Of a DNA stretch of 64,000 nucleotides, positions 1-64,000 are shown one piece after another. Source of the stretch: Aquificota bacterium (GTDB lineage: Bacteria > Aquificota > Aquificia > Aquificales > Aquificaceae); the NCBI GenBank assembly GCA_018771605.1, contig CP076324.1:930001-994000 (forward strand), written 5' to 3'. A program made the position numbers and the translations under genes. Numbering within the stretch: the first letter of the stretch is position 1; the number at the start of each line of letters is the position of its first letter. The notes below the pieces were generated by a model. It had not been told where the DNA came from. It ran no database searches and saw nothing but the letters and a program-made list of their open reading frames with translations.

Positions 1-333
1 CTTTTTCAAAAGGGTCTTGTAGTTTTCATACATAACCTTGCTTGCGTCCAAAAGCATAAACCTTGAGAGCTTGGCCGTAGGCTCTGTGCATATGATCTTC
101 CCTTTAAAGCCCTCTTTTACAAGCAAGGGTATCCTTCCGCAGTGGTCTATATGGGCATGGGTCAGTATGACATAATCCAGCTTTTTGGGGTCAAAGGTAA
201 AGGGCTGGTAGTTTTTCTCCTCGTCCTCTCCCTGAAACATACCGCAGTCTATAAGAAGCCTTACATCCCTCACCTCCACATAAAAACAGCTACCCGTTAC
301 CCTTTTTGCACCACCGTAGGGTATTACCCTCAT
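1..333 (-). CDS. Beta-CASP metallo-beta-lactamase ribonuclease, N-terminal part
   Basis: Partial gene: the ATG is at 333 and the reading frame runs off the left edge, giving the first 111 residues. The motif THAHIDHCG (residues 58-66) is the HxHxDH zinc-binding signature of metallo-beta-lactamase hydrolases, and the opening strand pattern with [14 protein letters not shown] followed by [10 protein letters not shown] is typical of the RNA-processing beta-CASP group (CPSF73/YSH1-like), which cleaves RNA with two zinc ions. The ATG overlaps the glyQ stop as ATGA, so it is translationally coupled as the third gene after nfi and glyQ. RNase J is a less likely alternative because this opening resembles the YSH1-like branch. 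The C-terminal beta-CASP domain cannot be checked. Confidence 0.85.
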
Positions 334-1172
334 GCCAAGGTTTCCAAATACATCTTTGCTATCCTCTGGGCCAAGGTGTTCATCCTCCTTATGTACCTTG
401 CCCTCTCCTGTACTGATATTACACCCCTTGCATCAAGCAGGTTAAAGGTATGAGAACACTTAAGAAGATAATCGTAAGCTGGTAGCACAAGCCCCTCCTC
501 CAAAAGCCTCTTTGTCTCTTTTTCATACATCTCATATAGTTCAAAGAGCATCTTAGGGTCTGACTTTTCAAAGTTATACACGCTCCACTGGTATTCTGAG
601 ACTTTAAAAACATCGCCGTAGGTTAGCCACTGGTTCCACCTTATATCAAAGACGCTGTCCACATCTTGTAAATACATGGCTATCCTCTCAAGGCCGTAGG
701 TGATTTCTACCGATATCTCCTCAAGGTCAAGGCCTCCAGCCTGCTGGAAGTAGGTAAACTGGGTTATCTCCATGCCGTCAAGCCAAACCTCCCACCCAAG
801 ACCCCAAGCACCAAGGGTAGGAGACTCCCAGTCATCCTCCACAAACCTGATATCATGCTCCCTCGGGTCTATGCCAAGGGCCTTAAGGCTCTCCAAGTAT
901 ATCTCCTGAGGGTTTTCTGGTGCGGGCTTTAGGATCACCTGAAATTGAAAGTAGTGCTGTAGCCTATTTGGGTTCTCCCCATACCTTCCATCCTTGGGCC
1001 TCCTTGATGGCTCCACGTAGGCCACATTCCAAGGCTTTTTCCCAAGCACCTTTAAAAAGGTGGCTGGGTTCATCGTTCCTGCGCCCGTCTCTATATCGTA
1101 GGGTTGCCAGACGGCACAGCCCCTCTCTGCCCAAAACTTGTGCAAGGTCATTATAAGGTCCTGGAAGTACAT
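330..1172 (-). CDS. glyQ: Glycyl-tRNA synthetase alpha subunit
   Basis: A 280-residue protein matching the alpha subunit of the bacterial alpha2beta2 glycyl-tRNA synthetase, the class II catalytic subunit that activates glycine with ATP. The N-terminal block [17 protein letters not shown] and the [11 protein letters not shown] and [14 protein letters not shown] stretches are family hallmarks, and length is normal. The beta subunit gene glyS is not adjacent, which is common in deep-branching lineages. It follows nfi by 6 bp and overlaps the next gene as ATGA. A TAAAAT box lies 8 nt before its ATG, inside the end of nfi, so it may also have its own leaderless promoter. Confidence 0.96.
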
Positions 1173-1178
1173 GGAAAA

Positions 1179-1832
1179 CTATTTTAAACCCTTTCTCACC
1201 CTTTGAAGTATGTTGTGAGCAAGCCTTGTAGGTTCTGGTATTCGGTAAATACAGGTCCTTAAAACAAGGTCCATGGCAGTTTTTAGGCTTATAAGATGGC
1301 CAACGGAAACATAAATAGGCTCTGCCCCATCCTTTGTTCTGAGGGCCGCACCCACTATATGGCCCCTGTAGGTCAAATAGGAGTAGCTTCCCCTCTTTTC
1401 TCCAAGGTTTTTGTAGTAGCCAAAGAGCCTTGTCTTTGCCACACCCACGCTTACGCTGTTTGTCTCCACGCCAAAATGGGAGGCTATGCCACAGCCCCTT
1501 GGATGGGCCACCCCCTGACCGTCTATAAAAAAGACATGAGGCCTTACCTCCGCCTCTTGGTAGAGCCTTAGCATAAGAGGGAGCTCTCTGAAGGCCAAAA
1601 AGGTGGGTATGTAGGGAAAGTCCACCACTCCCTCCACCACCTTATAATAGACAAGCCTTAGGTTCGAGAGCCTTACTACTGCAAGGCATGCCCAGGCGCG
1701 TGTGGGGTTCTCTTCTATCCTTTCAAAGGTGAGGTCAATGCCCCCTATTAGCTCCACCTTTTCAAACCTGTCCTCCTGTATCACCCTCTTTGCACAATCA
1801 AGCTGTAGGTTTTTTAGCCTTTCAAGGTCCAT
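1179..1832 (-). CDS. nfi: Endonuclease V (deoxyinosine endonuclease)
   Basis: A 217-residue endonuclease V, which nicks DNA one base 3' of deoxyinosine, a deamination lesion that forms faster at high temperature. Asp33 in IGGIDLTFE and Asp104 in FFIDGQG are the expected metal-binding acidic residues, and PYIP (73-76) is the wedge motif that separates strands at the lesion. The following glycine of the usual PYxPGxL motif is Thr here ([11 protein letters not shown]). The [12 protein letters not shown] block is also conserved. It is the first gene of a run with glyQ and the beta-CASP nuclease, divergent from arsC across 43 bp. Confidence 0.93.
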
Positions 1833-1862
1833 GGGTTTAATAAAATCTTAACAATAATCGTT

Positions 1863-1868
1863 TAAAAT
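1863..1868 (+). promoter_or_regulatory. -10 box of arsC, leaderless type
   Basis: TAAAAT ends 7 nt before the arsC ATG (1876). No Shine-Dalgarno sequence fits in the gap, so transcription would start at or next to the ATG. No good -35 hexamer is seen. Confidence 0.55.
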
Positions 1869-1875
1869 CAAAGCT

Positions 1876-2304
1876 ATGAAGATAGCCTTTATATGCACAG
1901 GGAACTCCGCAAGGAGCCAGATGGCAGAAGCTTTTGCAAAGAAAATAGCAGAAAAGCTTGGTATAAACCTTCAGATATACTCTGCGGGTTCCAATCCTGC
2001 AAAAGAAATAAACCCCTTTGCCGTGGAAGTAATGAGAGAAAAAAACATAGACCTATCTTCTCAAAGACCAAAGGGCCTTGAGGAAATACCTTACAACGAC
2101 CTTGATATAGTAATAACCCTATGCGATAGCGCAAGACAGAGCTGTCCTAATCTCCCAGCAAGAAAGCACATACACTGGGACCTTCCAGACCCAGCAAGCT
2201 TTGAAGGCCCACCAGAAGCAAAAAGAGAGTTTTTTAGAAAGGTTAGAGATAGTATTGAAGAAAGGATTTGGGACCTATTACAGAGTTTACACATAAAAAG
2301 TTAG
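1876..2304 (+). CDS. arsC: Arsenate reductase, thioredoxin-coupled type
   Basis: A 142-residue protein of the low-molecular-weight phosphatase fold. CTGNSARS at residues 7-14 is the CX5R phosphate loop with nucleophile Cys7, and LCDSARQSC places Cys83 and Cys90 seven residues apart, matching the Cys10/Cys82/Cys89 relay of Staphylococcus ArsC. This supports reduction of arsenate to arsenite using thioredoxin rather than a tyrosine phosphatase role. The arsR-arsB pair lies far away (29169-30856), so the resistance genes are dispersed. The start is set by a leaderless -10 box. Confidence 0.92.
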   Translation: MKIAFICTGNSARSQMAEAFAKKIAEKLGINLQIYSAGSNPAKEINPFAVEVMREKNIDLSSQRPKGLEEIPYNDLDIVITLCDSARQSCPNLPARKHIHWDLPDPASFEGPPEAKREFFRKVRDSIEERIWDLLQSLHIKS

Positions 2305-2322
2305 TCCTATCTTTAAATTTTC

Positions 2323-2823
2323 ATGAAGGAGTTTATCATAAAGTTTTTTACCCTTCTCGGTATAGCTCAAATGGGTAGCCCTATACAGGAGGGCCAGCCT
2401 GCCTATCTATTTAGCTTGCAAAATCATGAAGGGAAGGTAGTTAACCTTTCTGATTATAAGGGCAGGTGGGTAGTTATATACTTTTACCCAAAAGCGGATA
2501 CGCCAGGATGTACCACACAAGCAAAAGAATATACAAAACTCATGCCAGAATTTGAAAAATTAAAGGTAAAGGTGTTTGGGATAAGCACGGATAATGTGGA
2601 AAGTCTAAGAAAGTTTAGAGAAAAACATAAATTATCCGTTGAACTCCTATCCGACCCTAAGGGCAATGTAGCAAAGGCTTATGGTGTAAATGTGATAGCA
2701 GGATTTTGTTCAAGGGATACAATCTTGATAAATCCAGAACTAAAGGTAGAAAAGATATACAGAGGAGTGGACCCTTCCGCAGACCCAAAGAGGGTTTTGG
2801 ACTATATAAAAAGTAAAATATAA
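2323..2823 (+). CDS. bcp: Peroxiredoxin, Bcp/PrxQ family
   Basis: A 166-residue thioredoxin-fold peroxidase reducing hydroperoxides through Cys63 in TPGCTT, preceded by the FYPKADTPG motif. The resolving cysteine often found five residues later in this family is Lys68 here; Cys129 is the only obvious other cysteine, so it may be a 1-Cys or distant 2-Cys variant. The first 16 residues are hydrophobic and not part of the domain; an alternative ATG at 2371 would give MGSPIQEG, so the start is uncertain. It lies 18 bp after arsC and is probably co-transcribed. Confidence 0.9.
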   Translation: MKEFIIKFFTLLGIAQMGSPIQEGQPAYLFSLQNHEGKVVNLSDYKGRWVVIYFYPKADTPGCTTQAKEYTKLMPEFEKLKVKVFGISTDNVESLRKFREKHKLSVELLSDPKGNVAKAYGVNVIAGFCSRDTILINPELKVEKIYRGVDPSADPKRVLDYIKSKI

Positions 2824-2883
2824 AAAGGTTTGTCTAATTTATTTTTAGCACAAGACCTACGTGTTATACTTAATAAGTTTACT

Positions 2884-3693
2884 ATGGAATTACTTTGGGG
2901 ATTTGTTGTGGGACTTATCTTTTCCACCGTGGGTGCTGCGGGTGGTATACTGGCTGGCGTGGGACATCTTTCCATCTTTGGAATAAGGGATGCAAACCTT
3001 GTAAAGTTCTACAATCAGTTCTTGGTAGCCCTATCTCCTCTAATATCTCTACCACTTTATCTAAAACAGAAAAGGGTGGTTTTTGGTTGGCTTTCTGGCT
3101 GGCAGTTGGTAGTGTATTGGGTGCAAGCGCTGGAGCCTTTTTATCCTACCAGTATTTAAAAGACATAAGGCAATACAAATACCTCTTTGGACTTTTAACT
3201 CTTTTCATAGGCATAAAGGTTTTGTATGAAGCCTTTGGCTCTAAAAAGCTGGTAAAAACCTACAAGGATCTATCAACAGGCTTGAAAGGGCTAAGGATTG
3301 AATTAAGGCAAGGCGAGGAAGTAAAAAGTATTAGCATCTTCAATCCCTTTTTTGTTGGTTTTGGCATTGCCATGCTTTCCTCTGCCATGGGTGTGGGGGG
3401 GTGGCTTTTTGATAGTTCCTTATATGCTGTTGGTAGTGAGGCTTTTGGCTTATTATGTACCTGGCACTGCAGTTTTGGTCGTTTTTATAACCACCTTGAC
3501 AGGCATGCTAAATTACTACAAGCTTGGTGTGGATATCAACTGGAATTTTTTGCTTAAAGAAGCCTTGGGTGTGTGGATAGGTTCAGCCATTGGGCCATAT
3601 CTATCTAAGATAATAGGAGAAAGAATACTACGCACGGCCATTGGCCTTTTACTTTTGGTATTAGGTATGGCCTACACCTTTGGCCTGCTTTAA
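2884..3693 (+). pseudogene. TauE/SafE-family membrane transporter, two frameshifts
   Basis: Three overlapping frames together encode one TauE/SafE permease (sulfite/sulfonate-type anion exporter family, about 270 residues). It begins with MELLWGFVVGLIFSTVGAAGG, changes frame at a run of five T (3080-3084) and returns at a run of seven G (3395-3401). One extra T gives the frame VVFWLAFWLAVG, and one fewer G gives SSAMGVGGGFLIVP, the family's second glycine-rich repeat. The changes compensate each other. Both lie in homopolymers, so a decayed gene, slippage-based switching and a sequencing error are all possible. An intact paralogue lies at 22094-22819. Confidence 0.8.
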
Positions 3694-3698
3694 AACTT

Positions 3699-4835
3699 TT
3701 AAACTCCTATCCTTTCCTTTAACCTTTCTATGTGGCTTAGCTTTTCCCAGGGTAGGTCTTCCTTTCCAAAATGCCCATAACAGGCCGTTTTTTTATAGAT
3801 GGGCTTTCTAAGGTCCAGAAAGTCTATTATCTTCTTTGGTCCCGTTGGAAAAACATCCAAAAGGGCCTCTTTTATCTTTTCTTTGTCTACCTTTTCTGTG
3901 CCGTAGGTTTCTATATCAAAGGCTATTACTTCACTCATGCCAAAGGCGTAAGCCATTTGAACCATACATCTATCTGCAAGGCCGCTTGCTACCACATGCT
4001 TTGCCATCATACGAGCAAGGTAAGAGGCAGACCTATCCGTTTTTGTTGGGTCCTTACCAGAAAAGGCGCTACCGCCAGAGTATGCCACATCGCCGTATGC
4101 ATCGGAGACTATCTTCCTTCCAGTTTGACCAGCATCCGCCGCAGGCCCACCCAAAACAAACCTACCGGAGGGATTCACAAGTATTTTTGTATCCTTTTGT
4201 AAAAGATTTTGGGGAATCACCCTCTTAACAGCCTCCTCCACTACAAAATCCCTTAGCTTTTCCAAGGATATCTCTGGGTCATGCTGGCAAAAGACTATTA
4301 CATCCTTTACAAAAAGGGGTTTGTCATCCTCGTATACTACGGTGATAAGGACCTTTCCATCGGGGCGCAAAAAGGGCGCCTTTCCAGATTTTCTAAGGTC
4401 GGAGACCTTTTGAGAAAGCCTATGGGCAAGGCTTATGGGTAGTGGCATGTAGTTTTCCGTATCCGTGCAGGCATAGCCCACCACGGTGGCAGTATCTCCC
4501 GCACCCTCGGAGGATATACCCAAAACAATGTCTGGACTTTGTTCTTCTATGGAGGTTAAAACGGCGGAAGAATCCGCATCAAAGCCATGTTCTGGCCTGC
4601 TATAACCTACTTCTTTTATGGTTTTTCTTACTATGCCGGGAATATCCACGTAGCTTTCCGTGGACACATGGCCAGCCACTAAGGTCATGCCAGATATAAG
4701 GAGTATTTCAAGGGAAACCCTACTGTATGGGTCCTTTCTTATAAACTCATCAAGGAGTGCATCTGCTATAAGGTCTGCCAGTTTATCTGGATGCCCCTCC
4801 ATGGGGGACTCGGCCATTTTTATGGTCCTTCCCAT
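3699..4835 (-). CDS. metK: S-adenosylmethionine synthase
   Basis: A 378-residue methionine adenosyltransferase making SAM from methionine and ATP. EGHPDK (13-18), the GGPAADAGQTGRKIVSDAYG region and FSGKDPTKTDRSASYLAR carry the ATP- and metal-binding residues of the bacterial family; length is normal. It follows khpA by 15 bp but carries its own TATAAT box exactly 7 nt before the ATG, so it can be transcribed alone. With so short a leader there is no room for a SAM riboswitch. Confidence 0.97.
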   Translation of the reverse strand: MGRTIKMAESPMEGHPDKLADLIADALLDEFIRKDPYSRVSLEILLISGMTLVAGHVSTESYVDIPGIVRKTIKEVGYSRPEHGFDADSSAVLTSIEEQSPDIVLGISSEGAGDTATVVGYACTDTENYMPLPISLAHRLSQKVSDLRKSGKAPFLRPDGKVLITVVYEDDKPLFVKDVIVFCQHDPEISLEKLRDFVVEEAVKRVIPQNLLQKDTKILVNPSGRFVLGGPAADAGQTGRKIVSDAYGDVAYSGGSAFSGKDPTKTDRSASYLARMMAKHVVASGLADRCMVQMAYAFGMSEVIAFDIETYGTEKVDKEKIKEALLDVFPTGPKKIIDFLDLRKPIYKKTACYGHFGKEDLPWEKLSHIERLKERIGV

Positions 4836-4842
4836 GGAGGTT

Positions 4843-4848
4843 ATTATA
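4843..4848 (-). promoter_or_regulatory. -10 box of metK, leaderless type
   Basis: Read on the minus strand, TATAAT ends 7 nt before the metK ATG at 4835. The spacer AACCTCC cannot act as a Shine-Dalgarno sequence. Confidence 0.6.
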
Positions 4849-4850
4849 AC

Positions 4851-5090
4851 CTACTCAAGGATTTCAAGAACCACCCTTTTGTTTATCCTCCTGCCCATGG
4901 AGGCCAAGATGGTTCTCAAAGACCTTGCTATACGCCCACCCCTTCCTATTACCTTGCCAAGGTCTGCTTTGTCAACCCTTAGCTCAATAACTACAGTCTT
5001 CTCCCCTTCAATCTCCTGCACGTTTACCTTATCTGGATTGTCCACCAAGGACTTGGCGGTGATCTCCACAATGTCCCTTAGTTGGCTCAT
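4851..5090 (-). CDS. khpA: KH-domain RNA-binding protein KhpA
   Basis: A 79-residue single KH domain protein. The GKVIGRGGRIARSLRTIL segment contains the GxxG loop (GRGG) that contacts RNA. Its place directly after rpsP (14 bp gap) is the conserved rpsP-khpA arrangement of many bacteria. KhpA/YlqC binds many transcripts as a small RNA chaperone, usually with KhpB. Confidence 0.93.
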   Translation of the reverse strand: MSQLRDIVEITAKSLVDNPDKVNVQEIEGEKTVVIELRVDKADLGKVIGRGGRIARSLRTILASMGRRINKRVVLEILE

Positions 5091-5104
5091 GGTCTACCTC
5101 CTAC

Positions 5105-5344
5105 TTAGAGTATTTTTGCGTTTTTGAGTATGCTTTTTGCCCTGTCTGTAAGTTCAGCACCTTTGCTTAACCAATCCTTTAATTTTTCTTCTTTAACCTC
5201 TATAAGCCTTTTGTTTACAGGGTCGTAGGTGGCTATAACATCCACCACCTTACCATCCCTTGGAGCCTTTGCATCGGCCACCACAATCCTGTATATGGGA
5301 TGGTGCCTTCTTCCATACCTAGAAACCCTAATCCTAAGCGCCAT
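5105..5344 (-). CDS. rpsP: 30S ribosomal protein bS16
   Basis: A 79-residue bS16 with the conserved opening MALRIRVSRYGRRHHPIYRIVVADAKAPRDG (quoted in parts: RYGRRHHPIYRIVVAD). It binds 16S rRNA during 30S assembly. An AGGAGGT site precedes the ATG and a TTGAAT-N17-TATAAT promoter lies upstream, so this gene has a normal leader of about 25 nt. Confidence 0.97.
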   Translation of the reverse strand: MALRIRVSRYGRRHHPIYRIVVADAKAPRDGKVVDVIATYDPVNKRLIEVKEEKLKDWLSKGAELTDRAKSILKNAKIL

Positions 5345-5371
5345 CTTTACCTCCTGTTATACAGCTTTTCT

Positions 5372-5400
5372 ATTATATATCACTTCCTTATAGAATTCAA
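5372..5400 (-). promoter_or_regulatory. Promoter of rpsP-khpA
   Basis: On the minus strand TTGAAT (5400-5395), a 17-bp spacer and TATAAT (5377-5372) form a near-consensus housekeeping promoter. It overlaps the end of copA. Confidence 0.7.
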
Positions 5401-7389
5401 TACCACACTAAGGGAAGAAAAGGCCATCATCAACCCGGCTATCTCTGGCCGTAGGTATATACCCTTATTATACAGCAAACCACCCGCTATGGGAATACCT
5501 ACGGCATTGTAAAAGAAAGCCCAAAAGAGATTTTGCCATATCCTTCTCATGGTCCTTTCTTTTATCTCAAAAAAGTCCCTTATGCCCTCTATGCCTCTGA
5601 GGAGTACTATATGGCCTACCCTTTTGGCCACATCCGTGCCAGAACCTACGGCAAAGGATAGGTCCGCCTCTGCCATAGCTGGTGCATCGTTTATACCATC
5701 CCCTACCATCCCAACCTTTAACCCCCTTTCTTTTAATTCTCTTATCTTGCTTAGCTTTTCTTCTGGCTTTACCTCGGCAAAAAACTCCCTAATGCCAAGC
5801 TCTTTTGCTATTCGCCTTGCCTTATCTTGCCTGTCTCCTGTAAGCATGATAACCTCTATGCCCTTGGACCTTAAAAACTCTACTACCTCCTTGGCACCTT
5901 TCCTTATCACATCCTCAAAGAAGAACTCGGCCAGCTTGGAACCATTTTCATACAGAGCCACTTGTCCCTCTTCTCCCCTCCTTAGAACGTATTCACCGCA
6001 TATTACGCCCACACCCACCTCCTCTTTGCATGTGTTTAAATCTATCCCTTCTAACCTTTTATCACCGCAGAACTCCCTAAGTGCCAAAGCATAAGGGTGG
6101 TTTGATACTTTTACCATATTGCATGTAAGGGCTAAAGCATCCTCCCTATAAAGCACATAGTTTACCAGCTTTGGCTTGCCCTCCGTTAGCGTGCCAGTTT
6201 TGTCCATAACCAACACCTGCACATCCTTTTCAAAAACCGATGGGTCTTTTATGAGAAGACCCTTCTTTTGAGACCTTAGCACACCCACCACTATGGCAAG
6301 AGGCACAGCTATACCAAAAGCACAAGGGCAAGAGACCACAAGCACAGCAAGGGAAAAATTAACTGCCATAGTAAGGCTACCCGTCTTTAGATACCAAAGG
6401 GCAAAGACAATTAAGGATAGGGCCACTACAAACTGCACAAAGTAGTGAGAGACTTTATCCGCAAGGCGTTGAATCTTGGGCCGTTTGCTAAGTGTTTCTT
6501 CCACAAGCTTTACCAATAGGTTTACATAGCTACCGCTAAAGGTCTTTTCCACCTTTGCCTTTGCAAACCCAGATATAACCAAGCTACCAGATATGAGCCT
6601 ATCACCTTGAGACCTTTTGACTGGCATACTCTCACCGGTTATAAGGGACTCATCCACCTCAAGAGAACCCTCAAGGACCTTACAATCCACTGGCACCATA
6701 TCGCCAGTCCTTAACACTATTACATCTCCCACAAAAACCTCTTGCAAAGACTTAAGCTCCTCCTTTCCATCCTTTAAAACTCTAACCCTTACAGTTTGTA
6801 GGCCAAAGAGGTCTCTTAGGCTTTTGAGCGCCCTGTCCTTAGCAAGCTCCTCAAGGAACTTACCCGTTTTTACAAAAGTGATCAGAAAAGCGGAGGTCTC
6901 AAAAAAAGGCTCGCCGGGTATTATACCCAAAAAGGCAAGAAGGCTATAAAGAAGGGCTGATGTGCTTCCAAGGGCTACAAGAAGGTCCATGTTCCCCACC
7001 CTTGCCTTTATAGAACTCCAAGCACCCTTATAAAAGCCATAACCACCTAAGGCCTGAACCAAGAAAGCAAGGGCAAGCTGGAAATATGGGCTGTAAGGAC
7101 TGTGCCAAAACATTAAAGCCATGATAGCTATGCTTGAAAGCCAGCAAAAGATAAGTATTTGCATATCCTTTGGCCCACCCTCTACCCTTTCCACCTTATA
7201 GCCCAAAGACTCTATAACACCTTTTATCCGCTCCACGTCAAGGAGGTCCTCATTAAAGCTCACTACCACCCTTCCAAGCTCAAAGGATACATGCACCTCT
7301 TCCACACCCTTTAACTTTTTAAGGCTTATCTCTATGGCCTTTGCACAGTTCACACAAGACATTCCAGAAACTTTTAGACTAACCCGCAT
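5380..7389 (-). CDS. copA: Copper-translocating P1B-type ATPase
   Basis: A 669-residue heavy-metal ATPase that exports copper from the cytosol. In order: one N-terminal HMA domain with metal-binding MSCVNCA; membrane helices; the actuator motif TGES; the intramembrane SCPCAFG motif that selects Cu(I); DKTGTLTEG with the phosphorylated Asp; and GDGINDAP in the nucleotide domain. The ATG at 7389 is preferred to an upstream TTG (7410) because MRVSLKVSG begins the HMA domain at once. It stands alone, divergent from ispE over 116 bp. Confidence 0.95.
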   Translation of the reverse strand: MRVSLKVSGMSCVNCAKAIEISLKKLKGVEEVHVSFELGRVVVSFNEDLLDVERIKGVIESLGYKVERVEGGPKDMQILIFCWLSSIAIMALMFWHSPYSPYFQLALAFLVQALGGYGFYKGAWSSIKARVGNMDLLVALGSTSALLYSLLAFLGIIPGEPFFETSAFLITFVKTGKFLEELAKDRALKSLRDLFGLQTVRVRVLKDGKEELKSLQEVFVGDVIVLRTGDMVPVDCKVLEGSLEVDESLITGESMPVKRSQGDRLISGSLVISGFAKAKVEKTFSGSYVNLLVKLVEETLSKRPKIQRLADKVSHYFVQFVVALSLIVFALWYLKTGSLTMAVNFSLAVLVVSCPCAFGIAVPLAIVVGVLRSQKKGLLIKDPSVFEKDVQVLVMDKTGTLTEGKPKLVNYVLYREDALALTCNMVKVSNHPYALALREFCGDKRLEGIDLNTCKEEVGVGVICGEYVLRRGEEGQVALYENGSKLAEFFFEDVIRKGAKEVVEFLRSKGIEVIMLTGDRQDKARRIAKELGIREFFAEVKPEEKLSKIRELKERGLKVGMVGDGINDAPAMAEADLSFAVGSGTDVAKRVGHIVLLRGIEGIRDFFEIKERTMRRIWQNLFWAFFYNAVGIPIAGGLLYNKGIYLRPEIAGLMMAFSSLSVVLNSIRK

Positions 7390-7492
7390 AGCTTTAAGTA
7401 ATGTATTCAAAGCATGTTAATTTCAAGAGGTTTATTTTACTTTGTTTTTTTGAGAAGAATAAAGAGATTTTATCCTTTAGCTTAGATGCTCT

Positions 7493-7498
7493 TAAAAT
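7493..7498 (+). promoter_or_regulatory. -10 box of ispE, leaderless type
   Basis: TAAAAT ends 7 nt before ATG 7506, with only A and T in between and no ribosome binding site. It helps decide the start of ispE. Confidence 0.5.
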
Positions 7499-7505
7499 AA
7501 TAATT

Positions 7506-8315
7506 ATGAAGGTTTTATCCCCTGCCAAATTAAACCTTGGCCTATGGCTTTTGGGCAAAAGGCCCGATGGATACCATGAGATATTTACCGTATACCATAC
7601 AATAGACCTCCTTGATGAAATACTTATAGAGGAAGGACCTCTTTCCGTAGAGACAAGCACTGGCATACCCATGGAAGAAAACCTTGTTTATAAGGCCATA
7701 AAACTTATGGAAAATAGACTTGGGAAAGAGATAAACTTCCGCATATACATACAAAAGAACATACCAGAGGGCGCAGGCCTTGGTGGTGGCTCTTCCAATG
7801 TGGCATCCGTCCTAAAAGCCATAAACGAACTTCTTGGAAACCCATTGGACCTTGAGGACCTAAAAAGTATAGCCTCCCAAGTCTCTTCCGATGCGCCCTT
7901 TTTCCTATTTGGTGGCTCTGCCATTGGAAGGGGTAGGGGAGAAGTGCTTGAAAAGATAAACCTGCCCAAAAGGGTCTTTACCCTCATATACCCAAGGGTA
8001 AAGTGTTCTACCGCCTATGTGTATAGTATGGTGAAAGAAAATATATTGACAGAAAACCTATCAAGTGATAAAATAATAGATTGCTTAAGGGCTGGAGACT
8101 TTAGCCCTTTGGAGAATAGGCTGGGTGAGCTTGCTGGAGAGCTTTACCCAGAAGTGGGTGAAGTGCTTAGGTTTTTGAGGAGCTTGGGGCTTAAGGCCCT
8201 GGTTAGTGGTAGTGGTTCAAGCGTCTTTTATGTAGGTGAGCCACTGCCAGAGGTGGGGCTTGCCTGCAAGCTCAGAAATTGGATGCTTTACAGAGTGGAA
8301 AGTTATGGGGTGTAG
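7506..8315 (+). CDS. ispE: 4-(cytidine-5'-diphospho)-2-C-methyl-D-erythritol kinase
   Basis: A 269-residue GHMP-family kinase of the MEP isoprenoid pathway, phosphorylating CDP-methylerythritol. MKVLSPAKLNLGLWLLGKRPDGYHE is the family's N terminus (AKLNLGL plus RPDGYHE), PEGAGLGGGSSNVA is the ATP-binding glycine loop, and LVSGSGSSVF is motif 3. The frame is open further upstream but ATG 7506 begins the domain. The last three codons and stop lie inside the tRNA-Gln gene that follows. Dxr and Dxs of the same pathway are elsewhere in this window. Confidence 0.95.
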   Translation: MKVLSPAKLNLGLWLLGKRPDGYHEIFTVYHTIDLLDEILIEEGPLSVETSTGIPMEENLVYKAIKLMENRLGKEINFRIYIQKNIPEGAGLGGGSSNVASVLKAINELLGNPLDLEDLKSIASQVSSDAPFFLFGGSAIGRGRGEVLEKINLPKRVFTLIYPRVKCSTAYVYSMVKENILTENLSSDKIIDCLRAGDFSPLENRLGELAGELYPEVGEVLRFLRSLGLKALVSGSGSSVFYVGEPLPEVGLACKLRNWMLYRVESYGV

Positions 8316-8378
8316 CTCAACTGGCAGAGCACCGGATTTTGGATCCGGGGGCTCCTGGTTCGAATCCAGGCACCCCAG
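8306..8378 (+). tRNA. tRNA-Gln (anticodon TTG)
   Basis: A 73-nt cloverleaf. The acceptor arms TGGGGTG (8306-8312) and CACCCCA (8371-8377) pair fully, the anticodon stem CCGGA/TCCGG encloses loop TTTTGGA with anticodon TTG, and GGTTCGAATCC is the T arm. CCA is not encoded. The 5' ten bases overlap the end of ispE, so the tRNA must be cut from an ispE-tRNA-prs transcript or be made from an internal promoter. Confidence 0.96.
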
Positions 8379-8407
8379 CTTTCCACACAATAAAGAAGAG
8401 GTGCAAA

Positions 8408-9343
8408 ATGTTTGGGTCTATAAAGCTTCTTACGGGTAATAGCAATCCTAAGTTAGCTCAAGAGGTCTCCGAACATCTTGGTATACCTCTTTCCGATGCA
8501 TTGGTTGGTAGGTTTAGCGACGGTGAGGTAAGGGTTAAGATAAACGAGTCTATGAGAGGGGAGGATGTTTTTGTTATACAATCCCTCGGCCATCCGGTAA
8601 ACGACAACATAATGGAACTTCTCCTCATACTTGATGCTCTAAAAAGGGCCTCCGCCGGTAGGATCACTGCAGTCATACCCTACTATGCCTACGCAAGGCA
8701 GGATAGGAAGGACAAGCCGAGGGTGCCCATAAGCGCAAGGCTTTTGGCAGACCTTATAACCGTTGCAGGAGCCCAAAGGCTTATAGTGGTGGACCTTCAC
8801 TCCCCTCAAATCCAAGGCTTTTTTAATATACCCGTGGATAACCTCTATGCTCTAAATGTGCTTTATGAATATATAAAGGAAAGAATAGAGGGAGAGCTTG
8901 TGGTGGTCTCTCCAGATGCTGGCGGTGTTGAAAGGGCAAGGCTTTTGGCCAATAAATTGGGATGTAGTATTGCTATCATCTATAAGAGAAGACCAGAGCC
9001 TAATGTGGCTGAGGTTCTTGATCTAATAGGGGATGTAAAAGGTAAAAAGGCTATCATAGTTGATGATATTATAGATACGGCCGGTACAGTGGTTGCCGCC
9101 ACCAACATGCTTCTTTCAAAAGGCGCCAAAAGCGTATATGTGTCCGCCACTCATGGCATATTCTCCGGTCCTGCCATAGACAGGTTAAGAGAATCGCCCG
9201 TAGAAGAGGTTATAGTTACCAACACCTTACAGGTGGAAAACAAGGGGCTTGAAAAGTTAAGGGTGGTTTCTATAGCGCCTCTTATAGCGGAGGCCATAAA
9301 GAGGGCCCATGAAGGTGAATCTATAAGTTCATTGTTTATATAA
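8408..9343 (+). CDS. prs: Ribose-phosphate pyrophosphokinase
   Basis: A 311-residue PRPP synthase, which transfers pyrophosphate from ATP to ribose 5-phosphate for purine, pyrimidine, His and Trp synthesis. The start MFGSIKLLTGNSNPKLA is correct for the family; IPYYAYARQDRKDKPR is the flexible loop region, VVDLHSPQIQGFF holds metal ligands, and VDDIIDTAGTV is the PRPP-binding signature. An AGAGGTG site precedes ATG 8408. The frame is open upstream through the tRNA but that part is not coding. Confidence 0.97.
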   Translation: MFGSIKLLTGNSNPKLAQEVSEHLGIPLSDALVGRFSDGEVRVKINESMRGEDVFVIQSLGHPVNDNIMELLLILDALKRASAGRITAVIPYYAYARQDRKDKPRVPISARLLADLITVAGAQRLIVVDLHSPQIQGFFNIPVDNLYALNVLYEYIKERIEGELVVVSPDAGGVERARLLANKLGCSIAIIYKRRPEPNVAEVLDLIGDVKGKKAIIVDDIIDTAGTVVAATNMLLSKGAKSVYVSATHGIFSGPAIDRLRESPVEEVIVTNTLQVENKGLEKLRVVSIAPLIAEAIKRAHEGESISSLFI

Positions 9344-9355
9344 AGGAGGTAAGAT

Positions 9356-9925
9356 ATGCGTAAAATCCAGGTTAAGCTTTTGCCAAGAAGCCTTGGAAGG
9401 AAGAGTGAAATAAAAAGGTTTAGAAGGGAAGGTTATGTGCCAGTGGAAATTTACGGAAAGGGTGTGGAAAATAAGCATGCCTATATGAGCCTTAAAGACC
9501 TTCTTTCCTTTCCACACGGAGAGACCTTCTTAATTGAAGCAGAATTGGAAGGTGAAAAAAGGGTATGTCTGTTGAAAGAAATACAAATGGGTTGGCTTGG
9601 AGATAATCCCATACATGTGGACCTACAGGATATAAGCCATGTGCAAGAGATTGAAATAGAAGTTCCTATAGAGTTCGTTGGTACTCCCGCTGGTGTAGCC
9701 CTTGGAGGAACCTTTGGAGCTCTATTGCACAGTTTAACTGTAAAAGCAAAGATTGACAGATTGCCTGAAAAGATAACCGTTGATGTAAGCTCTCTTGGAT
9801 TGGGTGATGCTTTGCACGTAAGGGATATAGTGCCACCAGAAGGCTGTGTAATAATGGACTCTCCAGAGGAAACTGTGGCCGTTGTGCTTGAACCAGAAGT
9901 GGAGGAAACTGCTCCTACTGAATGA
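9356..9925 (+). CDS. rplY: 50S ribosomal protein bL25, long Ctc form
   Basis: A 189-residue bL25 of the general-stress (Ctc) type: an N-terminal 5S-rRNA-binding domain (residues 1-90, with LGRKSEIKRFRREGYVPVEIYG) plus the C-terminal beta domain. A strong AAGGAGGT site lies 8 nt before the ATG. It is followed by pth with an ATGA overlap, the standard ctc-pth pair. Confidence 0.95.
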   Translation: MRKIQVKLLPRSLGRKSEIKRFRREGYVPVEIYGKGVENKHAYMSLKDLLSFPHGETFLIEAELEGEKRVCLLKEIQMGWLGDNPIHVDLQDISHVQEIEIEVPIEFVGTPAGVALGGTFGALLHSLTVKAKIDRLPEKITVDVSSLGLGDALHVRDIVPPEGCVIMDSPEETVAVVLEPEVEETAPTE

Positions 9926-10491
9926 TAAGGCTCCTTGTAGGTCTTGGGAACCCAGGTAAAAAATACGAGAAGACACGCCACAATGTGGGCTTTATGGTTA
10001 TAGATGAGATACTTAGGAGGCTGAAGGCCCCAAAGCCCACAGAAGAATGCCTATCCCTTGTGTATAAGGTAAGCGTAAATGGTAAGGGGGTTATCTTGGC
10101 AAAGCCTCAAACCTACATGAATAACTCTGGGCTTGCCGTGATAAACCTGTTGGAGGAGTATGATATAAAGCCAGAGGAGATGTTGGTGGTTTATGATGAC
10201 CTTGACCTGCCCCTTGGAAAGCTAAGGCTTAGGCTGGAGGGAAGCAGTGGAGGCCATCACGGCGTAGAATCTATAATAAGAGAGATAAAAACGGAAAAGT
10301 TCCCAAGATTAAAGATAGGTATAGGGAGGCCCAAGGATAAAAACAAGGTGGTGGATTATGTGTTATCTCCCTTTAGTAAGGAGGAGGAAGAGGTCTTATA
10401 CAGAGTTATAAACAGGGCAAGCGAGTGCCTTTTAAGGTGTGTAGAGTTTGGCGTAGAAGAAAGCATGAACTTTTGCAACGTGCAGGTGTAA
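9922..10491 (+). CDS. pth: Peptidyl-tRNA hydrolase
   Basis: A 189-residue enzyme that frees tRNA from stalled peptidyl-tRNA. VGLGNPGKKYEKTRHNVGFMV contains catalytic His of the TRHNVG motif, followed by KPQTYMNNSG and the VYDDLDLPLGKLRLR block with catalytic Asp. It overlaps rplY as ATGA and precedes ppa. Confidence 0.96.
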   Translation: MIRLLVGLGNPGKKYEKTRHNVGFMVIDEILRRLKAPKPTEECLSLVYKVSVNGKGVILAKPQTYMNNSGLAVINLLEEYDIKPEEMLVVYDDLDLPLGKLRLRLEGSSGGHHGVESIIREIKTEKFPRLKIGIGRPKDKNKVVDYVLSPFSKEEEEVLYRVINRASECLLRCVEFGVEESMNFCNVQV

Positions 10492-10512
10492 AATAAAATC
10501 TGGAGGTAGAAG

Positions 10513-11037
10513 ATGGACATAAGGAAAATACCACCCGGAAAGAACCCACCAGAGGATATTTATGTGGTAATTGAGATACCGCAGGACAGCCCTATTAAGT
10601 ATGAGCTTGATAAGGAAAGCGGTGCAATATTTGTGGATAGGTTCCTCTTTACAGCCATGCATTATCCCTTTAACTACGGCTTTATTCCCCAGACTTTGGC
10701 CGATGATGGAGACCCTGTGGACGTTTTGGTAATATCAAGGTATGCCGTAGCACCCGGTAGTGTTATAAGGTGTAGACCCATAGGCGCCCTTCAGATGAGG
10801 GATGAAGAGGGTGTAGATACAAAGCTTTTGGCCGTGCCTCACAGCAAAATAGACCCAACCTATGAGGATATAAAGTCTTACCAAGACCTGCCAAAGGCCC
10901 TTTTGGATAGGATAAAACACTTTTTTGAACATTACAAAGAGCTTGAACCTGGTAAGTGGGTAAAGGTGGAAGAGTTTAAAGGAGTGGACTTTGCCTACGA
11001 GGAGATAAATAAGGGCATAAGCAACTATAAAAAGTGA
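10513..11037 (+). CDS. ppa: Inorganic pyrophosphatase
   Basis: A 174-residue soluble family I pyrophosphatase hydrolysing PPi with Mg. The [11 protein letters not shown] and DGDPVDVLV motifs carry the metal-binding acidic residues, and length is typical. A GGAGGT site lies 7 nt before the ATG. Its stop overlaps the start of kdsD as TGATG, so the two are coupled. Confidence 0.97.
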
Positions 11038-11999
11038 TGGAAGATGTCCTACAAAAAGCGAAAAGGGTCTTTGATATAGAGATAGAATCCCTAAAAAGGC
11101 TTAGGGACAGCCTGGATGAAAGCTTTATAAAGGCTATAGAGCTTATAAGGAATTGTAAGGGCAAGGTTATAACCACGGGCGTGGGAAAATCGGGACACAT
11201 AGCAAGAAAGGTGGCCTCCACCCTTGCCAGCACTGGCACACCCGCCCACTATTTGCACCCAGCAGAGGCCCTTCACGGAGACCTTGGCGTAATAGACACG
11301 GGTGATGTGGTCCTTGCCTTCTCCAACAGCGGAGAATCTCCAGAGGTTATCTCTCTCCTACCCTATATAAAGCTTTTGGGAGTCCCCCTTATAGCCATCA
11401 CCAACAACCCCCAATCCACTTTGGCAAAGCATGCTGAGGTACATATATTTTTAGCGGTGGAAAGAGAAGCCTGCCCACTACAGCTTGCTCCTACAAGCTC
11501 TTCTACAGCTTCTTTAGTTTTAGGAGATGCCCTTGCCATGGTGCTTCTTGAACTAAACGGCTTTACAGAAAAGGACTTTGCCCTCAGGCACCCTGCAGGC
11601 TCTCTTGGAAGAAAGCTTAGACGTGTGGCAGACCTTTGCCATACGGGTGAGGAGGTGCCTGTTGTTAGGGAGGATACACCCATGAGGGAGGTGATCATAG
11701 AGATGTCCAGCAAGGGCTTTGGTGCTACCGCCGTGGTGGATAAGGAGGGTAGGCTTGTAGGGATTATAACGGACGGAGACCTAAGAAGGTTTGTCAATAG
11801 AGGTGGAAAGTTTGACGAAAGCTTGGCAAGGGATGTTATGACTAAAAGCCCAAAAACAGCACGTATGGATGAACTGGCCGTAGAAGCCCTAAGGAGGATG
11901 GAGGATTATAAGATCACTGTCCTTTTGGTAGTGGATGAAGAAAATAGGCCCGTGGGTATAATTCATATGCATGACATTTTGAGGGCTGGCGTGGTATGA
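11037..11999 (+). CDS. kdsD: Arabinose-5-phosphate isomerase (Kdo pathway)
   Basis: A 320-residue KdsD/KpsF protein converting ribulose 5-phosphate to arabinose 5-phosphate, first step to the lipopolysaccharide sugar Kdo. An N-terminal SIS sugar-isomerase domain ([28 protein letters not shown]) is followed by two CBS domains (from about residue 205). The kdsA gene for the next step is at 62289. ATG 11037 overlaps the ppa stop; a GTG at 11034 is the minor alternative. Confidence 0.93.
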
Positions 12000-13129
12000 A
12001 AAAACTTGGAATACTTGGTTCTACAGGCTCTGTAGGAAGTCAAACCTTGGATATTGTAAGGGTAAATAGGGAAGATTTTGAACTAATAGGCCTATTGGCC
12101 AAAAGGGCCTCCGATAAGCTTTTGCTTCAGGCAAAGGAGTTTAAGCCCAAGTATATATCCTGTTATGAAGACCCTCCCAAGGATTGGCTGGATAGCCTCC
12201 CAGACGGAACCAAGTTTTTGAAGGGAGAGGAGGGCCTGTATGCCATAGTGGAAGAGTCGGATATGCTTATGAATTCCATATCTGGAACCGATGGTATTTT
12301 CCCAACCTACCTTGTGCTTGAGAAAAACAAAAGGCTTTTGGCCTCCAACAAGGAATCCCTTATATGCCTTGGAAGGCTTGTAAAAGAAAAAAGAGAACTT
12401 ATAGTGCCAGTGGATAGCGAACACAACGCCCTCTTTCAACTGCTTTCTATGGTAAAAAGTCAGGAAGTAAAAAAGGTCTATCTAACAGCATCTGGAGGTC
12501 CCTTTAGGAACAAAAGCCTTGAAGAGCTAAAAAATGTATCTGTGGAAGAGGCGCTAAACCATCCCACTTGGAGGATGGGAGCAAAGATAACGGTAGATTC
12601 GGCCACTCTTATGAACAAGGGCATGGAGCTTTTAGAGGCCATAAACCTCTTTGACTTGCCCGTGGAAAGCTTGGACGTTTTAATACACCCCCAAAGCGTA
12701 GTCCATGGCATAGTGGAGCTAATAGACGGTAGCTTTCTCTTCCATGCCTTTCAGACGGATATGAAAATCCCTATTCTATACAGCCTATACTATCCGGAAA
12801 GAAGACCCTATCCCTTTGAAAAGAAAAGCCTTTTTGACCTTTCCCCTATACACTTTGAAAAGGTTGATACGGAAAAGTTCAAGAGTATTCCTCTTTGCAA
12901 ATGGGTTGCCCTTATGGGAGATGTTTACCCCATTGTGCTGGTAGGTGCAGACCAAGTGGCCGTTGAGCTTTTTCTTGAAGGGAAAATTGGCTTTTTGGAT
13001 ATAGTCAACTTGGTGGAAGAGGTATTAAGCTCGGTCAACTTTAAAGAACCAGAAAATATTGAAGGAATTCTCAACGCTATACAATGGGCTTACGAAAAGG
13101 GTAAGGAGCTTGCGGGAGTAAAAGGATGA
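11996..13129 (+). CDS. dxr: 1-deoxy-D-xylulose-5-phosphate reductoisomerase
   Basis: A 377-residue Dxr (IspC), the NADPH-dependent second step of the MEP isoprenoid pathway. [15 protein letters not shown] binds [15 protein letters not shown] and ASGGPFR are active-site blocks, and [21 protein letters not shown] in the middle is the metal and substrate region (split here as HPTWRMGAK and [11 protein letters not shown]). It overlaps kdsD and the next gene by four bases each (ATGA type), a tightly coupled operon. Confidence 0.97.
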
Positions 13130-14865
13130 GGTCCTTTTTTGGTGCCTTACTTTTTTGTATTCTTTCCTTTCTTCCCTTTTATCTTTCCTCTTCACCCAAA
13201 GGTGGCAATGTATCCTTTGTGAAGGTAAATCCTCAAAGCTTTGAGGTTAAAGAGGGAAAGGAAGGAGGACAGATAAGGTTTATTCTCAGTTCCGACCCCA
13301 AAACTCTAAACCCTGCCTTGGCTCAAGAGACCTCCTCTACGGCCGTTCTTTCGGACCTATTTACTGGGCTTACAAAAACAGACCTAAAAAGCATGAAGGT
13401 GGTACCAGACTTGGCCGAAAGGTGGGAAGAAAAGGAGGGGGGCAAGGTTTATATCTTCCATCTTAGAAAGGGTATACGTTGGAGCGATGGCGCACCCTTT
13501 GGTGCGGACGATGTGGTCTTTACATACAAGGACATATACCTAAACCCACAAATTCCAAACTCTACGGGCGATATGTTTAAGGGAATACTCAAAAGCCAAG
13601 AGGATGTAAAAAACTTTGTGAGAAAAATAGACCAATATACGGTGGAGTTTAGACTTCCCAGTCCCTTTGCACCCTTTTTAAATGCCCTTTCTGCACCCAT
13701 TCTGCCAAAGCATAAGCTGGAAAAATATGTAAAAGAAGGCACCTTTATGACTGCATGGAATGTAAACACGGACCCAAAGGAGATAGTGGGAACAGGACCT
13801 TATGTAATTAAAAGATATATAAAGGGCGTGCTTGTGGAATACACCGCAAACCCCTACTATTATGAATACGACCAAAAGGGTATAAGGCTTCCCTACATAA
13901 AAAGCAAAATAGGCTACATAATCCAAGACCCAGACACAAGCCTTTTAAAGTATTCCCTTGGAGAGATAGACTATATGGGCGTGAGGCCTCAAGATGTGCT
14001 TTTTATGAGTAAGATGAAAGAAACTACACTTTTTGACCTGGGTCCCACACCCTCCACCACCTTTTTGGCTTTTAACATGAACCCAAAGGCTGACATTCCA
14101 AAGTATAAACTTAAATGGTTTCAAAACAGGGAATTTAGAAGGGCCATATCCCATGCCATAGATAGGGTTGGCATGTGCTATTTGGTCTACAACGGGCTTG
14201 CAGAACCCCTTTACGGGCCAATAACTCCAGCAAACAGACCCTATTATGAAGATGGCCTATTTCCTGTCTATGATTACAACCTAAAAAAAGCAAAGGCAAT
14301 CTTAGAAAGCATAGGCTTTAGGGACAAGGATGGTGATGGATGGTTGGAAGACCCAGAGGGTCATAAGGTAGAAATAGTGCTTCTTACCAATGCAGGCAAT
14401 AAGGAAAGGGAGGCCATGGGAAACATGATAAAGGAAGACCTTGAAAAGATAGGCATAAAAGTCATCTTTAGACCCATAGATTTTAACACCCTTGTTAGCA
14501 GACTTACCTCACCACCCTATAGCTGGGAGGCGGTCATAATAGGCCTTACGGGCTCTATGGACCCCCATTTTGGTAGGAATGTATGGCATTCCTCCGGTAC
14601 CCTTCATATGTGGAACCCAAGGCAGGAAAAACCCTCAACGGAGTGGGAAAAAAGAATAGATGAACTCTTTGACAGGGGAGCCATAGAGACAGACCAAGAG
14701 AAAAGGATCATGTTTTACAGAGAAGCTTACAGAATAATAGCAGAAGAACAACCTATGATATTCTTGACCACACCAAAAAGCATGCTTGCCGTAAGAGATA
14801 AGTTTGAGAACCTTTTCCCTACCGTTTGGGGATGGTACAAGGAAGAAGCCCTATTTATTAAGTAA
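13126..14865 (+). CDS. ABC transporter peptide-binding protein, family 5
   Basis: A 579-residue extracytoplasmic solute-binding protein of the DppA/OppA family. It has an N-terminal signal sequence with a hydrophobic core (about residues 4-22), the motif region WEEKEGGKVYIFHLRKGIRWSDG that marks SBP family 5, and a dimer-sized mature domain. No permease or ATPase genes are adjacent; it is coupled to dxr as ATGA, which says nothing about substrate. Peptides are the usual ligand but nickel or oligosaccharides are possible. Its end overlaps the opposite gene by 8 bp. Confidence 0.88.
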   Translation: MRSFFGALLFCILSFLPFYLSSSPKGGNVSFVKVNPQSFEVKEGKEGGQIRFILSSDPKTLNPALAQETSSTAVLSDLFTGLTKTDLKSMKVVPDLAERWEEKEGGKVYIFHLRKGIRWSDGAPFGADDVVFTYKDIYLNPQIPNSTGDMFKGILKSQEDVKNFVRKIDQYTVEFRLPSPFAPFLNALSAPILPKHKLEKYVKEGTFMTAWNVNTDPKEIVGTGPYVIKRYIKGVLVEYTANPYYYEYDQKGIRLPYIKSKIGYIIQDPDTSLLKYSLGEIDYMGVRPQDVLFMSKMKETTLFDLGPTPSTTFLAFNMNPKADIPKYKLKWFQNREFRRAISHAIDRVGMCYLVYNGLAEPLYGPITPANRPYYEDGLFPVYDYNLKKAKAILESIGFRDKDGDGWLEDPEGHKVEIVLLTNAGNKEREAMGNMIKEDLEKIGIKVIFRPIDFNTLVSRLTSPPYSWEAVIIGLTGSMDPHFGRNVWHSSGTLHMWNPRQEKPSTEWEKRIDELFDRGAIETDQEKRIMFYREAYRIIAEEQPMIFLTTPKSMLAVRDKFENLFPTVWGWYKEEALFIK

Positions 14866-16303
14866 TTATTTCTCTGAGCCTTTCCTTTAAAACCTTATAA
14901 GCCTCTTCTCTAAGTATCTGTGCTACGTCTATCTTTGAAAGTGTCTCATTTATCTGTGTCCTCAATATGTCTTCCATCTTCCTTTCAATTGACCCAGATA
15001 TATAAGCCCGTAGGTCCTCGTAGTTTATAACTTGAGAAATTATAGAATATAGCTTTTCTTGAGACAGCTGGGCTTGTATAACATCCTTTATAGCTTTTGA
15101 GAGGTCTTCTATAATAGCTTCCGAAGGTATAGAAGGTATGGCTTCCTTACCTTTGGGAGGTGTCTCTTCCTTTTGAGATGGCACGAACTCTTGCAAACCT
15201 TCCTCTACGGTGGGCTTTTCCTCCTCAATTTCTTCCTTCACCTCACCTATGCTTGAACCTACTATTTCCTCAAGCAGGCTCATTATGTCCTTTTCCTCTT
15301 CCTCATGCACAAGGAATTCCGGTATTTCTTCCTGTCCTATGGGTATGCTTTCTTCTGGAACTTCTATGGCCTGCTCCGTAGGGGCCCTTTCTATAAGCTC
15401 AAGCACCTTTTGTATGGCCTTGCTAAGCTCAGCTTCTCTTGTAAAGGTGTATTTTTCTGGTAAGGGTATGCTATCAACGTCTATGGTAAAAAGTTCGTCA
15501 ATTAAAAGTATATATGGCTTTTTCCTAAGCACCTCATCCTTAGACATATCCATCAAGGTCCTATAGGCAAGCATGCCCGATATGGTGTCAAAAAGGATTA
15601 TGTCCACCTCCCTCGCCTTATCCATGGCCTGCTTAACATTTCTTGCCTCTAATATCTCAACCTTTGAGGAAAGAGCATCTTTTAGCTTGTTTATAATATC
15701 GGTGTCAAAGGATACGATCATAAGCTTTGGAATAGGAGTGGGAGAAACAATAGCTTCCTTACCGGCTTTTTCAAAGCCTGCAACGGGCGAAGGTCCTTCC
15801 TCAATAGGAATTTTGCTAAGTGTAATACCTTCTTCTATTGGAGGCTCTGTTGTAGGTTTTTCTATACTCAAAAGCTCTTCAAAATCCTCCCTCATAGAAG
15901 GTTTAAATTCCTCAGAAGGAGTTTTAACTTCAAAGATTTCCTTTCCTTGTGTAAGCGTGCTTGCTTCTATATCTTGAGATATGGCATCCTTAATTTTACT
16001 TACTGCTTCCTCCCTCATAAGCTTTATCTTCTTTGGCGGGATTATATTGTTCATATCCACAGGGAACAGGTCATCCACCAGCACTATATACTTAGAATCT
16101 TTGAACTTTTGTTTGTACATGTTATTTATATCCTCTTCCGATATGGAACCAGAGACTGCGTCATAGATAACTACATCTATGAAAGAGGATACGGTGTTTA
16201 TAGCCTCTTCCCCGTTTTTTACATCAATCACGTTATACTCTTTAAGCACTTCTTTGAGTTTTTTAACCAAGCTCTTATCAAAAGATACGATAAGTATGTT
16301 CAT
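14858..16303 (-). CDS. Tandem receiver-like protein with acidic linker, unknown role
   Basis: A 481-residue protein I do not recognise as a known family. Two similar receiver-like domains occur: residues 1-110 (MNILIVSFDKSLVKKLKE; VVIYDAVSG) and about 193-300 (LMIVSFDTDIINKLKDA; IILFDTISG). Both keep an Asp at the end of strand 3, the usual phosphorylation site, but the acidic pair near the N terminus is reduced to a single Asp and the switch Lys is not clear. A proline- and Glu-rich linker and an amphipathic helical C terminus (about 395-481) follow. It is coupled to the membrane gene upstream (four-base overlap), suggesting a two-protein signalling or scaffold unit. Function is not known. 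Confidence 0.75.
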   Translation of the reverse strand: MNILIVSFDKSLVKKLKEVLKEYNVIDVKNGEEAINTVSSFIDVVIYDAVSGSISEEDINNMYKQKFKDSKYIVLVDDLFPVDMNNIIPPKKIKLMREEAVSKIKDAISQDIEASTLTQGKEIFEVKTPSEEFKPSMREDFEELLSIEKPTTEPPIEEGITLSKIPIEEGPSPVAGFEKAGKEAIVSPTPIPKLMIVSFDTDIINKLKDALSSKVEILEARNVKQAMDKAREVDIILFDTISGMLAYRTLMDMSKDEVLRKKPYILLIDELFTIDVDSIPLPEKYTFTREAELSKAIQKVLELIERAPTEQAIEVPEESIPIGQEEIPEFLVHEEEEKDIMSLLEEIVGSSIGEVKEEIEEEKPTVEEGLQEFVPSQKEETPPKGKEAIPSIPSEAIIEDLSKAIKDVIQAQLSQEKLYSIISQVINYEDLRAYISGSIERKMEDILRTQINETLSKIDVAQILREEAYKVLKERLREIIT

Positions 16304-16902
16304 TTTTTTCCCTCCATCTTTTTTATTATATCCTCCACTATCCTCTTTGCCTCCTCCAAGCTTTCACGAGGTATTAACCCTCCCATAGCTAAGGATGCCC
16401 TTAAGGCTTTTAGGCTATTTATTAGCCCTTCATCCTGAACTTTATCCTGATGCTGGGTCTGCGTTGAAGTTGAATATCTTAAGACAATTATAAGGCCTAC
16501 CAAAAATAACAGCAGTCCAGATACAGAAGTACCAATGGCCAAAGGCTTTTCAAAGAAAAGGTTAAAGTAATCTCCAAGTGATACTTTTTTGGAGTATACG
16601 TATACATATGCCCCCTTTTGTTTATATTCACCAAAGGTAAAACCTTCCACTGTTAACGGTCCTATAGCGTTGTTTGAAGCTATGACTTTACCGTCTTGAG
16701 TTTTCATCAAGAATATGTTCTCTGAAGCTTTTGGTATGCTTATTAAACTTTCTCCATTGTATAAACTGTATGCAAACTTAGCCATGTTTTGGCTAAGGCT
16801 TTTGATTTTACCGTTGGCATAAACTTCAAAGGCCATCCATTGGCCTACAAAAAATAGAACTACCCCCAGGAGCATAAGAACAACACTAACAGCCTTAAAC
16901 AT
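16300..16902 (-). CDS. Two-helix membrane protein with Cache-like outer domain
   Basis: A 200-residue protein. Helices at about residues 5-26 and 120-143 enclose a roughly 90-residue extracytoplasmic domain with FLMKTQDGKVIASN and YVYVYSKKV strands, reminiscent of a small Cache sensor; the remaining 55 residues are a cytoplasmic, charged helical tail without a kinase, HAMP or methyl-accepting domain. It lies 1 bp after the PmbA/TldE gene and overlaps the tandem receiver-like gene. It may pass a signal to that protein; this is inference only. Confidence 0.7.
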   Translation of the reverse strand: MFKAVSVVLMLLGVVLFFVGQWMAFEVYANGKIKSLSQNMAKFAYSLYNGESLISIPKASENIFLMKTQDGKVIASNNAIGPLTVEGFTFGEYKQKGAYVYVYSKKVSLGDYFNLFFEKPLAIGTSVSGLLLFLVGLIIVLRYSTSTQTQHQDKVQDEGLINSLKALRASLAMGGLIPRESLEEAKRIVEDIIKKMEGKK

Positions 16903-16903
16903 A

Positions 16904-18217
16904 TTAACCCCCTACTGTGATATTCTCTATATACAGAGAAGGCGACCCTACATTACCATAAAACCTTAAATCGTTCCCCACCCCAACCACAGAATTCCAA
17001 ACCTCTTTTATATTTCCACCTATTATTACACCTCTCACGCTTTTCTTTTTCTTACCTCCCTCGTATATTATACCAGAAGCACCTAAGGAAAAATCACCCG
17101 ATACTGGGTCTACTGTGTGCAGTCCCATAAGGTCTGTTATAAGAAAGACCTCCTCTTGAAGCATATCTTCAAGACTTATATCTCCAGGCTTTATATACAG
17201 GTTTGTTATACCAGAAGTTGGCAGACTTCTAAAGCTTTCCCTTACCGAGTTGCCAGTGGGCCTCTCTCCAGACTTTATAGCCGTGTAGGTGCTATGAAGA
17301 AAGCCTTTAAACACTCCATTTTCAACTACAAGATTCCTTTGAGTAGCATGCCCTTCCACATCCACGGGCAAGCTCATAAAACCACCCCTTAGAGTACCAT
17401 CATCAATAATGGTTAGCTTTTCTGAAAAGACCTTTGAACCTTTCATACCTTTCAAAAAGGTTCTACTTTTTACTAAGGAATCTCCAAGGAAAATGGGGCT
17501 AAAGGCCTCCAATATCATGGCGGAGGCATCCTTGTATAGGACTACGGGCATCTTTCTTGTTTCAAAAGGGGAAGGATTAAGAGTAGCTGTGGCCTTAAAA
17601 ACTACCTCCTCCACCATGCTTTGTAAAGGCAAGTCCGATAGACTTCTTGCACCAACAAAGTCGTAGGATATGGACTGGTCTCCTCCTTCTTCCGCCAACA
17701 CAGCCATCATGGACGTATACCATGTTCCTTTGTAGTTGTATGATAGCCCACAGGAGTTAAAGCAAAAGACTTCAAGGTCCAATTCTTTTATGCTCACCTT
17801 CCTAACGCCTTTTACCCTACTATCCAAGGCCTTGGCCCTTTTTTCAAGGTCAATAACCAAAGCTATTTTGTCTTCCAAAGGCGTATTTATTCCCTTTTCA
17901 TCATAATAGGTCTGTAATTCTCCGAAATTTTGACAGCTTCCCAACACAAAGCCCTCATCCTTTGGCGTCAATTGGCATACCTGCATGGCAATTCTCGCGC
18001 ATTCCTTTACAGAAGACTCTTCCAAATCCGTTGTATAGGCAAAGCCCATGCTTTTATCTTTAAAAACCCTTATACCTATGCCAATCTCTTGGGACCTTAT
18101 AAGGTTTTCAAGCTTCTCATCAGAGCTTTCTATGGTAGTTTTACGTTTGCGTTCCAAATATACTTCATACTCATAGCCACCCTTTAAAACTTCTTCAACC
18201 CATGCCTTTATGTTCAT
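16904..18217 (-). CDS. pmbA: Modulator of DNA gyrase / metalloprotease subunit, TldE (PmbA) type
   Basis: A 437-residue TldD/PmbA family protein. It lacks the HExxxH zinc motif, so it corresponds to TldE (PmbA), the subunit that pairs with the catalytic TldD in peptide cleavage; the C-terminal blocks with PTGNSVRESFRSLPTSG and SGDFSLGASG are characteristic. No tldD is in the window. It begins after cdsA, whose stop is 2 bp upstream, and a TAAAAT box 7 nt before ATG overlaps the cdsA end, giving it a possible leaderless promoter. Confidence 0.88.
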   Translation of the reverse strand: MNIKAWVEEVLKGGYEYEVYLERKRKTTIESSDEKLENLIRSQEIGIGIRVFKDKSMGFAYTTDLEESSVKECARIAMQVCQLTPKDEGFVLGSCQNFGELQTYYDEKGINTPLEDKIALVIDLEKRAKALDSRVKGVRKVSIKELDLEVFCFNSCGLSYNYKGTWYTSMMAVLAEEGGDQSISYDFVGARSLSDLPLQSMVEEVVFKATATLNPSPFETRKMPVVLYKDASAMILEAFSPIFLGDSLVKSRTFLKGMKGSKVFSEKLTIIDDGTLRGGFMSLPVDVEGHATQRNLVVENGVFKGFLHSTYTAIKSGERPTGNSVRESFRSLPTSGITNLYIKPGDISLEDMLQEEVFLITDLMGLHTVDPVSGDFSLGASGIIYEGGKKKKSVRGVIIGGNIKEVWNSVVGVGNDLRFYGNVGSPSLYIENITVGG

Positions 18218-18219
18218 GC

Positions 18220-18933
18220 TTAAAATTTTAAGAGAAAAAGATAAATAGGCGCCGTGAAAATAAGCGAATCAAACCTGTCTGTAAAACCGCCGTGTTCACC
18301 AAGCACGTTGGAGAAGTCCTTAATACCCACACTTCTTTTTATATAGCTTTTAAAAAGGTCTCCAAGCAAGGCGAAGGCTACCATAAGGGGAGACCATAGA
18401 AGACCCTTTGGTCCATAAAAGACTGCTAAAAGTATACTACCCGCCAAAAAGCCACCCATAAGACCTTCCCACGTTTTTTTGGGAGAAAGCCTTGGAGAAA
18501 GGGGAGTTTTTCCAAATTTCTTTCCTGTATAGTAAGAAAAAACATCCACTGCCCATACAAAGAAGATCAGTTTAACAATGGCGTAGTTATCTATGGCCTT
18601 TATGTTTAGCAGGTATGTGAGAAGATAGCCAGCGTATATGGATATAAGAAAAGACCTTAGGAAATCTTCAAAGTTCCAACTTTTCCACCCTGCATAGAAG
18701 GATATAAGCAATACACACAAAATACCAAGCTCGGGAGATATGGAACCAAAGATAAAGGTCAAAGGTGCGGCATAAAAAAGCTCCGACCCAATAGCTTTTG
18801 AAACCTCATAACCTATAAGAAAAGAAAGGACTAAAAGTGCAGTATAAAATATTTCATAAGGCGATAAACTAAGGACTAAGGTCAAAACGCCTATTAATAT
18901 GCCTATGCTTTCCCTACTTTTATATGACAGCAC
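18220..18933 (-). CDS. cdsA: Phosphatidate cytidylyltransferase
   Basis: A 237-residue integral membrane enzyme making CDP-diacylglycerol from phosphatidate and CTP, the branch point of phospholipid synthesis. The C-terminal signature region contains SPRLSPKKTWEGLMGG and the final KRSVGIKDFSNVLGEHGGFTDRFDS block (parts: GIKDFSNVLGEHGG, DRFDS). Several hydrophobic helices precede it. It overlaps uppS by 14 bp, the standard uppS-cdsA pair. Confidence 0.95.
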   Translation of the reverse strand: MLSYKSRESIGILIGVLTLVLSLSPYEIFYTALLVLSFLIGYEVSKAIGSELFYAAPLTFIFGSISPELGILCVLLISFYAGWKSWNFEDFLRSFLISIYAGYLLTYLLNIKAIDNYAIVKLIFFVWAVDVFSYYTGKKFGKTPLSPRLSPKKTWEGLMGGFLAGSILLAVFYGPKGLLWSPLMVAFALLGDLFKSYIKRSVGIKDFSNVLGEHGGFTDRFDSLIFTAPIYLFLLKF

Positions 18934-19612
18934 CGAACTTCCTCGTCCTTTTTGAATAATCTTCTATGGCTTTGAGAAGCTCTTCCTTAGTAAAATCTGG
19001 CCAATAAACATCTGTAAAGTAAAGTTCTGTATATGCCAAGTGCCACAAAAGGAAGTTGGATATTCTTTTTTCCCCGCCAGTCCTTATAAGAAGGTCTGGG
19101 TCTGGTGCATTGCCAAGGTCTGAAAAACTTTTAAAACTTTCCTCCTTTATATCCACACCAGCCTCCAAAAGCCTTTTGATAGTTCTTATTATCTCATCCC
19201 TTCCACCATAATCAACGGCAAAGAATACATGGAGTCTTTCAGGCTCTGGTCTTAAACTTTCCACCCTTTGCATCTCCTTCAAAAGACTTTTGGGAAGCCT
19301 ATCCCTTCTACCTATAAAGGAAACGCTTATACCCTTTTCCGTTAGCTTATGGGAGTTTTCCCTTAGATAACCTTCCAAAAGTCTCATAAGGGCCCTTACT
19401 TCACTCTCTGGCCTTTTCCAATTTTCTGTAGAGAAGGTAAAAAGGGTTAGCCATTTTATACCAAGTTCCAAACATGCATCCACCAAATCCTCTGCCCTTT
19501 TTACCCCTTCGTAATGTCCTGCTATCCTTGGTAGCCCTCTCTCCCTAGCCCATCTTCCATTGCCGTCCATTATAACAGCCAAATGCTTAGGTATTTTCAT
19601 ATTATCTGCCAA
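18920..19612 (-). CDS. uppS: Undecaprenyl diphosphate synthase
   Basis: A 230-residue cis-prenyltransferase that builds the C55 lipid carrier for cell-wall synthesis. HLAVIMDGNGRWARERGL holds the catalytic Asp and diphosphate-binding residues, followed by FTFSTENWKRP and RTGGEKRISNFLLWH. Its substrate comes from the MEP pathway genes seen in this window. It overlaps the CpoB-like gene and cdsA. Confidence 0.96.
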   Translation of the reverse strand: MADNMKIPKHLAVIMDGNGRWARERGLPRIAGHYEGVKRAEDLVDACLELGIKWLTLFTFSTENWKRPESEVRALMRLLEGYLRENSHKLTEKGISVSFIGRRDRLPKSLLKEMQRVESLRPEPERLHVFFAVDYGGRDEIIRTIKRLLEAGVDIKEESFKSFSDLGNAPDPDLLIRTGGEKRISNFLLWHLAYTELYFTDVYWPDFTKEELLKAIEDYSKRTRKFGAVI

Positions 19613-20351
19613 GCTTTGTTTTTGCTATGCTTGCCTCCTCTGATAGTGGATAATCTTTTAATATAGCCTCATAAAACTCCTTTGCCTTCTTTTCATCACC
19701 TCTTTGCTCATATAGCCTTGCCAACTGCAATAGAGCGGATGGTGCCTTATTACAATCCACCATCTCTTTCTTTTGACACCTTTCTACTAAGGTAAGCCAT
19801 ACGGCCTCTGCTTTGTTTGTTTCACCAAGGTCCCTGTATATGACTCCAAGCCACAGATAGGCATTATCGGTTAAGGGCGTTTTGGGATATTTTTTTATAA
19901 ACTCTATAAACTTATCTTTTGCTTGATTAAGTTGTTTGAGGTTATATAGCCTAAAGGCCTCATCGTAGTCCTTTTGATATTCCTCTTGAGCTTGAACCGT
20001 TGGCTTAACATCCTGCGGTATTTGTGCCTTTGGTTGTTCCTTTTGTGTAAGACTTTCCTCCTTTTTAGGCTCTGGCAATTTTGTAGGTGTAGCCTGTGGT
20101 GGGCTAACTCTGCCAATCTTTAACCTTTCTAACTCAAGCCTTATATTTGCTATGTTTTCCGAAAGGGTATCCACTCTGCTTTCTGTCTTTAGATTCCTTT
20201 CCTCCAAGGTCCTTTGCCTTTCTTCCAATTGGGAGATCCTGCTTTCCAAGTTATACATCCTTTTGTCAAACTCTTCCTTTGTTATACTACCACAAGAAGA
20301 TGTTAGAACTGTAAGTATTATAGTGGTGGCGAATATCCAACCTTTTCTCAT
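19602..20351 (-). CDS. CpoB/YbgF-like lipoprotein with TPR domain
   Basis: A 249-residue exported protein. The signal sequence ends in LTSSCGS, a lipobox with Cys20, so it is probably lipid-anchored. A coiled coil (about 25-80) resembles the trimerising N terminus of CpoB/YbgF; a Pro/Gln-rich linker and TPR repeats (about 125-249, with DEAFRLYNLKQLNQAKDKF) follow. CpoB links the Tol-Pal system to peptidoglycan synthesis; the lipid anchor and the location before uppS-cdsA differ from the classical tol operon, so the role is inferred. Confidence 0.8.
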   Translation of the reverse strand: MRKGWIFATTIILTVLTSSCGSITKEEFDKRMYNLESRISQLEERQRTLEERNLKTESRVDTLSENIANIRLELERLKIGRVSPPQATPTKLPEPKKEESLTQKEQPKAQIPQDVKPTVQAQEEYQKDYDEAFRLYNLKQLNQAKDKFIEFIKKYPKTPLTDNAYLWLGVIYRDLGETNKAEAVWLTLVERCQKKEMVDCNKAPSALLQLARLYEQRGDEKKAKEFYEAILKDYPLSEEASIAKTKLGR

Positions 20352-20359
20352 GAGGTTTA

Positions 20360-20365
20360 ATTATA
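20360..20365 (-). promoter_or_regulatory. -10 box of the CpoB-like gene, near-leaderless
   Basis: TATAAT on the minus strand ends 8 nt before the ATG at 20351; no Shine-Dalgarno sequence is present. Confidence 0.5.
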
Positions 20366-20438
20366 TACCGGACTACATTAAGAATTCATTAAATACACTC
20401 CCATTTAAAAAAATTGGTTGGCAAGAAGCCACAGGCTT

Positions 20439-20456
20439 TAATCTCTTACCCGGTGT
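20439..20456 (+). repeat. Solitary sequence like the IS right terminal repeat
   Basis: Fifteen of 18 bases match the right terminal repeat of the insertion sequence at 42911-42928. No partner end is evident in the 148-bp gap between the CpoB-like gene and fbp. It may be a relic or a chance match. A TATAAT box follows at 20466 and may serve fbp. Confidence 0.3.
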
Positions 20457-20465
20457 ATTGAATGG

Positions 20466-20471
20466 TATAAT
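20466..20471 (+). promoter_or_regulatory. -10 box of fbp
   Basis: TATAAT 28 nt before the fbp ATG, followed by a leader with AGGAGG. No good -35 is seen at 17 bp. Confidence 0.45.
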
Positions 20472-20499
20472 ATTAGAAGAAAAAGCATAGGAGGTAGTC

Positions 20500-21645
20500 A
20501 TGAAGATAACCCTAAGCGTAATAAAGGCAGACATAGGGGGTTATGTGGGACATTCTTCTGCCCATCCTGAGGTGGTGGAAAAGGTAAAAGAAATAGGATT
20601 AAAGGAAGTAGAAAAGGGAAACCTTATAGACTGCCAAGTTCTTGTATGCGGTGATGATATCGCCCTTGTTATGACACACCAGCACGGTGTGGATAGTGAG
20701 CTTGTACATGGTATAGCTTGGAGAGCCTTTGAAGAAGGCACCCAAATAGCCAAGAAGCTAAAACTCTATGGAGCTGGGCAGGACCTACTTTCTGACACCT
20801 TCTCCGGCAATGTAAAGGGTATGGGTCCTGGCGTTGCAGAGATGGAGTTTGAAGAAAGGCCCTCCGAGCCAGTTATAGTTTTCTTTGCGGATAAAACTGC
20901 GCCAAGCGCCTGGAGCCTACCACTATATGAGATGTTTGCAGACCCTATGGTCTGTGCAGGCCTTGTGATAGACCCAAAAATGCACGATGGTTTTACCTTT
21001 GAGGTGCTTGATACCTTTACAGGAAAGGCTGTAAAGCTTTCCACACCAGCGGAGCTTTATGACCTTTTGGCTCTAATTGGTAGCGTGGAAAGGTATGCAG
21101 TAAAAAGCGTATGGAGAAATTCGGACGGTGAGATAGCGGCGGTGGCTTCCACTCAAAGGCTTTCTTTGATAGCGGGTAAGTATGTGGGTAAGGATGACCC
21201 TGTTATGATAGTGAGGGCCCAATCGGGCTTTCCTGCCATAGGCGAAATACTTGAGCCCTTTGCAAGGCCTTGGATTGTGGAAGGTTGGATGAGAGGATCT
21301 CACAACGGACCTCTAATGCCCGTATCCTTTAGATATGCCACACCTTCAAGGTTTGATGGCCCACCAAGGGTTATAGCGGCAGGCTACCAGATAGCCAACG
21401 GAAAGCTTATAGGTCCAAGGGACCTCTTTGATGACCCAGCCTTTGACAAGGCAAGGGAGCAAGCACAGATAATAGCGGATATTTTGAGGCGCCAAGGTAT
21501 TTTTGAACCTCATAGGCTTCCTTCCGAGGAGATGGAATATACCACCCTACCCAAGATACTCAAAAAGCTTGAAGACAGGTTTTATGACCTTGAAGAGGGC
21601 AAAAAGGCGCCCACAGGAGAAGAACACCATACGGAGACGGACTGA
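20500..21645 (+). CDS. fbp: Fructose-1,6-bisphosphate aldolase/phosphatase, archaeal type
   Basis: A 381-residue type V FBPase. This enzyme condenses triose phosphates and then dephosphorylates fructose 1,6-bisphosphate, a one-way gluconeogenic catalyst found in archaea and deep-branching autotrophic bacteria. MKITLSVIKADIGGYVGHSS is the diagnostic N terminus; the metal-binding acidic residues in KADIGG and CGDDIALV and the FFADKTAPSAWSLPLYEMFADP block are present. AGGAGGT lies 7 nt before the ATG. It starts a three-gene coupled run with an unknown gene and a TauE permease. Confidence 0.95.
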   Translation: MKITLSVIKADIGGYVGHSSAHPEVVEKVKEIGLKEVEKGNLIDCQVLVCGDDIALVMTHQHGVDSELVHGIAWRAFEEGTQIAKKLKLYGAGQDLLSDTFSGNVKGMGPGVAEMEFEERPSEPVIVFFADKTAPSAWSLPLYEMFADPMVCAGLVIDPKMHDGFTFEVLDTFTGKAVKLSTPAELYDLLALIGSVERYAVKSVWRNSDGEIAAVASTQRLSLIAGKYVGKDDPVMIVRAQSGFPAIGEILEPFARPWIVEGWMRGSHNGPLMPVSFRYATPSRFDGPPRVIAAGYQIANGKLIGPRDLFDDPAFDKAREQAQIIADILRRQGIFEPHRLPSEEMEYTTLPKILKKLEDRFYDLEEGKKAPTGEEHHTETD

Positions 21646-22097
21646 TGGATAGGGTATATAGCATAGAGGAAAGGGTTGTCCTTATAGTAAAGGAGTTTAC
21701 AGAGGACCTTGACAAAAAGGAGCCCTTTCCTTCCCATCTTTCTGAATATAGGTTTAGATTAAAGTCCAAGCTTGTGGAGCTTATAAACCAATTTACAGAC
21801 CCACAGATGAGAAATACAAGCTTTGACAGCGCCCTTGAGGGTATAATGAAAAGCCTTGAAGAGGTTATAACGCAAACGGATTTTCAAAATAAGGAAAACC
21901 TCCACCGCCTTATAAGAAGCCTTGAAGAGACCAATGAGGTTTTAAAGGAATTCCTTTATGGGGACCAGATAAGGGATAAGTCGGTGCTTTCTAAGGTATC
22001 TGGGAAGATAGGAGAATGGGTAGAAAATCTTAAAATGGAATTTAAAAGGAGGCACGGTGGCCTTTTAAACTTTATAAAGTCCCTTTTTGGTAAATGA
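21645..22097 (+). CDS. Uncharacterised helical protein
   Basis: A 150-residue protein predicted to be mostly helical and soluble, rich in Glu and Lys, with no motif I recognise. It opens with MDRVYSIEERVVLIVKEF and ends in a basic stretch, FKRRHGGLLNFIKSLFGK, that could be amphipathic. ATG 21645 overlaps the fbp stop (TGATG) and its own end overlaps the TauE gene (ATGA), so the gene is certainly translated with its neighbours. Confidence 0.75.
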   Translation: MDRVYSIEERVVLIVKEFTEDLDKKEPFPSHLSEYRFRLKSKLVELINQFTDPQMRNTSFDSALEGIMKSLEEVITQTDFQNKENLHRLIRSLEETNEVLKEFLYGDQIRDKSVLSKVSGKIGEWVENLKMEFKRRHGGLLNFIKSLFGK

Positions 22098-22819
22098 TAG
22101 CCTTTTTTGTGGTCCTTTTTGCTTGGTTTTTCCAATCCATAACAGGCTTCGGCGCTGGCATTTTCATAATAGGAATCTTGTCTATCTTTTATGACCCTAA
22201 GATGGTAATAGTCTCTTCGGCCCTTTTTAATCTTTTGGGAACTCTTAGCCTCATATACCAAAACAGAAAGGGGAAGATAGAATATTACCTGCTTTTTTCT
22301 CTTATATTTGGCTCTATTCCCGGCATATTTTTGGGTGCCTATGTGCTTGATAGGATAAACACGAAGGAGCTTATCTTTGTGGTGGCTGGTTTTATAAGCC
22401 TTTTGGGCCTTTATGACCTTGCGGTGTATAAAGGGTGGTTAAGGCTACAGATAAACAGGCATATGGGCATACCTGTGGGCTTTTTGGGAGGCTTTTTTGC
22501 AGGGCTTGTGGGTATGGGCGGACCTCCCCCTTTGGTCTTTCTTACCCAACATTTACAGGACCCAACCTCCATAAGGCTGATGCTAAATTTATTTTTTACA
22601 TCCAACATCCTTTTTAGATTAAGCTTTTACAACTATATGGATGTGGTATCCCTTGATGTGGGCTTTCTAATGGCTGGCCTTTTGGGGCTTTTGGCAGGCA
22701 CTCTTTTGGGCGACCTTTTTGCTAAGAAAATATCCGCCAATCAATACAGGGCTGGCGTTCCTTATATGATAATCCTTCTTGGCTTTGTACTTTTTGTCTT
22801 TGGTGAGCTTCATAGGTAG
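22094..22819 (+). CDS. TauE/SafE-family membrane permease
   Basis: A 241-residue membrane protein with about eight hydrophobic helices in two repeats, each with a glycine-rich turn (FQSITGFGAGIF; FAGLVGMGGPPPLV). The family exports or imports sulfite, sulfonates or related anions; the substrate cannot be read. It overlaps the unknown gene upstream and has an intact frame, unlike the paralogue at 2884-3693. Confidence 0.87.
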   Translation: MIAFFVVLFAWFFQSITGFGAGIFIIGILSIFYDPKMVIVSSALFNLLGTLSLIYQNRKGKIEYYLLFSLIFGSIPGIFLGAYVLDRINTKELIFVVAGFISLLGLYDLAVYKGWLRLQINRHMGIPVGFLGGFFAGLVGMGGPPPLVFLTQHLQDPTSIRLMLNLFFTSNILFRLSFYNYMDVVSLDVGFLMAGLLGLLAGTLLGDLFAKKISANQYRAGVPYMIILLGFVLFVFGELHR

Positions 22820-22840
22820 TAAATCCCAAAAAAGCTGTAT

Positions 22841-22846
22841 TATAAT
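22841..22846 (+). promoter_or_regulatory. -10 box of era, leaderless type
   Basis: TATAAT ends 7 nt before the era ATG (22854). The spacer GGATTAG is too close to the start to serve as a ribosome binding site. Confidence 0.6.
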
Positions 22847-22853
22847 GGATTAG

Positions 22854-23759
22854 ATGAAGGTTGGTTATGTTGCCATAGTAGGAAAGCCCAATGTGGGAAA
22901 GTCTACACTGCTTAATCAAATTCTTGGAACAAAAATATCCATCATATCTCCAAAGCCTGGCACTACCCGTATAAGGGTCTTGGGTGTAAAAAACATACCG
23001 GGAGAAGCCCAGATCATCTTCCTTGATACACCCGGTATTTACAGGCCAAAGGATGCCCTTGGTGAAGCCATGGTAAACGTGGCAAAGTCTTCTTTGGACG
23101 ATGCGGACATCATACTCTTTATGATAGATGCGGAGGATGGCTTTAGAGAAGATGATAAACAGGTTTTTGAGAACTATGTAAAGCCCTATGCAGAAGAGAA
23201 GCATATTTTCCTTGTGATAAACAAAGTAGATAAGGTAGGTCCGGTGGAAAACCTACTTCCCATAGCAGAAGACCTTTCTAAAAAATACCCAGAGTTCAAG
23301 GAGATTATCCCCATAAGCGCCCTAAAGGGCTACAACACCGATGAACTTCTAAAGGTCATAATTAAATACCTTCCCGAGGGTGAGCCACTCTTTCCGGAAG
23401 ATATGGTCACCGACCTTCCATTTAGGCTTATGGCTGCGGAGATAATAAGAGAGAAGGTCCTCCTAAAGGTGCATCAAGAGATCCCACAAGGTGTGGCTGT
23501 AATGGTAACGGAAGTTTCTGAAGGTAGCCACGACCCAAATGTATTGGTTGTGAAGGCGGAGATAATAGTGGATAGGGAAAACTACAAGCCCATAATAATA
23601 GGAAAGGGTGGACAGAGGATAAAGTCCATAGGGAAGATGGCGAGGGAAGAGCTGGAGATGATAACCGGTAGGAAGGTCTATCTTGAGCTTTTTGTCCGAG
23701 TAAAGCCAGATTGGAAGAAGAGGCCAGAGTTAGTCAAGAGCTTTGGATATACCCTCTGA
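22854..23759 (+). CDS. era: GTPase Era
   Basis: A 301-residue Era, a GTPase with a C-terminal KH domain that binds the 3' end of 16S rRNA in 30S maturation. GKPNVGKSTL is the P loop, DTPGIYRP is switch II, NKVD the guanine-specificity motif, and IIIGKGGQRIKSIG the KH GxxG loop. Length is normal. Its last 30 bases overlap, on the other strand, the end of a small ORF. Confidence 0.97.
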   Translation: MKVGYVAIVGKPNVGKSTLLNQILGTKISIISPKPGTTRIRVLGVKNIPGEAQIIFLDTPGIYRPKDALGEAMVNVAKSSLDDADIILFMIDAEDGFREDDKQVFENYVKPYAEEKHIFLVINKVDKVGPVENLLPIAEDLSKKYPEFKEIIPISALKGYNTDELLKVIIKYLPEGEPLFPEDMVTDLPFRLMAAEIIREKVLLKVHQEIPQGVAVMVTEVSEGSHDPNVLVVKAEIIVDRENYKPIIIGKGGQRIKSIGKMAREELEMITGRKVYLELFVRVKPDWKKRPELVKSFGYTL

Positions 23760-23906
23760 AAGCACTATAACCACGTCCGCCTTCTTGGAAAAATCCTTTT
23801 TAATATCCTCCTCCCTTTCTGCTTGAGCCACCACCATACCCTTTTTCAAAAGCCTATCGGTTAGCCTTTTGGCCACCTTTTTGTCCTTTACCTTTAATAC
23901 CTTCAT
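23730..23906 (-). CDS. Small 58-residue protein coupled to DUF302
   Basis: A 58-codon frame, MKVLKVKDKKVAKRLTDR at its start, ending in VVIVLSEGISKALD. A GGAGGAG site lies 6 nt upstream, inside the end of the DUF302 gene, and its ATG overlaps the DUF302 stop (ATGA), which is good support for translation. It is basic in the first half; the second half (KKADVVIVLSEG) looks like a small alpha/beta unit. No family is recognised. Its 3' end overlaps the end of era convergently by 30 bp. Confidence 0.6.
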   Translation of the reverse strand: MKVLKVKDKKVAKRLTDRLLKKGMVVAQAEREEDIKKDFSKKADVVIVLSEGISKALD

Positions 23907-24283
23907 AGGCTCTCCTCCATTATTTTTTTCATTAGTTCTTCTACTTCTTTGGCTATTTCTTCAAGCTCCGGTCTTTTGAAAAGTTCAAGCATGGTCGTTG
24001 GTGCCATGGTGCTTACCACCGTCTTTCCGTTCTCTTCAAAGATTGCTATCCTGCAAGGCATGGCTGTAGATATGTAGGGGTCTTTGGAGAGAACTTGGCT
24101 TGCATGTCTTGGAGAGCAAACCTCCACTATAACACACTTGTAGCTTATTGGCACACCTTTGCTTTCCAGTATGTTGGAGACCTCATGAACAGACATAACA
24201 CCAAAGCCGTTGGCCTTTGCCTTCTCTTCAATAGCTTTCCTTACCTCTTCCACACTTTTTGTTGTCTCATAGGTCATAAGCAT
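23903..24283 (-). CDS. DUF302 family protein
   Basis: A 126-residue protein of the DUF302 fold. MTYETTKSVEEVRKAIEEKAKANGFGVM is the family opening (fragment TTKSVEEVRKAIEE), and the middle contains VEVCSPRHASQVL and MPCRIAIFE, the usual CxP-type stretch. Its biochemical role is not established; members often sit beside redox or sulfur genes. GGAGGTG lies 6 nt before the ATG. It follows the DUF255 gene by 47 bp. Confidence 0.85.
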   Translation of the reverse strand: MLMTYETTKSVEEVRKAIEEKAKANGFGVMSVHEVSNILESKGVPISYKCVIVEVCSPRHASQVLSKDPYISTAMPCRIAIFEENGKTVVSTMAPTTMLELFKRPELEEIAKEVEELMKKIMEESL

Positions 24284-24330
24284 GCTTACACCTCCTTGCT
24301 TAGTTTTAGACTGGTTTTAATATACTATCT

Positions 24331-26265
24331 TTATATTAAAATTTGGTTAAGGTTTTCAAACTTTCTACAGCTTTGACCTTCGCATACTACAAGGCCATCC
24401 ACAGGAGCTTTCACCACGAACTTAAAGGGTCTAAATAGCCTTAGGGCTTCTTCAAAAAAGCTTTCTGTTTCCACCTTGTATATGCCCTTAAGGTATGCAT
24501 ATAGGCTTACCAGGTATGAGTGCGAAGCCATAGGCACCTCTCTTACAAACCTTGAAAAGGCTTGAAGAGTCTTTTCTGCGTAGTCTATAAAGCTACCATC
24601 TCCGGTAAGAGTCCCCAAAAGCAAAAGGGTATACCCAGCAGATCCGTTTACAGATTGAGTGGGAGTGTCCTGTAGGTTTTTTAGCCTTACCCTTAAGAGG
24701 CCCTCACCTTCCAAGGCAGAGTCATAAAAGCCCCAGTCTTGGCCATCCCAGAAAAGTTCTATGGCTTTTTTCATCATCTCCACAGACAGGTCAAGATATT
24801 CCTTCTTCTGCGTTATCTCAAAAAGAGAAAGAAGTGCCTGTGAGAGAAAGACATAATCTTCGGAAAAGCCTTCCACACCCTCCTTATGGTATAGCCTGCC
24901 ATCTTTGTAGTATTCCTTTATAAGCCTTTCCACGGTCCTCTCCGCCATAAGCCTTGCAGACTCGTCTCCAAAGACCTTCCAGTAATCACAAAGACCGGTT
25001 ATCATAAGGGCGTTCCAATTTGCGTATATTGTTTTGTCTATGTAGGGCATCTCCCTTGTCCTTTCCCTATACTCAAGAAGCTTTGCCTTTATAGAGTCCA
25101 CAAGCCTCTCCACCTCTTCTAAGGGCATGTTTAGAACTTTGGAGATTTCCTCCTCTTCCATGTTTATGTAAAGCACATTCTTTTGTGGTTCATGTGGCAT
25201 TCTTGCAAAGCCAAAGTATAGCGTGGCAACCCTTAACTCTTCTGGTGTGAGGACCTTTTCAAGCTCTTCCTGCGTAAAGGTATAATAGCCACCCTCATCA
25301 AGCTTCCCTATATCCGCATCCTGAGAGGCATAAAAGCCACCCCTTTCATCGTAGCCATAGGCCTTGTAATACCTAAGGATTCCTTCCGCAACCTTTTTAT
25401 ATAGCTTTTTGCCAAAGGCCTTATAGGCTATGGAATAAAGGCGAAGCAGTTCTGCGTTGTCGTATAGCATCTTTTCAAAGTGTGGCACATGCCACCTATC
25501 GTCGGTGGAATACCTAAAAAATCCGCCAAGAAGGTGGTCATAGACTCCACCCTTTGCCATGGCATCCAAGGAAAGGCTTATGGCCTTTTCCAACACCGGC
25601 GAAGGAACAAAGTAGTTGTGGTATATGAGAAGCTCAAAGGCCTTTGCATGATGGAACTTGGGCGCACTACCCACACCACCATGGTCATAGTCCAAGCTGG
25701 CAAGCAAGACAGAAATACCCTTTTCAAGAAGACTCCAATCTACAGGGTCCTTAAAGTTTTGCTGGCTATAGTTTAAAAGGCTTTCATATATACTTTCTGC
25801 AGATTTTAGTATTTTTCCCCTGTCCTCCCTCCAAAGCTGTGCTATCCTAAGGAGTAGGCTTTTAAATCCTGGCCTTCCCCATCGGTCCTCCGGTGGAAAG
25901 TAAGTACCCCCAAAGAAGGCCTTTCCATCGGGCGTCAAAAAGACAGTTAGGGGCCAACCTCCAGAACCTGTGAGGGCAACAACCACCTCCTGATACCTTC
26001 TGTCTATGTCCGGCCTCTCATCCCTATCCACTTTGATTGGGACAAAGTTTTCGTTTATTATCCTGGCTATCTCTGGATTTTCAAAGCTTTCGTGTGCCAT
26101 CACGTGGCACCAATGGCACCAAACACCACCTATGGAAAGCAGAATGGGCTTATCCTCTTTCTTGGCCTTTTGGAAGGCTTCTTCCGACCATTCATACCAA
26201 TCCACCGGTTGATGGGCAGACTTCCTAAGATAGGGACTTTTTGAATTTATAAGTCTATTTGGCAA
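24331..26265 (-). CDS. DUF255 thioredoxin-domain protein (YyaL/SPATA20 family)
   Basis: A 644-residue protein with an N-terminal thioredoxin-like domain (residues 1-165, with the CHWC site at 50-53 in [16 protein letters not shown]) and a large alpha/alpha-toroid domain resembling N-acylglucosamine epimerases (about 190-620). The exact reaction of the family is unknown. The start codon is TTG at 26265, chosen because AGGAGGT lies just upstream and the product begins at the conserved [21 protein letters not shown] block (first part: [11 protein letters not shown]). It follows hisD by 63 bp. Confidence 0.9.
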
Positions 26266-26328
26266 CTTTTTTACCTCCTTAAGTAAAGTTTAGGCCTTTA
26301 AAAGGTCAATTCAACTTTTTGTATCACA

Positions 26329-27606
26329 TCACTCTCTTCTTACCCTTACCGCATAAAAGTGGGCATAAAGGCCTTCCGCCTTTGCTATGTTTTCCGCAGG
26401 TTCGGCCACCTTTTCAAAGCCTTCCCTTGAAAGGTATATAACAGAGCTTCTCTTTAGAAAATGATAGACACCAAGGGGTGAGAAAAACCTGGCCGTGCCT
26501 CCAGTAGGTAGTGTATGGTTAGGACCAAGCACATAATCGCCAAGAGGCTCGGTGGCATACTTGCCAAGGAATATGGCTCCAGCGTGTTTTATGTAAGGCA
26601 AAAGGGAAAAGGGGTCTTCTGTGAGAACCTCAAGATGCTCTGGTGCTATATGGTTTGCCACCTCACAGGCTTGGTATAGGTCCTCCACAAGGAAGATGGT
26701 GCCAAACCTTTCTATGGACTTTTGAGCTATCTCTTTCCTTGGAAAGTCCTCAAGGAGTTTGTCTACCCAATGGGCCACCTCTTTGGCGTATTCTTCATCG
26801 GTGGTTATCATAAAGGCGCCAGCAAGCTCATCATGCTCCGCCTGAGAGAGAAGGTCGCTGGCAGTCCATTTGGGGTCCACGCTTCCGTCGGCTATGATGA
26901 GTATTTCGGAGGGTCCAGCTATCATGTCTATATCCACAACACCGTATAGGAGCTTTTTGGCAAGGGCCACGTATATGTTTCCCGGACCTACGATTTTGTC
27001 TACCTTTGGCAGGCTTTGGGTGCCAAAGGCAAGTCCAGCTATGGCCTGGGCCCCACCTATTTGATATACTTTGCTCACGCCAGCTATAAAGGCCGCCGCA
27101 AGAGTATATTTGTTTGGCTTTGGAGATACCATTATAACCTCTTCCACGCCAGCAACTACCGCAGGCACTGCGTTCATCAAAACGGTAGAAGGATAGGCTG
27201 CCTTACCACCGGGCACGTATATGCCAACCCTCTCAAGAGGAAGAACTTTGTTGCCAAGTATTATGCCCTCTTCTTCCACAAAAAAGCTTCTCTCCAGCTG
27301 TTTCTCATGAAAACGCCTTATCCTTTCATGAGCTATCTCAAGGGCAGATTTTACATCCTCTTCTAACTCATCGTAAGCCTCTTCAAGGGCTTCATAAGGA
27401 ACTTCCATAGTATCCGGAGTTAGCTCTATGCCGTCAAACCTTTTTGTGTACTCTATTATGGCGCTGTCTCCCTCCTTTTGAACCCTTTGTATTATCTCCT
27501 TTACCGCAGGTTCATATTCCTCAGCCAAAAACTGTCCCCTCTCTTTTAAAAACCGCAGCCTCTCATTAAACCTCCATGCAGAATGCCTAAGGTCCTCTAT
27601 ACGCAT
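26329..27606 (-). CDS. hisD: Histidinol dehydrogenase
   Basis: A 425-residue HisD, which oxidises histidinol to histidine in two NAD-dependent steps with zinc. PGGKAAYPSTVLMNAVPA, VDKIVGPGNIYVALAKK, DMIAGPSEILIIAD and the C-terminal HTLPTGGTARF motif are all present. It has its own leaderless-type -10 box and diverges from a DUF29 gene over just 29 bp. Confidence 0.97.
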   Translation of the reverse strand: MRIEDLRHSAWRFNERLRFLKERGQFLAEEYEPAVKEIIQRVQKEGDSAIIEYTKRFDGIELTPDTMEVPYEALEEAYDELEEDVKSALEIAHERIRRFHEKQLERSFFVEEEGIILGNKVLPLERVGIYVPGGKAAYPSTVLMNAVPAVVAGVEEVIMVSPKPNKYTLAAAFIAGVSKVYQIGGAQAIAGLAFGTQSLPKVDKIVGPGNIYVALAKKLLYGVVDIDMIAGPSEILIIADGSVDPKWTASDLLSQAEHDELAGAFMITTDEEYAKEVAHWVDKLLEDFPRKEIAQKSIERFGTIFLVEDLYQACEVANHIAPEHLEVLTEDPFSLLPYIKHAGAIFLGKYATEPLGDYVLGPNHTLPTGGTARFFSPLGVYHFLKRSSVIYLSREGFEKVAEPAENIAKAEGLYAHFYAVRVRRE

Positions 27607-27613
27607 GAGTGAA

Positions 27614-27628
27614 ATTATAAGCTATATT
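27614..27628. promoter_or_regulatory. Back-to-back -10 boxes of hisD and DUF29
   Basis: On the minus strand TATAAT (27619-27614) ends 7 nt before the hisD ATG; on the plus strand TATATT (27623-27628) ends 7 nt before the DUF29 ATG (27636). Both genes lack Shine-Dalgarno sites. The whole gap is 29 bp, so each promoter's upstream part lies in the other gene. Confidence 0.6.
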
Positions 27629-27635
27629 TATTCCT

Positions 27636-28139
27636 ATGAGAACCATAAGCAAGGAGGAGTTGAAAGGGCTGTATGAAAAGGATTTCCCTCTCTGGGTGGA
27701 AAAAAATTTAGAGCTTCTTAGAGAGAGGGCTTATGACTTAGTAGACTGGGAAAACCTTTTGGAGGAAATAGAGGATATGGCAAGGTCTGACCTAAAGGCT
27801 TGTGTTAGCTACTTGGCTGTTGTCTTAGAACACCTCTATAAGTGGGATAACCTTAGAAATCTAACAAAAGCTGGAGAGGGAAAAGGAGGACTTAGCTGGA
27901 TAAAGAGTGTGGAGATATCCAGGCGTAAAATAAACCGCCTATTTCGTGAGAGTCCAAGCTTGATGGCTAAACTACCACAGAAGCTTGATTATGCATGGGA
28001 GGAGGCCAGAGATAACATAGAGTTATGGTTATCGGAAATAGAAGAGGATCCAGACCAATACCACATTCCAGAAGAGTGCCCTTACACTTACGAAGAAGCC
28101 ATGACAAAAGACTTAAAAAAGGAGATGGAAAGGCCTTAA
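27636..28139 (+). CDS. DUF29 family protein (copy 1)
   Basis: A 167-residue DUF29 protein, opening with KEELKGLYEKDFPLWVEKN and containing DWENLLEEIEDM and the C-terminal PDQYHIPEECPYTYEEAM block. The family is helical, widespread in cyanobacteria and thermophiles, often multicopy; its function is unknown. Two further copies lie at 48261-49258. Its TAA overlaps the ATG of the GspF-like gene (TAATG), an unexpected coupling. Confidence 0.9.
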   Translation: MRTISKEELKGLYEKDFPLWVEKNLELLRERAYDLVDWENLLEEIEDMARSDLKACVSYLAVVLEHLYKWDNLRNLTKAGEGKGGLSWIKSVEISRRKINRLFRESPSLMAKLPQKLDYAWEEARDNIELWLSEIEEDPDQYHIPEECPYTYEEAMTKDLKKEMERP

Positions 28140-29200
28140 TGAAAGGGATAATAAAAAATTACCTTGAACTAAGGAAGGGAGGAATATCCTACTATGACCT
28201 TTCTTTTGTGCTTATTGAACTTTCCATGCTCTTAGAATCGGGTCTAACCCTCATAAGGGCTATTGAGGTAGCATCTTCTCAGTCAACCAATAGTAGGATA
28301 AAAGAAGCTCTCATAGAGGTTAAAACTGCCATAGAGGCTGGAGAGACCTTGCATAGAGCTTTTTCAAAGGCTGGGGTCTTTCCAGAGTTTTTTCTTGAGA
28401 TGCTAAAGGTGGCAGAAAGGGGAGAAAACCTTGAAAAGATACTGCGTATAGCAGGAGAATACCTTCAAAAGATAGAAGAGAATAAAATGAAGGTGCTTAC
28501 TTCCCTTGCCTATCCCTCCTTTGTTATAGTTGCGAGCTTGCTCGCCCTTTTTGTTGCTGTAAAGTTTGTAGTTCCCAAAATAGCAAACGTTCTTCAAGGC
28601 CTTGGCAAGGACCTACCTCTTATCACAAAAGCCCTTTTGTTCTTTTCTCATCTCCTTTCTTATCTCATTTATTTTTTACCAGCCTTTGCAATGCTTTACC
28701 TTTTTAGACATAAGCTTATAAGTAAAGAACGATGGGATAAGTATTTCCTTATGCTTCCCATCTTTGGTAAGGTTTCTTTCTACTATAACCTTTCACGCCT
28801 TGCTGGCACTTTACTTATGGCCTTGTCCTCCGGCATACCACTAACTAAGGCCATAAGCCTAAGCCTTGGAAGTTTAAACAACGCTTATCTCAGGTCTGTC
28901 CTCTCCGGTGTAGATAAAGAGGTTTCAAAAGGAAGGAGTCTAAGCTTGGTACTAAAAGAAAGATGGGTGCTTCCAGACACCTTTATAAACCTTTTGGCCC
29001 TTGGTGAAAAGAGTGGTGAGCTGGAGAAAAGCCTTAAAATGCTTCAGGATATGTATGAAAGGCAGGCGGAAAGGATTATAGCCTTTTGGCTTAGGTTTGC
29101 AGAGCCTATAGCCATGCTTTTGGTAGGTCTTTTGGTGGCACTTATAGTCCTAAGCGTGGTTTTACCTCTCAGTGAGATATCAACAGGAATAAAAGGCTAA
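28139..29200 (+). CDS. GspF/PilC-type inner-membrane platform protein
   Basis: A 353-residue type II secretion/type IV pilus platform protein with the two homologous T2SF domains (about 20-145 and 225-345) and three membrane helices. ELSMLLESGLTLIRAIEVAS and LMALSSGIPLTKAISLSLGS are the two matching domain starts. No pilin, ATPase or secretin gene is adjacent, so the rest of the machine must be elsewhere. The start is taken at ATG 28139, coupled to the DUF29 stop. Its 3' end overlaps arsB by 32 bp on the other strand. Confidence 0.9.
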   Translation: MKGIIKNYLELRKGGISYYDLSFVLIELSMLLESGLTLIRAIEVASSQSTNSRIKEALIEVKTAIEAGETLHRAFSKAGVFPEFFLEMLKVAERGENLEKILRIAGEYLQKIEENKMKVLTSLAYPSFVIVASLLALFVAVKFVVPKIANVLQGLGKDLPLITKALLFFSHLLSYLIYFLPAFAMLYLFRHKLISKERWDKYFLMLPIFGKVSFYYNLSRLAGTLLMALSSGIPLTKAISLSLGSLNNAYLRSVLSGVDKEVSKGRSLSLVLKERWVLPDTFINLLALGEKSGELEKSLKMLQDMYERQAERIIAFWLRFAEPIAMLLVGLLVALIVLSVVLPLSEISTGIKG

Positions 29201-30485
29201 CAAGATAAAGGCCCAAGAGGGTAAAGGCTAAGGTAGGTATGGTAAGTATTAGGCCCGTTTTGAAATAGTAGCCCCAACCTATTTTTATGCCCTTGTATTC
29301 AAGCACATAAAGCCACAAAAGGGTTGCAAGAGAGCCTATTGGTGTTATTTTTGGACCTAAATCGCATCCTATCACATTGGCCAAGGCAAGGGTCTTTTCC
29401 AAAGCCACAGGTAGGTGTGCCTGTTCTATGGCAAGGTTCATTATCATAACAGAGGGTAGGTTGTTCATGGTGGATGAAAGAAAAGCAGATAAAAAGCCCG
29501 TTATGGATATGCCGGAAAAAAGTCCGTGGCTTACAGCCATCTCTATAATCTTTGATAGTTGGGAGATCAGTCCAGCCTTTTTGAGGCCATAAACCACCAC
29601 ATACATGCCTATGGAGAAAAATACTATCTCCCAAGGGGTCTCTTTAAGGATAAGAAGCCTAAGGTTAAAAACTCTATGTTTTAATGAGGCCAAAAAGAGG
29701 ATAAGGCCCACGGAAAGTATGATGAAGGAAGTGGGTATATGGTATATGGCTTCGCTAAGGAAAAAAGCCAAAAGAACAAGGGGGGCAACAAACCAAACAA
29801 GTTTAAACACATATGGGTCCCTTATGGCAAGCTTGGGTGGCTTATCTTCCAACACTTCCACATCATACCTACTTATCATATCCTTTCTGTAATAGGCATA
29901 AAGCACCACAATGGTGGCAAAAAGAGAAAAGAAATTTACCAAAACCATCCTAAGGGCGTATTCAAAAAAGCCTATACTAAAGAAGTTGGCGGTTAGTATA
30001 TTTACAAGGTTGGATATAACAAGGGGAAGGCTTGTAGTATCTGCCACAAAGCCGGCGGACATGATGTAGGGAAGCATATACCTTTCCTTTAGTCTTAGAT
30101 ACTTTATCTTTTGATAGATGATGGGTGTGAGGATAAGGGCTGTGCCATCGTTGGAGAAAAAGGCGGATATTAACGCACCCAAAAGCACTATGTATAGAAA
30201 GAGCCTTTTTCCATCCCCATTGGCAAGGTGTATCATATGAAGAGCGGCCCACTCAAAAAAGCCTATCTTATCCAGCAATATGGATACAAAAACAATACCT
30301 AAGAAGGCAAGGGTTGGATCCCAAACTATGTGGATAACTCTTTCCACATCTTGAAGGGACACCACACCAAAAGCCAAAGCAAGCAAGGCACCAAAGGTGG
30401 CGCTATAGCCTATGCCTATCTTCTTAGGCTTTTTTATAACCAAAAAGAGGGTAAGGACAAAGATGGCCACAGACAAAAGGGGCAT
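29169..30485 (-). CDS. arsB: Arsenite efflux membrane protein
   Basis: A 438-residue ion-transporter-superfamily protein with about 11-12 hydrophobic helices. The segment VWDPTLAFLGIVFVSILLDKIGFFEWAA and the DGTALILTPI and DLGPKITPIGSLATLLW motifs fit ArsB (the first quoted in part: WDPTLAFLGIVFVSILLDK). Position 59 bp downstream of an arsR gene supports arsenite export; related Na+/H+ or dicarboxylate antiporters are the alternative. AGGAG lies upstream of ATG 30485. Confidence 0.88.
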   Translation of the reverse strand: MPLLSVAIFVLTLFLVIKKPKKIGIGYSATFGALLALAFGVVSLQDVERVIHIVWDPTLAFLGIVFVSILLDKIGFFEWAALHMIHLANGDGKRLFLYIVLLGALISAFFSNDGTALILTPIIYQKIKYLRLKERYMLPYIMSAGFVADTTSLPLVISNLVNILTANFFSIGFFEYALRMVLVNFFSLFATIVVLYAYYRKDMISRYDVEVLEDKPPKLAIRDPYVFKLVWFVAPLVLLAFFLSEAIYHIPTSFIILSVGLILFLASLKHRVFNLRLLILKETPWEIVFFSIGMYVVVYGLKKAGLISQLSKIIEMAVSHGLFSGISITGFLSAFLSSTMNNLPSVMIMNLAIEQAHLPVALEKTLALANVIGCDLGPKITPIGSLATLLWLYVLEYKGIKIGWGYYFKTGLILTIPTLAFTLLGLYLVSLLFLLISH

Positions 30486-30544
30486 TCCTATCTCCTATAA
30501 AAAATTTTTTATCTAAAAGAATTTTAGCATTAAACCCACCTTCA

Positions 30545-30856
30545 TTACCCATTTGGCGTGCAAGATACAGGCTTTTCTTCAAGGGGAAGGGTGCTTATCA
30601 TCTGTCTTACGCATTCTGGCAGGTGCTTTATACCGTAATAAACCCATTTGCCACGCCTTTTGCTCTCCACTATGCCCGCATCCCTTAATACCCTAAGGTG
30701 GAAGGATATTCGGGGTTGATAGGTGCCAAAAATATTTTGAAACTGGCAAACGCATACTTCTGGATACTCCAAAAGAAGCCTTACCATCCTTAACCTTATG
30801 GGGTCGGATAGGGCATGGAAGACCTTTTGAAGCTCTCTTTCCGTCATTTTTTTCAC
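30545..30856 (-). CDS. arsR: ArsR-family repressor
   Basis: A 103-residue winged-helix metalloregulator. Cys35 and Cys37 in PEVCVCQF match the ELCVC motif of arsenite/antimonite-sensing ArsR proteins; Cys82 and Cys99 are further possible ligands. RISFHLRVLRDAGIVESKRRGKWVYY is the recognition helix and wing (core: SFHLRVLRDAGIV). It should repress its own operon with arsB until arsenite binds. GGGAG precedes the ATG. Confidence 0.92.
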   Translation of the reverse strand: MKKMTERELQKVFHALSDPIRLRMVRLLLEYPEVCVCQFQNIFGTYQPRISFHLRVLRDAGIVESKRRGKWVYYGIKHLPECVRQMISTLPLEEKPVSCTPNG

Positions 30857-30880
30857 TCCCTATATTGGTAATAATTTTAC

Positions 30881-31035
30881 ACGCTGGATGAGGCATTCCT
30901 TTTTGTAGGGGCAGGTTATGAACCTGCAAGAAACTGGCCTGGTCTCTGACCCACCCCTACGAAAACATCCTAATTTTCTATGGTGTGGTACACTTGTAGA
31001 CTCCAAGTTGAGATTTCAATTTCTTACCCAGCGTA
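30881..31035. mobile_element. Possible MITE-like element related to the IS at 41961
   Basis: A 155-bp noncoding stretch. Its right end (31018-31035) matches the IS right terminal repeat at 16 of 18 positions; its left end (from 30881, ACGCTGGATGAGGCATTCC) matches the IS left end at 14 of 19. The two ends read as inverted repeats of each other (ACGCTGG at each outer edge). Inside are a perfect hairpin GCAGGTT-ATG-AACCTGC and an outer GTAGGGG/CCCCTAC pair (30905-30960). A clear long target duplication is not visible, so the element is either old or not a true MITE. Confidence 0.5.
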
Positions 31036-31068
31036 TAATCCAGTATTAAAATTCTAAGTAGTTACAAC

Positions 31069-33789
31069 ATGCTTAAGCTAAAAAACCTAAAGGCGAAGCA
31101 AGAGACACATAACTCCCATGGAAGGATAAACACCTTGCTTTCCAAACTTTCTGAGTTTGCAAAGATGGATAAGGAGGAAGTGCTAAAGGCCTTAGGTACC
31201 AGTATAGATGGCCTAAGTGAAGCAGAAGCTAAAAGAAGGTTAGAAATATACGGTATTAACGAGGTAATTTATGAAAAGCCACCAACATGGTACAGCATCC
31301 TAATAAAATCCTATAACAATCCTTTTGTTTATATTTTACTTTTCCTTGCGATTGTTTCTCTTGTGGCGGACTATCTTCTTGCACCACCGGAAGAAAAGGA
31401 TATAAGTAGCGTGATCATCATCTCCACCATGCTGATTATAAGCGGTTTTATGCGCTTTGTTCAAGAATACCGATCAAACAAAGCCGTAGAAAGGCTAAAG
31501 TCTATGGTGCGTATTACAACTGCCGTAAAAAGAAAGGGAAAAGAGGTGGAGGAGATAAAAAGGGAAAGGGTGGTGCCTGGCGATATAGTCTATCTTTCTG
31601 CGGGTGATATGGTTCCAGCGGACTTGAGGATAATATCTTCCAAAGACCTTTTTGTTAATCAGGCGGTGCTTACGGGGGAGTCGGAGCCTGTGGAGAAATA
31701 TCCATATTTAAGGGATGAGAAAAAGTCTTTTGAAAACCTTAGCATTTATGACCTTGAGAATATATGTTTTATGGGCACAAGCGTTGTTAGCGGTACGGCG
31801 GTGGGTGTGGTTATCCTTACTGGAAAGGATACTTACCTTGGTTCCATGGCAAGGTCCATAGTGGGGCATAAGGTAAAAACAGGCTTTGAGAAGGGTATAG
31901 ACGATACGAGCAAAGTTTTTATAGCCTTTATGGCTGTCATGTTCCCCATAGTCTTTTTGGTAAATGGCATTACAAAGGGAGATTGGTTTGATGCGCTTAT
32001 GTTCGCCTTGGCCGTTGCCTTGGGCCTTACACCAGAAATGCTACCCATGATCATAACGGGCAACCTTGCCAAAGGTGCCATAGCCATGGCAAGGCAAAAA
32101 ACCATAGTAAAAAGGCTTGAGGCCATACAGAACTTTGGAGCTATGGATATACTCTGCACGGACAAAACGGGCACCCTAACCCTTAATAAGGTGGTTCTAA
32201 AGAAGGCCTTGGGCCTTGATGGAAAGGAAAACCTTAATGTCCTAAGGTATGCCTTTTTGAATAGCCATTATCAAACGGGTCTAAAAAACATTTTGGATAT
32301 GGCCATAATTGAGTATGCGGAGGAGCATGGCCTTAAAGGCTCTGACCTTGAAAAGGCTTACAAAAAGGTGGACGAAATACCCTTTGATTTTGTAAGAAGG
32401 CGCATGTCTGTAGTCTTGGAAAAGGAAGGGAAAAGACAGCTCATAACAAAGGGAGCGGTAGAAGAAACACTATCTATATGCACAAAAGCATATTACAACG
32501 GAGAAGCTTTACCTATAACGGAGGATATAAAGAACAAAATTCTTGAACTGGTAAGGGACCTAAACGAGGATGGCATGAGGGTTTTGGCGGTTGCCGTTAA
32601 GGAGGATGTTCCACCAGAGGAAGTTTTTAGCGTAGAAGATGAAAGGGATATGACCCTTGTGGGCTTTTTGGCCTTTTTGGACCCACCAAAGGAGACGGCT
32701 CCAGAGGCCATAAGGGCATTGATGGATCATGGCGTTGAGATAAAGATACTTACTGGCGATAACCCCATTGTGGCTCAAAAAGTTTGCAAAGATGTGGGAC
32801 TACCCATAAAAGGAATACTTTTGGGCAAAGATATTGATAAAATGAGCGATGAAGAATTATCAGAAAAGGCAGAATACACTACCATCTTTGCTAAGGTAAA
32901 CCCCTCTCAAAAGGCCAGGATAATTAGAAGCTTGAGGTCAAAAGGGCATATTGTAGGCTTTTTGGGAGATGGCATAAACGATGCGCCAGCCATGAAGGAG
33001 GCGGATGTGGCCATATCTGTGGATAATGCGGTAGACATAGCCAAAGAGTCTGCGGACATAATCCTTCTTAGAAAAAGCCTTCTGGTGTTGGGAAGGGGTG
33101 TGTTGGAGGGTCGCAGGGTCTTTGGAAATATACTTAAATACCTTTCCATAACGGCAAGCTCAAACTTTGGGAATGTTTTTTCCATAATGGTTGCCAGTTT
33201 ATTCCTTCCCTTCCTTCCTATGGCACCCATGCAGTTGATCCTCTTGGATATGGTTTACCATTCTGGTATGGGGGCTATGCCATGGGACCACATGGATGAA
33301 GAGTGGCTAAAGGTTCCACGCAGGTGGAAGCCTATTCAGATAGGTCGTTTTATGCTATGGTTTGGACCCACAAGCTCCATCTTTGATATAACCACCTATG
33401 CACTTATGTTTTTCCTTATAGGGCCTATGGCAATAGGCGCTTCTTATTTTTCTTTGACAGGAGTCCAAAAGCAACAGTTTGTTCATCTATTCCAAACTGG
33501 TTGGTTTGTGGAGAGCTTATGGACTCAAACCATGGTGGTTTACATGTTGAGGACCCAAAAGGTACCTTTTTTGGAAAGCCTACCAGCCACACCACTCTTG
33601 GTTATTACGGCCTTCGGCATGTTGATCGGGCTTATAATACCCTACACACCATTAGGAACCTATTTTGATATGGTGGCTCTTCCTTGGTACTATTTCCCCA
33701 TAGTCCTTTTCCCCACACTGTTTGCATACCTTATGCTTGCACAGTTTGTAAAAAGGCAATTTATTAAAAGGTACGGAGAGCTTTATTAA
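31069..33789 (+). CDS. P-type ATPase, Mg2+-transporting (MgtA-like)
   Basis: A 906-residue P-type ATPase with an N-terminal cation-ATPase domain, TGESEPVEKY actuator motif, DKTGTLTLNK phosphorylation site and GDGINDAPAMKEADVAIS hinge. Length, the EYRSNKAVERLKSMV segment and the MAPMQLILLDMVYHSG membrane region near the C terminus favour the P3B magnesium importer group over P2 calcium pumps. The ATG at 31069 has no Shine-Dalgarno; a TATTAAAAT-like box lies about 20 nt upstream. rnhC follows after 4 bp. Confidence 0.88.
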   Translation: MLKLKNLKAKQETHNSHGRINTLLSKLSEFAKMDKEEVLKALGTSIDGLSEAEAKRRLEIYGINEVIYEKPPTWYSILIKSYNNPFVYILLFLAIVSLVADYLLAPPEEKDISSVIIISTMLIISGFMRFVQEYRSNKAVERLKSMVRITTAVKRKGKEVEEIKRERVVPGDIVYLSAGDMVPADLRIISSKDLFVNQAVLTGESEPVEKYPYLRDEKKSFENLSIYDLENICFMGTSVVSGTAVGVVILTGKDTYLGSMARSIVGHKVKTGFEKGIDDTSKVFIAFMAVMFPIVFLVNGITKGDWFDALMFALAVALGLTPEMLPMIITGNLAKGAIAMARQKTIVKRLEAIQNFGAMDILCTDKTGTLTLNKVVLKKALGLDGKENLNVLRYAFLNSHYQTGLKNILDMAIIEYAEEHGLKGSDLEKAYKKVDEIPFDFVRRRMSVVLEKEGKRQLITKGAVEETLSICTKAYYNGEALPITEDIKNKILELVRDLNEDGMRVLAVAVKEDVPPEEVFSVEDERDMTLVGFLAFLDPPKETAPEAIRALMDHGVEIKILTGDNPIVAQKVCKDVGLPIKGILLGKDIDKMSDEELSEKAEYTTIFAKVNPSQKARIIRSLRSKGHIVGFLGDGINDAPAMKEADVAISVDNAVDIAKESADIILLRKSLLVLGRGVLEGRRVFGNILKYLSITASSNFGNVFSIMVASLFLPFLPMAPMQLILLDMVYHSGMGAMPWDHMDEEWLKVPRRWKPIQIGRFMLWFGPTSSIFDITTYALMFFLIGPMAIGASYFSLTGVQKQQFVHLFQTGWFVESLWTQTMVVYMLRTQKVPFLESLPATPLLVITAFGMLIGLIIPYTPLGTYFDMVALPWYYFPIVLFPTLFAYLMLAQFVKRQFIKRYGELY

Positions 33790-33793
33790 AACC

Positions 33794-34573
33794 ATGACAA
33801 ACCTAACCTTAAAGGTGCCAAAAGAGGACGCAGAAAAGCTAAGGACAGAACTTTTAAGCAGAGGCTTTTATGAGATAAGTTCTCCCAATACACTTTGGTC
33901 CTTGAGCAACGGGCAGGCCTATGTCCATCTTTATCCTTCTGGCACCCTTCTTTTGCAGGGAAAGGGAACGCAGGAGTTAAAAGAGTTTATACTGTCCCTT
34001 CTCACACCAAGTGAGAAAATACTTGTAGGCTGTGATGAATCTGGCAAGGGAGACGTTTTTGGTCCCCTTGTGCTATGCTGTGCCATCATAAAGCCAGAGT
34101 ATTACAAAAAGGCCCTTGACCTAAACCTTAGGGATTGTAAGAAGATGAAGGATGAGGAGGTTATAAAGAAGGCTAAAGCCTTTGAAAGTTTTGGAGAGTT
34201 CAGGTGTAAAGTTATTGAACCTCCTGAGCTAAACCAGATGTATGAGGAGATAAAGAACCTAAACAGAATCCTTGACAGGCTTTACCTTGAAATCTTAAAG
34301 GATATTAAAAAGTCTTACCATTCTGCAGAGGTCTTTGTGGATGCCTATTCAAAGAGAAGCCCCTTTGGTAAGGAGGTGGTCTTTGAACACAAGGGAGAGG
34401 AGAATATAGCGGTGGCTACGGCCAGCGTTCTTGCAAGGGCAAAGTTCTTAGAATGGATAAGGGATAAAAAACTTCCAAAAGGTTCTTCCTTAGAGAGCCT
34501 TTCTTTGGCAAGAAGCATATACAGAGAGGATAGGGAGATGGCTAAGGAGCTTTTGAAAACCTTTTTCTTGTAA
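33794..34573 (+). CDS. rnhC: Ribonuclease HIII
   Basis: A 259-residue RNase HIII, which removes RNA from RNA/DNA hybrids. The N-terminal TBP-like substrate-binding domain (1-75) precedes the RNase H fold with GCDESGKGDVFGPLV (catalytic Asp and Glu) and VDAYSKRSPFG. It begins 4 bp after the ATPase gene without a ribosome binding site of its own, so it probably depends on that transcript. Its end overlaps the metal-permease gene by 32 bp, convergently. Confidence 0.93.
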   Translation: MTNLTLKVPKEDAEKLRTELLSRGFYEISSPNTLWSLSNGQAYVHLYPSGTLLLQGKGTQELKEFILSLLTPSEKILVGCDESGKGDVFGPLVLCCAIIKPEYYKKALDLNLRDCKKMKDEEVIKKAKAFESFGEFRCKVIEPPELNQMYEEIKNLNRILDRLYLEILKDIKKSYHSAEVFVDAYSKRSPFGKEVVFEHKGEENIAVATASVLARAKFLEWIRDKKLPKGSSLESLSLARSIYREDREMAKELLKTFFL

Positions 34574-35360
34574 GCTTTCCAAAGGAGGCAAGGAGGAAGA
34601 TAAGCACCATACAGACTACCACCGCACCGCTGGGAGGAAGGTCAAAAAGGAGGGAAAGGGCTACGCCAAAGAAGAGAGAAATAAAGGAAAAGCCCGCAGA
34701 AAGCAAAAGGCTTTGAAGAAAGGAGGTGGAGACCATAAGGGAGGTCATGGCTGGGATGGATATAAAGCTGGCGGATAGCACAAGGCCCACAGCCTTTATG
34801 GAGAGGACTATGTTGGCAGAGGCCAAGGCAATGAGGGCATAGTTTAAAGCCTTTACCCTTATGCCCCTTAGCTTTCCCAGTTCTTCGTTAAAACACACAA
34901 AGAGAAGGCCCCTGTAGTTTAAAAGGATAAATGAGATGGTTATAAGGAAGATGGCAAAAGATACTATAAGGTCTGTTTTTGAAACCGTTAGCATGCTTCC
35001 AAAGAGGTAAGAAAAGACGTTGGTGCCAAGGTTATCCGTTATGCCAAGTATGATTATGGCAAGGGCCACACCCAAGGAGAAAAAGAGGGCCACAACCGTG
35101 TCTGCGGGCAAGGACTTTTTGTCCACCAAAAACTGAACCAAAAGGCCAAGCACTATAGTGTAAAAGAGGGTAAATATCATTGGGTCTATGTTTAAAACCA
35201 AGGCAAGGGCTATGCCGCCAAAGGCGGCGTGAGAGAGGCCTGCGCCAAGCATGGCAAGCCTTTTTATAAGAAGGAAAAGGCCAATGAGAGCTGTAGAAAG
35301 GGCTATAAGAAAGGCAGAAAGGAAGCCTTCTAAAAATAGGCTGTAAGAAAAGAGGTCCAT
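34542..35360 (-). CDS. Metal ABC transporter permease (ZnuB/MntB family)
   Basis: A 272-residue ABC-3 family permease with about eight helices, opening with FLSAFLIALSTALIGLFLL and including GAGLSHAAFGGIAL, the conserved ATPase-contact segment. The family takes up Zn, Mn or Fe. No ATPase or binding protein is in the window, so the metal is unknown. The gene diverges from polX across 16 bp, where a TAAAAT box sits 6 nt before its ATG. Confidence 0.88.
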   Translation of the reverse strand: MDLFSYSLFLEGFLSAFLIALSTALIGLFLLIKRLAMLGAGLSHAAFGGIALALVLNIDPMIFTLFYTIVLGLLVQFLVDKKSLPADTVVALFFSLGVALAIIILGITDNLGTNVFSYLFGSMLTVSKTDLIVSFAIFLITISFILLNYRGLLFVCFNEELGKLRGIRVKALNYALIALASANIVLSIKAVGLVLSASFISIPAMTSLMVSTSFLQSLLLSAGFSFISLFFGVALSLLFDLPPSGAVVVCMVLIFLLASFGKLTRKRFSKAP

Positions 35361-35363
35361 ACC

Positions 35364-35369
35364 TAAATT
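35364..35369 (+). promoter_or_regulatory. -10 box of polX, overlapping that of the divergent permease
   Basis: TAAATT ends 7 nt before ATG 35377. The complementary strand of 35367-35372 reads TAAAAT and ends 6 nt before the permease ATG at 35360. Only 16 bp separate the two genes and the two boxes overlap. Confidence 0.5.
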
Positions 35370-35376
35370 TTACTCT

Positions 35377-37131
35377 ATGGAGAAGAACAAGGAGCTTGCA
35401 CGTATCTTTGAGAGGATGGCAGATATGCTTGAGTTCCTCGGGGACAATCCATACCGCATAAGCACCTACAGGAGGGTGGCCGAGGTGCTATCAGAATTGG
35501 GAGAGGATGTGGAAGAGCTTGTGCGCACGGGAAAGATATACCATATACATGGCATAGGCCAATCCAGCATAGAGAAGATAATGGAATACCTAAGGACTGG
35601 AAAGGTTAGCGCCTATGAGGAGCTAAGGCAAAAGGTGCCAGAGGACCTCTTAGAACTCCTTGAAGTGCCAGGCATAGGCGTAAAGACCCTAAGGCTTGCC
35701 TATGATAGGCTAAAGGTGAGAACAAAAGAGGACTTTATAAATGCCGTAAAGAGCGGTAAGCTTGCCTTTTTGCCCGGAATGGGAGAAAAGAAGATTCAAA
35801 ACATCCTCAGAGGCCTTGAGCTTTGGGAGAAGAGCAAAGAAAGGATGACCCTTTTAGAAGCCTATGAGATAGGAAGGTCTATCCTTAAACACTTTGAGGC
35901 CCTAAAGGGCCTTTATGAAAACATAGAACTGGCCGGAAGCCTAAGGAGGAGGAAAGAAACCATAGGGGACATAGATATACTCATCTCAGCAAAGAAAGAA
36001 AACTGGCCAAAGCTACACCAACACTTTATAACTTATGCTGGCGTCAAGGAGGTTTTATTAAGCGGTGAGACCAAGTCAAGCGTAATTTTGCAAGAGGGAA
36101 GGCAGGTGGATTTAAGGACGGTGGAGCCTCACCAGTGGGGAGCTGCACTCCAATACTTTACAGGGTCAAAGGAACACAACGTGAGGCTAAGGGATATTGC
36201 CAAGGCCATAGGCCTAAAGCTGAGTGAATACGGTCTTTTTAAGTCGGACACGGAAGAGCGCATAGGCGGGTCAACGGAAGAGGAGATATATGAGCTTCTT
36301 GGTATGGAGTGGATACCGCCAGAATTGAGGGAGAACACGGGAGAGATAGAACTTGCCATGCAAAGGGCTTTGCCAAGGCTTGTGGAGCTAAAGGACATAA
36401 AGGGAGACTTTCATATGCATTCCAACTGGAGCGATGGTCTAAACACCTTAGAGGAGATGGTTGAGGCTTGCTACCAGCTTGGTTATGAGTATATGGTCAT
36501 AGGAGACCACTCCCAGTCTGCCAGGGTGGCCAACGGCCTTGACCCAGCAAGGTACAAAGAACAGTTTAAGCTTATTGAAAGGCTAAATCAATACTACAAT
36601 TCAAAGGGCTTTTATATACTAAGGGGCTGTGAGGTGGATATACTGCCCGACGGAAGCCTTGACCTGCCAGACAGCCTGCTTGAGGAGTTTGACTTTGTTG
36701 TGGCATCCATCCACTCAAGGTTTAACCAGGACAACACCTACAGAATACTAAAGGCCATGGAAAACCCCTTTGTAAACCTAATAGGACATCCTACTGGAAA
36801 GGCCTACGGCACAAGGCAGGGTTATCCTTTGGATATGGAGAGGATAATACAGATGGCAAAAGAAACGAACACGGCCTTGGAACTAAACACTTACAGGGCT
36901 GACCTTTCTCCAGAGAACATAAGGAGGTGTATGGAAGTGGGTACAATGATAGCCATAGTTACCGATGCCCATTCTACCAAACATCTATCTTATATGGAGC
37001 TTGGCGTGGGTCTTGCCAGAAGGGGTTGGGCTGTGCCAGAGCTTGTGCTAAACACAAGGGATGTGAAGGGTGTTAGGGAGTTTGTAAGGCGCAAGAGGGA
37101 GCTTATGCTGGGAAGGCTTGCCTTAAAGTAA
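35377..37131 (+). CDS. polX: DNA polymerase/3'-5' exonuclease PolX
   Basis: A 584-residue family X repair polymerase fused to a PHP phosphoesterase. Residues 1-320 hold the helix-hairpin-helix units (YHIHGIGQSSIEK; LLEVPGIGVKTL) and the nucleotidyltransferase site GSLRRRKETIGDIDILIS with its Asp pair; residues 335-584 are the PHP domain beginning GDFHMHSNWSDG and holding metal ligands in DHSQSARVANGL and TDAHSTKHL. It fills gaps in base excision repair, with built-in end processing. Confidence 0.95.
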   Translation: MEKNKELARIFERMADMLEFLGDNPYRISTYRRVAEVLSELGEDVEELVRTGKIYHIHGIGQSSIEKIMEYLRTGKVSAYEELRQKVPEDLLELLEVPGIGVKTLRLAYDRLKVRTKEDFINAVKSGKLAFLPGMGEKKIQNILRGLELWEKSKERMTLLEAYEIGRSILKHFEALKGLYENIELAGSLRRRKETIGDIDILISAKKENWPKLHQHFITYAGVKEVLLSGETKSSVILQEGRQVDLRTVEPHQWGAALQYFTGSKEHNVRLRDIAKAIGLKLSEYGLFKSDTEERIGGSTEEEIYELLGMEWIPPELRENTGEIELAMQRALPRLVELKDIKGDFHMHSNWSDGLNTLEEMVEACYQLGYEYMVIGDHSQSARVANGLDPARYKEQFKLIERLNQYYNSKGFYILRGCEVDILPDGSLDLPDSLLEEFDFVVASIHSRFNQDNTYRILKAMENPFVNLIGHPTGKAYGTRQGYPLDMERIIQMAKETNTALELNTYRADLSPENIRRCMEVGTMIAIVTDAHSTKHLSYMELGVGLARRGWAVPELVLNTRDVKGVREFVRRKRELMLGRLALK

Positions 37132-37153
37132 AAAAGCCTATATTCATATATCT

Positions 37154-38266
37154 ATGCTTAAGGTGGAAAAGATCGTAGAGAGAGTAAAAGATAGAAGTCT
37201 AAGAGAGATTGGAGAAAAGGTCCTTGAAGACAAGAGGATAAGCCCGCAGGAAGCCGTAAGGCTTTTTTATGAGGCAGACCTTGCCTACGTGGGCGCCTTA
37301 GCAGAGTACATAAACAGGAAAAAGAACGGTATGTTTGCCTACTTTATCGTAAACAGGCAGATAAACCCCACCAATATATGCATATATCAGTGCAACTTCT
37401 GCAGCTTTGGCGTGTTAAAGTCGGACCCAAGGGCTTATGAGATGAGCTTAGATGAGGTGCTTAAAAAGGTGGAAGAGACTTATAAGATGGGTGGTAGGGA
37501 GGTGCATATAGTGGGTGGTATACCACCCCATTGGAGGTATGAGGATTATATAAACCTGGTAAGGGAAATAAAGAGTGCCTTTCCAGACATGGTTGTAAAG
37601 GCCTGGACGGCCATAGAGATACATCATATGAGCAAGATATCCGGTAAAAGCTATGAGGAGGTATTGCTGGACCTTAAGGCCGTTGGGCTTGAAGCCATAC
37701 CTGGTGGTGGGGCGGAGATCTTCTCCGAAAGGGTAAGGAAGATAATTGCACCTTACAAGGCCAACGCAGAGGAATACCTTGAGGTGCATAGAAGGGCCCA
37801 CAGGCTTGGCATTCCTACCAATGCTACCATGCTTTATGGACATCTGGAGACCTATGAAGAAAGGGTAGAACACATGGAGAGGCTAAGGGATTTGCAGGAT
37901 GAGACGGGAGGCTTTCAGGTTTTTATACCTTTGGCCTACTGGCCAGAGGGTACAAGGATTGGTGGCAAGAGGACCTCTTCTGTGGATGACCTTAAAACCA
38001 TAGCCATCTCAAGGATATTCCTTGACAACTTTGAACACATAAAGGCCTATTGGGTCACCTTGGGCGAAAGGGTGGCGCAGGTGGCCTTAAACATGGGTGC
38101 GGACGACCTTGATGGGACCATCCAAGAGGAAAAGATAGTCCATTCTGCAGGCACAAAGTCCGCCTTGGGCCACACAAAGGACAGGCTCATAAAGCTTATA
38201 AGGGATGCGGGCAAGATACCGGTAGAAAGAGACACCTTTTATAGGCCAGTGGCTATTTATCCTTGA
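37154..38266 (+). CDS. mqnE: Aminofutalosine synthase
   Basis: A 370-residue radical SAM enzyme. Cys76, Cys80 and Cys83 in CIYQCNFC bind the 4Fe-4S cluster. The sequence AYFIVNRQINPTNICIYQC and the later GHLETYEERVEHMERLRDLQDETGG block (fragment GHLETYEERVEHMERL) match MqnE, which joins a chorismate-derived enolpyruvyl-benzoate to SAM in the futalosine route to menaquinone. The related MqnC or CofH are less likely because of the N-terminal length. Its end overlaps the HEPN-like gene by 10 bp. Confidence 0.93.
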   Translation: MLKVEKIVERVKDRSLREIGEKVLEDKRISPQEAVRLFYEADLAYVGALAEYINRKKNGMFAYFIVNRQINPTNICIYQCNFCSFGVLKSDPRAYEMSLDEVLKKVEETYKMGGREVHIVGGIPPHWRYEDYINLVREIKSAFPDMVVKAWTAIEIHHMSKISGKSYEEVLLDLKAVGLEAIPGGGAEIFSERVRKIIAPYKANAEEYLEVHRRAHRLGIPTNATMLYGHLETYEERVEHMERLRDLQDETGGFQVFIPLAYWPEGTRIGGKRTSSVDDLKTIAISRIFLDNFEHIKAYWVTLGERVAQVALNMGADDLDGTIQEEKIVHSAGTKSALGHTKDRLIKLIRDAGKIPVERDTFYRPVAIYP

Positions 38267-39135
38267 CCTGCCTTTTCCTTCAAAAGCCTTCTTAGGCTGT
38301 TAGCTATCTCCTTCATTACAGGCTCTATCTTATCCTTTAGCTCCAAAAGGCTTCTGTATAGCTCCCTTGGCTCCACTTCCCAAGTGCTTATAAGCTTGTT
38401 CTTCAAGTTGGTCATCTTAAAAACATCCATATAGTACTCTTGAGGTATAACACCCACCTCCACCATTTTTGAAAGACAATCATCACCAAACTTTTTTATG
38501 CCAAACTTGGGCGCCAGGTGCTTGCATATATCAAAAAGGCTATCATAGGCCACTTGATAAAAATACTTTACTCTGTCGTAATACATGGGGTTTTTGCTAA
38601 ACTCCTCCTCTCCCTGAGATAGCACAAAGTTTATCTTCTTTAGAGATTCCTTTATCCTTCCAGCCTTTTCGTTAAGAAGGTCAAAGTCTATAAGGAGTGG
38701 ATTGTTGGTTTCCCTCTTTACAAACTCTACCACAGCCTTGGCATACTCTTTGAAGAGGTATAGGTTTTTGCTCAAAAATTCATATAGCTCCTCCGCCGGA
38801 AGGCTTTCCCTTAGGTCCCTGTGCTTTATATAAAAGCTTGTAAACTCCACTAGGGCCTCTATCTCTTTTATACCCACAAGCTCACCAATCTTCTGAAGAC
38901 AGTCCTTTGAAGTGGTCTTCACATTGTATACTGCCGAAAGGTGCCTGCATACCCTCATACAACTTTCAAAGGCAAGGTTAAAGTCTACCCTTACCTTGTC
39001 TTGAATTAGCTTGTTGGATATAAACTTCTCCTTTCCAAGGCTTAAGTTTTTCTTTAGGTCCACATAAGCCTTTTCCAGCTGACTTAGGCTTTCTACTATA
39101 AGGCTTATCTTGGGGCTCTTTTTAACTTCCTGCAT
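38257..39135 (-). CDS. Tandem HEPN-like (HepT/DUF86-related) protein
   Basis: A 292-residue all-helical protein made of two similar halves. Half one has AFESCMRVCRHLSAVYNVK then DCLQKIGELVGI; half two (from about 165) has AYDSLFDICKHLAPKFGIK then DCLSKMVEVGVI. This spacing resembles HepT/DUF86 HEPN toxins, and LYEFLSKNLYLFKEYAKAV fits their last helix. The RNase motif RX4-6H is not seen where expected (SFYIKHRDL, MTNLKNKLI), and no MNT nucleotidyltransferase antitoxin gene is adjacent. It may be a non-catalytic binder. It follows ymdB by 9 bp. Confidence 0.65.
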   Translation of the reverse strand: MQEVKKSPKISLIVESLSQLEKAYVDLKKNLSLGKEKFISNKLIQDKVRVDFNLAFESCMRVCRHLSAVYNVKTTSKDCLQKIGELVGIKEIEALVEFTSFYIKHRDLRESLPAEELYEFLSKNLYLFKEYAKAVVEFVKRETNNPLLIDFDLLNEKAGRIKESLKKINFVLSQGEEEFSKNPMYYDRVKYFYQVAYDSLFDICKHLAPKFGIKKFGDDCLSKMVEVGVIPQEYYMDVFKMTNLKNKLISTWEVEPRELYRSLLELKDKIEPVMKEIANSLRRLLKEKAGQG

Positions 39136-39144
39136 ACTATAAAT

Positions 39145-39945
39145 CTATGCCTCTCTTAGCTCTTCTCTTGTTATATATTGCTGTAGCCTCTCTATACTTT
39201 TTGCCTTTCCGCTTGATTCGTCAATTTCCACAAGCACAGCGTTTACCACAAAGTCCTCCTTTTCTTCCACCTCATACTTTTGGGGTATGCCCTTTGTAAA
39301 CCTCTCTATGGCTTGCTGTGGCTTCATGCCTATGGCAGAATACCAACATCCCGTCATGCCCACATCGCTTACATAGGCTGTGCCTTTCTTAAGAATTATC
39401 TGGTCCGCTGTGGGCACATGGGTGTGGGTGCCATAGACCGCGCTTGCCCTTCCGTCCGCATATATGCCAAAGGCCCACTTTTCTGAGGTGGTCTCCGCAT
39501 GAAAGTCTACCAAGATTATGGAAGTTTCTTTGGTGAGCTCTTCATAAAGCCTGTCAAAGAGCAAAAAGGGGTTTTCAAGGTTTGAGTCAAGTAGGGCCCT
39601 TCCCATAAGGTTTATAACGGCAAACTTAATGCCCTTCTTTTCATATACGCCATAGCCCTTTCCGGGAACTCCCGGCGGGTAGTTGGCGGGCCTCAAAAGG
39701 TTTTCCCTTTGGTCTATAAACTCATAGACCTCTCTTTTGTCCCAGATGTGGTTTCCCGAAGTCATCACATCCACGCCCATATGAAGAAGCTCTTCATAGA
39801 CCTTTTTGGTTATACCAAAGCCACCTGCAGCGTTTTCCACGTTTACAAGCACCACATCCACAAGGTCCCTGTAGCCCGCAAGAAAATACCTTAGGGCTTT
39901 CCTGCCAGGTTTTCCTATGATATCTCCAAAGATTAGTATCTTCAT
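39145..39945 (-). CDS. ymdB: YmdB-family metallophosphoesterase
   Basis: A 266-residue calcineurin-fold phosphodiesterase of the TIGR00282/YmdB group, known to hydrolyse 2',3'-cyclic nucleotides and cAMP in Bacillus. MKILIFGDIIGKPGRKAL, VNVENAAGGFGI, TSGNHIWDKREV, VDFHAETTSEK and YGTHTHVPTAD carry the two-metal site. Its ATG is only 7 nt after the CCA of tRNA-Leu and has no ribosome binding site, so translation may start on the processed 5' end. HEPN-like gene follows. Confidence 0.93.
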   Translation of the reverse strand: MKILIFGDIIGKPGRKALRYFLAGYRDLVDVVLVNVENAAGGFGITKKVYEELLHMGVDVMTSGNHIWDKREVYEFIDQRENLLRPANYPPGVPGKGYGVYEKKGIKFAVINLMGRALLDSNLENPFLLFDRLYEELTKETSIILVDFHAETTSEKWAFGIYADGRASAVYGTHTHVPTADQIILKKGTAYVSDVGMTGCWYSAIGMKPQQAIERFTKGIPQKYEVEEKEDFVVNAVLVEIDESSGKAKSIERLQQYITREELREA

Positions 39946-39952
39946 GGCTCTA

Positions 39953-40039
39953 TGGTGCGGGTGGAGGGAGTTGAACCCTCACGGGCGTAAGCCCACTGGA
40001 TCCTGAGTCCAGCGCGTCTGCCAATTCCGCCACACCCGC
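39953..40039 (-). tRNA. tRNA-Leu (anticodon CAG)
   Basis: An 87-nt class II tRNA on the minus strand: acceptor GCGGGTG/CACCCGC, anticodon stem CTGGA/TCCAG with anticodon CAG in its loop, a long variable arm (TGGGCTTACGCCCG) and T arm GGGTTCAACTCCC. The discriminator A and CCA are encoded. ymdB begins 7 nt after the CCA. Confidence 0.96.
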
Positions 40040-40098
40040 TTAAGATTATAGTATAAGGCATAACTTCCATAAAAGTGGTTGATGAATTAGAGTAAAAC

Positions 40099-40124
40099 TA
40101 AAAAGGCGGGTTTAGAACCCGCCT
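40099..40124 (-). terminator. Intrinsic terminator after fccB
   Basis: On the minus strand the stem AGGCGGGTT/AACCCGCCT with loop CTA is followed by TTTTTAGTTTTA. It lies 30 bp past the fccB stop and ahead of tRNA-Leu. Confidence 0.8.
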
Positions 40125-40153
40125 GCCATCTTAAAAAATTTTACTTATTCTTT

Positions 40154-41455
40154 TTAAGAGAACATATCCCTATACAATCCCTTTGCCCATTCTATATAAG
40201 CTTTGTAGTTGGACTCCTTGGGTTCTTCATCCATTCTAACGTTGGCAAACTCAAACTTCCCACCGCCTAAGTATTTATAGGTTAGGTCTATCCATACTGC
40301 CTCATTCCGAGACACGGCAGAGTAGCAAAGGGTCCTTGGCGGTTCATAGGATACCTCCTTGCCGGCTATCTTTGCCAATATAAGCTTTGCTATGTAATGA
40401 GCTTCTGTGTTGGCCGTATTACCGCTTTTTGAAAAGGGTTGATTCCTTGCATCACCAGCCACATAAACCCTTTCGTCGCCTACGGCGTGGTATTTCAAGG
40501 GGTCTATATCGGGCCACCTTTCTCCTTTTCTGACAAGCCCAGCCTTAAAGACTATCTCCCCGGCTTTGCATATAGGATAGATGTTGGCATCGTCAAAGTT
40601 TATATCGCCATAGGACTCTGTAGACACCACACGTTTGTTAGGGTCCACAGACTTTATTCCTGCGTTGGGATAGTATTCCACATAGCCTTTTACAAGATTG
40701 TCCCAGGCATAGTGGAAGCCCTTTGCCTTAACCGGTGGGTCTGGATGGTTGTCCACTATTATAACCTTTCCTTTAACCCCGTTCTTTTTGAAGTACCATG
40801 CTATAAGGGTAGCCCTCTCATAAGGTCCCGGTAAGCATCTGTAATCAAGGCCCGGTGGTATGGTTATAAGGAAATCTCCCTTTTCAAAGCTTTGTATTTT
40901 TTCCTTTAACCTAAGATGTTCTGAACCAGGTATAAAGGCTGCAGGATAGAGCTTCATTAACAACTCCTCATCCTTAGGGTCCTTAAGCCAAGGCTCATAA
41001 TGGTAGTCTATACCGGGTGCAAGAACCAAATAGTCATAGCTTATAACACCCTTATCCGTATAAACCTTTCTTGATGACCTATCTACGTTTATCACCGAAA
41101 CACCGTTTAATATATGATATCCATACTTTGAAGCAGGCTTTAAAAGGTCATGCATAAGAAATTCAAGGGGGACAAGGTCTACAAGCCATAGGTTGCTTAC
41201 GGGACAGGAGAAGAACTCCTGCCTTTTGTCTATAAGCACCACATCCACCTTAGGATTTCCCATCTTTATATACTTTGCTATGGTAAGACCAGACCAACCA
41301 GCACCCACTATTACCACCCTCGGAGAACCGGGTGAAGGCTTGGGAAGGCTTATCTCTTCAGCCTTTTTTGCAAAGACAAAACTACCACTAAAGAAAGAAG
41401 CACCAACCAAGGCAACACCCGAATACTTAAAAAGGTCCCGCCTGTTTACCTCCAT
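40154..41455 (-). CDS. fccB: Sulfide dehydrogenase flavoprotein (flavocytochrome c type), Tat-exported
   Basis: A 433-residue FAD protein. NRRDLFKYSG (4-13) is a twin-arginine signal, so the folded protein is exported. VVIVGAGWSGLTIAKYI (47-63) binds FAD; Cys84 in FFSCPVSN and a second Cys in DYRCLPGPYERA match the redox-active cysteine pair of FCSD, and the C-terminal FCSD flavin-binding domain ends with PRTLCYSAVS and related blocks. It oxidises sulfide to polysulfide or sulfur in the periplasm. No fccA cytochrome gene is adjacent; the electron acceptor may be elsewhere. A sigma-54 promoter and AGGAGGTG precede it. Confidence 0.92.
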   Translation of the reverse strand: MEVNRRDLFKYSGVALVGASFFSGSFVFAKKAEEISLPKPSPGSPRVVIVGAGWSGLTIAKYIKMGNPKVDVVLIDKRQEFFSCPVSNLWLVDLVPLEFLMHDLLKPASKYGYHILNGVSVINVDRSSRKVYTDKGVISYDYLVLAPGIDYHYEPWLKDPKDEELLMKLYPAAFIPGSEHLRLKEKIQSFEKGDFLITIPPGLDYRCLPGPYERATLIAWYFKKNGVKGKVIIVDNHPDPPVKAKGFHYAWDNLVKGYVEYYPNAGIKSVDPNKRVVSTESYGDINFDDANIYPICKAGEIVFKAGLVRKGERWPDIDPLKYHAVGDERVYVAGDARNQPFSKSGNTANTEAHYIAKLILAKIAGKEVSYEPPRTLCYSAVSRNEAVWIDLTYKYLGGGKFEFANVRMDEEPKESNYKAYIEWAKGLYRDMFS

Positions 41456-41494
41456 ATCTGCACCTCCTAAGATTTTTTTTCAAACCTCTTTTCT

Positions 41495-41510
41495 TGCAAA
41501 AAAGATGCCA
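41495..41510 (-). promoter_or_regulatory. Sigma-54 promoter of fccB
   Basis: On the minus strand TGGCATCTTTTTTGCA has GG at -24 and GC at -12 with exactly 10 bp between, the sigma-54 spacing. The expected start lies near 41484, about 29 nt before the fccB ATG, with AGGAGGTG between. A sigma-54 activator gene is at 43616-44938. An inverted copy AAAGATGC/GCATCTTT (41501-41508 and 41561-41568) overlaps it. Confidence 0.8.
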
Positions 41511-41939
41511 CAAGGTAGGCTTATCAAAACCCTTCTAAAACATAATCTTTCAAAGAGTGCATCTTTACATGAGGGACATAAATGTCAAAGGGAGCGACAG
41601 ATTTGACACAGCATATATTTTTCAGTATGGAACACTTTTCCATTTTTGACGACTTTGAAGAAGAGGTAGTAGTTATAGACCAAAACTACAAAATAGTTTA
41701 CGCAAATAATAAATATCTTGAAGACCTGGGTTATACCTCCTTGGAAGAAGTTTTAGGAATGCCTTGCTACAAGGTATCCCATCAGAGGGAAGAGCCTTGC
41801 GATGGAGAGTGCCATCCCTGCCCTTTGAGGGAGATAGAAAAAACAGGCAGAGCTGTTAATGTTATACATACCCATTACACCCATACCGGTAGTGAATTTC
41901 CCGTTGAGATATGCGCCTTTCCATTGAAAAACGGAAGCA

Positions 41940-41960
41940 TATTACAGATTATAAAGAGTA
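41940..41960 (+). repeat. Target-site duplication, left copy (21 bp)
   Basis: Identical to 42929-42949 across 21 bp; the identity extends to 24 bp (41939-41962) if bases shared with the element ends are counted. It encodes LQIIKS of the kinase in both copies. Confidence 0.93.
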
Positions 41961-42017
41961 TACGCCGAGTGAGAAATTCCCTTTAAGCTAAACCTTCCAT
42001 ATCAATAAAAAGACAGC

Positions 42018-42060
42018 AGGGCTACTATAATAGTAGCCCTAAAAACCATCGGAGGTTTTT
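42018..42060 (+). promoter_or_regulatory. Two hairpins before the transposase start
   Basis: AGGGCTACTA (42018-42027) pairs with TAGTAGCCCT (42031-42040). Next, AAAAACC (42041-42047) pairs with GGTTTTT (42054-42060), which partly covers the GGAGG ribosome binding site at 42051-42055. Such folds often limit transposase made from outside transcripts. Confidence 0.55.
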
Positions 42061-42063
42061 ACC

Positions 42064-42912
42064 ATGGAAATTATACCACCTTACCTACGCATCTACCAAC
42101 AAATCCTAAAAGACCTTGAAAATGCCTTGCCATTCCTTAATGTGCCAAAAGCTAAAGCAGGCAGAAAGCCTAAACTCACAGACATCCATATAGCAGCCAT
42201 CTTTATACTCTCCTACATAACCAATACAAAAGTCCTCACCTTAGCTAAACTACTTATTGACCCATCCATACAATCATGGCATATCTTCAGAAGATACAGA
42301 CTCAAGAGAGTATACAGGATATTGAGAGAATACAAGCTTCACAAGCTGAGGCTTATGATTTTAGCAAGGCTTTTGTATGGTAAGAAGATAGAACTTGTAA
42401 TAGATGGAACCATAGTGGACATAGCCAATGTAAACAGGGCGAGGACACAGAAGATAAGGAGGGTAAGAGGGAAGGTATGGTGGGCAAAGAGGAGAAGGAA
42501 GATAGTTCGGAGAGACAATGGGAAGGTAGTGGAGTTTGAGGAGGTCAGGTATGGCATGTTGATGATGGTGTTATGTGATAGGTGGGGAAGAGTTTATGAT
42601 GTGTGGATAAGCTTTGGAAGTGTGCATGAGGTTAGGGCATTTAGGGAAAGGAAGAGAAGGAGTTTATGGTTTAGGAAGCTTGTGGAGAGTTGTGTGGTGT
42701 ATGGAGATAGGGGTTATAGGGGTTGTGAAGGTGTGATTGTGTGTGGTAGTAGGGAGATGAGGGCAAAAAGGCAGGTAGTGGAAGGTGTTATAAGTCAGAT
42801 AAAGCTTTTTAATGCTGGTAGTGGGTGGAGGACTTTAACTTGTGTGCTTGTGTATGTATATGCTTATGCTATTGGATATAGCTATTATAGGAGGGGTGAA
42901 CTTGAGGTCTAA
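42064..42912 (+). CDS. DDE transposase
   Basis: A 282-residue transposase. The likely acidic triad is Asp in LVIDGTIVDIANVNRART, Asp in VYGDRGYRG and Glu in VVEGVISQIKLF, an order and context nearest to IS982/IS5-like transposases, which also have the D-G-Y block and a late IE..SQ-K motif. The N-terminal part (1-110) is a basic, helical DNA-binding region. GGAGG lies 8 nt before the ATG. The coding strand changes from G-poor to C-poor near 42300. Confidence 0.9.
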   Translation: MEIIPPYLRIYQQILKDLENALPFLNVPKAKAGRKPKLTDIHIAAIFILSYITNTKVLTLAKLLIDPSIQSWHIFRRYRLKRVYRILREYKLHKLRLMILARLLYGKKIELVIDGTIVDIANVNRARTQKIRRVRGKVWWAKRRRKIVRRDNGKVVEFEEVRYGMLMMVLCDRWGRVYDVWISFGSVHEVRAFRERKRRSLWFRKLVESCVVYGDRGYRGCEGVIVCGSREMRAKRQVVEGVISQIKLFNAGSGWRTLTCVLVYVYAYAIGYSYYRRGELEV

Positions 42913-42928
42913 TTTCTCACCCGGCGTA

Positions 42929-42949
42929 TATTACAGATTATAAAGAGTA
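42929..42949 (+). repeat. Target-site duplication, right copy (21 bp)
   Basis: Right-hand copy of 41940-41960, directly after the right terminal repeat; the kinase frame resumes here. Confidence 0.93.
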
Positions 42950-43615
42950 TAAAAAGCGATAAGGAGAAGTATTACCTTTTTAGCATGTCCCAAAGGCTTA
43001 GCTCCATATCACACCTTGCCCTTGGAGTTGCCCACCAGATAAGTACTCCCTTGAACATCATATATACCTATGTGCAGATGCTGGAGAAAAAGTATGGGAC
43101 AAATGAGGATATAGAAAAGATAAAAGAAGCCATTTTGGTGTGTAAGGACTATGTAAGCAGGTTGCTTCTTATGGTTAGGAACTCAAAAGAGAGAAGCTTA
43201 ATAGATGTTAAAAAAGCAGTTCAAGATTCTGTAGAGTTAATAGAAGTTTATGCAAAAGAAAAAGGTGTAAGGATAGAAGGATATTTTGAAGATTGTGGCT
43301 TCTTGCTGGGTAGCGAGGCAGATATAAGGCATATTGTAACAAACCTTCTTATCAATGCAATTGATGTATCCGAAAAAGGTAAAAAGGTTGTTATAAAAAC
43401 CTATAAAGAGAAGAATTATGCGGTAATTTCCGTTGAAGATGAAGGACCGGGCATAGAGCATGAGGAAATACACAAGATCTTTTTGCCCTTTTATAAAGGT
43501 AAGAGGTCAAAAGAAAGGGAAGGGTGTGGGCTTGGCCTTTCCATAGTAAGCAGTATAGTAAAAGATCTGGAAGGAATTATTGAAGTGCAGACAGCCTTGG
43601 GAGAGGGGTCTAAAT

Positions 43616-44938
43616 TTATTGTAAAACTTCCTTTAAACGTTTGAGTTTCCTATACAGCGTCCTTTTACTGCATCCTAATATTTTGCTAACCTTATCAAGG
43701 TCTCCAAACCTTTCTATAAGCATGGCTATGTACTTTGCCTCAAGGGTGCGTAAATCGGGTAGCTCCTCAAAAAGCTCCTCACAGCTTTTCTTGCTTTCAG
43801 GGTTTATAAGCAGATAATTATCAATGTACTCTCCATCCGCCAAGATACATGCCCTTTCTATGGTATTCTTCAGCTCTCTTATATTACCCTTCCAATCGTA
43901 TTCCATAAGATGTTTTATTGCCTTCTCACCTATCTTTTTCCTCCATCTGCTACAGAAACAGTTTGCCAATATAGGTATATCTTCCTTTCTTTCCCTAAGC
44001 GGGGGCACTTCCACCACAAGGGTGCTAAGCCTGTAAAATAGGTCATCTCTAAACAGACCCTTATCTATAAGTTCCTTAAGGTCCTTATTTGTGGCGGATA
44101 TTATCCTAACATCTGTGGTGATCTCTCTAAGACCACCAACCCTCCTAAAGCTTTTGGTTTCTATAAACCTAAGTAGCTTGGATTGCAAATGATAAGGTAT
44201 GTCCCCTACTTCATCCAAAAATAATGTGCCTCCCCTTGCCATCTCCACAAGGCCTTCCTTTTTAGTAGTAGCTCCAGTAAAAGCTCCCTTTTCATGTCCA
44301 AACAATTCACTTTCAAAAATCTCCGACGGTATGGATGTACATTCAACGACTAAAAAGGGCTTATCCCTTCTATCGGATAGGCCATGTATGTACCTTGCTA
44401 TAACCTCCTTTCCAGTGCCAGTTTCACCCACTATAAGAATGTTGGCATCTGTTTTAGCGTACTTTTTACACAAAGAGAGGAGCTGTTTAAATTTTTCGTT
44501 CTTTGTATCAAAGGTATATGCCACATCCTTTTTTAGGATTCCCTTTAAAGCTAAGTTCTCTTCCTCAGTTATTTTTTCTTTTACAGCCCTCTTTATACTT
44601 ATCTCAAGTATGTCAAGGTTGAAGGGTTTTTGGATAAAGTCAGAGGCTCCCGACCTCATGGCTTCAACGGCCGTTTTTATATCTCCATAACCAGTTATAA
44701 CGATAACCTTTGCCTCTGTATTCTCCTTCACCATCTTTAAGGCATCCACACCAGACAGGTCTGGAAGCTTAAGGTCAAGGAGGATAATATCGTAAGCATG
44801 CTTATGTATCTTTTCCATGCATTCTCGTAATGTGCCTACAGAATCGCATGAGTAGCCGCTTTGAGATAGTGCTTTTACAAGGGCTTTTCTAAAATCCACA
44901 TCATCCTCAACCACCAGAAGCTTTATCCTTCCGTCCAT
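43616..44938 (-). CDS. NtrC-family sigma-54-dependent response regulator
   Basis: A 440-residue regulator: receiver domain with phosphoacceptor Asp55 (IILLDLKLPD), a sigma-54 AAA+ domain with Walker A GETGTGKE, and the GAFTGA loop in GHEKGAFTGATTKKEG, and a C-terminal Fis-type HTH ending VSKILGCSKRTLYRKLKRL. The GAFTGA loop shows it can activate sigma-54 RNA polymerase. It is convergent with the broken kinase, its natural partner, and is the last gene after the propeller-like and lipoprotein genes (12 bp gap). The sigma-54 promoter of fccB is the obvious target. Confidence 0.95.
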   Translation of the reverse strand: MDGRIKLLVVEDDVDFRKALVKALSQSGYSCDSVGTLRECMEKIHKHAYDIILLDLKLPDLSGVDALKMVKENTEAKVIVITGYGDIKTAVEAMRSGASDFIQKPFNLDILEISIKRAVKEKITEEENLALKGILKKDVAYTFDTKNEKFKQLLSLCKKYAKTDANILIVGETGTGKEVIARYIHGLSDRRDKPFLVVECTSIPSEIFESELFGHEKGAFTGATTKKEGLVEMARGGTLFLDEVGDIPYHLQSKLLRFIETKSFRRVGGLREITTDVRIISATNKDLKELIDKGLFRDDLFYRLSTLVVEVPPLRERKEDIPILANCFCSRWRKKIGEKAIKHLMEYDWKGNIRELKNTIERACILADGEYIDNYLLINPESKKSCEELFEELPDLRTLEAKYIAMLIERFGDLDKVSKILGCSKRTLYRKLKRLKEVLQ

Positions 44939-44950
44939 TTACTTAAAAAT

Positions 44951-45526
44951 TTAATCATGCTTAGCTTTTAAATAAAAGCTATAGCCCTTTACGTATAAAG
45001 TTAGCCTTTTTACATCTCCAGAAGGCTTTGGGAAATAAACAAAACCCTTTAGCTTTGCACCGGGTTGGACTTCACCAAAGGTGAATGCCTTGTTAAGTAT
45101 ATCTGGGTAAACATCCTCTACAGGTGGAGGGGTATAATAGGGATACCACCAAAGACCAAAGGGAGAACTCCAATAGCCGATGCCAAAGCTAAAACCAAAA
45201 CCGTAAGACCTTCTTACCATACTCATCACATCCCTCGGTTCAAGGGGGTTAAATTGATTCTTTTTATCATCAAGGAGGAAAATATCCTCCTTTCTTATGC
45301 TAACAACCTCTTTGGAGTGGTTTTCTACCTCTATGTATATGGGCAAAACATAGTGATCAAGGTCAGAGGGACTATATTTCCATTGGTCTGTTTTTACACC
45401 TATGGATATATGATTGATTACTTGAGGTTGGCCTTCTAAGGTCCAGGTCTTTGTCGCACAGCTAAATGTAAGAAAAAGTATAATGAAAACCAACAACCAC
45501 ATAAGGTTTAATTTAATCCTCTTCAA
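44951..45526 (-). CDS. Uncharacterised lipoprotein
   Basis: A 191-residue exported protein with a signal helix and lipobox LTFSC (Cys about 23). The body has a beta-sandwich look: IYIEVENHSKEVVSIRKEDIFLLD resembles DUF4352-like immunoglobulin folds (core: VENHSKEVVSIRKEDIFL), and a Gly/Trp/Tyr/Pro-rich loop (about 110-135) follows. The C terminus returns to strand pattern with GEVQPGAKLKGFVYFPKP. It overlaps the propeller-like gene by 14 bp and precedes the NtrC-like gene. Function unknown. Confidence 0.75.
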   Translation of the reverse strand: MKRIKLNLMWLLVFIILFLTFSCATKTWTLEGQPQVINHISIGVKTDQWKYSPSDLDHYVLPIYIEVENHSKEVVSIRKEDIFLLDDKKNQFNPLEPRDVMSMVRRSYGFGFSFGIGYWSSPFGLWWYPYYTPPPVEDVYPDILNKAFTFGEVQPGAKLKGFVYFPKPSGDVKRLTLYVKGYSFYLKAKHD

Positions 45527-46592
45527 AGTTTTTTAAACCTTTTATTGCTTCACAATCCTTCCACTCATAGAATACATTAAAAGAGCTTATACGAATAGGC
45601 TCAAAGCCTATGCTTCCTTTTGTAGGAAGTAGTTTATAATCCCGCCACCTAAAACGCAATGCCTGTATGTTATAAAAGAAGGTATTACCAAAAGGCTTTT
45701 TTATTCTAATTGCATAAGCAAACTTCCCCATATACATATAACCATAGGCCCTTTTAGATTTAGCATCATAAAACCTTATGGCGGAAAAGCCATCCCCGAT
45801 AAGCTGTCCTTTATGTCCATATACAACAAGAGCTTTCCTAACAGTATCCTCATCTTCTGCCTCGCCCATTATAAGATTTTTCGTTGGATGTATATATCTA
45901 AAATAGTCAAAGCCTTGCCTTCGGTATGCAAAAGCTTTCAAACTTTTAAGATCAATAAGAAGGCCTTCCGAATCCTCTTTCATCTCTATCCTTCCCACCG
46001 CCCATCTAACATCCGTATACCTAAGATAATCATTGCCTCCCCAATTCGTTCTTAAAGTCTTAAGAGGCTTAAGATTTCTATCAAGCCAAAGCACAAAGCC
46101 ATCATAGTTTCCTTCCCATCCAACTCTGCCCACAACTACATAACCTTTCAACGCCTTTTTAAAGCTATAGGCATACATATTTTCACCAGAAGAAAAAGTA
46201 AGAGTTCTATTTCTCTTTATGTCAAAAAGCAAAAGTTGCCAACCGTCTTTTTCATAGCCACCTACAGCTAAAGCACAATCCGTTTGCCAAAGTATGCCTT
46301 CTGGACCAATAAGGGCCAGAACATCACCAGAATCTCTCCGATAAAAAATTACAAAAGTCCTCCGTCCTTTATGTCCCACAGCTACATATTTGTCTTTGCA
46401 TTCCCTTACGCTATAAAGGCTTATATCTTCTCCACCTTCTACTATTATGCCAACCTTTTTATCTTCATCTATAAGGAGTCCGTTGTAGTGCTTTCCTTCT
46501 TTGAAGACCCTCCCTACCAATAGGCTTTTGTGGGAAGAAAAGATTGCGCTATTGTATAGGGCTTTGTCCTTTAGAAAAAGGCATTCAACCAT
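45513..46592 (-). CDS. Uncharacterised beta-propeller-like protein
   Basis: A 359-residue protein with repeated units of about 40-45 residues containing strands such as KYVAVGHKGRRTFVIFYRR, GYVVVGRVGWEGNYDGFVLWL and AVGRIEMKEDSEGLLIDL, which suggests a beta-propeller. It has no signal sequence, so it looks cytoplasmic unless the start is wrong. ATG 46592 is preceded by AGAG and a TATATT box 10 nt upstream. It begins the operon ending with the NtrC-like regulator. No family is recognised. Confidence 0.7.
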   Translation of the reverse strand: MVECLFLKDKALYNSAIFSSHKSLLVGRVFKEGKHYNGLLIDEDKKVGIIVEGGEDISLYSVRECKDKYVAVGHKGRRTFVIFYRRDSGDVLALIGPEGILWQTDCALAVGGYEKDGWQLLLFDIKRNRTLTFSSGENMYAYSFKKALKGYVVVGRVGWEGNYDGFVLWLDRNLKPLKTLRTNWGGNDYLRYTDVRWAVGRIEMKEDSEGLLIDLKSLKAFAYRRQGFDYFRYIHPTKNLIMGEAEDEDTVRKALVVYGHKGQLIGDGFSAIRFYDAKSKRAYGYMYMGKFAYAIRIKKPFGNTFFYNIQALRFRWRDYKLLPTKGSIGFEPIRISSFNVFYEWKDCEAIKGLKNFEED

Positions 46593-46602
46593 TCTCTTTT
46601 GT

Positions 46603-46610
46603 AATATAAT
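46603..46610. promoter_or_regulatory. Overlapping divergent -10 boxes of metG and the propeller-like gene
   Basis: Plus strand TATAAT (46605-46610) lies 11 nt before the metG ATG; minus strand TATATT (46608-46603) lies 10 nt before ATG 46592. The whole gap is 29 bp and the boxes overlap, so only one polymerase can sit there at a time. Confidence 0.5.
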
Positions 46611-46612
46611 AA

Positions 46613-48094
<1,482 letters not shown>

Positions 48095-48260
48095 CTAAAA
48101 TGGTTATGCTCAAGGACAAGGCTTGAGTAAAGGTATGGTAATCTCCGCTTTTATGCAATGCGCCGTTCAATTGTCTCATTTATTTTTAGCAAAAAAACGA
48201 TAACTTCTACGTTTTTAGGATTTCCACATAACACATTAGTTTTTGCTTGTTTACAGTCTT
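48095..48260. other. Short intergenic region after metG
   Basis: 166 bp between convergent metG and DUF29 copy 3. It holds a weak hairpin CTCAAG/CTTGAG (48109-48127) just after metG without a T run, and an AT-rich stretch. No gene is seen. Confidence 0.4.
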
Positions 48261-48761
48261 TTATTTACTTAATTCTCTTCTCAAGTCCCTTGTCATGGCT
48301 TCTTCATAGGTGTAGGGACATTCTTTTGGAATTGGATAGTCCTTCGGGTCCTCTCCAACCTTTGCAAGCCATTTCATTAGTCTAAGAGAGGCCTCCTTCC
48401 ATGCGGAATTAAATTCCTTGGGTAGTTTGACTCGTAAGCTTGGATGTTTTTCAAAAAGGTATTCTATCTCTTTCCTTGCAAGCTCTATGGTAATTACCCA
48501 GCTAAGTCCTCCCTTTTCTTTTCCAGCTTTGGTCAAACCTCTAAAGTGGTCCCATTTGTATAGGTGTTCCAAAATCACCGCCAGATGGCTTATACAGCTT
48601 TCAAGATGTCTTAGCCCCATATCCTCTATCTCCTCCAATAGATTCTCCCAGTCTACCAAGTCATAGGCCTTTTCTCTCAGGAGTTCTAAGTTTTTCTCCA
48701 CCCAAAGAGGAAAATCCTTCTCATAAAGCTCTTTTAACTCTTCCTTTGATATGGTCCTCAT
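48261..48761 (-). CDS. DUF29 family protein (copy 3)
   Basis: A 166-residue DUF29 protein, second of a tandem pair. Its first 90 residues are nearly identical to copy 2 upstream (differences such as SKEE/GKEE and LYEKD/LYHKD) while the rest has diverged strongly (WVITIELARKEIEYLFEKHP against WIRSVENARKRIGILFKRYP). The ATG overlaps the stop of copy 2 (ATGA). Family function unknown. Confidence 0.9.
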   Translation of the reverse strand: MRTISKEELKELYEKDFPLWVEKNLELLREKAYDLVDWENLLEEIEDMGLRHLESCISHLAVILEHLYKWDHFRGLTKAGKEKGGLSWVITIELARKEIEYLFEKHPSLRVKLPKEFNSAWKEASLRLMKWLAKVGEDPKDYPIPKECPYTYEEAMTRDLRRELSK

Positions 48762-49258
48762 CTCTTTATCTCCTTCCTTAAATCTCTTGTCATGGCTTCT
48801 TCATAGGTATATGGGCATTTTTCCGGAATATGGTATTGGTCTGGGTCTTCTCCGATTTTGTCAAGCCATTCCTGTAATCTGATGACTGCTTCCTCCCATG
48901 CATAATCAAGCTCCGGCTTTAGCTTTGTTCTTAGGCTCGGGTATCTCTTAAAGAGAATTCCTATTCTCTTTCTCGCGTTTTCTACGCTTCTTATCCAAGA
49001 TAGTCCGCCCTTTTCCTCTCCAGCTTTTGTTAAACCTCTAAAGTGGTCCCATTTGTAAAGATGCTCTAAAATCACCGCCAGATGGCTTATACAGCTTTCA
49101 AGATGTCTTAGGCCCATATCTTCTATTTCCTCCAGAAGGTTTTCCCAGTCTACCAAGTCATAGGCCTTTTCTCTAAGGAGTTCTAAGTTTTTTTCCACCC
49201 AAAGGGGAAAGTCCTTATGGTAAAGTTCTTTTAATTCCTCCTTGCCTATGGTCCTCAT
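48758..49258 (-). CDS. DUF29 family protein (copy 2)
   Basis: A 166-residue DUF29 protein with KDFPLWVEKNLELLREKAYD and EEIEDMGLRHLESCISHLAV, and the C-terminal DPDQYHIPEKCPYTYEEAM shared with copy 1 at 27636. The promoter is nearly the same as for copy 1: TATATT, a 7-nt spacer TATCCCT, then ATG. Divergent from the HTH/NosL-like regulator. Confidence 0.9.
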   Translation of the reverse strand: MRTIGKEELKELYHKDFPLWVEKNLELLREKAYDLVDWENLLEEIEDMGLRHLESCISHLAVILEHLYKWDHFRGLTKAGEEKGGLSWIRSVENARKRIGILFKRYPSLRTKLKPELDYAWEEAVIRLQEWLDKIGEDPDQYHIPEKCPYTYEEAMTRDLRKEIKR

Positions 49259-49265
49259 AGGGATA

Positions 49266-49271
49266 AATATA
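49266..49271 (-). promoter_or_regulatory. -10 box of DUF29 copy 2, leaderless type
   Basis: TATATT on the minus strand ends 7 nt before ATG 49258. Copy 1 has TATATT and the spacer TATTCCT, one base different, so the promoter was duplicated with the gene. Confidence 0.6.
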
Positions 49272-49332
49272 AGAAGTGTTAATTTTTTTAGAACAGTTAT
49301 TGTTTTTTACCGTCCTTTTCCTCTTCTGGGAT

Positions 49333-49338
49333 TATAAT
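49333..49338 (+). promoter_or_regulatory. -10 box of the HTH/NosL-like gene, leaderless type
   Basis: TATAAT ends 6 nt before ATG 49345 and no ribosome binding site is present. Confidence 0.5.
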
Positions 49339-49344
49339 TTTAAC

Positions 49345-49920
49345 ATGGACAGAAAGGAACGGATAGTGGAGCTAATAGCTCAAGGCTATAGGAATGTAAA
49401 GTCCTTGGCCCAATACTTTGGCGTCTCCCTTATGACCATATACAGGGATGTGAGGGAGCTTGAAAAGGAAGGAAGGATTGTAAGAAAGCATGGGGAACTG
49501 CTTTTAAGAGAGGAGGCGGGAGATCTTGTAGAGGAATCTCTTCCCACATGTGCTTATTGCACCAAGCCCATAGAAAAGAGGCTTGAGTTTACATATAGGC
49601 TGAAGAAAGGAAGGATTGTAAGGGCATGCTGTGCCCACTGTGGCCTACTCCTTTACAAAAACATAAAAGAGGAAGATATAGAGTCTTGCATGACTTGGGA
49701 TTTTATAAACTGTAAGCCTCTTAGCTGTTTTTCAGCTTGGTATGTGGTAGGCTCTACCGCTTTGCCTTGCTGTTCTCCATCCGCCATTGCCTTTGCTAGC
49801 AAAGAAGATGCGGAGAAGTTTGCAAAGGGCTTTGGGGGAGTGGTGCTCAACTTTGAAAAAGCCGTAGAAGGCATTGAGCAACTTATGAAAAGAGGAACAC
49901 CGGTTAAAATGAACCTATAA
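49345..49920 (+). CDS. HTH regulator fused to Cys-rich NosL-like domain
   Basis: A 191-residue protein. Residues 1-55 are a DeoR-type winged HTH (VKSLAQYFGVSLMTIYRDVRELEKEG). The rest is Cys-rich: TCAYC, RACCAHC, ESCMTW, NCKPLSC and LPCCSPS, ending with AIAFASKEDAEKFAKGFGG and VVLNFEKAVEGI, a pattern like the copper-binding NosL family. It may be a metal or redox sensor; copper is a guess by analogy. ATG 49345 is chosen over the earlier open frame because the HTH starts there and a -10 box sits 6 nt before it. It precedes the NuoG-like gene by 10 bp. Confidence 0.75.
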   Translation: MDRKERIVELIAQGYRNVKSLAQYFGVSLMTIYRDVRELEKEGRIVRKHGELLLREEAGDLVEESLPTCAYCTKPIEKRLEFTYRLKKGRIVRACCAHCGLLLYKNIKEEDIESCMTWDFINCKPLSCFSAWYVVGSTALPCCSPSAIAFASKEDAEKFAKGFGGVVLNFEKAVEGIEQLMKRGTPVKMNL

Positions 49921-49930
49921 GGAGGTAAAG

Positions 49931-51811
49931 ATGAAAAAGGTAAAGATATACGTAGATGGAATAGAGTATGAGGTGGAAAAGAACAAGCCCTTGCTACAGA
50001 GCCTTCTTGACCTTGGCATACAGGTGCCTTACTTTTGCTACCATCCTCGCCTCAAGATAATAGGTGCCTGTAGGATGTGCATAGTCTTTAACGAAAAGAC
50101 TGGAAGGCTTATGACCTCTTGCAACGCCTATCCAGAGGAGGGCATGTCCATATCCACCAAGCACCCCCTTGTGGTAGAAAACCAAAAGTATCTTCTGCAG
50201 GCCTTTATGACAAGGCATCCCCTTGACTGTCCCATATGCGATAAGGCTGGAGAGTGCGACCTACAAAACTACGGAGCCCTTTTTGGACCACAAAGGCAAA
50301 TAGTCCCTGTCTCAGCCCTTGAAAAGGAAAGGCACCAGCTTGATTGGGAAAGCGATTTTCTTGAGTATTACTCCAACAGATGCGTGGTTTGTTATAGATG
50401 CACAAGGGCCTGCGATGATGTGGTGGGAGCCCATGCCTTGTATGTGGAAGAGAGGGGCTTTCAGGCCAACATAGCACCCACCATAAGGCCCATGGATACC
50501 TCCACCTGCGAGATGTGCGGTATATGCGTCCATGTATGCCCAGTTGGTGCCATAATCTCCAAGCCCTTTAAGTATTGGACAAGGAGCTGGCTACTTAAGA
50601 AAGGGAAAACTATATGCAATCTCTGCCCTGTGGGCTGTGAGGTCCAGATTGAATATGGAGTGGGAGACTGGAAGTCAAAGGATAAGGTTTATAGAACAAA
50701 GCCCACCGACGAATTAAACGTATGCGCCAAGGCCTTCTTTGGCTACGATGTACTAAACTACGAAAGGCTTAGAACTCCAAAGATGTTTGGAAAGGAGGAA
50801 ACGAGGGGCAACTTGGCCAACTACCTCTCCATGTTGTTAAAGAGAGACCCAGAGAACACACTCCTTGTGCTATCCTCCTATATGAGCAACGAAGACTACA
50901 GCCTTATAAAAGAGGTAGTTAAAAGGACTGGCGCAATGGTAAGCACTCCCTTGAGCCTTGACCTTTTGCCCTTCCTATCTTCTTACGGAGAGTATGAAGG
51001 CCTAAGCATAAAGGACTTGGAAGATGCAGACTTTTACGTGTTTATAGGCGAGGACATCACCTCCACTGCGCCCGTTCTTTCTTACTACACAAAGAAGAAG
51101 GTCTATAAGATAGGAAAGGTGCAAAGAGACTCAAAGCTAAAGCCTGTGATGATTGAAAAAGAGGAGCTTTCCAAGCTGGAAGGCAAAGGTGTAATAGTCT
51201 TCAATGCGGTGGGAATGAAGGCCGAAGAGGCAAGCCAATGGGGGAAGTATCTAAAGGACCTTTGCAAGGAAAAGGGCTTTGGGCTTGTGCTTCTTCACGA
51301 TGGCAACTTTATGGGCCTAATAAGGCATATACCCATAGATTGGATCTCCAGCCTGCCAGAGGCATTAAATAGGGTAAAGAACCTTATTATCTTTGGAGAG
51401 GACCTACTGGACTACATGAGCATAGAAGAGGTGGAAAAGCTCTTTGAAAAGGCGGAGCATACTGTGGCCTTTTCTCCCTTTGAGGATGGCATAGCCCAGC
51501 TGGCGCACATAAGGGTGCCCATGGACCTCTTTGGTGAGATAGAAGGCACTTACCATACCCTTATGGGTGAAAAGAAGGCAAAGAGAGTTCTGCACAAGTT
51601 CTTTGACCACACGGACCTTTTAAGGAACATCCTTGAGAGCCTGCCGGCTGAAGAAAAAACTCCTGCGGTCCTAAAGGGTGGGTCCTTTGAAGGCAAAAGG
51701 TTTGTGCATCTTTATAGGAGCAACTGGATAACCAAGAGGAGCGAAAACCTCACAAGGCTTTATGAGAAGAACACAGCCCTTGAGGAGGCCATAAGATTGG
51801 GAAGCTCATAA
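49931..51811 (+). CDS. NuoG-like iron-sulfur protein, NADH dehydrogenase or hydrogenase subunit
   Basis: A 626-residue protein. It carries a 2Fe-2S ferredoxin fold (Cys36, 47, 50, 64), a His-Cys3 4Fe-4S site (His96, Cys100, 103, 109), two 4Fe-4S ferredoxin sites (Cys151/154/157/161 and 193/196/199/203) and a further C-X2-C-X3-C-X28-C site (229, 232, 236, 265) as in the N5 cluster of NuoG. The later half is a shortened molybdopterin-oxidoreductase remnant. E. coli NuoG has about 900 residues. No other nuo genes are adjacent, so it might instead serve a different NAD(P)-linked complex. GGAGGT lies 6 nt before the ATG. Confidence 0.85.
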   Translation: MKKVKIYVDGIEYEVEKNKPLLQSLLDLGIQVPYFCYHPRLKIIGACRMCIVFNEKTGRLMTSCNAYPEEGMSISTKHPLVVENQKYLLQAFMTRHPLDCPICDKAGECDLQNYGALFGPQRQIVPVSALEKERHQLDWESDFLEYYSNRCVVCYRCTRACDDVVGAHALYVEERGFQANIAPTIRPMDTSTCEMCGICVHVCPVGAIISKPFKYWTRSWLLKKGKTICNLCPVGCEVQIEYGVGDWKSKDKVYRTKPTDELNVCAKAFFGYDVLNYERLRTPKMFGKEETRGNLANYLSMLLKRDPENTLLVLSSYMSNEDYSLIKEVVKRTGAMVSTPLSLDLLPFLSSYGEYEGLSIKDLEDADFYVFIGEDITSTAPVLSYYTKKKVYKIGKVQRDSKLKPVMIEKEELSKLEGKGVIVFNAVGMKAEEASQWGKYLKDLCKEKGFGLVLLHDGNFMGLIRHIPIDWISSLPEALNRVKNLIIFGEDLLDYMSIEEVEKLFEKAEHTVAFSPFEDGIAQLAHIRVPMDLFGEIEGTYHTLMGEKKAKRVLHKFFDHTDLLRNILESLPAEEKTPAVLKGGSFEGKRFVHLYRSNWITKRSENLTRLYEKNTALEEAIRLGSS

Positions 51812-51882
51812 GGTTCATAATAGCCTGCGCCCTGTGCGTAGGCTTGGCTTTTCTTGTTTATCTGCTTTTGAGTAGAATATAA
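51796..51882 (+). CDS. Possible small single-helix membrane protein
   Basis: A 28-codon frame overlapping the end of the NuoG-like gene. It reads KLIRFIIACALCVGLAFLVY and ends LLLSRI, a perfect membrane helix after a basic start. GAGGAGG lies 7 nt before a possible ATT start (51796); there is no ATG, GTG or TTG in frame, so the start is doubtful. If real, it would be an accessory subunit; otherwise a chance frame. Confidence 0.3.
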   Translation: MGKLIRFIIACALCVGLAFLVYLLLSRI

Positions 51883-51887
51883 AGCAA
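51866..51887 (+). repeat. Direct repeat, left copy (22 bp)
   Basis: Matches 52079-52100 at 21 of 22 bases (A/G difference at the tenth base). The repeats flank 191 bp of noncoding sequence and are about the size of the IS target duplication at 41940. It overlaps the end of the small ORF. Confidence 0.7.
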
Positions 51888-52078
51888 AAGGCTGGCTAAT
51901 AGATTTATCTTTTGTAGTAGCGTGATGTTTCGTGACTGCAGTTGCAGGTAAAAACCTGCTAGCTGTAAAAGACTGGATTTTGGGTAGGTACGCATCAACG
52001 TGCCTATTTATTGATTGCTTCATTTATTTTCTGTAAAGAGTAGCCTACCCACTCTAGAATAAATTTCTCAAAGTGTTT
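51888..52078. other. 191-bp noncoding stretch between direct repeats, with hairpins
   Basis: Contains GCAGGT/ACCTGC (51944-51959), TAGGTACG/CGTGCCTA (51985-52006) and GAGTAGCCTACCCACTC, but no gene. It ends with AATTTCTCA, similar to the inner side of the IS terminal repeat, while the outermost bases do not match. It may be a decayed mobile element inserted with a 22-bp duplication. Confidence 0.4.
51985..52010 (+). terminator. Possible terminator after the NuoG-like gene
   Basis: Stem TAGGTACG/CGTGCCTA (8 bp, one G-T pair) with loop CATCAA is followed by TTTATTGATTG. The T run is broken, so strength is doubtful. Confidence 0.45.
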
Positions 52079-52100
52079 TTTTGAGTAAAATATAAAGCAA
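52079..52100 (+). repeat. Direct repeat, right copy (22 bp)
   Basis: Right-hand copy of 51866-51887, one base different. Confidence 0.7.
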
Positions 52101-52180
52101 GGTCTTAAAAGGTATGTGGCATTTTACACCACAAGCTTCAATCTTTTTCAAAATATTTGAAACAGTGCAAAGGTGCTGGG

Positions 52181-52498
52181 CTACTTAATAAGGCCAAAAA
52201 GCCTTGCTATGAATTCCAAAGCATCCTTGTTTAAAAAGATTATGGCAAAGAGAAGGATTAAAAACAGGATGGTAAATTTTCTGTCAAGCTTAAGGATTTC
52301 CTTTTCTATCTTTGCTTCAAGCTCCACCTTTAAGAGTTGCAAATCCGCCTTAGTTGCCAGCTCCTTTGTAAGCTCATCCTTTAATTCAAGCTTTTTCTGT
52401 ATGGCTACTTCCTTGGCTTTTTCTTCTATGCCTTCTAAGGCTATTTCAATAGCATCGGCCACCTTTTTGGCTCCTTCCTTTCCAAGCTTCTCTTCCAT
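52181..52498 (-). CDS. Coiled-coil protein with C-terminal membrane anchor (DUF1640-like)
   Basis: A 105-residue protein: a long charged coiled coil (about 5-72, with KADLQLLKVELEAKIEKEIL) and one membrane helix (TILFLILLFAIIFL, 76-89) before a short tail. This plan fits DUF1640/CCDC90-like proteins, related to regulators of membrane channels in mitochondria, with unknown bacterial role. It lies 56 bp after dxs. Confidence 0.75.
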   Translation of the reverse strand: MEEKLGKEGAKKVADAIEIALEGIEEKAKEVAIQKKLELKDELTKELATKADLQLLKVELEAKIEKEILKLDRKFTILFLILLFAIIFLNKDALEFIARLFGLIK

Positions 52499-52554
52499 TG
52501 ATAAACTATCACTTTTGTCTCAAAAAGCTTTTGCACGCGATAGCTATCCTACCT

Positions 52555-54444
52555 TTACCTTATAAAAATCCCGCCCTTTACAAACTCCAAAATCTTTTCC
52601 TTTATGCCCTTTGCATCTATTCCCACAAGGTTCCTCAAAAGGTTTTGATTTCCATGCTCTATAAACCTGTCTGGGATGCCAAGGTTCAAAACTCTTTTGG
52701 TGTAGCCTCTTTTGGCAAGCCACTCAAGCACGCCAGAGCCAAAGCCACCCATTATTACGTTATCTTCCACTGTGATAAAAAGCTCATAGCTTTGGGCAAG
52801 CTTTTCAAGAAGCTCTTCATCCATGGGCTTTACAAACCTTGCGTTTACCACGGCAAAGTCCAAGCCCTCCTTTAGAAGCTCTTGCGAAGCCTCCAGCGCC
52901 TGATAGACTGGATAGCCTACGGCCAGTATAACACCATCTTTTCCATCTTTTAACACCTCCCAGCTTCCTACTTTTAGAAGCCTAAAGCCTTCTGTAGGCA
53001 CGCCGTAGGCTGGGCCCCTTGGATACCTTATGGCAAAGGGTCCGTTGTGCTGTAAGGCAGTATAAAGAAGGTCCCTTAGCTCCTGTTCATCCTTTGGAGC
53101 ACTCACTACCATGTTGGGAATGCACCTGAGGTAAGAGAGGTCAAAAACACCATGATGGGTTGGTCCATCGTCGCCCACCAAGCCACCCCTATCTATGGCA
53201 AAGACCACAGGAAGGTTCTGAAGGGCTATATCGTGTATAACTTGGTCGTAGGCCCTTTGGAGGAAGGTAGAATAGTAGCATGCCACAGGCTTTAGACCTC
53301 CTGCCGCAAGGCCACCTGCAAAGGTGCAAGCATGCTGTTCTGCAATGCCCACATCAAAGAACCTATGGGGAAACTTTTGACTGAACTCCACAAGGCCTGA
53401 CCCTTCCTTCATGGCGGGAGTTATAACAACCACATGGGGATCCATCTCTGCCAATTCCACTATGGCCTTTCCGAACACAGAGGTCCATGTGGGTGGAGAA
53501 GGCTTTTTAATGAACTCTCCCGACTCTCTCTTATAGGGAGCCACGCCGTGCCATGTGACAGGATCGTTTTCCGCCGGCTTGTAGCCCTTGCCCTTTTTTG
53601 TGTATATGTGTAAAAGCACCGGTCCTTTTACATGCTTTAGGTTTTCAAGGGTTTTTTCTAAGGCGGGGAGGTCGTGGCCATCTATGGGGCCTATGTAGTT
53701 AAATCCAAGCTCTTCAAAGAGGACGCCAGGAGAAAGAAGCCCCTTTAAAAACTCCTCTGTGAGCTTCATAACCCTCAGAGCTGGGCTTCCAAGATGTTCA
53801 AGAAGCCTTTTGACCCTCTGCCTTGTCTCCTGAACAAAATGGCCGCTTAGTATCTTGCTAAGGTATGTGGAAATGGCTCCCACGTTGGGCGATATGGACA
53901 TTTCATTATCGTTGAGTATCACTATAAACCTATCTGGCCTTAAGTGTCCTGCGTTGTTTAGGGCCTCAAAGGCCATGCCAGCCGTCATGGCACCATCGCC
54001 TATAACGGCCACCACATACCTTTCTTGGTCTCCCATAAGGTCAAGGGCCTTTCTAAAGCCAAGGGCTGCTGATATGGAAGTGGAGCTATGGCCTGCGCCA
54101 AAGGCATCAAAAGGACTTTCTTCCCTTCTCAAAAAGCCCGATATGCCACCAAACTGCCTGAGGGTTGGAAATGTGTCCTTCCTATCTGTTAGGATCTTCC
54201 AAGGGTATGCCTGATGGCCTATATCCCAGACTACTATGTCCTTTGGCGGGTCAAAAACCCTCAATAGGGCTATGGTAAGCTCTACGGCGCCAAGGCTTGG
54301 TGCCACATGGCCACCTCTTTGGGCTGTAACCTCTATTATATAATCCCTTACCTCTTCTGCAAGCCTTTGTAGCTTTTCATAATCATACTCTTTAAGGTAA
54401 GCAGGCCCCTCATATTCTCTTAAAAGTTCATACCTTTCCAACAT
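52555..54444 (-). CDS. dxs: 1-deoxy-D-xylulose-5-phosphate synthase
   Basis: A 629-residue thiamine-diphosphate enzyme making DXP from pyruvate and glyceraldehyde 3-phosphate, the entry to the MEP pathway (dxr and ispE are in this window). GHVAPSLGAVELTIAL, VIGDGAMTAGMAFEALNNAG with the cofactor motif GDG...NN, and DVGIAEQHACTFAGGLA with its catalytic Glu are present, followed by the transketolase C-terminal domain. It follows the small membrane protein by 20 bp. Confidence 0.97.
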   Translation of the reverse strand: MLERYELLREYEGPAYLKEYDYEKLQRLAEEVRDYIIEVTAQRGGHVAPSLGAVELTIALLRVFDPPKDIVVWDIGHQAYPWKILTDRKDTFPTLRQFGGISGFLRREESPFDAFGAGHSSTSISAALGFRKALDLMGDQERYVVAVIGDGAMTAGMAFEALNNAGHLRPDRFIVILNDNEMSISPNVGAISTYLSKILSGHFVQETRQRVKRLLEHLGSPALRVMKLTEEFLKGLLSPGVLFEELGFNYIGPIDGHDLPALEKTLENLKHVKGPVLLHIYTKKGKGYKPAENDPVTWHGVAPYKRESGEFIKKPSPPTWTSVFGKAIVELAEMDPHVVVITPAMKEGSGLVEFSQKFPHRFFDVGIAEQHACTFAGGLAAGGLKPVACYYSTFLQRAYDQVIHDIALQNLPVVFAIDRGGLVGDDGPTHHGVFDLSYLRCIPNMVVSAPKDEQELRDLLYTALQHNGPFAIRYPRGPAYGVPTEGFRLLKVGSWEVLKDGKDGVILAVGYPVYQALEASQELLKEGLDFAVVNARFVKPMDEELLEKLAQSYELFITVEDNVIMGGFGSGVLEWLAKRGYTKRVLNLGIPDRFIEHGNQNLLRNLVGIDAKGIKEKILEFVKGGIFIR

Positions 54445-54464
54445 AGTCTATAAAGCTATGCTTA

Positions 54465-54860
54465 TTATGAGAAAAAGACAAGCCTTAACATCCAGCCAGT
54501 AAAGAGTTGGAAGAGTGTAATCAAAAGGCCTATGGCTGGAAGTAGTACCATTTTCCTACCTACTCCTTCTCCTTTGAACCAAAAGACTATGAAGTTAAGC
54601 ACGGAAAATATGAAAAGCAGTATTCCATTCCATTTATGTGGAAAGCCCCAAATAAAGGGCTCCTTTGACTGCACCAAAGGAACGTTGGAAACGCCAAAGC
54701 CAAAAACCACAGAAAGTAGGGCAAACACTATAAGTAGTCCGTTTAAGTAAAGTGCGTACCTTATAGCGCTTCTTGACTTAAGAATTGAAACTATCTGCAG
54801 GCCAAAGACTACCAAGGCAAGTATAAGGGTGGGATAAGCAAAAAGTGGGTGTAATACCAT
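54465..54860 (-). CDS. Four-helix membrane protein, unknown
   Basis: A 131-residue protein with four hydrophobic helices (about 8-28, 36-56, 78-95 and 105-128) and little outside them. VLHPLFAYPTLILALVVFGLQ and the last helix TLFQLFTGWMLRLVFF are typical of small heme-or-quinone-linked or DUF2231-like proteins, but no motif confirms this. ATG 54860 overlaps the reverse gyrase stop (TGATG), so the two are coupled. Confidence 0.7.
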   Translation of the reverse strand: MVLHPLFAYPTLILALVVFGLQIVSILKSRSAIRYALYLNGLLIVFALLSVVFGFGVSNVPLVQSKEPFIWGFPHKWNGILLFIFSVLNFIVFWFKGEGVGRKMVLLPAIGLLITLFQLFTGWMLRLVFFS

Positions 54861-57800
54861 CACACCACCTCCAATTTTTTATCAACTTCTATTATATCTC
54901 TATAGAGATTTATAAGTATATCCACATAATCCTCTGCGCCAGCTTCCACCTTATCCATCAATTCCTCAAGTCTTCTTGTGAACTCTTCTTCAAGAAAATG
55001 TTTTACCTCCTCTCTACTGTTGAGGTAGTTATAGACTTCTTTGCCCAAGTTGGTAGGAATAAGAAAACCCTTGTTTTCTATCACATAGCCCCTTTCTATA
55101 AGCTTTTCCACTATGCTGGCATAGGTTGATGGTCTTCCTATGCCTCTTCTTTTCATCTCTTGAACAAGCTCACCATGGGTGTAAAGATAAGCCTTTGGCC
55201 TTGAGAGCATATTTTTCCTTTGAGACACATCCATGTTGCCAAGCAAGGGCTTATAAACCTCCACAGGCAAAAGCCTGTTAAAACCATCTTGCAATATTTG
55301 CACTGGCACTTCCACTTCTTGGCTTTTATCCACAGCCTTAACTCTTAACTTGAAAACCTTTAATCTTACACTCCTCATCTGGCTTGCCATAAAGCGGCTA
55401 AAGATAAGTCCATAAAGCAAAAGATGTTCCCTCGTTAGACCTTCTATTTGACCGCTCAAAACCAAAGCCCTTAGCTCTTCTGGCTCTATGGCCTTTGTGG
55501 GCCTAATACATTCATGGGCTCCTCCTTCTCCCCACACTCTCGCATGGAAATACTCCTCTCCAAACTCCTCCTTTATGTATTCTTTGGCTACTCCTATGCC
55601 GTAGTCTGAGACCCTTGTGGAGTCTGTCCTGTGGTAGGTTATATAGCCAAGCTCAAAGAGAGTTTGGGCAAGGTTCATAGTCTTTGGCAAAGACCACCTA
55701 TAGGCATCGCTTGCAGCTTTTAGCATGGCATCTGTGCTAAAGGGTGGTGGAGGGTTCCTATCTTCTTCCCTCTCTTCCAAAAGCTCCACTTGCACCTTGG
55801 AAAGCCCTTCATAAAAGCTTTGGGCAGACTCTTTATCTTCAAAGACCCACTCTACCCTCAACCTTCCCTCTTCATCTATAGGAAAGGCCACCTTATATAT
55901 CTTCTGCCTGTATTCCTTCTCCCTTTGAATGATCCATCCCAAAACGGGCGTTTGAACTCTGCCCGCAGAGAGCCAATGTTTGCCAAAGGCGTGTTGCAAA
56001 AGCTTTGAGAACTCAAAGCCCACCCACCTGTCAGCCACCCTTCTTAGAACTTGAGCTTTTACCAAGTTATAGTCAAAGTCCCTTGTTTCTTTTATGGCCT
56101 TGGCTATGGCCTTTCTGGTGACCTCGCGGAACTCCATCCTCTTTATGTTTGGATTGTATGGCTTTAATAGTTCTGACAGGTCCCATGCTATCTTTTCTCC
56201 TTCCGTGTCTGGGTCTGTGGCTATAAGCACCTCTTGTGCCTCAAGGGCCATACGCCTTAGGCTTTCCACAATCCTGTCTTTGCCTTCAATAACTTCATAC
56301 ACAGGCACGGGCTTGCCGTTTACATAAACACCGTGAAAACCCTCTTCCTTGTTTAGGTCCAAAACATGGCCAAAGCTTGAGGTGATCATTATGTATCTAT
56401 CTCCCGCAGAGGTCTCCATAAGCTCATGGTCCCCCACCCTTCTCCTTACAGCCTTGCCAAAGAAGTTGGCTATGGTCCTTGCCTTGTTTGGAGACTCCAC
56501 CACTATAAGCACAGGCTTTAGAACCTCTTTGTTTTGTGGCCTTTCTTCCCCTTGTAAAAAGGCCCTTATCTTTTGCCTGTCTTTGTCCACTTCTTTTAAT
56601 AGCTCTTCAAGGTTTACCTCTTCCAAGCTCTTAAAGTTTATATCCTCGTTAAACCACTTTACCTTCCTTATAAGGTGCTTAAAGGCCCTTTTGTCATCAA
56701 CAAGGATAAGGCTAAGGCCCTTGCTGATGCCACCGGCGAACATGCGCGAGGTCCTACCGCTTGCCTGCAAATAGCCCGTGGCGTCCGATACTACCATCTG
56801 GTAGCCCTCTTCCGTTTTCCTTAGGGTTATCTCCTCCGAACTCATGAGGAGGTCAATCACCTCTTGGGAGGTTAAAAAGCTTCCCACCTCTTCCTTTAGC
56901 CCTTCTATCCTTTGTGCAAGCTCTGGTTTATCCCGTAGGAACTCCTCGCTCAGATATTGGTACCTTTTTAGGCTTTCAAGCCACCGGTCTATATCTCTTA
57001 GCCTTTGCGGTAGCCTTTTGGCCACAAGGCTCCTTAAAGACATAAGGGCCCACAAGAGGTGAGAAAGGTTGTTTTCAAACCTCAAAGAGATGACTATCTT
57101 CGGAACTCCGTAAAAGATAGCATACCTTATCACATGGGGCAGGTCTATGCCTCTGGCAAGAGGGTTCCTGTAAGAGGATATGCCCACAAGTATGTCTATC
57201 TCCCCTTCCTCGTAGTTTTTTAGCACCTCATCGTCAAGCTTCTCATAGGAGACAGCCCTTATGCCCTTCTCCTGAAGGTAAGAGACCACCTCATCCACAA
57301 ACTCCTTCTTTTTATCGGAAGGTATAAAAAGCAATCCACCCTTGCCAAGGAGTCTAATCCACTCCTCCAAAGGCTTATGGTTTATATCCTCATACAGGTC
57401 CACCACATTCCTAAGGTAGAAGGTGGGTGTGCCCACCTCAAAGCCAAGGAGTTCTCTAAATAGTTTTATCCTGCTTGACCTTGGGTTGGAGGTGGCGGAA
57501 GACACCACAAGCACACCCCTTCTCTTTTTAGAAACCTCCTTTACTTTGTCTGCAAGCTCCTTTAGCCCCTCCCAATCTTCTTCATCCTTGTTCCTCTTTT
57601 CCTTTAGCCTTATGAGCCTCATGGCAAGCCCAATATCTTCCATATCAAAGCCAAGAAGAAGTAAAAGCTTGTCTATGTTCTTTGCCGTTTTTAGGAAAGA
57701 ATCCACATCATCCACAAAAATAAAGTCAAAGTTTTTGGGTATGATCTCCTGATTTTTGTATAAGAACATGGAGGTGCTAACAAGCACCTTAAAATCTCCC

Positions 57801-58297
57801 TCTTGCAGTCTTGCCTTCTTTATCTCCTTTTGCTTTGCGCTATCATCGGAAAAGTAAAGTATGTCCTCTTCCTTTAGGCCAAAACCTTTTAGCTTTTGGA
57901 CTGTTAAATCTACCAATACCTTGGTGGGAAGTATTATGTAAGACTTTTTTTCCTTCTTTGCTAAATAGCTTGCCATAGATACACCAAAGGAGGTTTTGCC
58001 CACGCCGGTGGGTGCCAAAAGGCCAAAGGAATTTCCAAGAAACACCCTCTTTGCCCAGCTCTCCTGAAGGCTCCAAGGCTTGGACCTAAGATGCTTTTCA
58101 AAGTGCGCCTCCCATCTTTTTAGCTCCTCTTCCATGTGGCACACTTTGCTAAGCTCTCCCTCCCTCAACATGTGCCTACAATAATCCCTTTCTACCTTTG
58201 GCATACACCTTTCGCAAGGAAGACCCAGACTGAGCCTTTCTGCGCTAATATCTCCTCCACAGTTGGGACAAAGCTTTTTAAACAGGCTTTCTATCAT
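54860..58297 (-). CDS. rgy: Reverse gyrase
   Basis: A 1145-residue single-chain reverse gyrase, which puts positive supercoils in DNA. Order: N-terminal zinc finger (CPNC at 10-13, CERC at 28-31); helicase-like domain with APTGVGKTSFG and the DDVD box; a second RecA-like domain ending in SGRTSRMFAGG; then the type IA topoisomerase with TOPRIM (VVESPNKARTIANFFGK, DPDTEGEKIAWDL) and the catalytic Tyr in ITYHRTDSTRVSD. All parts are in one frame. It follows der by 11 bp with a TAAAAT box 8 nt before its ATG. Confidence 0.97.
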   Translation of the reverse strand: MIESLFKKLCPNCGGDISAERLSLGLPCERCMPKVERDYCRHMLREGELSKVCHMEEELKRWEAHFEKHLRSKPWSLQESWAKRVFLGNSFGLLAPTGVGKTSFGVSMASYLAKKEKKSYIILPTKVLVDLTVQKLKGFGLKEEDILYFSDDSAKQKEIKKARLQEGDFKVLVSTSMFLYKNQEIIPKNFDFIFVDDVDSFLKTAKNIDKLLLLLGFDMEDIGLAMRLIRLKEKRNKDEEDWEGLKELADKVKEVSKKRRGVLVVSSATSNPRSSRIKLFRELLGFEVGTPTFYLRNVVDLYEDINHKPLEEWIRLLGKGGLLFIPSDKKKEFVDEVVSYLQEKGIRAVSYEKLDDEVLKNYEEGEIDILVGISSYRNPLARGIDLPHVIRYAIFYGVPKIVISLRFENNLSHLLWALMSLRSLVAKRLPQRLRDIDRWLESLKRYQYLSEEFLRDKPELAQRIEGLKEEVGSFLTSQEVIDLLMSSEEITLRKTEEGYQMVVSDATGYLQASGRTSRMFAGGISKGLSLILVDDKRAFKHLIRKVKWFNEDINFKSLEEVNLEELLKEVDKDRQKIRAFLQGEERPQNKEVLKPVLIVVESPNKARTIANFFGKAVRRRVGDHELMETSAGDRYIMITSSFGHVLDLNKEEGFHGVYVNGKPVPVYEVIEGKDRIVESLRRMALEAQEVLIATDPDTEGEKIAWDLSELLKPYNPNIKRMEFREVTRKAIAKAIKETRDFDYNLVKAQVLRRVADRWVGFEFSKLLQHAFGKHWLSAGRVQTPVLGWIIQREKEYRQKIYKVAFPIDEEGRLRVEWVFEDKESAQSFYEGLSKVQVELLEEREEDRNPPPPFSTDAMLKAASDAYRWSLPKTMNLAQTLFELGYITYHRTDSTRVSDYGIGVAKEYIKEEFGEEYFHARVWGEGGAHECIRPTKAIEPEELRALVLSGQIEGLTREHLLLYGLIFSRFMASQMRSVRLKVFKLRVKAVDKSQEVEVPVQILQDGFNRLLPVEVYKPLLGNMDVSQRKNMLSRPKAYLYTHGELVQEMKRRGIGRPSTYASIVEKLIERGYVIENKGFLIPTNLGKEVYNYLNSREEVKHFLEEEFTRRLEELMDKVEAGAEDYVDILINLYRDIIEVDKKLEVV

Positions 58298-58305
58298 GGT
58301 TTTTA

Positions 58306-58311
58306 ATTTTA
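58306..58311 (-). promoter_or_regulatory. -10 box of rgy, near-leaderless
   Basis: TAAAAT on the minus strand ends 8 nt before ATG 58297 in an AT-rich 11-bp gap after der. No Shine-Dalgarno sequence. Confidence 0.4.
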
Positions 58312-59610
58312 TAACTTTTCCTCTTCCCTTCCCTTCAAAATAAGCCTCAAAGGTGCATACCTAATATTAAGGTGTTCCCTTAGCCTTCTTTGGAAGAACC
58401 TAAGGTAGTCCTTTCTCCAAAGCTCTGGGTCGTTGGTAAATACCACCACCGTAGGTGGCCTTGTGCTTTCCTGAAAGGCATAATATACCTTTACCTCCTT
58501 GCCCTTTTGAGAGGGTGGATGCTTTTCTCTCAACACCTTTTCCACAGCCCTGTTTATAAAGGAAGTCTTATGCTGTATGTTGTAATCTTCCCACACAAGC
58601 TCACAAGCCCTTAGTATGTCTTCCACCCCTTGGCCCTTTATGGCAGAGGTAAGCACTATGGGTGCATAATCAAGGAAAGATAGCTCCCTTCTAAGATAGG
58701 CCTCTACTTCCCTTCTATTGGCCTTTATAAGGTCCATCTTATTACCCACTATCACACAGCCCTTATATCTCCTCTCTATAAGCCCACCTATCCTTTTGTC
58801 TTGGTCAACCACGCCTTCCGAAAGGTCTATTACAAGACAGCATATATCCGAAAGCTCTATTGCCTTTATGGACCTACCAACGGAGAAAAACTCCACACCA
58901 TACTCTACCTTGCTTCTCCTCCTTATGCCCGCCGTATCTACAAGGATAAAGTCCTTTCCCTCAAAGGAAAAGGGAACTTCTATAGCATCTCTGGTGGTGC
59001 CCGGTATGGGAGAAACTATAACCCTCTCCTCTTTAAGCAAGGCATTTACAAGGGAGGACTTTCCCACATTGGGCCTTCCCAAAAAGGCTATTTTTATGCC
59101 TTCCAAAGGCCTTTCCTCTTCCTCTGGAAGTATTTCCACAAGCTTGTCAAGGAGTTCATCCACGCCCCTTCCATGCTGGGCAGATATGGGGAAAAGCCTT
59201 TCAAAGCCAAGAGAATAGAACTCATAAACTCTATCCTCAAGCTTCTGTGAATCAATCTTATTAACCGCCACAAAGACCTTGTCCTTGTATGGATATATGA
59301 GCCTTGCCAAATACTCATCTCCGGCCGTTAGCCCCTCCCTACCATCCACAACAAATATTATGGCCTTTGCCCCCTCAAGAACCCTTTGAACTTGCCTCTT
59401 GATGGCTTCCGTTATCTCATCCCCCCTCTCCAACACACCCCCCGTATCCGCCACGCTAAAGCTTTTGCCCCTCCAATAGGCTATACCCTCCACCATATCC
59501 CTTGTAACACCGGGTAGGTCATGTACTATACTTTTGCGCCTCTTTATAAGCCTGTTAAAAAGGGTAGACTTTCCTACGTTTGGTCTTCCAACTATTAGAA
59601 CCTCTGCCAT
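58309..59610 (-). CDS. der: GTPase Der
   Basis: A 433-residue GTPase with two G domains in tandem, needed for 50S assembly. First P loop GRPNVGKSTLFNRL, DLPGVTRD, NKID; second P loop GRPNVGKSSLVNAL, DTAGIRRRSKV, NKMD; then the C-terminal KH-like domain. Length matches the family. The promoter has a full -35 box. Confidence 0.97.
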   Translation of the reverse strand: MAEVLIVGRPNVGKSTLFNRLIKRRKSIVHDLPGVTRDMVEGIAYWRGKSFSVADTGGVLERGDEITEAIKRQVQRVLEGAKAIIFVVDGREGLTAGDEYLARLIYPYKDKVFVAVNKIDSQKLEDRVYEFYSLGFERLFPISAQHGRGVDELLDKLVEILPEEEERPLEGIKIAFLGRPNVGKSSLVNALLKEERVIVSPIPGTTRDAIEVPFSFEGKDFILVDTAGIRRRSKVEYGVEFFSVGRSIKAIELSDICCLVIDLSEGVVDQDKRIGGLIERRYKGCVIVGNKMDLIKANRREVEAYLRRELSFLDYAPIVLTSAIKGQGVEDILRACELVWEDYNIQHKTSFINRAVEKVLREKHPPSQKGKEVKVYYAFQESTRPPTVVVFTNDPELWRKDYLRFFQRRLREHLNIRYAPLRLILKGREEEKL

Positions 59611-59619
59611 AGAGAGAAG

Positions 59620-59648
59620 AGTTTACGACATAAAAGGGCTTTTGTCAA
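59620..59648 (-). promoter_or_regulatory. Promoter of der
   Basis: On the minus strand TTGACA (59648-59643), a 17-bp spacer and TAAACT (59625-59620) lie 9 nt before the der ATG. A second TTGACA (59671-59666) lies 23 bp upstream. Confidence 0.6.
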
Positions 59649-59799
59649 AGGGTATATATAGTATTTGTCAAAACATAGTTTAAATGGGCAGGAGTAAACC
59701 TTGCTCATACATATTGGATTGAAGATAGTAGTAGCCTACCTTTACTAGTGCCATGGTTGATTTTTTAAGAACATAGTTGAAGGTTACAATTGCACGCTT
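59649..59799. other. Short intergenic region before der
   Basis: AT-rich; holds a repeated TTTTGTCAAA unit (59640 and 59663) that reads as TTGACA boxes on the minus strand. No gene seen. Confidence 0.4.
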
Positions 59800-60561
59800 T
59801 TATGTGCTTTGTCTTCTTATAATAGCCCTATTCATTATTATTTCTTCTATTTTCTTGTCCAAACCTTTTTCCTCCGAATGCAATCTTGCCTCCAAAATTA
59901 TTAACCTTATCTTGTTCCTTAGTCTTCTTTTTGCTTCTGTATGGCCAAAGGTGAAAAATATTCTATCAAGCAAAGCATCCGCCAAAAGCTCCTTGTAGTC
60001 TCCACCGCCTACCAAGTCTACAATTTCCTCATGCACTTTTTCAAAATCAATCTTTGCTCGTTTAAACAAAGGCTCCAACACTTTAAGAGCTTGCTCTGGG
60101 TCAGAGAATTTCAAACTCTCATAATTTTCCTTCACCTTATCCAAATACTCCGCCTTTTCTGAGTATAGGCTTTCTAATCTCCTTAACCTGCTGTATGCTT
60201 GCTCATATTCCCTTTCCTTCTTTTCCCTCTCCTCTTCAGAAAGATTATCCTTAGATAGGATATGTTCCAAGCTTATAAGCCTAAGCCTTGCTTTTATCAA
60301 CTCATCCCGTATCTCTTCAAACTCATTCTTTTCTACTTTTTTAAATGTGTTTGGCTCCTTTTGATCATTATCCCTTTTCGCATTTTTCATATACTCAGCC
60401 TTTAACCTTTCCAGTGTTTGGGACAACTCCTTATATTCTTTTTCTATGCTTTCTTTGTCTTCTGGAGAAAGTTTGTCTGCCATGGATAAGAGTTTGCTTA
60501 GCTTGAACAGTCTTATGCTGATTTTTAATATGGCTTTTTGTAGGTCTTTAAAGTTTTCCAT
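59800..60561 (-). CDS. Uncharacterised coiled-coil protein with internal repeat
   Basis: A 253-residue highly charged helical protein. Residues about 8-58 (LSMADKLSPEDKESIEKEYKEL) and 84-136 (HILSKDNLSEEEREKKEREYEQ) are two copies of a helical hairpin. The last third (about 150-253) is a different helical domain ending LHSEEKGLDKKIEEIIMNRA. No membrane helix, no recognised family. AGGAGGTG lies 8 nt before the ATG, and it has a perfect housekeeping promoter. Confidence 0.75.
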   Translation of the reverse strand: MENFKDLQKAILKISIRLFKLSKLLSMADKLSPEDKESIEKEYKELSQTLERLKAEYMKNAKRDNDQKEPNTFKKVEKNEFEEIRDELIKARLRLISLEHILSKDNLSEEEREKKEREYEQAYSRLRRLESLYSEKAEYLDKVKENYESLKFSDPEQALKVLEPLFKRAKIDFEKVHEEIVDLVGGGDYKELLADALLDRIFFTFGHTEAKRRLRNKIRLIILEARLHSEEKGLDKKIEEIIMNRAIIRRQST

Positions 60562-60668
60562 ATAAACACCTCCTATATCTTAAGAATTTCTTTGTGGACT
60601 TTGTTTTTAATGTTTAAGCCCTCCCAAATTCAATATCAAAACCATTTTAAAACCATTTTGTTGTCTTT

Positions 60669-60697
60669 ATTATACCATATTTTAAGCAATTTGTCAA
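60669..60697 (-). promoter_or_regulatory. Consensus promoter of the coiled-coil gene
   Basis: On the minus strand TTGACA (60697-60692), a 17-bp spacer and TATAAT (60674-60669): a perfect sigma-70 promoter, about 100 nt before the gene. The leader holds a direct repeat AAAACCATTTT (60645-60659 region, two copies). This is the strongest promoter seen here. Confidence 0.8.
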
Positions 60698-60777
60698 GTA
60701 GTTTTTATTTTTTGATTGTATATTGAATAACTTTTTGAAAAATCAAACTATGTGGCTTTGTGGCTACAACAATGTTG

Positions 60778-60783
60778 TATAAT
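60778..60783 (+). promoter_or_regulatory. -10 box of the CoA-binding gene, leaderless type
   Basis: TATAAT ends 7 nt before ATG 60791; it decides the start against an earlier in-frame codon at 60752. Confidence 0.6.
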
Positions 60784-60790
60784 ATTCCCT

Positions 60791-61210
60791 ATGAGCGAAC
60801 TACATCATCCACACAATGATGATGCCTTTGAGGTGTTGAGAGGTGCCAAAGTAATAGCTGTCGTTGGCATATCTCCAGATAAGGAAAGGCCTTCCTATTA
60901 TGTAAGTGAGAGAGTTCTTTCCAAAGGTCTTCATAAGGTCTACTTTATAAACCCCAAGTATGCAGGCCAAGAGATACTCGGTATAAAGGTCCTTTCCTCC
61001 CTTGAGGAAGTGCCAGAGTCTGTGGATATAGTCAACGTATTTAGAAATCCTGCCCATATAGAACCCATCTTTGAAGAGGCTCTTAAAATAGGTGCCAAGT
61101 GCGTGTGGCTACAGCCCGGTTGTGAAAATATGGAAGTTATAGAAAAGTATAAAGACAAAATAAATATAGTCTGGAATGCGTGCATAGGCGTGGAGGCAGG
61201 ATATCTTTAA
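60791..61210 (+). CDS. CoA-binding domain protein (YccU-like)
   Basis: A 139-residue single Rossmann-fold CoA-binding protein. VIAVVGISPDKERPSYYVSE contains the nucleotide loop; VYFINPKYAGQEILG, VNVFRNPAHIEP and VWLQPGCENMEV are family blocks (CoA_binding_2). The ligand is assumed from the fold; the physiological role is unknown. Its stop overlaps the end of proB convergently by 4 bp. Confidence 0.9.
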   Translation: MSELHHPHNDDAFEVLRGAKVIAVVGISPDKERPSYYVSERVLSKGLHKVYFINPKYAGQEILGIKVLSSLEEVPESVDIVNVFRNPAHIEPIFEEALKIGAKCVWLQPGCENMEVIEKYKDKINIVWNACIGVEAGYL

Positions 61211-62268
61211 AAGACCACCAGCTTGTCCGCATGTATGACCTCTTCAAAGTTTGTTTTTAGCTTTCTCTTTACCTCTTCTCCCTTACTCCCTAAAACCTTT
61301 CTTATCTCTTCAGAGGAGAAGTTGCTCTTTCCCTTCCCTACCAAAAAGCCCATGGGATTGTAAAGCACCACCACATCACCCCTTTGGAAGGCGCCTTCCA
61401 CTCTAAGTATGCCTGCTGGCAAAAGGCTTTTACCTTGTTTTATGGCTCTGTATGCACCATCGTCTATGTATAGTGCGCCCTTTGGTTCTTCAAGCATGGC
61501 AAGGACCTTTTTCCCTTCTCTCAAAGGCTTTGAAGAAGCCTTAAAGTAAGTTCCTTTAGTTTTTCCTTTAACTATCTCAAAGAGGCTGTCTTCCTTACCC
61601 GTTATTACCACCGGAATGCCAAGCTTGGTGGCTATGCGTGTGGCTGTGATTTTACTAAGCATGCCACCTGTGCCAAACTCCGAATTCACCCCCTTAACAA
61701 GATGCATAACGCTGTCTATGTCCTCCACAAAAGGCACTATCCTTTCCTTTTCATCCAAAAGGCCACCTGCGGTGGAGAATATAACTATAAGCCTTGCCTC
61801 CATCATGTATGCGGTATAAACGGCCAAAAAGTCGTTATCGCCAAAGAGAAGCTCTGATATGGCTACAGTATCGTTCTCATTTATAACAGGCACTATACCG
61901 AGAGAGATCATACTACTAAGAGCGTTTTTTGTATTTTGAAGTTTTTCCTTTTCCCGGAATATGTCTGCTGTTAGCAAGGCTTGGCCAACGGTTAGGCCAT
62001 AATTAGAAAAAACCATATCATAGAGGTGCATAAGGTAAGCCTGACCCACACCGGCCACGGCCTGTTTAAGGCTTAGCTCCTTTGGTCTCTCTTTTAGCCC
62101 AAGCTTTTTTACCCCACACAGCACGGCACCAGAAGAGACCAACAAAGCTTTTATACCTTCTTCCCTCAAGGCTTTTATCTCCCCTGCAAGTCTGGAAAGA
62201 AAGGCAAGGTCTATGTCCCCATCCTTAGTCTGTATAAGGTTAGACCCCAACTTTACTACTAATAGCAT
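61207..62268 (-). CDS. proB: Glutamate 5-kinase
   Basis: A 353-residue proline-pathway kinase phosphorylating glutamate. The amino-acid-kinase domain (1-250) has VVKLGSNLIQ, VSSGAVLCGVKKLGL and PVINENDTVA, while a C-terminal PUA domain (about 270-345) is included, as in E. coli. FGTGGMLSKITATRIATKLG contains the usual catalytic Lys (GTGGM...K). proA is not in the window. Confidence 0.95.
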   Translation of the reverse strand: MLLVVKLGSNLIQTKDGDIDLAFLSRLAGEIKALREEGIKALLVSSGAVLCGVKKLGLKERPKELSLKQAVAGVGQAYLMHLYDMVFSNYGLTVGQALLTADIFREKEKLQNTKNALSSMISLGIVPVINENDTVAISELLFGDNDFLAVYTAYMMEARLIVIFSTAGGLLDEKERIVPFVEDIDSVMHLVKGVNSEFGTGGMLSKITATRIATKLGIPVVITGKEDSLFEIVKGKTKGTYFKASSKPLREGKKVLAMLEEPKGALYIDDGAYRAIKQGKSLLPAGILRVEGAFQRGDVVVLYNPMGFLVGKGKSNFSSEEIRKVLGSKGEEVKRKLKTNFEEVIHADKLVVF

Positions 62269-62275
62269 AAGATGT

Positions 62276-62281
62276 TATATT
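62276..62281 (+). promoter_or_regulatory. -10 box of kdsA, leaderless type
   Basis: TATATT ends 7 nt before ATG 62289; no Shine-Dalgarno. proB starts 20 bp away on the other strand. Confidence 0.55.
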
Positions 62282-62285
62282 TTAA

Positions 62286-64000
<1,715 letters not shown>

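Follow-up and report, generated by a model that had tools for sequence, protein, structure and literature searches.

A DeoR-type helix-turn-helix protein with a NosL-fold sensor domain, conserved in two families of Aquificota, as a candidate copper-responsive regulator

The HTH-NosL gene and its immediate surroundings

The window analyzed here (the whole stretch of DNA, 64,000 nucleotides from an Aquificota bacterium of the family Aquificaceae; contig CP076324.1, positions 930,001 to 994,000 of the forward strand) contains, at positions 49345 to 49920 of the plus strand, an open reading frame of 191 amino acids, referred to here as HTH-NosL. The open frame reaches upstream to a GTG at 49276; the ATG at 49345 agrees as a start with the homologues, which align from MDRKE and in some cases use start codons other than ATG. 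Directly before this ATG lies a −10 box, TATAATTTTAAC (49333 to 49344, plus strand). As originally predicted, the start has the look of a leaderless one: TATAATTTTAA/GC touches the ATG in 10 of the 12 genomes of the genus, the exceptions being G039, in which it lies 4 bases further upstream, and G043, which is without it. No good −35 element was seen by eye for this gene, and the arrangement fits a leaderless transcript.

The 10-bp gap (49921 to 49930) that had been reported ahead of a NuoG-like gene was confirmed. This gene (49931 to 51811, plus strand; TIGR01973 at 273.6 bits, under its cutoff of 470) is possibly cotranscribed with HTH-NosL. Also present, as described, is a divergent pair of DUF29 genes at 48758 to 49258 and 48261 to 48761, both on the minus strand, with Pfam E values of 1.9e-32 and 1.3e-31; neither was judged part of the system. 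The two genes (48261 to 49258 together) overlap by 4 bp, are very similar by eye, and possibly represent a recent duplication, the pair not having been seen beside homologues.

Domain architecture and fold

The N-terminal part of the protein matches the DeoR-type winged helix-turn-helix (Pfam HTH_DeoR; residues 3 to 51, positions 49351 to 49497, plus strand; E value of 5.7e-11; 42.4 bits against a cutoff of 21), in agreement with the original prediction of such a domain joined to a cysteine region. In a full-length AlphaFold2 model built from 18 homologues (pLDDT of 85), helices occupy residues 3 to 12, 18 to 25, and 29 to 41, with a wing at residues 45 to 54. No export signal or lipobox is visible, the N terminus being taken up by the helix-turn-helix; the regulator should therefore be cytosolic.

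The profile search against NosL proposed at the outset retrieved the family (PF05573) over residues 130 to 172 (E value of 1.5e-7; 32.2 bits, over the cutoff of 24), so that the reported NosL likeness stood; its restriction to a segment at the end of the protein did not. Residues 64 to 180 of the model (49534 to 49884, plus strand) align with NosL (PDB entry 7og7) at a Z score of 14.4 (114 aligned residues, 2.3 Å), and since this alignment covers residues 64 to 180, the NosL part spans the entire cysteine region rather than the tail alone. For NosL chains from the NosDFYL complex, the full-length model gave Z values of 13.6 to 12.9. When the sensor domain was modeled alone (pLDDT of 88, pTM of 0.82), Z scores were 14.3 to 8.0 for NosL, 7.9 to 5.2 for MerB, and at most 4.1 for unrelated structures, and the family profile retrieved solved NosL proteins from the PDB sequences at E values of 1.9e-4 to 1.3e-3. 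Taken together, the fold comparisons and the family profile identify the cysteine region as the first half of the NosL fold and not as a separate domain. In the model, the C-terminal half is a complete NosL fold; a match to an unrelated fold, named in advance as an outcome that would speak against the prediction, did not occur. A zinc ribbon alone, to which weak L24e matches had pointed, was dropped because NosL scores far higher.

According to PMC4999995, the NosL/MerB fold consists of two TRASH-type treble clefs joined to each other, and in MerB the ancestral metal site has become catalytic. It is extremely improbable that HTH-NosL is a MerB-like protein that cleaves organomercurials or binds mercury, with the winged helix kept and no gene regulated. 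Such a role would draw on the Z scores of the sensor domain, on five Foldseek rows in which the whole model matches MerB chains (E values of 1.8e-4 to 7.8e-4 over ∼200 columns), and on vicinal cysteines at about the same place. The catalytic residues of MerB are C96, D99, and C159; its vicinal cysteines are C159 and C160, and C142-C143 of HTH-NosL may sit in a comparable loop. Against this, the whole-length root mean square deviation of the model to MerB is ∼15 Å, which means that the domains are arranged differently; no Pfam MerB match stood among the best 25 of 26 families, and the family profile gave no MerB match in the PDB sequences up to an E value of 10. The helix-turn-helix is moreover conserved as in a working DNA binder, residues S28, Y33, and R34 being invariant in 81 homologues.

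Cysteines and candidate metal ligands

Rather than the "twelve or so" cysteines first reported, ten were counted, at residues 69, 72, 95, 96, 99, 115, 123, 128, 142, and 143. Among the 26 residues that are invariant across the 81 aligned homologues are seven of these cysteines (C69, C72, C95, C96, C99, C142, and C143) together with H98. Homologues devoid of cysteines, the second outcome named in advance as contrary, were not found, all seven being kept in 81 of 81. The other three are lineage specific: C115 occurs in 23, C123 in 32, and C128 in 22 of the 81.

The TRASH spacing motif is C-x19-22-C-x3-C. In HTH-NosL, C69, C72, C95, and C99 have the spacing of a treble clef, and the TRASH-type pattern C-x2-C-x22-C-x3-C is complete; the segment C69-x2-C72-x22-C95-C96-x-H98-C99 (49549 to 49641, plus strand; invariant in 81/81) is therefore listed as a TRASH-type treble clef and a candidate metal site. 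The part C72-x22-C95-x3-C99 is alike in the window protein and in a plasmid-borne homologue described below, and it satisfies the TRASH spacing in both. Farther along, the segment P141-C142-C143-S-P145 (49765 to 49779, plus strand), with C142, C143, and P145 invariant in the 81 homologues, replaces the G-x-M-G loop of NosL, and HMMER aligns the conserved Met of NosL with C143.

PMC6530538 names two elements as the copper ligands of NosL, a CxM motif and one further conserved Met. Both the CxM and the PMG ligands are absent here: C72-T-K stands in place of CxM, and C143 lies opposite the second Met. Because both conserved Met residues are replaced, the Cu(I) binding of NosL, on which the original prediction relied, is not directly transferable to HTH-NosL. 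Judged from the alignment, the regulator would offer more thiol ligands than NosL, and C142-C143 may form a joint site with C95, C96, and C99.

Distribution and descent

A search of 136 Aquificota genomes listed 97 with the gene, of which one (G089) encodes plain NosL; HTH-NosL was accordingly counted in 96/136. These genomes belong to the window's own family (57 of 64) and to a second family, f2 (39 of 41), and none of the other families of the phylum represented among the 136 genomes carries the gene. Eighty-one of the 96 homologues were fetched and aligned, and 15 remained outside the alignment, including those of G026 and G053, which have an internal stop. In a tree of the 81 and the plasmid row, the two families stand apart and most genera fall on one side of a branch, so that the gene looks vertically inherited; bootstrap values were unsettled, and it is unsure where g7, g6, and the plasmid homologue belong. 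The contig RFFP01000003.1 is labeled Acidobacteria; G039 falls within the genus of the window.

Beyond Aquificota, the only relatives were two plasmid records that are identical over the homologue; there was no phage match, and none on viral contigs. The plasmid homologue (190 amino acids; E value of 1e-25 over its full length) keeps the CxxC, CCxHC, and CC groups, and both of its Pfam domains score above cutoff (NosL at 25.5 bits). The stretch of plasmid CP031730.1 concerned (279224 to 297766) is labeled Stenotrophomonas rhizophila and has a G+C content of 32 to 36%. The G+C content of Stenotrophomonas is far from this range, and we therefore distrust the label, which may reflect contamination or misassignment. 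Among the papers listed from the open-license literature, none dealt with a DeoR-NosL regulator.

Gene neighborhoods across the homologues

Neighborhoods were surveyed at 81 loci, with three genes on each side. No neighbor is common to all 81, and the regulator would consequently act at a distance or have several lineage-specific jobs; for the same reason, the NuoG-like and DUF29 genes are poor guides to function. A NuoG-like gene is near in 15 of the 81 loci, namely, in all 12 of genus g1, in 3 of the 5 of g8, and in none of the other 64. In g1 it lies downstream, directly in four loci and after one GGDEF-type open reading frame in eight, and in five loci NrdD-type and radical-SAM (NrdG-like) genes then follow. 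Both the HTH-NosL gene and the NuoG-like gene are near-universal in the two families. At the 80 loci outside the window, the DUF29 pair was never seen next to HTH-NosL. Of the two targets originally proposed, the DUF29 pair was thus not supported, and control of the electron-transfer gene was weakly supported, its adjacency being limited to g1 and g8; as general targets, both were rejected.

In relatives (L080, L075, L076, L079, and L082), the row reads HTH-NosL, GGDEF, NuoG-like, NrdD-type, and radical SAM activase, and thereby joins a complex-I-like electron input module to an anaerobic ribonucleotide reductase; this row is not found here in the window's genome.

The linkage to the NuoG-like gene, with the five loci that continue into NrdD-type and radical-SAM genes, bears on whether the treble clef might hold structural zinc only, with the protein acting on its own operon (NuoG-like and, in relatives, GGDEF and nrdD-nrdG) as a repressor, either constitutive or autoregulatory. 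We consider this distinctly unlikely, as the linkage is confined to g1 and g8 and the invariant C96, H98, C142, and C143 exceed what one structural site needs.

Other lineages have other neighbors. All four g4 loci have a lipoprotein-like gene that overlaps HTH-NosL by 4 bp. In f2, hisB lies upstream in all 26 loci, and a TusA gene is convergent downstream in 16 of them. HTH-NosL is divergent from a tusA-dsrE2-dsrE-sHdr sulfur-oxidation cluster at 12 of the 14 loci of g3 and at all 3 of g10. The tusA gene itself was called in 13 of these, with 110 to 153 bp separating it from HTH-NosL; in two g3 loci, tusA is overlapped by a spurious open reading frame, and the cluster was recognized from the next genes.

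Because 15 loci adjoin sHdr genes, the main rival to copper sensing is a sensor of sulfane sulfur (persulfide) or thiol redox state that controls cytoplasmic sulfur oxidation. Here C142-C143 or the CxxC would form sulfur bridges like those of the SoxR/sHdrR cysteines and so free the sHdr-tusA-dsrE operon. The convergent TusA genes of f2 point the same way, sHdr is present in 11 of the 11 genera of the window's family, and sulfane-sulfur repressors of sHdr genes are described from elsewhere in PMC12423496. Even so, this role is unlikely on balance: f2 is without sHdr at the cutoff used, yet keeps the regulator in 39 of its 41 genomes; the sHdr genes of the window's genome are found at another place (genome position 540853), without the HTH-NosL gene; and the conserved tusA promoter elements are still present in g11, in which the regulator gene does not adjoin tusA. 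In addition, a treble clef with all four cysteines would suggest metal binding more than a dithiol switch, and this genome has a better candidate for such a sensor in a three-cysteine protein of the ArsR type, encoded beside thioredoxin. The conserved elements between HTH-NosL and tusA in g3 and g10 were rejected as an HTH-NosL operator because they travel with tusA in g11.

Two side observations concern sulfur oxidation in the window's genome. The tusA-dsrE-sHdr operon (L174, genome positions 538700 to 547000; also L175 to L193) has a promoter TTATAAT ... GATAATCT before AGGAGG that is conserved in many Aquificaceae. The ArsR-type protein, a candidate sulfane-sulfur sensor, is encoded at positions 1408 to 1698 of L280 (minus strand), directly upstream of thioredoxin.

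Copper context and regulator inventory

In two cases the homologue heads a row of genes with a link to copper. In G049, the one genome of g7, HTH-NosL is followed by a CDF gene (19-bp overlap) and then by a copper ATPase (TIGR01511 at 429 bits against a cutoff of 397). The plasmid homologue heads an operon-like row whose other products are a DsbD_2 protein and a membrane protein with a cupredoxin domain, surrounded by copC, copD, cadA, arsB, and arsC, and an inverted repeat, ATGTTATA-N11-TATAACAT, lies just upstream of its ribosome-binding site. These copper-operon homologues have long branches (1.47 and 2.3 to 2.85 changes per column) and may have diverged in function. Counting against copper, the only one of the 81 loci at which a copper gene was recognized beside HTH-NosL is that of G049, and the window copy is not beside one.

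The window does encode, at a distance, a copA-type copper-translocating P-type ATPase (5380 to 7389, minus strand; TIGR01511 at 508 bits, cutoff of 397), the predicted target; three heavy-metal ATPases score over cutoff in the genome as a whole. The genome has two other NosL matches. At genome position 1250124 (L020), a NosL-like exported protein lies within a metal-efflux cluster, together with a copper-type P-ATPase and small proteins rich in His and Met.

The inventory of known metalloregulators was confined to CsoR, MerR, and ArsR. CsoR was found in none of the 14 genomes of the window's genus and in 23 of the 136 genomes of the phylum. The two MerR matches of the window's genome lie, by eye, beside dnaJ and in a resolvase-like open reading frame. 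Two ArsR proteins score over cutoff, one beside an arsenite-permease-like open reading frame and the other beside thioredoxin (by eye); these two could be alternative metal sensors of this genome.

Promoter motifs

Upstream regions of copA were collected from the 48 Aquificaceae genomes with a copA match, with copA start positions derived from the protein match; the count of 46 regions is without G020, whose match is partial, and G049, in which copA lies within the operon. Of these 46, 29 have an exact TTAACA between −36 and −29: 8/12 in g1, 3/4 in g2, 7/12 in g3, 2/4 in g4, 4/5 in g8, 3/3 in g10, 2/2 in g11, 0/1 in g9, and 0/3 in g5, whose regions may be misplaced since the match there begins at query residue 11. 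In the window, the corresponding sequence, TTGAAATTAACA (7415 to 7426, minus strand), is a candidate operator overlapping the −35 element. The pattern TTGAA-N0-2-TTAACA has six matches in the window's genome, of which only the copA site is intergenic. The copA promoter motif TTGAA(A)TTAACA is conserved in most Aquificaceae genera tested.

At the start of the HTH-NosL gene, TTTAACATG is similar to this copA promoter motif. A matrix built from copA regions only gave median scores at the HTH-NosL start of 11.2 in g1 and 11.0 in g8; the 99th percentile of 77 promoter-type controls was 10.1. With ten genera combined by Fisher's method, comparison with dinucleotide shuffles gave a P value of 0.0012, and comparison with the 77 controls gave one of 0.0004. 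The test was confined to the window's family; the genera behind the likeness are g1, g8, and g9, whereas g2, g4, g5, g6, and most of g3 show it weakly or not at all. Because it was noticed by eye before testing (and is thus exploratory), because the genera are not fully independent, and because it is missing in several of them, we regard the promoter similarity as a lead rather than as proof.

A single palindrome was also considered as the operator. Exact GTTAA-N0-5-TTAAC occurs at the HTH-NosL start in 5 of 80 cases compared to 0 of 641 neighbor genes, a point in favor of the autoregulatory repressor considered above; with at most one mismatch, GTTAA-N-TTAAC occurs in 11/80 compared to 16/641 controls. 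Across the window's genome there are 7 palindromic sites versus 1 for a control pattern, none of them at the HTH-NosL gene, and the related pattern is not overrepresented in the window. GTTAA-N-TTAAC was therefore reduced to a hint.

Proposed model and significance

A role as a metal or redox sensor is likely, and in this the original prediction is supported. On domain content, the family is one of putative HTH-TRASH metalloregulators with a NosL sensor, in an architecture that parallels MerB. More specifically, we give a probability of about one half to HTH-NosL being a Cu(I)-sensing one-component transcription factor that derepresses copA and its own gene. In this model, the protein would act in the cytosol, the DeoR-type winged helix binding DNA as expected from its family, and the NosL fold of two fused TRASH-type treble clefs would serve as the sensor. 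The first treble clef (C69, C72, C95, and C99, with C96 and H98 alongside) has a full cysteine set, and the vicinal pair C142-C143 occupies the loop of the conserved Met of NosL. The thiolates are predicted to bind Cu(I) or, less probably, another soft metal; metal loading would then free the protein from DNA, and its release from a putative site at the copA promoter and from its own would derepress copper export and the regulator gene, in a mode of action likened to that of archaeal CopR. We regard it as quite doubtful that this winged-helix and NosL-fold architecture, as a vertically inherited soft-metal-sensing factor, represents the type of ancestor from which MerB arose. On that reading, the Aquificales family, having all the treble-clef cysteines and, in the loop beside the ancestral metal site, a vicinal cysteine pair, would be a living intermediate among TRASH zinc fingers, NosL, and MerB.

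Copper control is unassigned in most genomes of the heat-loving Aquificales, a gap that would be closed by a regulator that is near-universal and senses through a NosL domain. If the copper model is true, HTH-TRASH sensing of the kind seen in archaeal CopR would also be a bacterial trait, in a form whose treble clef is duplicated, and a soluble protein would be at hand for asking how one fold can be a chaperone (NosL), an enzyme (MerB), and a switch. The operator is predicted to the base level and the ligands to the residue level.

Comparison with known systems

HTH-NosL shares with NosL (PF05573; PDB entries 7og7, 7osf, and 2hpu) the whole C-terminal fold, the CxxC at the first knuckle, the AWYVVGS hairpin, and the DAExF..GG helix. 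Unlike NosL, it has a helix-turn-helix in front and no export signal or lipobox; CxM is changed to CxK and G-x-M-G to PCCSP, and an extra CCxHC stands at the first helix.

MerB carries a winged helix in front, and this likeness is supported by the whole-length Foldseek matches. The duplicated TRASH treble clefs are a further shared feature, as set out for MerB in PMC4999995. In contrast to HTH-NosL, MerB is an enzyme and not a regulator, arranges its domains differently, and has no sequence-level match to the family.

With the DeoR/GlpR repressors, HTH-NosL has the N-terminal helix-turn-helix in common, but it lacks their sugar-phosphate sensor domain, the C-terminal half being NosL, and it misses the DeoR NCBIfam equivalog cutoffs by far (37 bits versus 260). 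With SoxR/sHdrR, it shares the possibility of cysteine-based sensing and, in some genera, adjacent sHdr genes; those regulators, as described in PMC12423496, are of the ArsR type with two sensing cysteines, compared to the seven invariant cysteines here.

The system to which we liken its action is that of archaeal CopR/CopT (Pyrococcus, Thermococcus, and Sulfolobus), which likewise combines a helix-turn-helix with a TRASH-type domain, has the C-x22-C-x3-C spacing, and parallels the copper sensing proposed here. PMC7830388 describes CopR as coupling a helix-turn-helix to a TRASH domain and as responsive to Cu and Ag, and compares it with Lrp, whereas the helix-turn-helix of HTH-NosL is of the DeoR type. 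HTH-NosL differs further in having two fused treble clefs instead of one and no His-rich tail, and it is bacterial and mostly not beside copA (G049 only, 1 of 81 loci).
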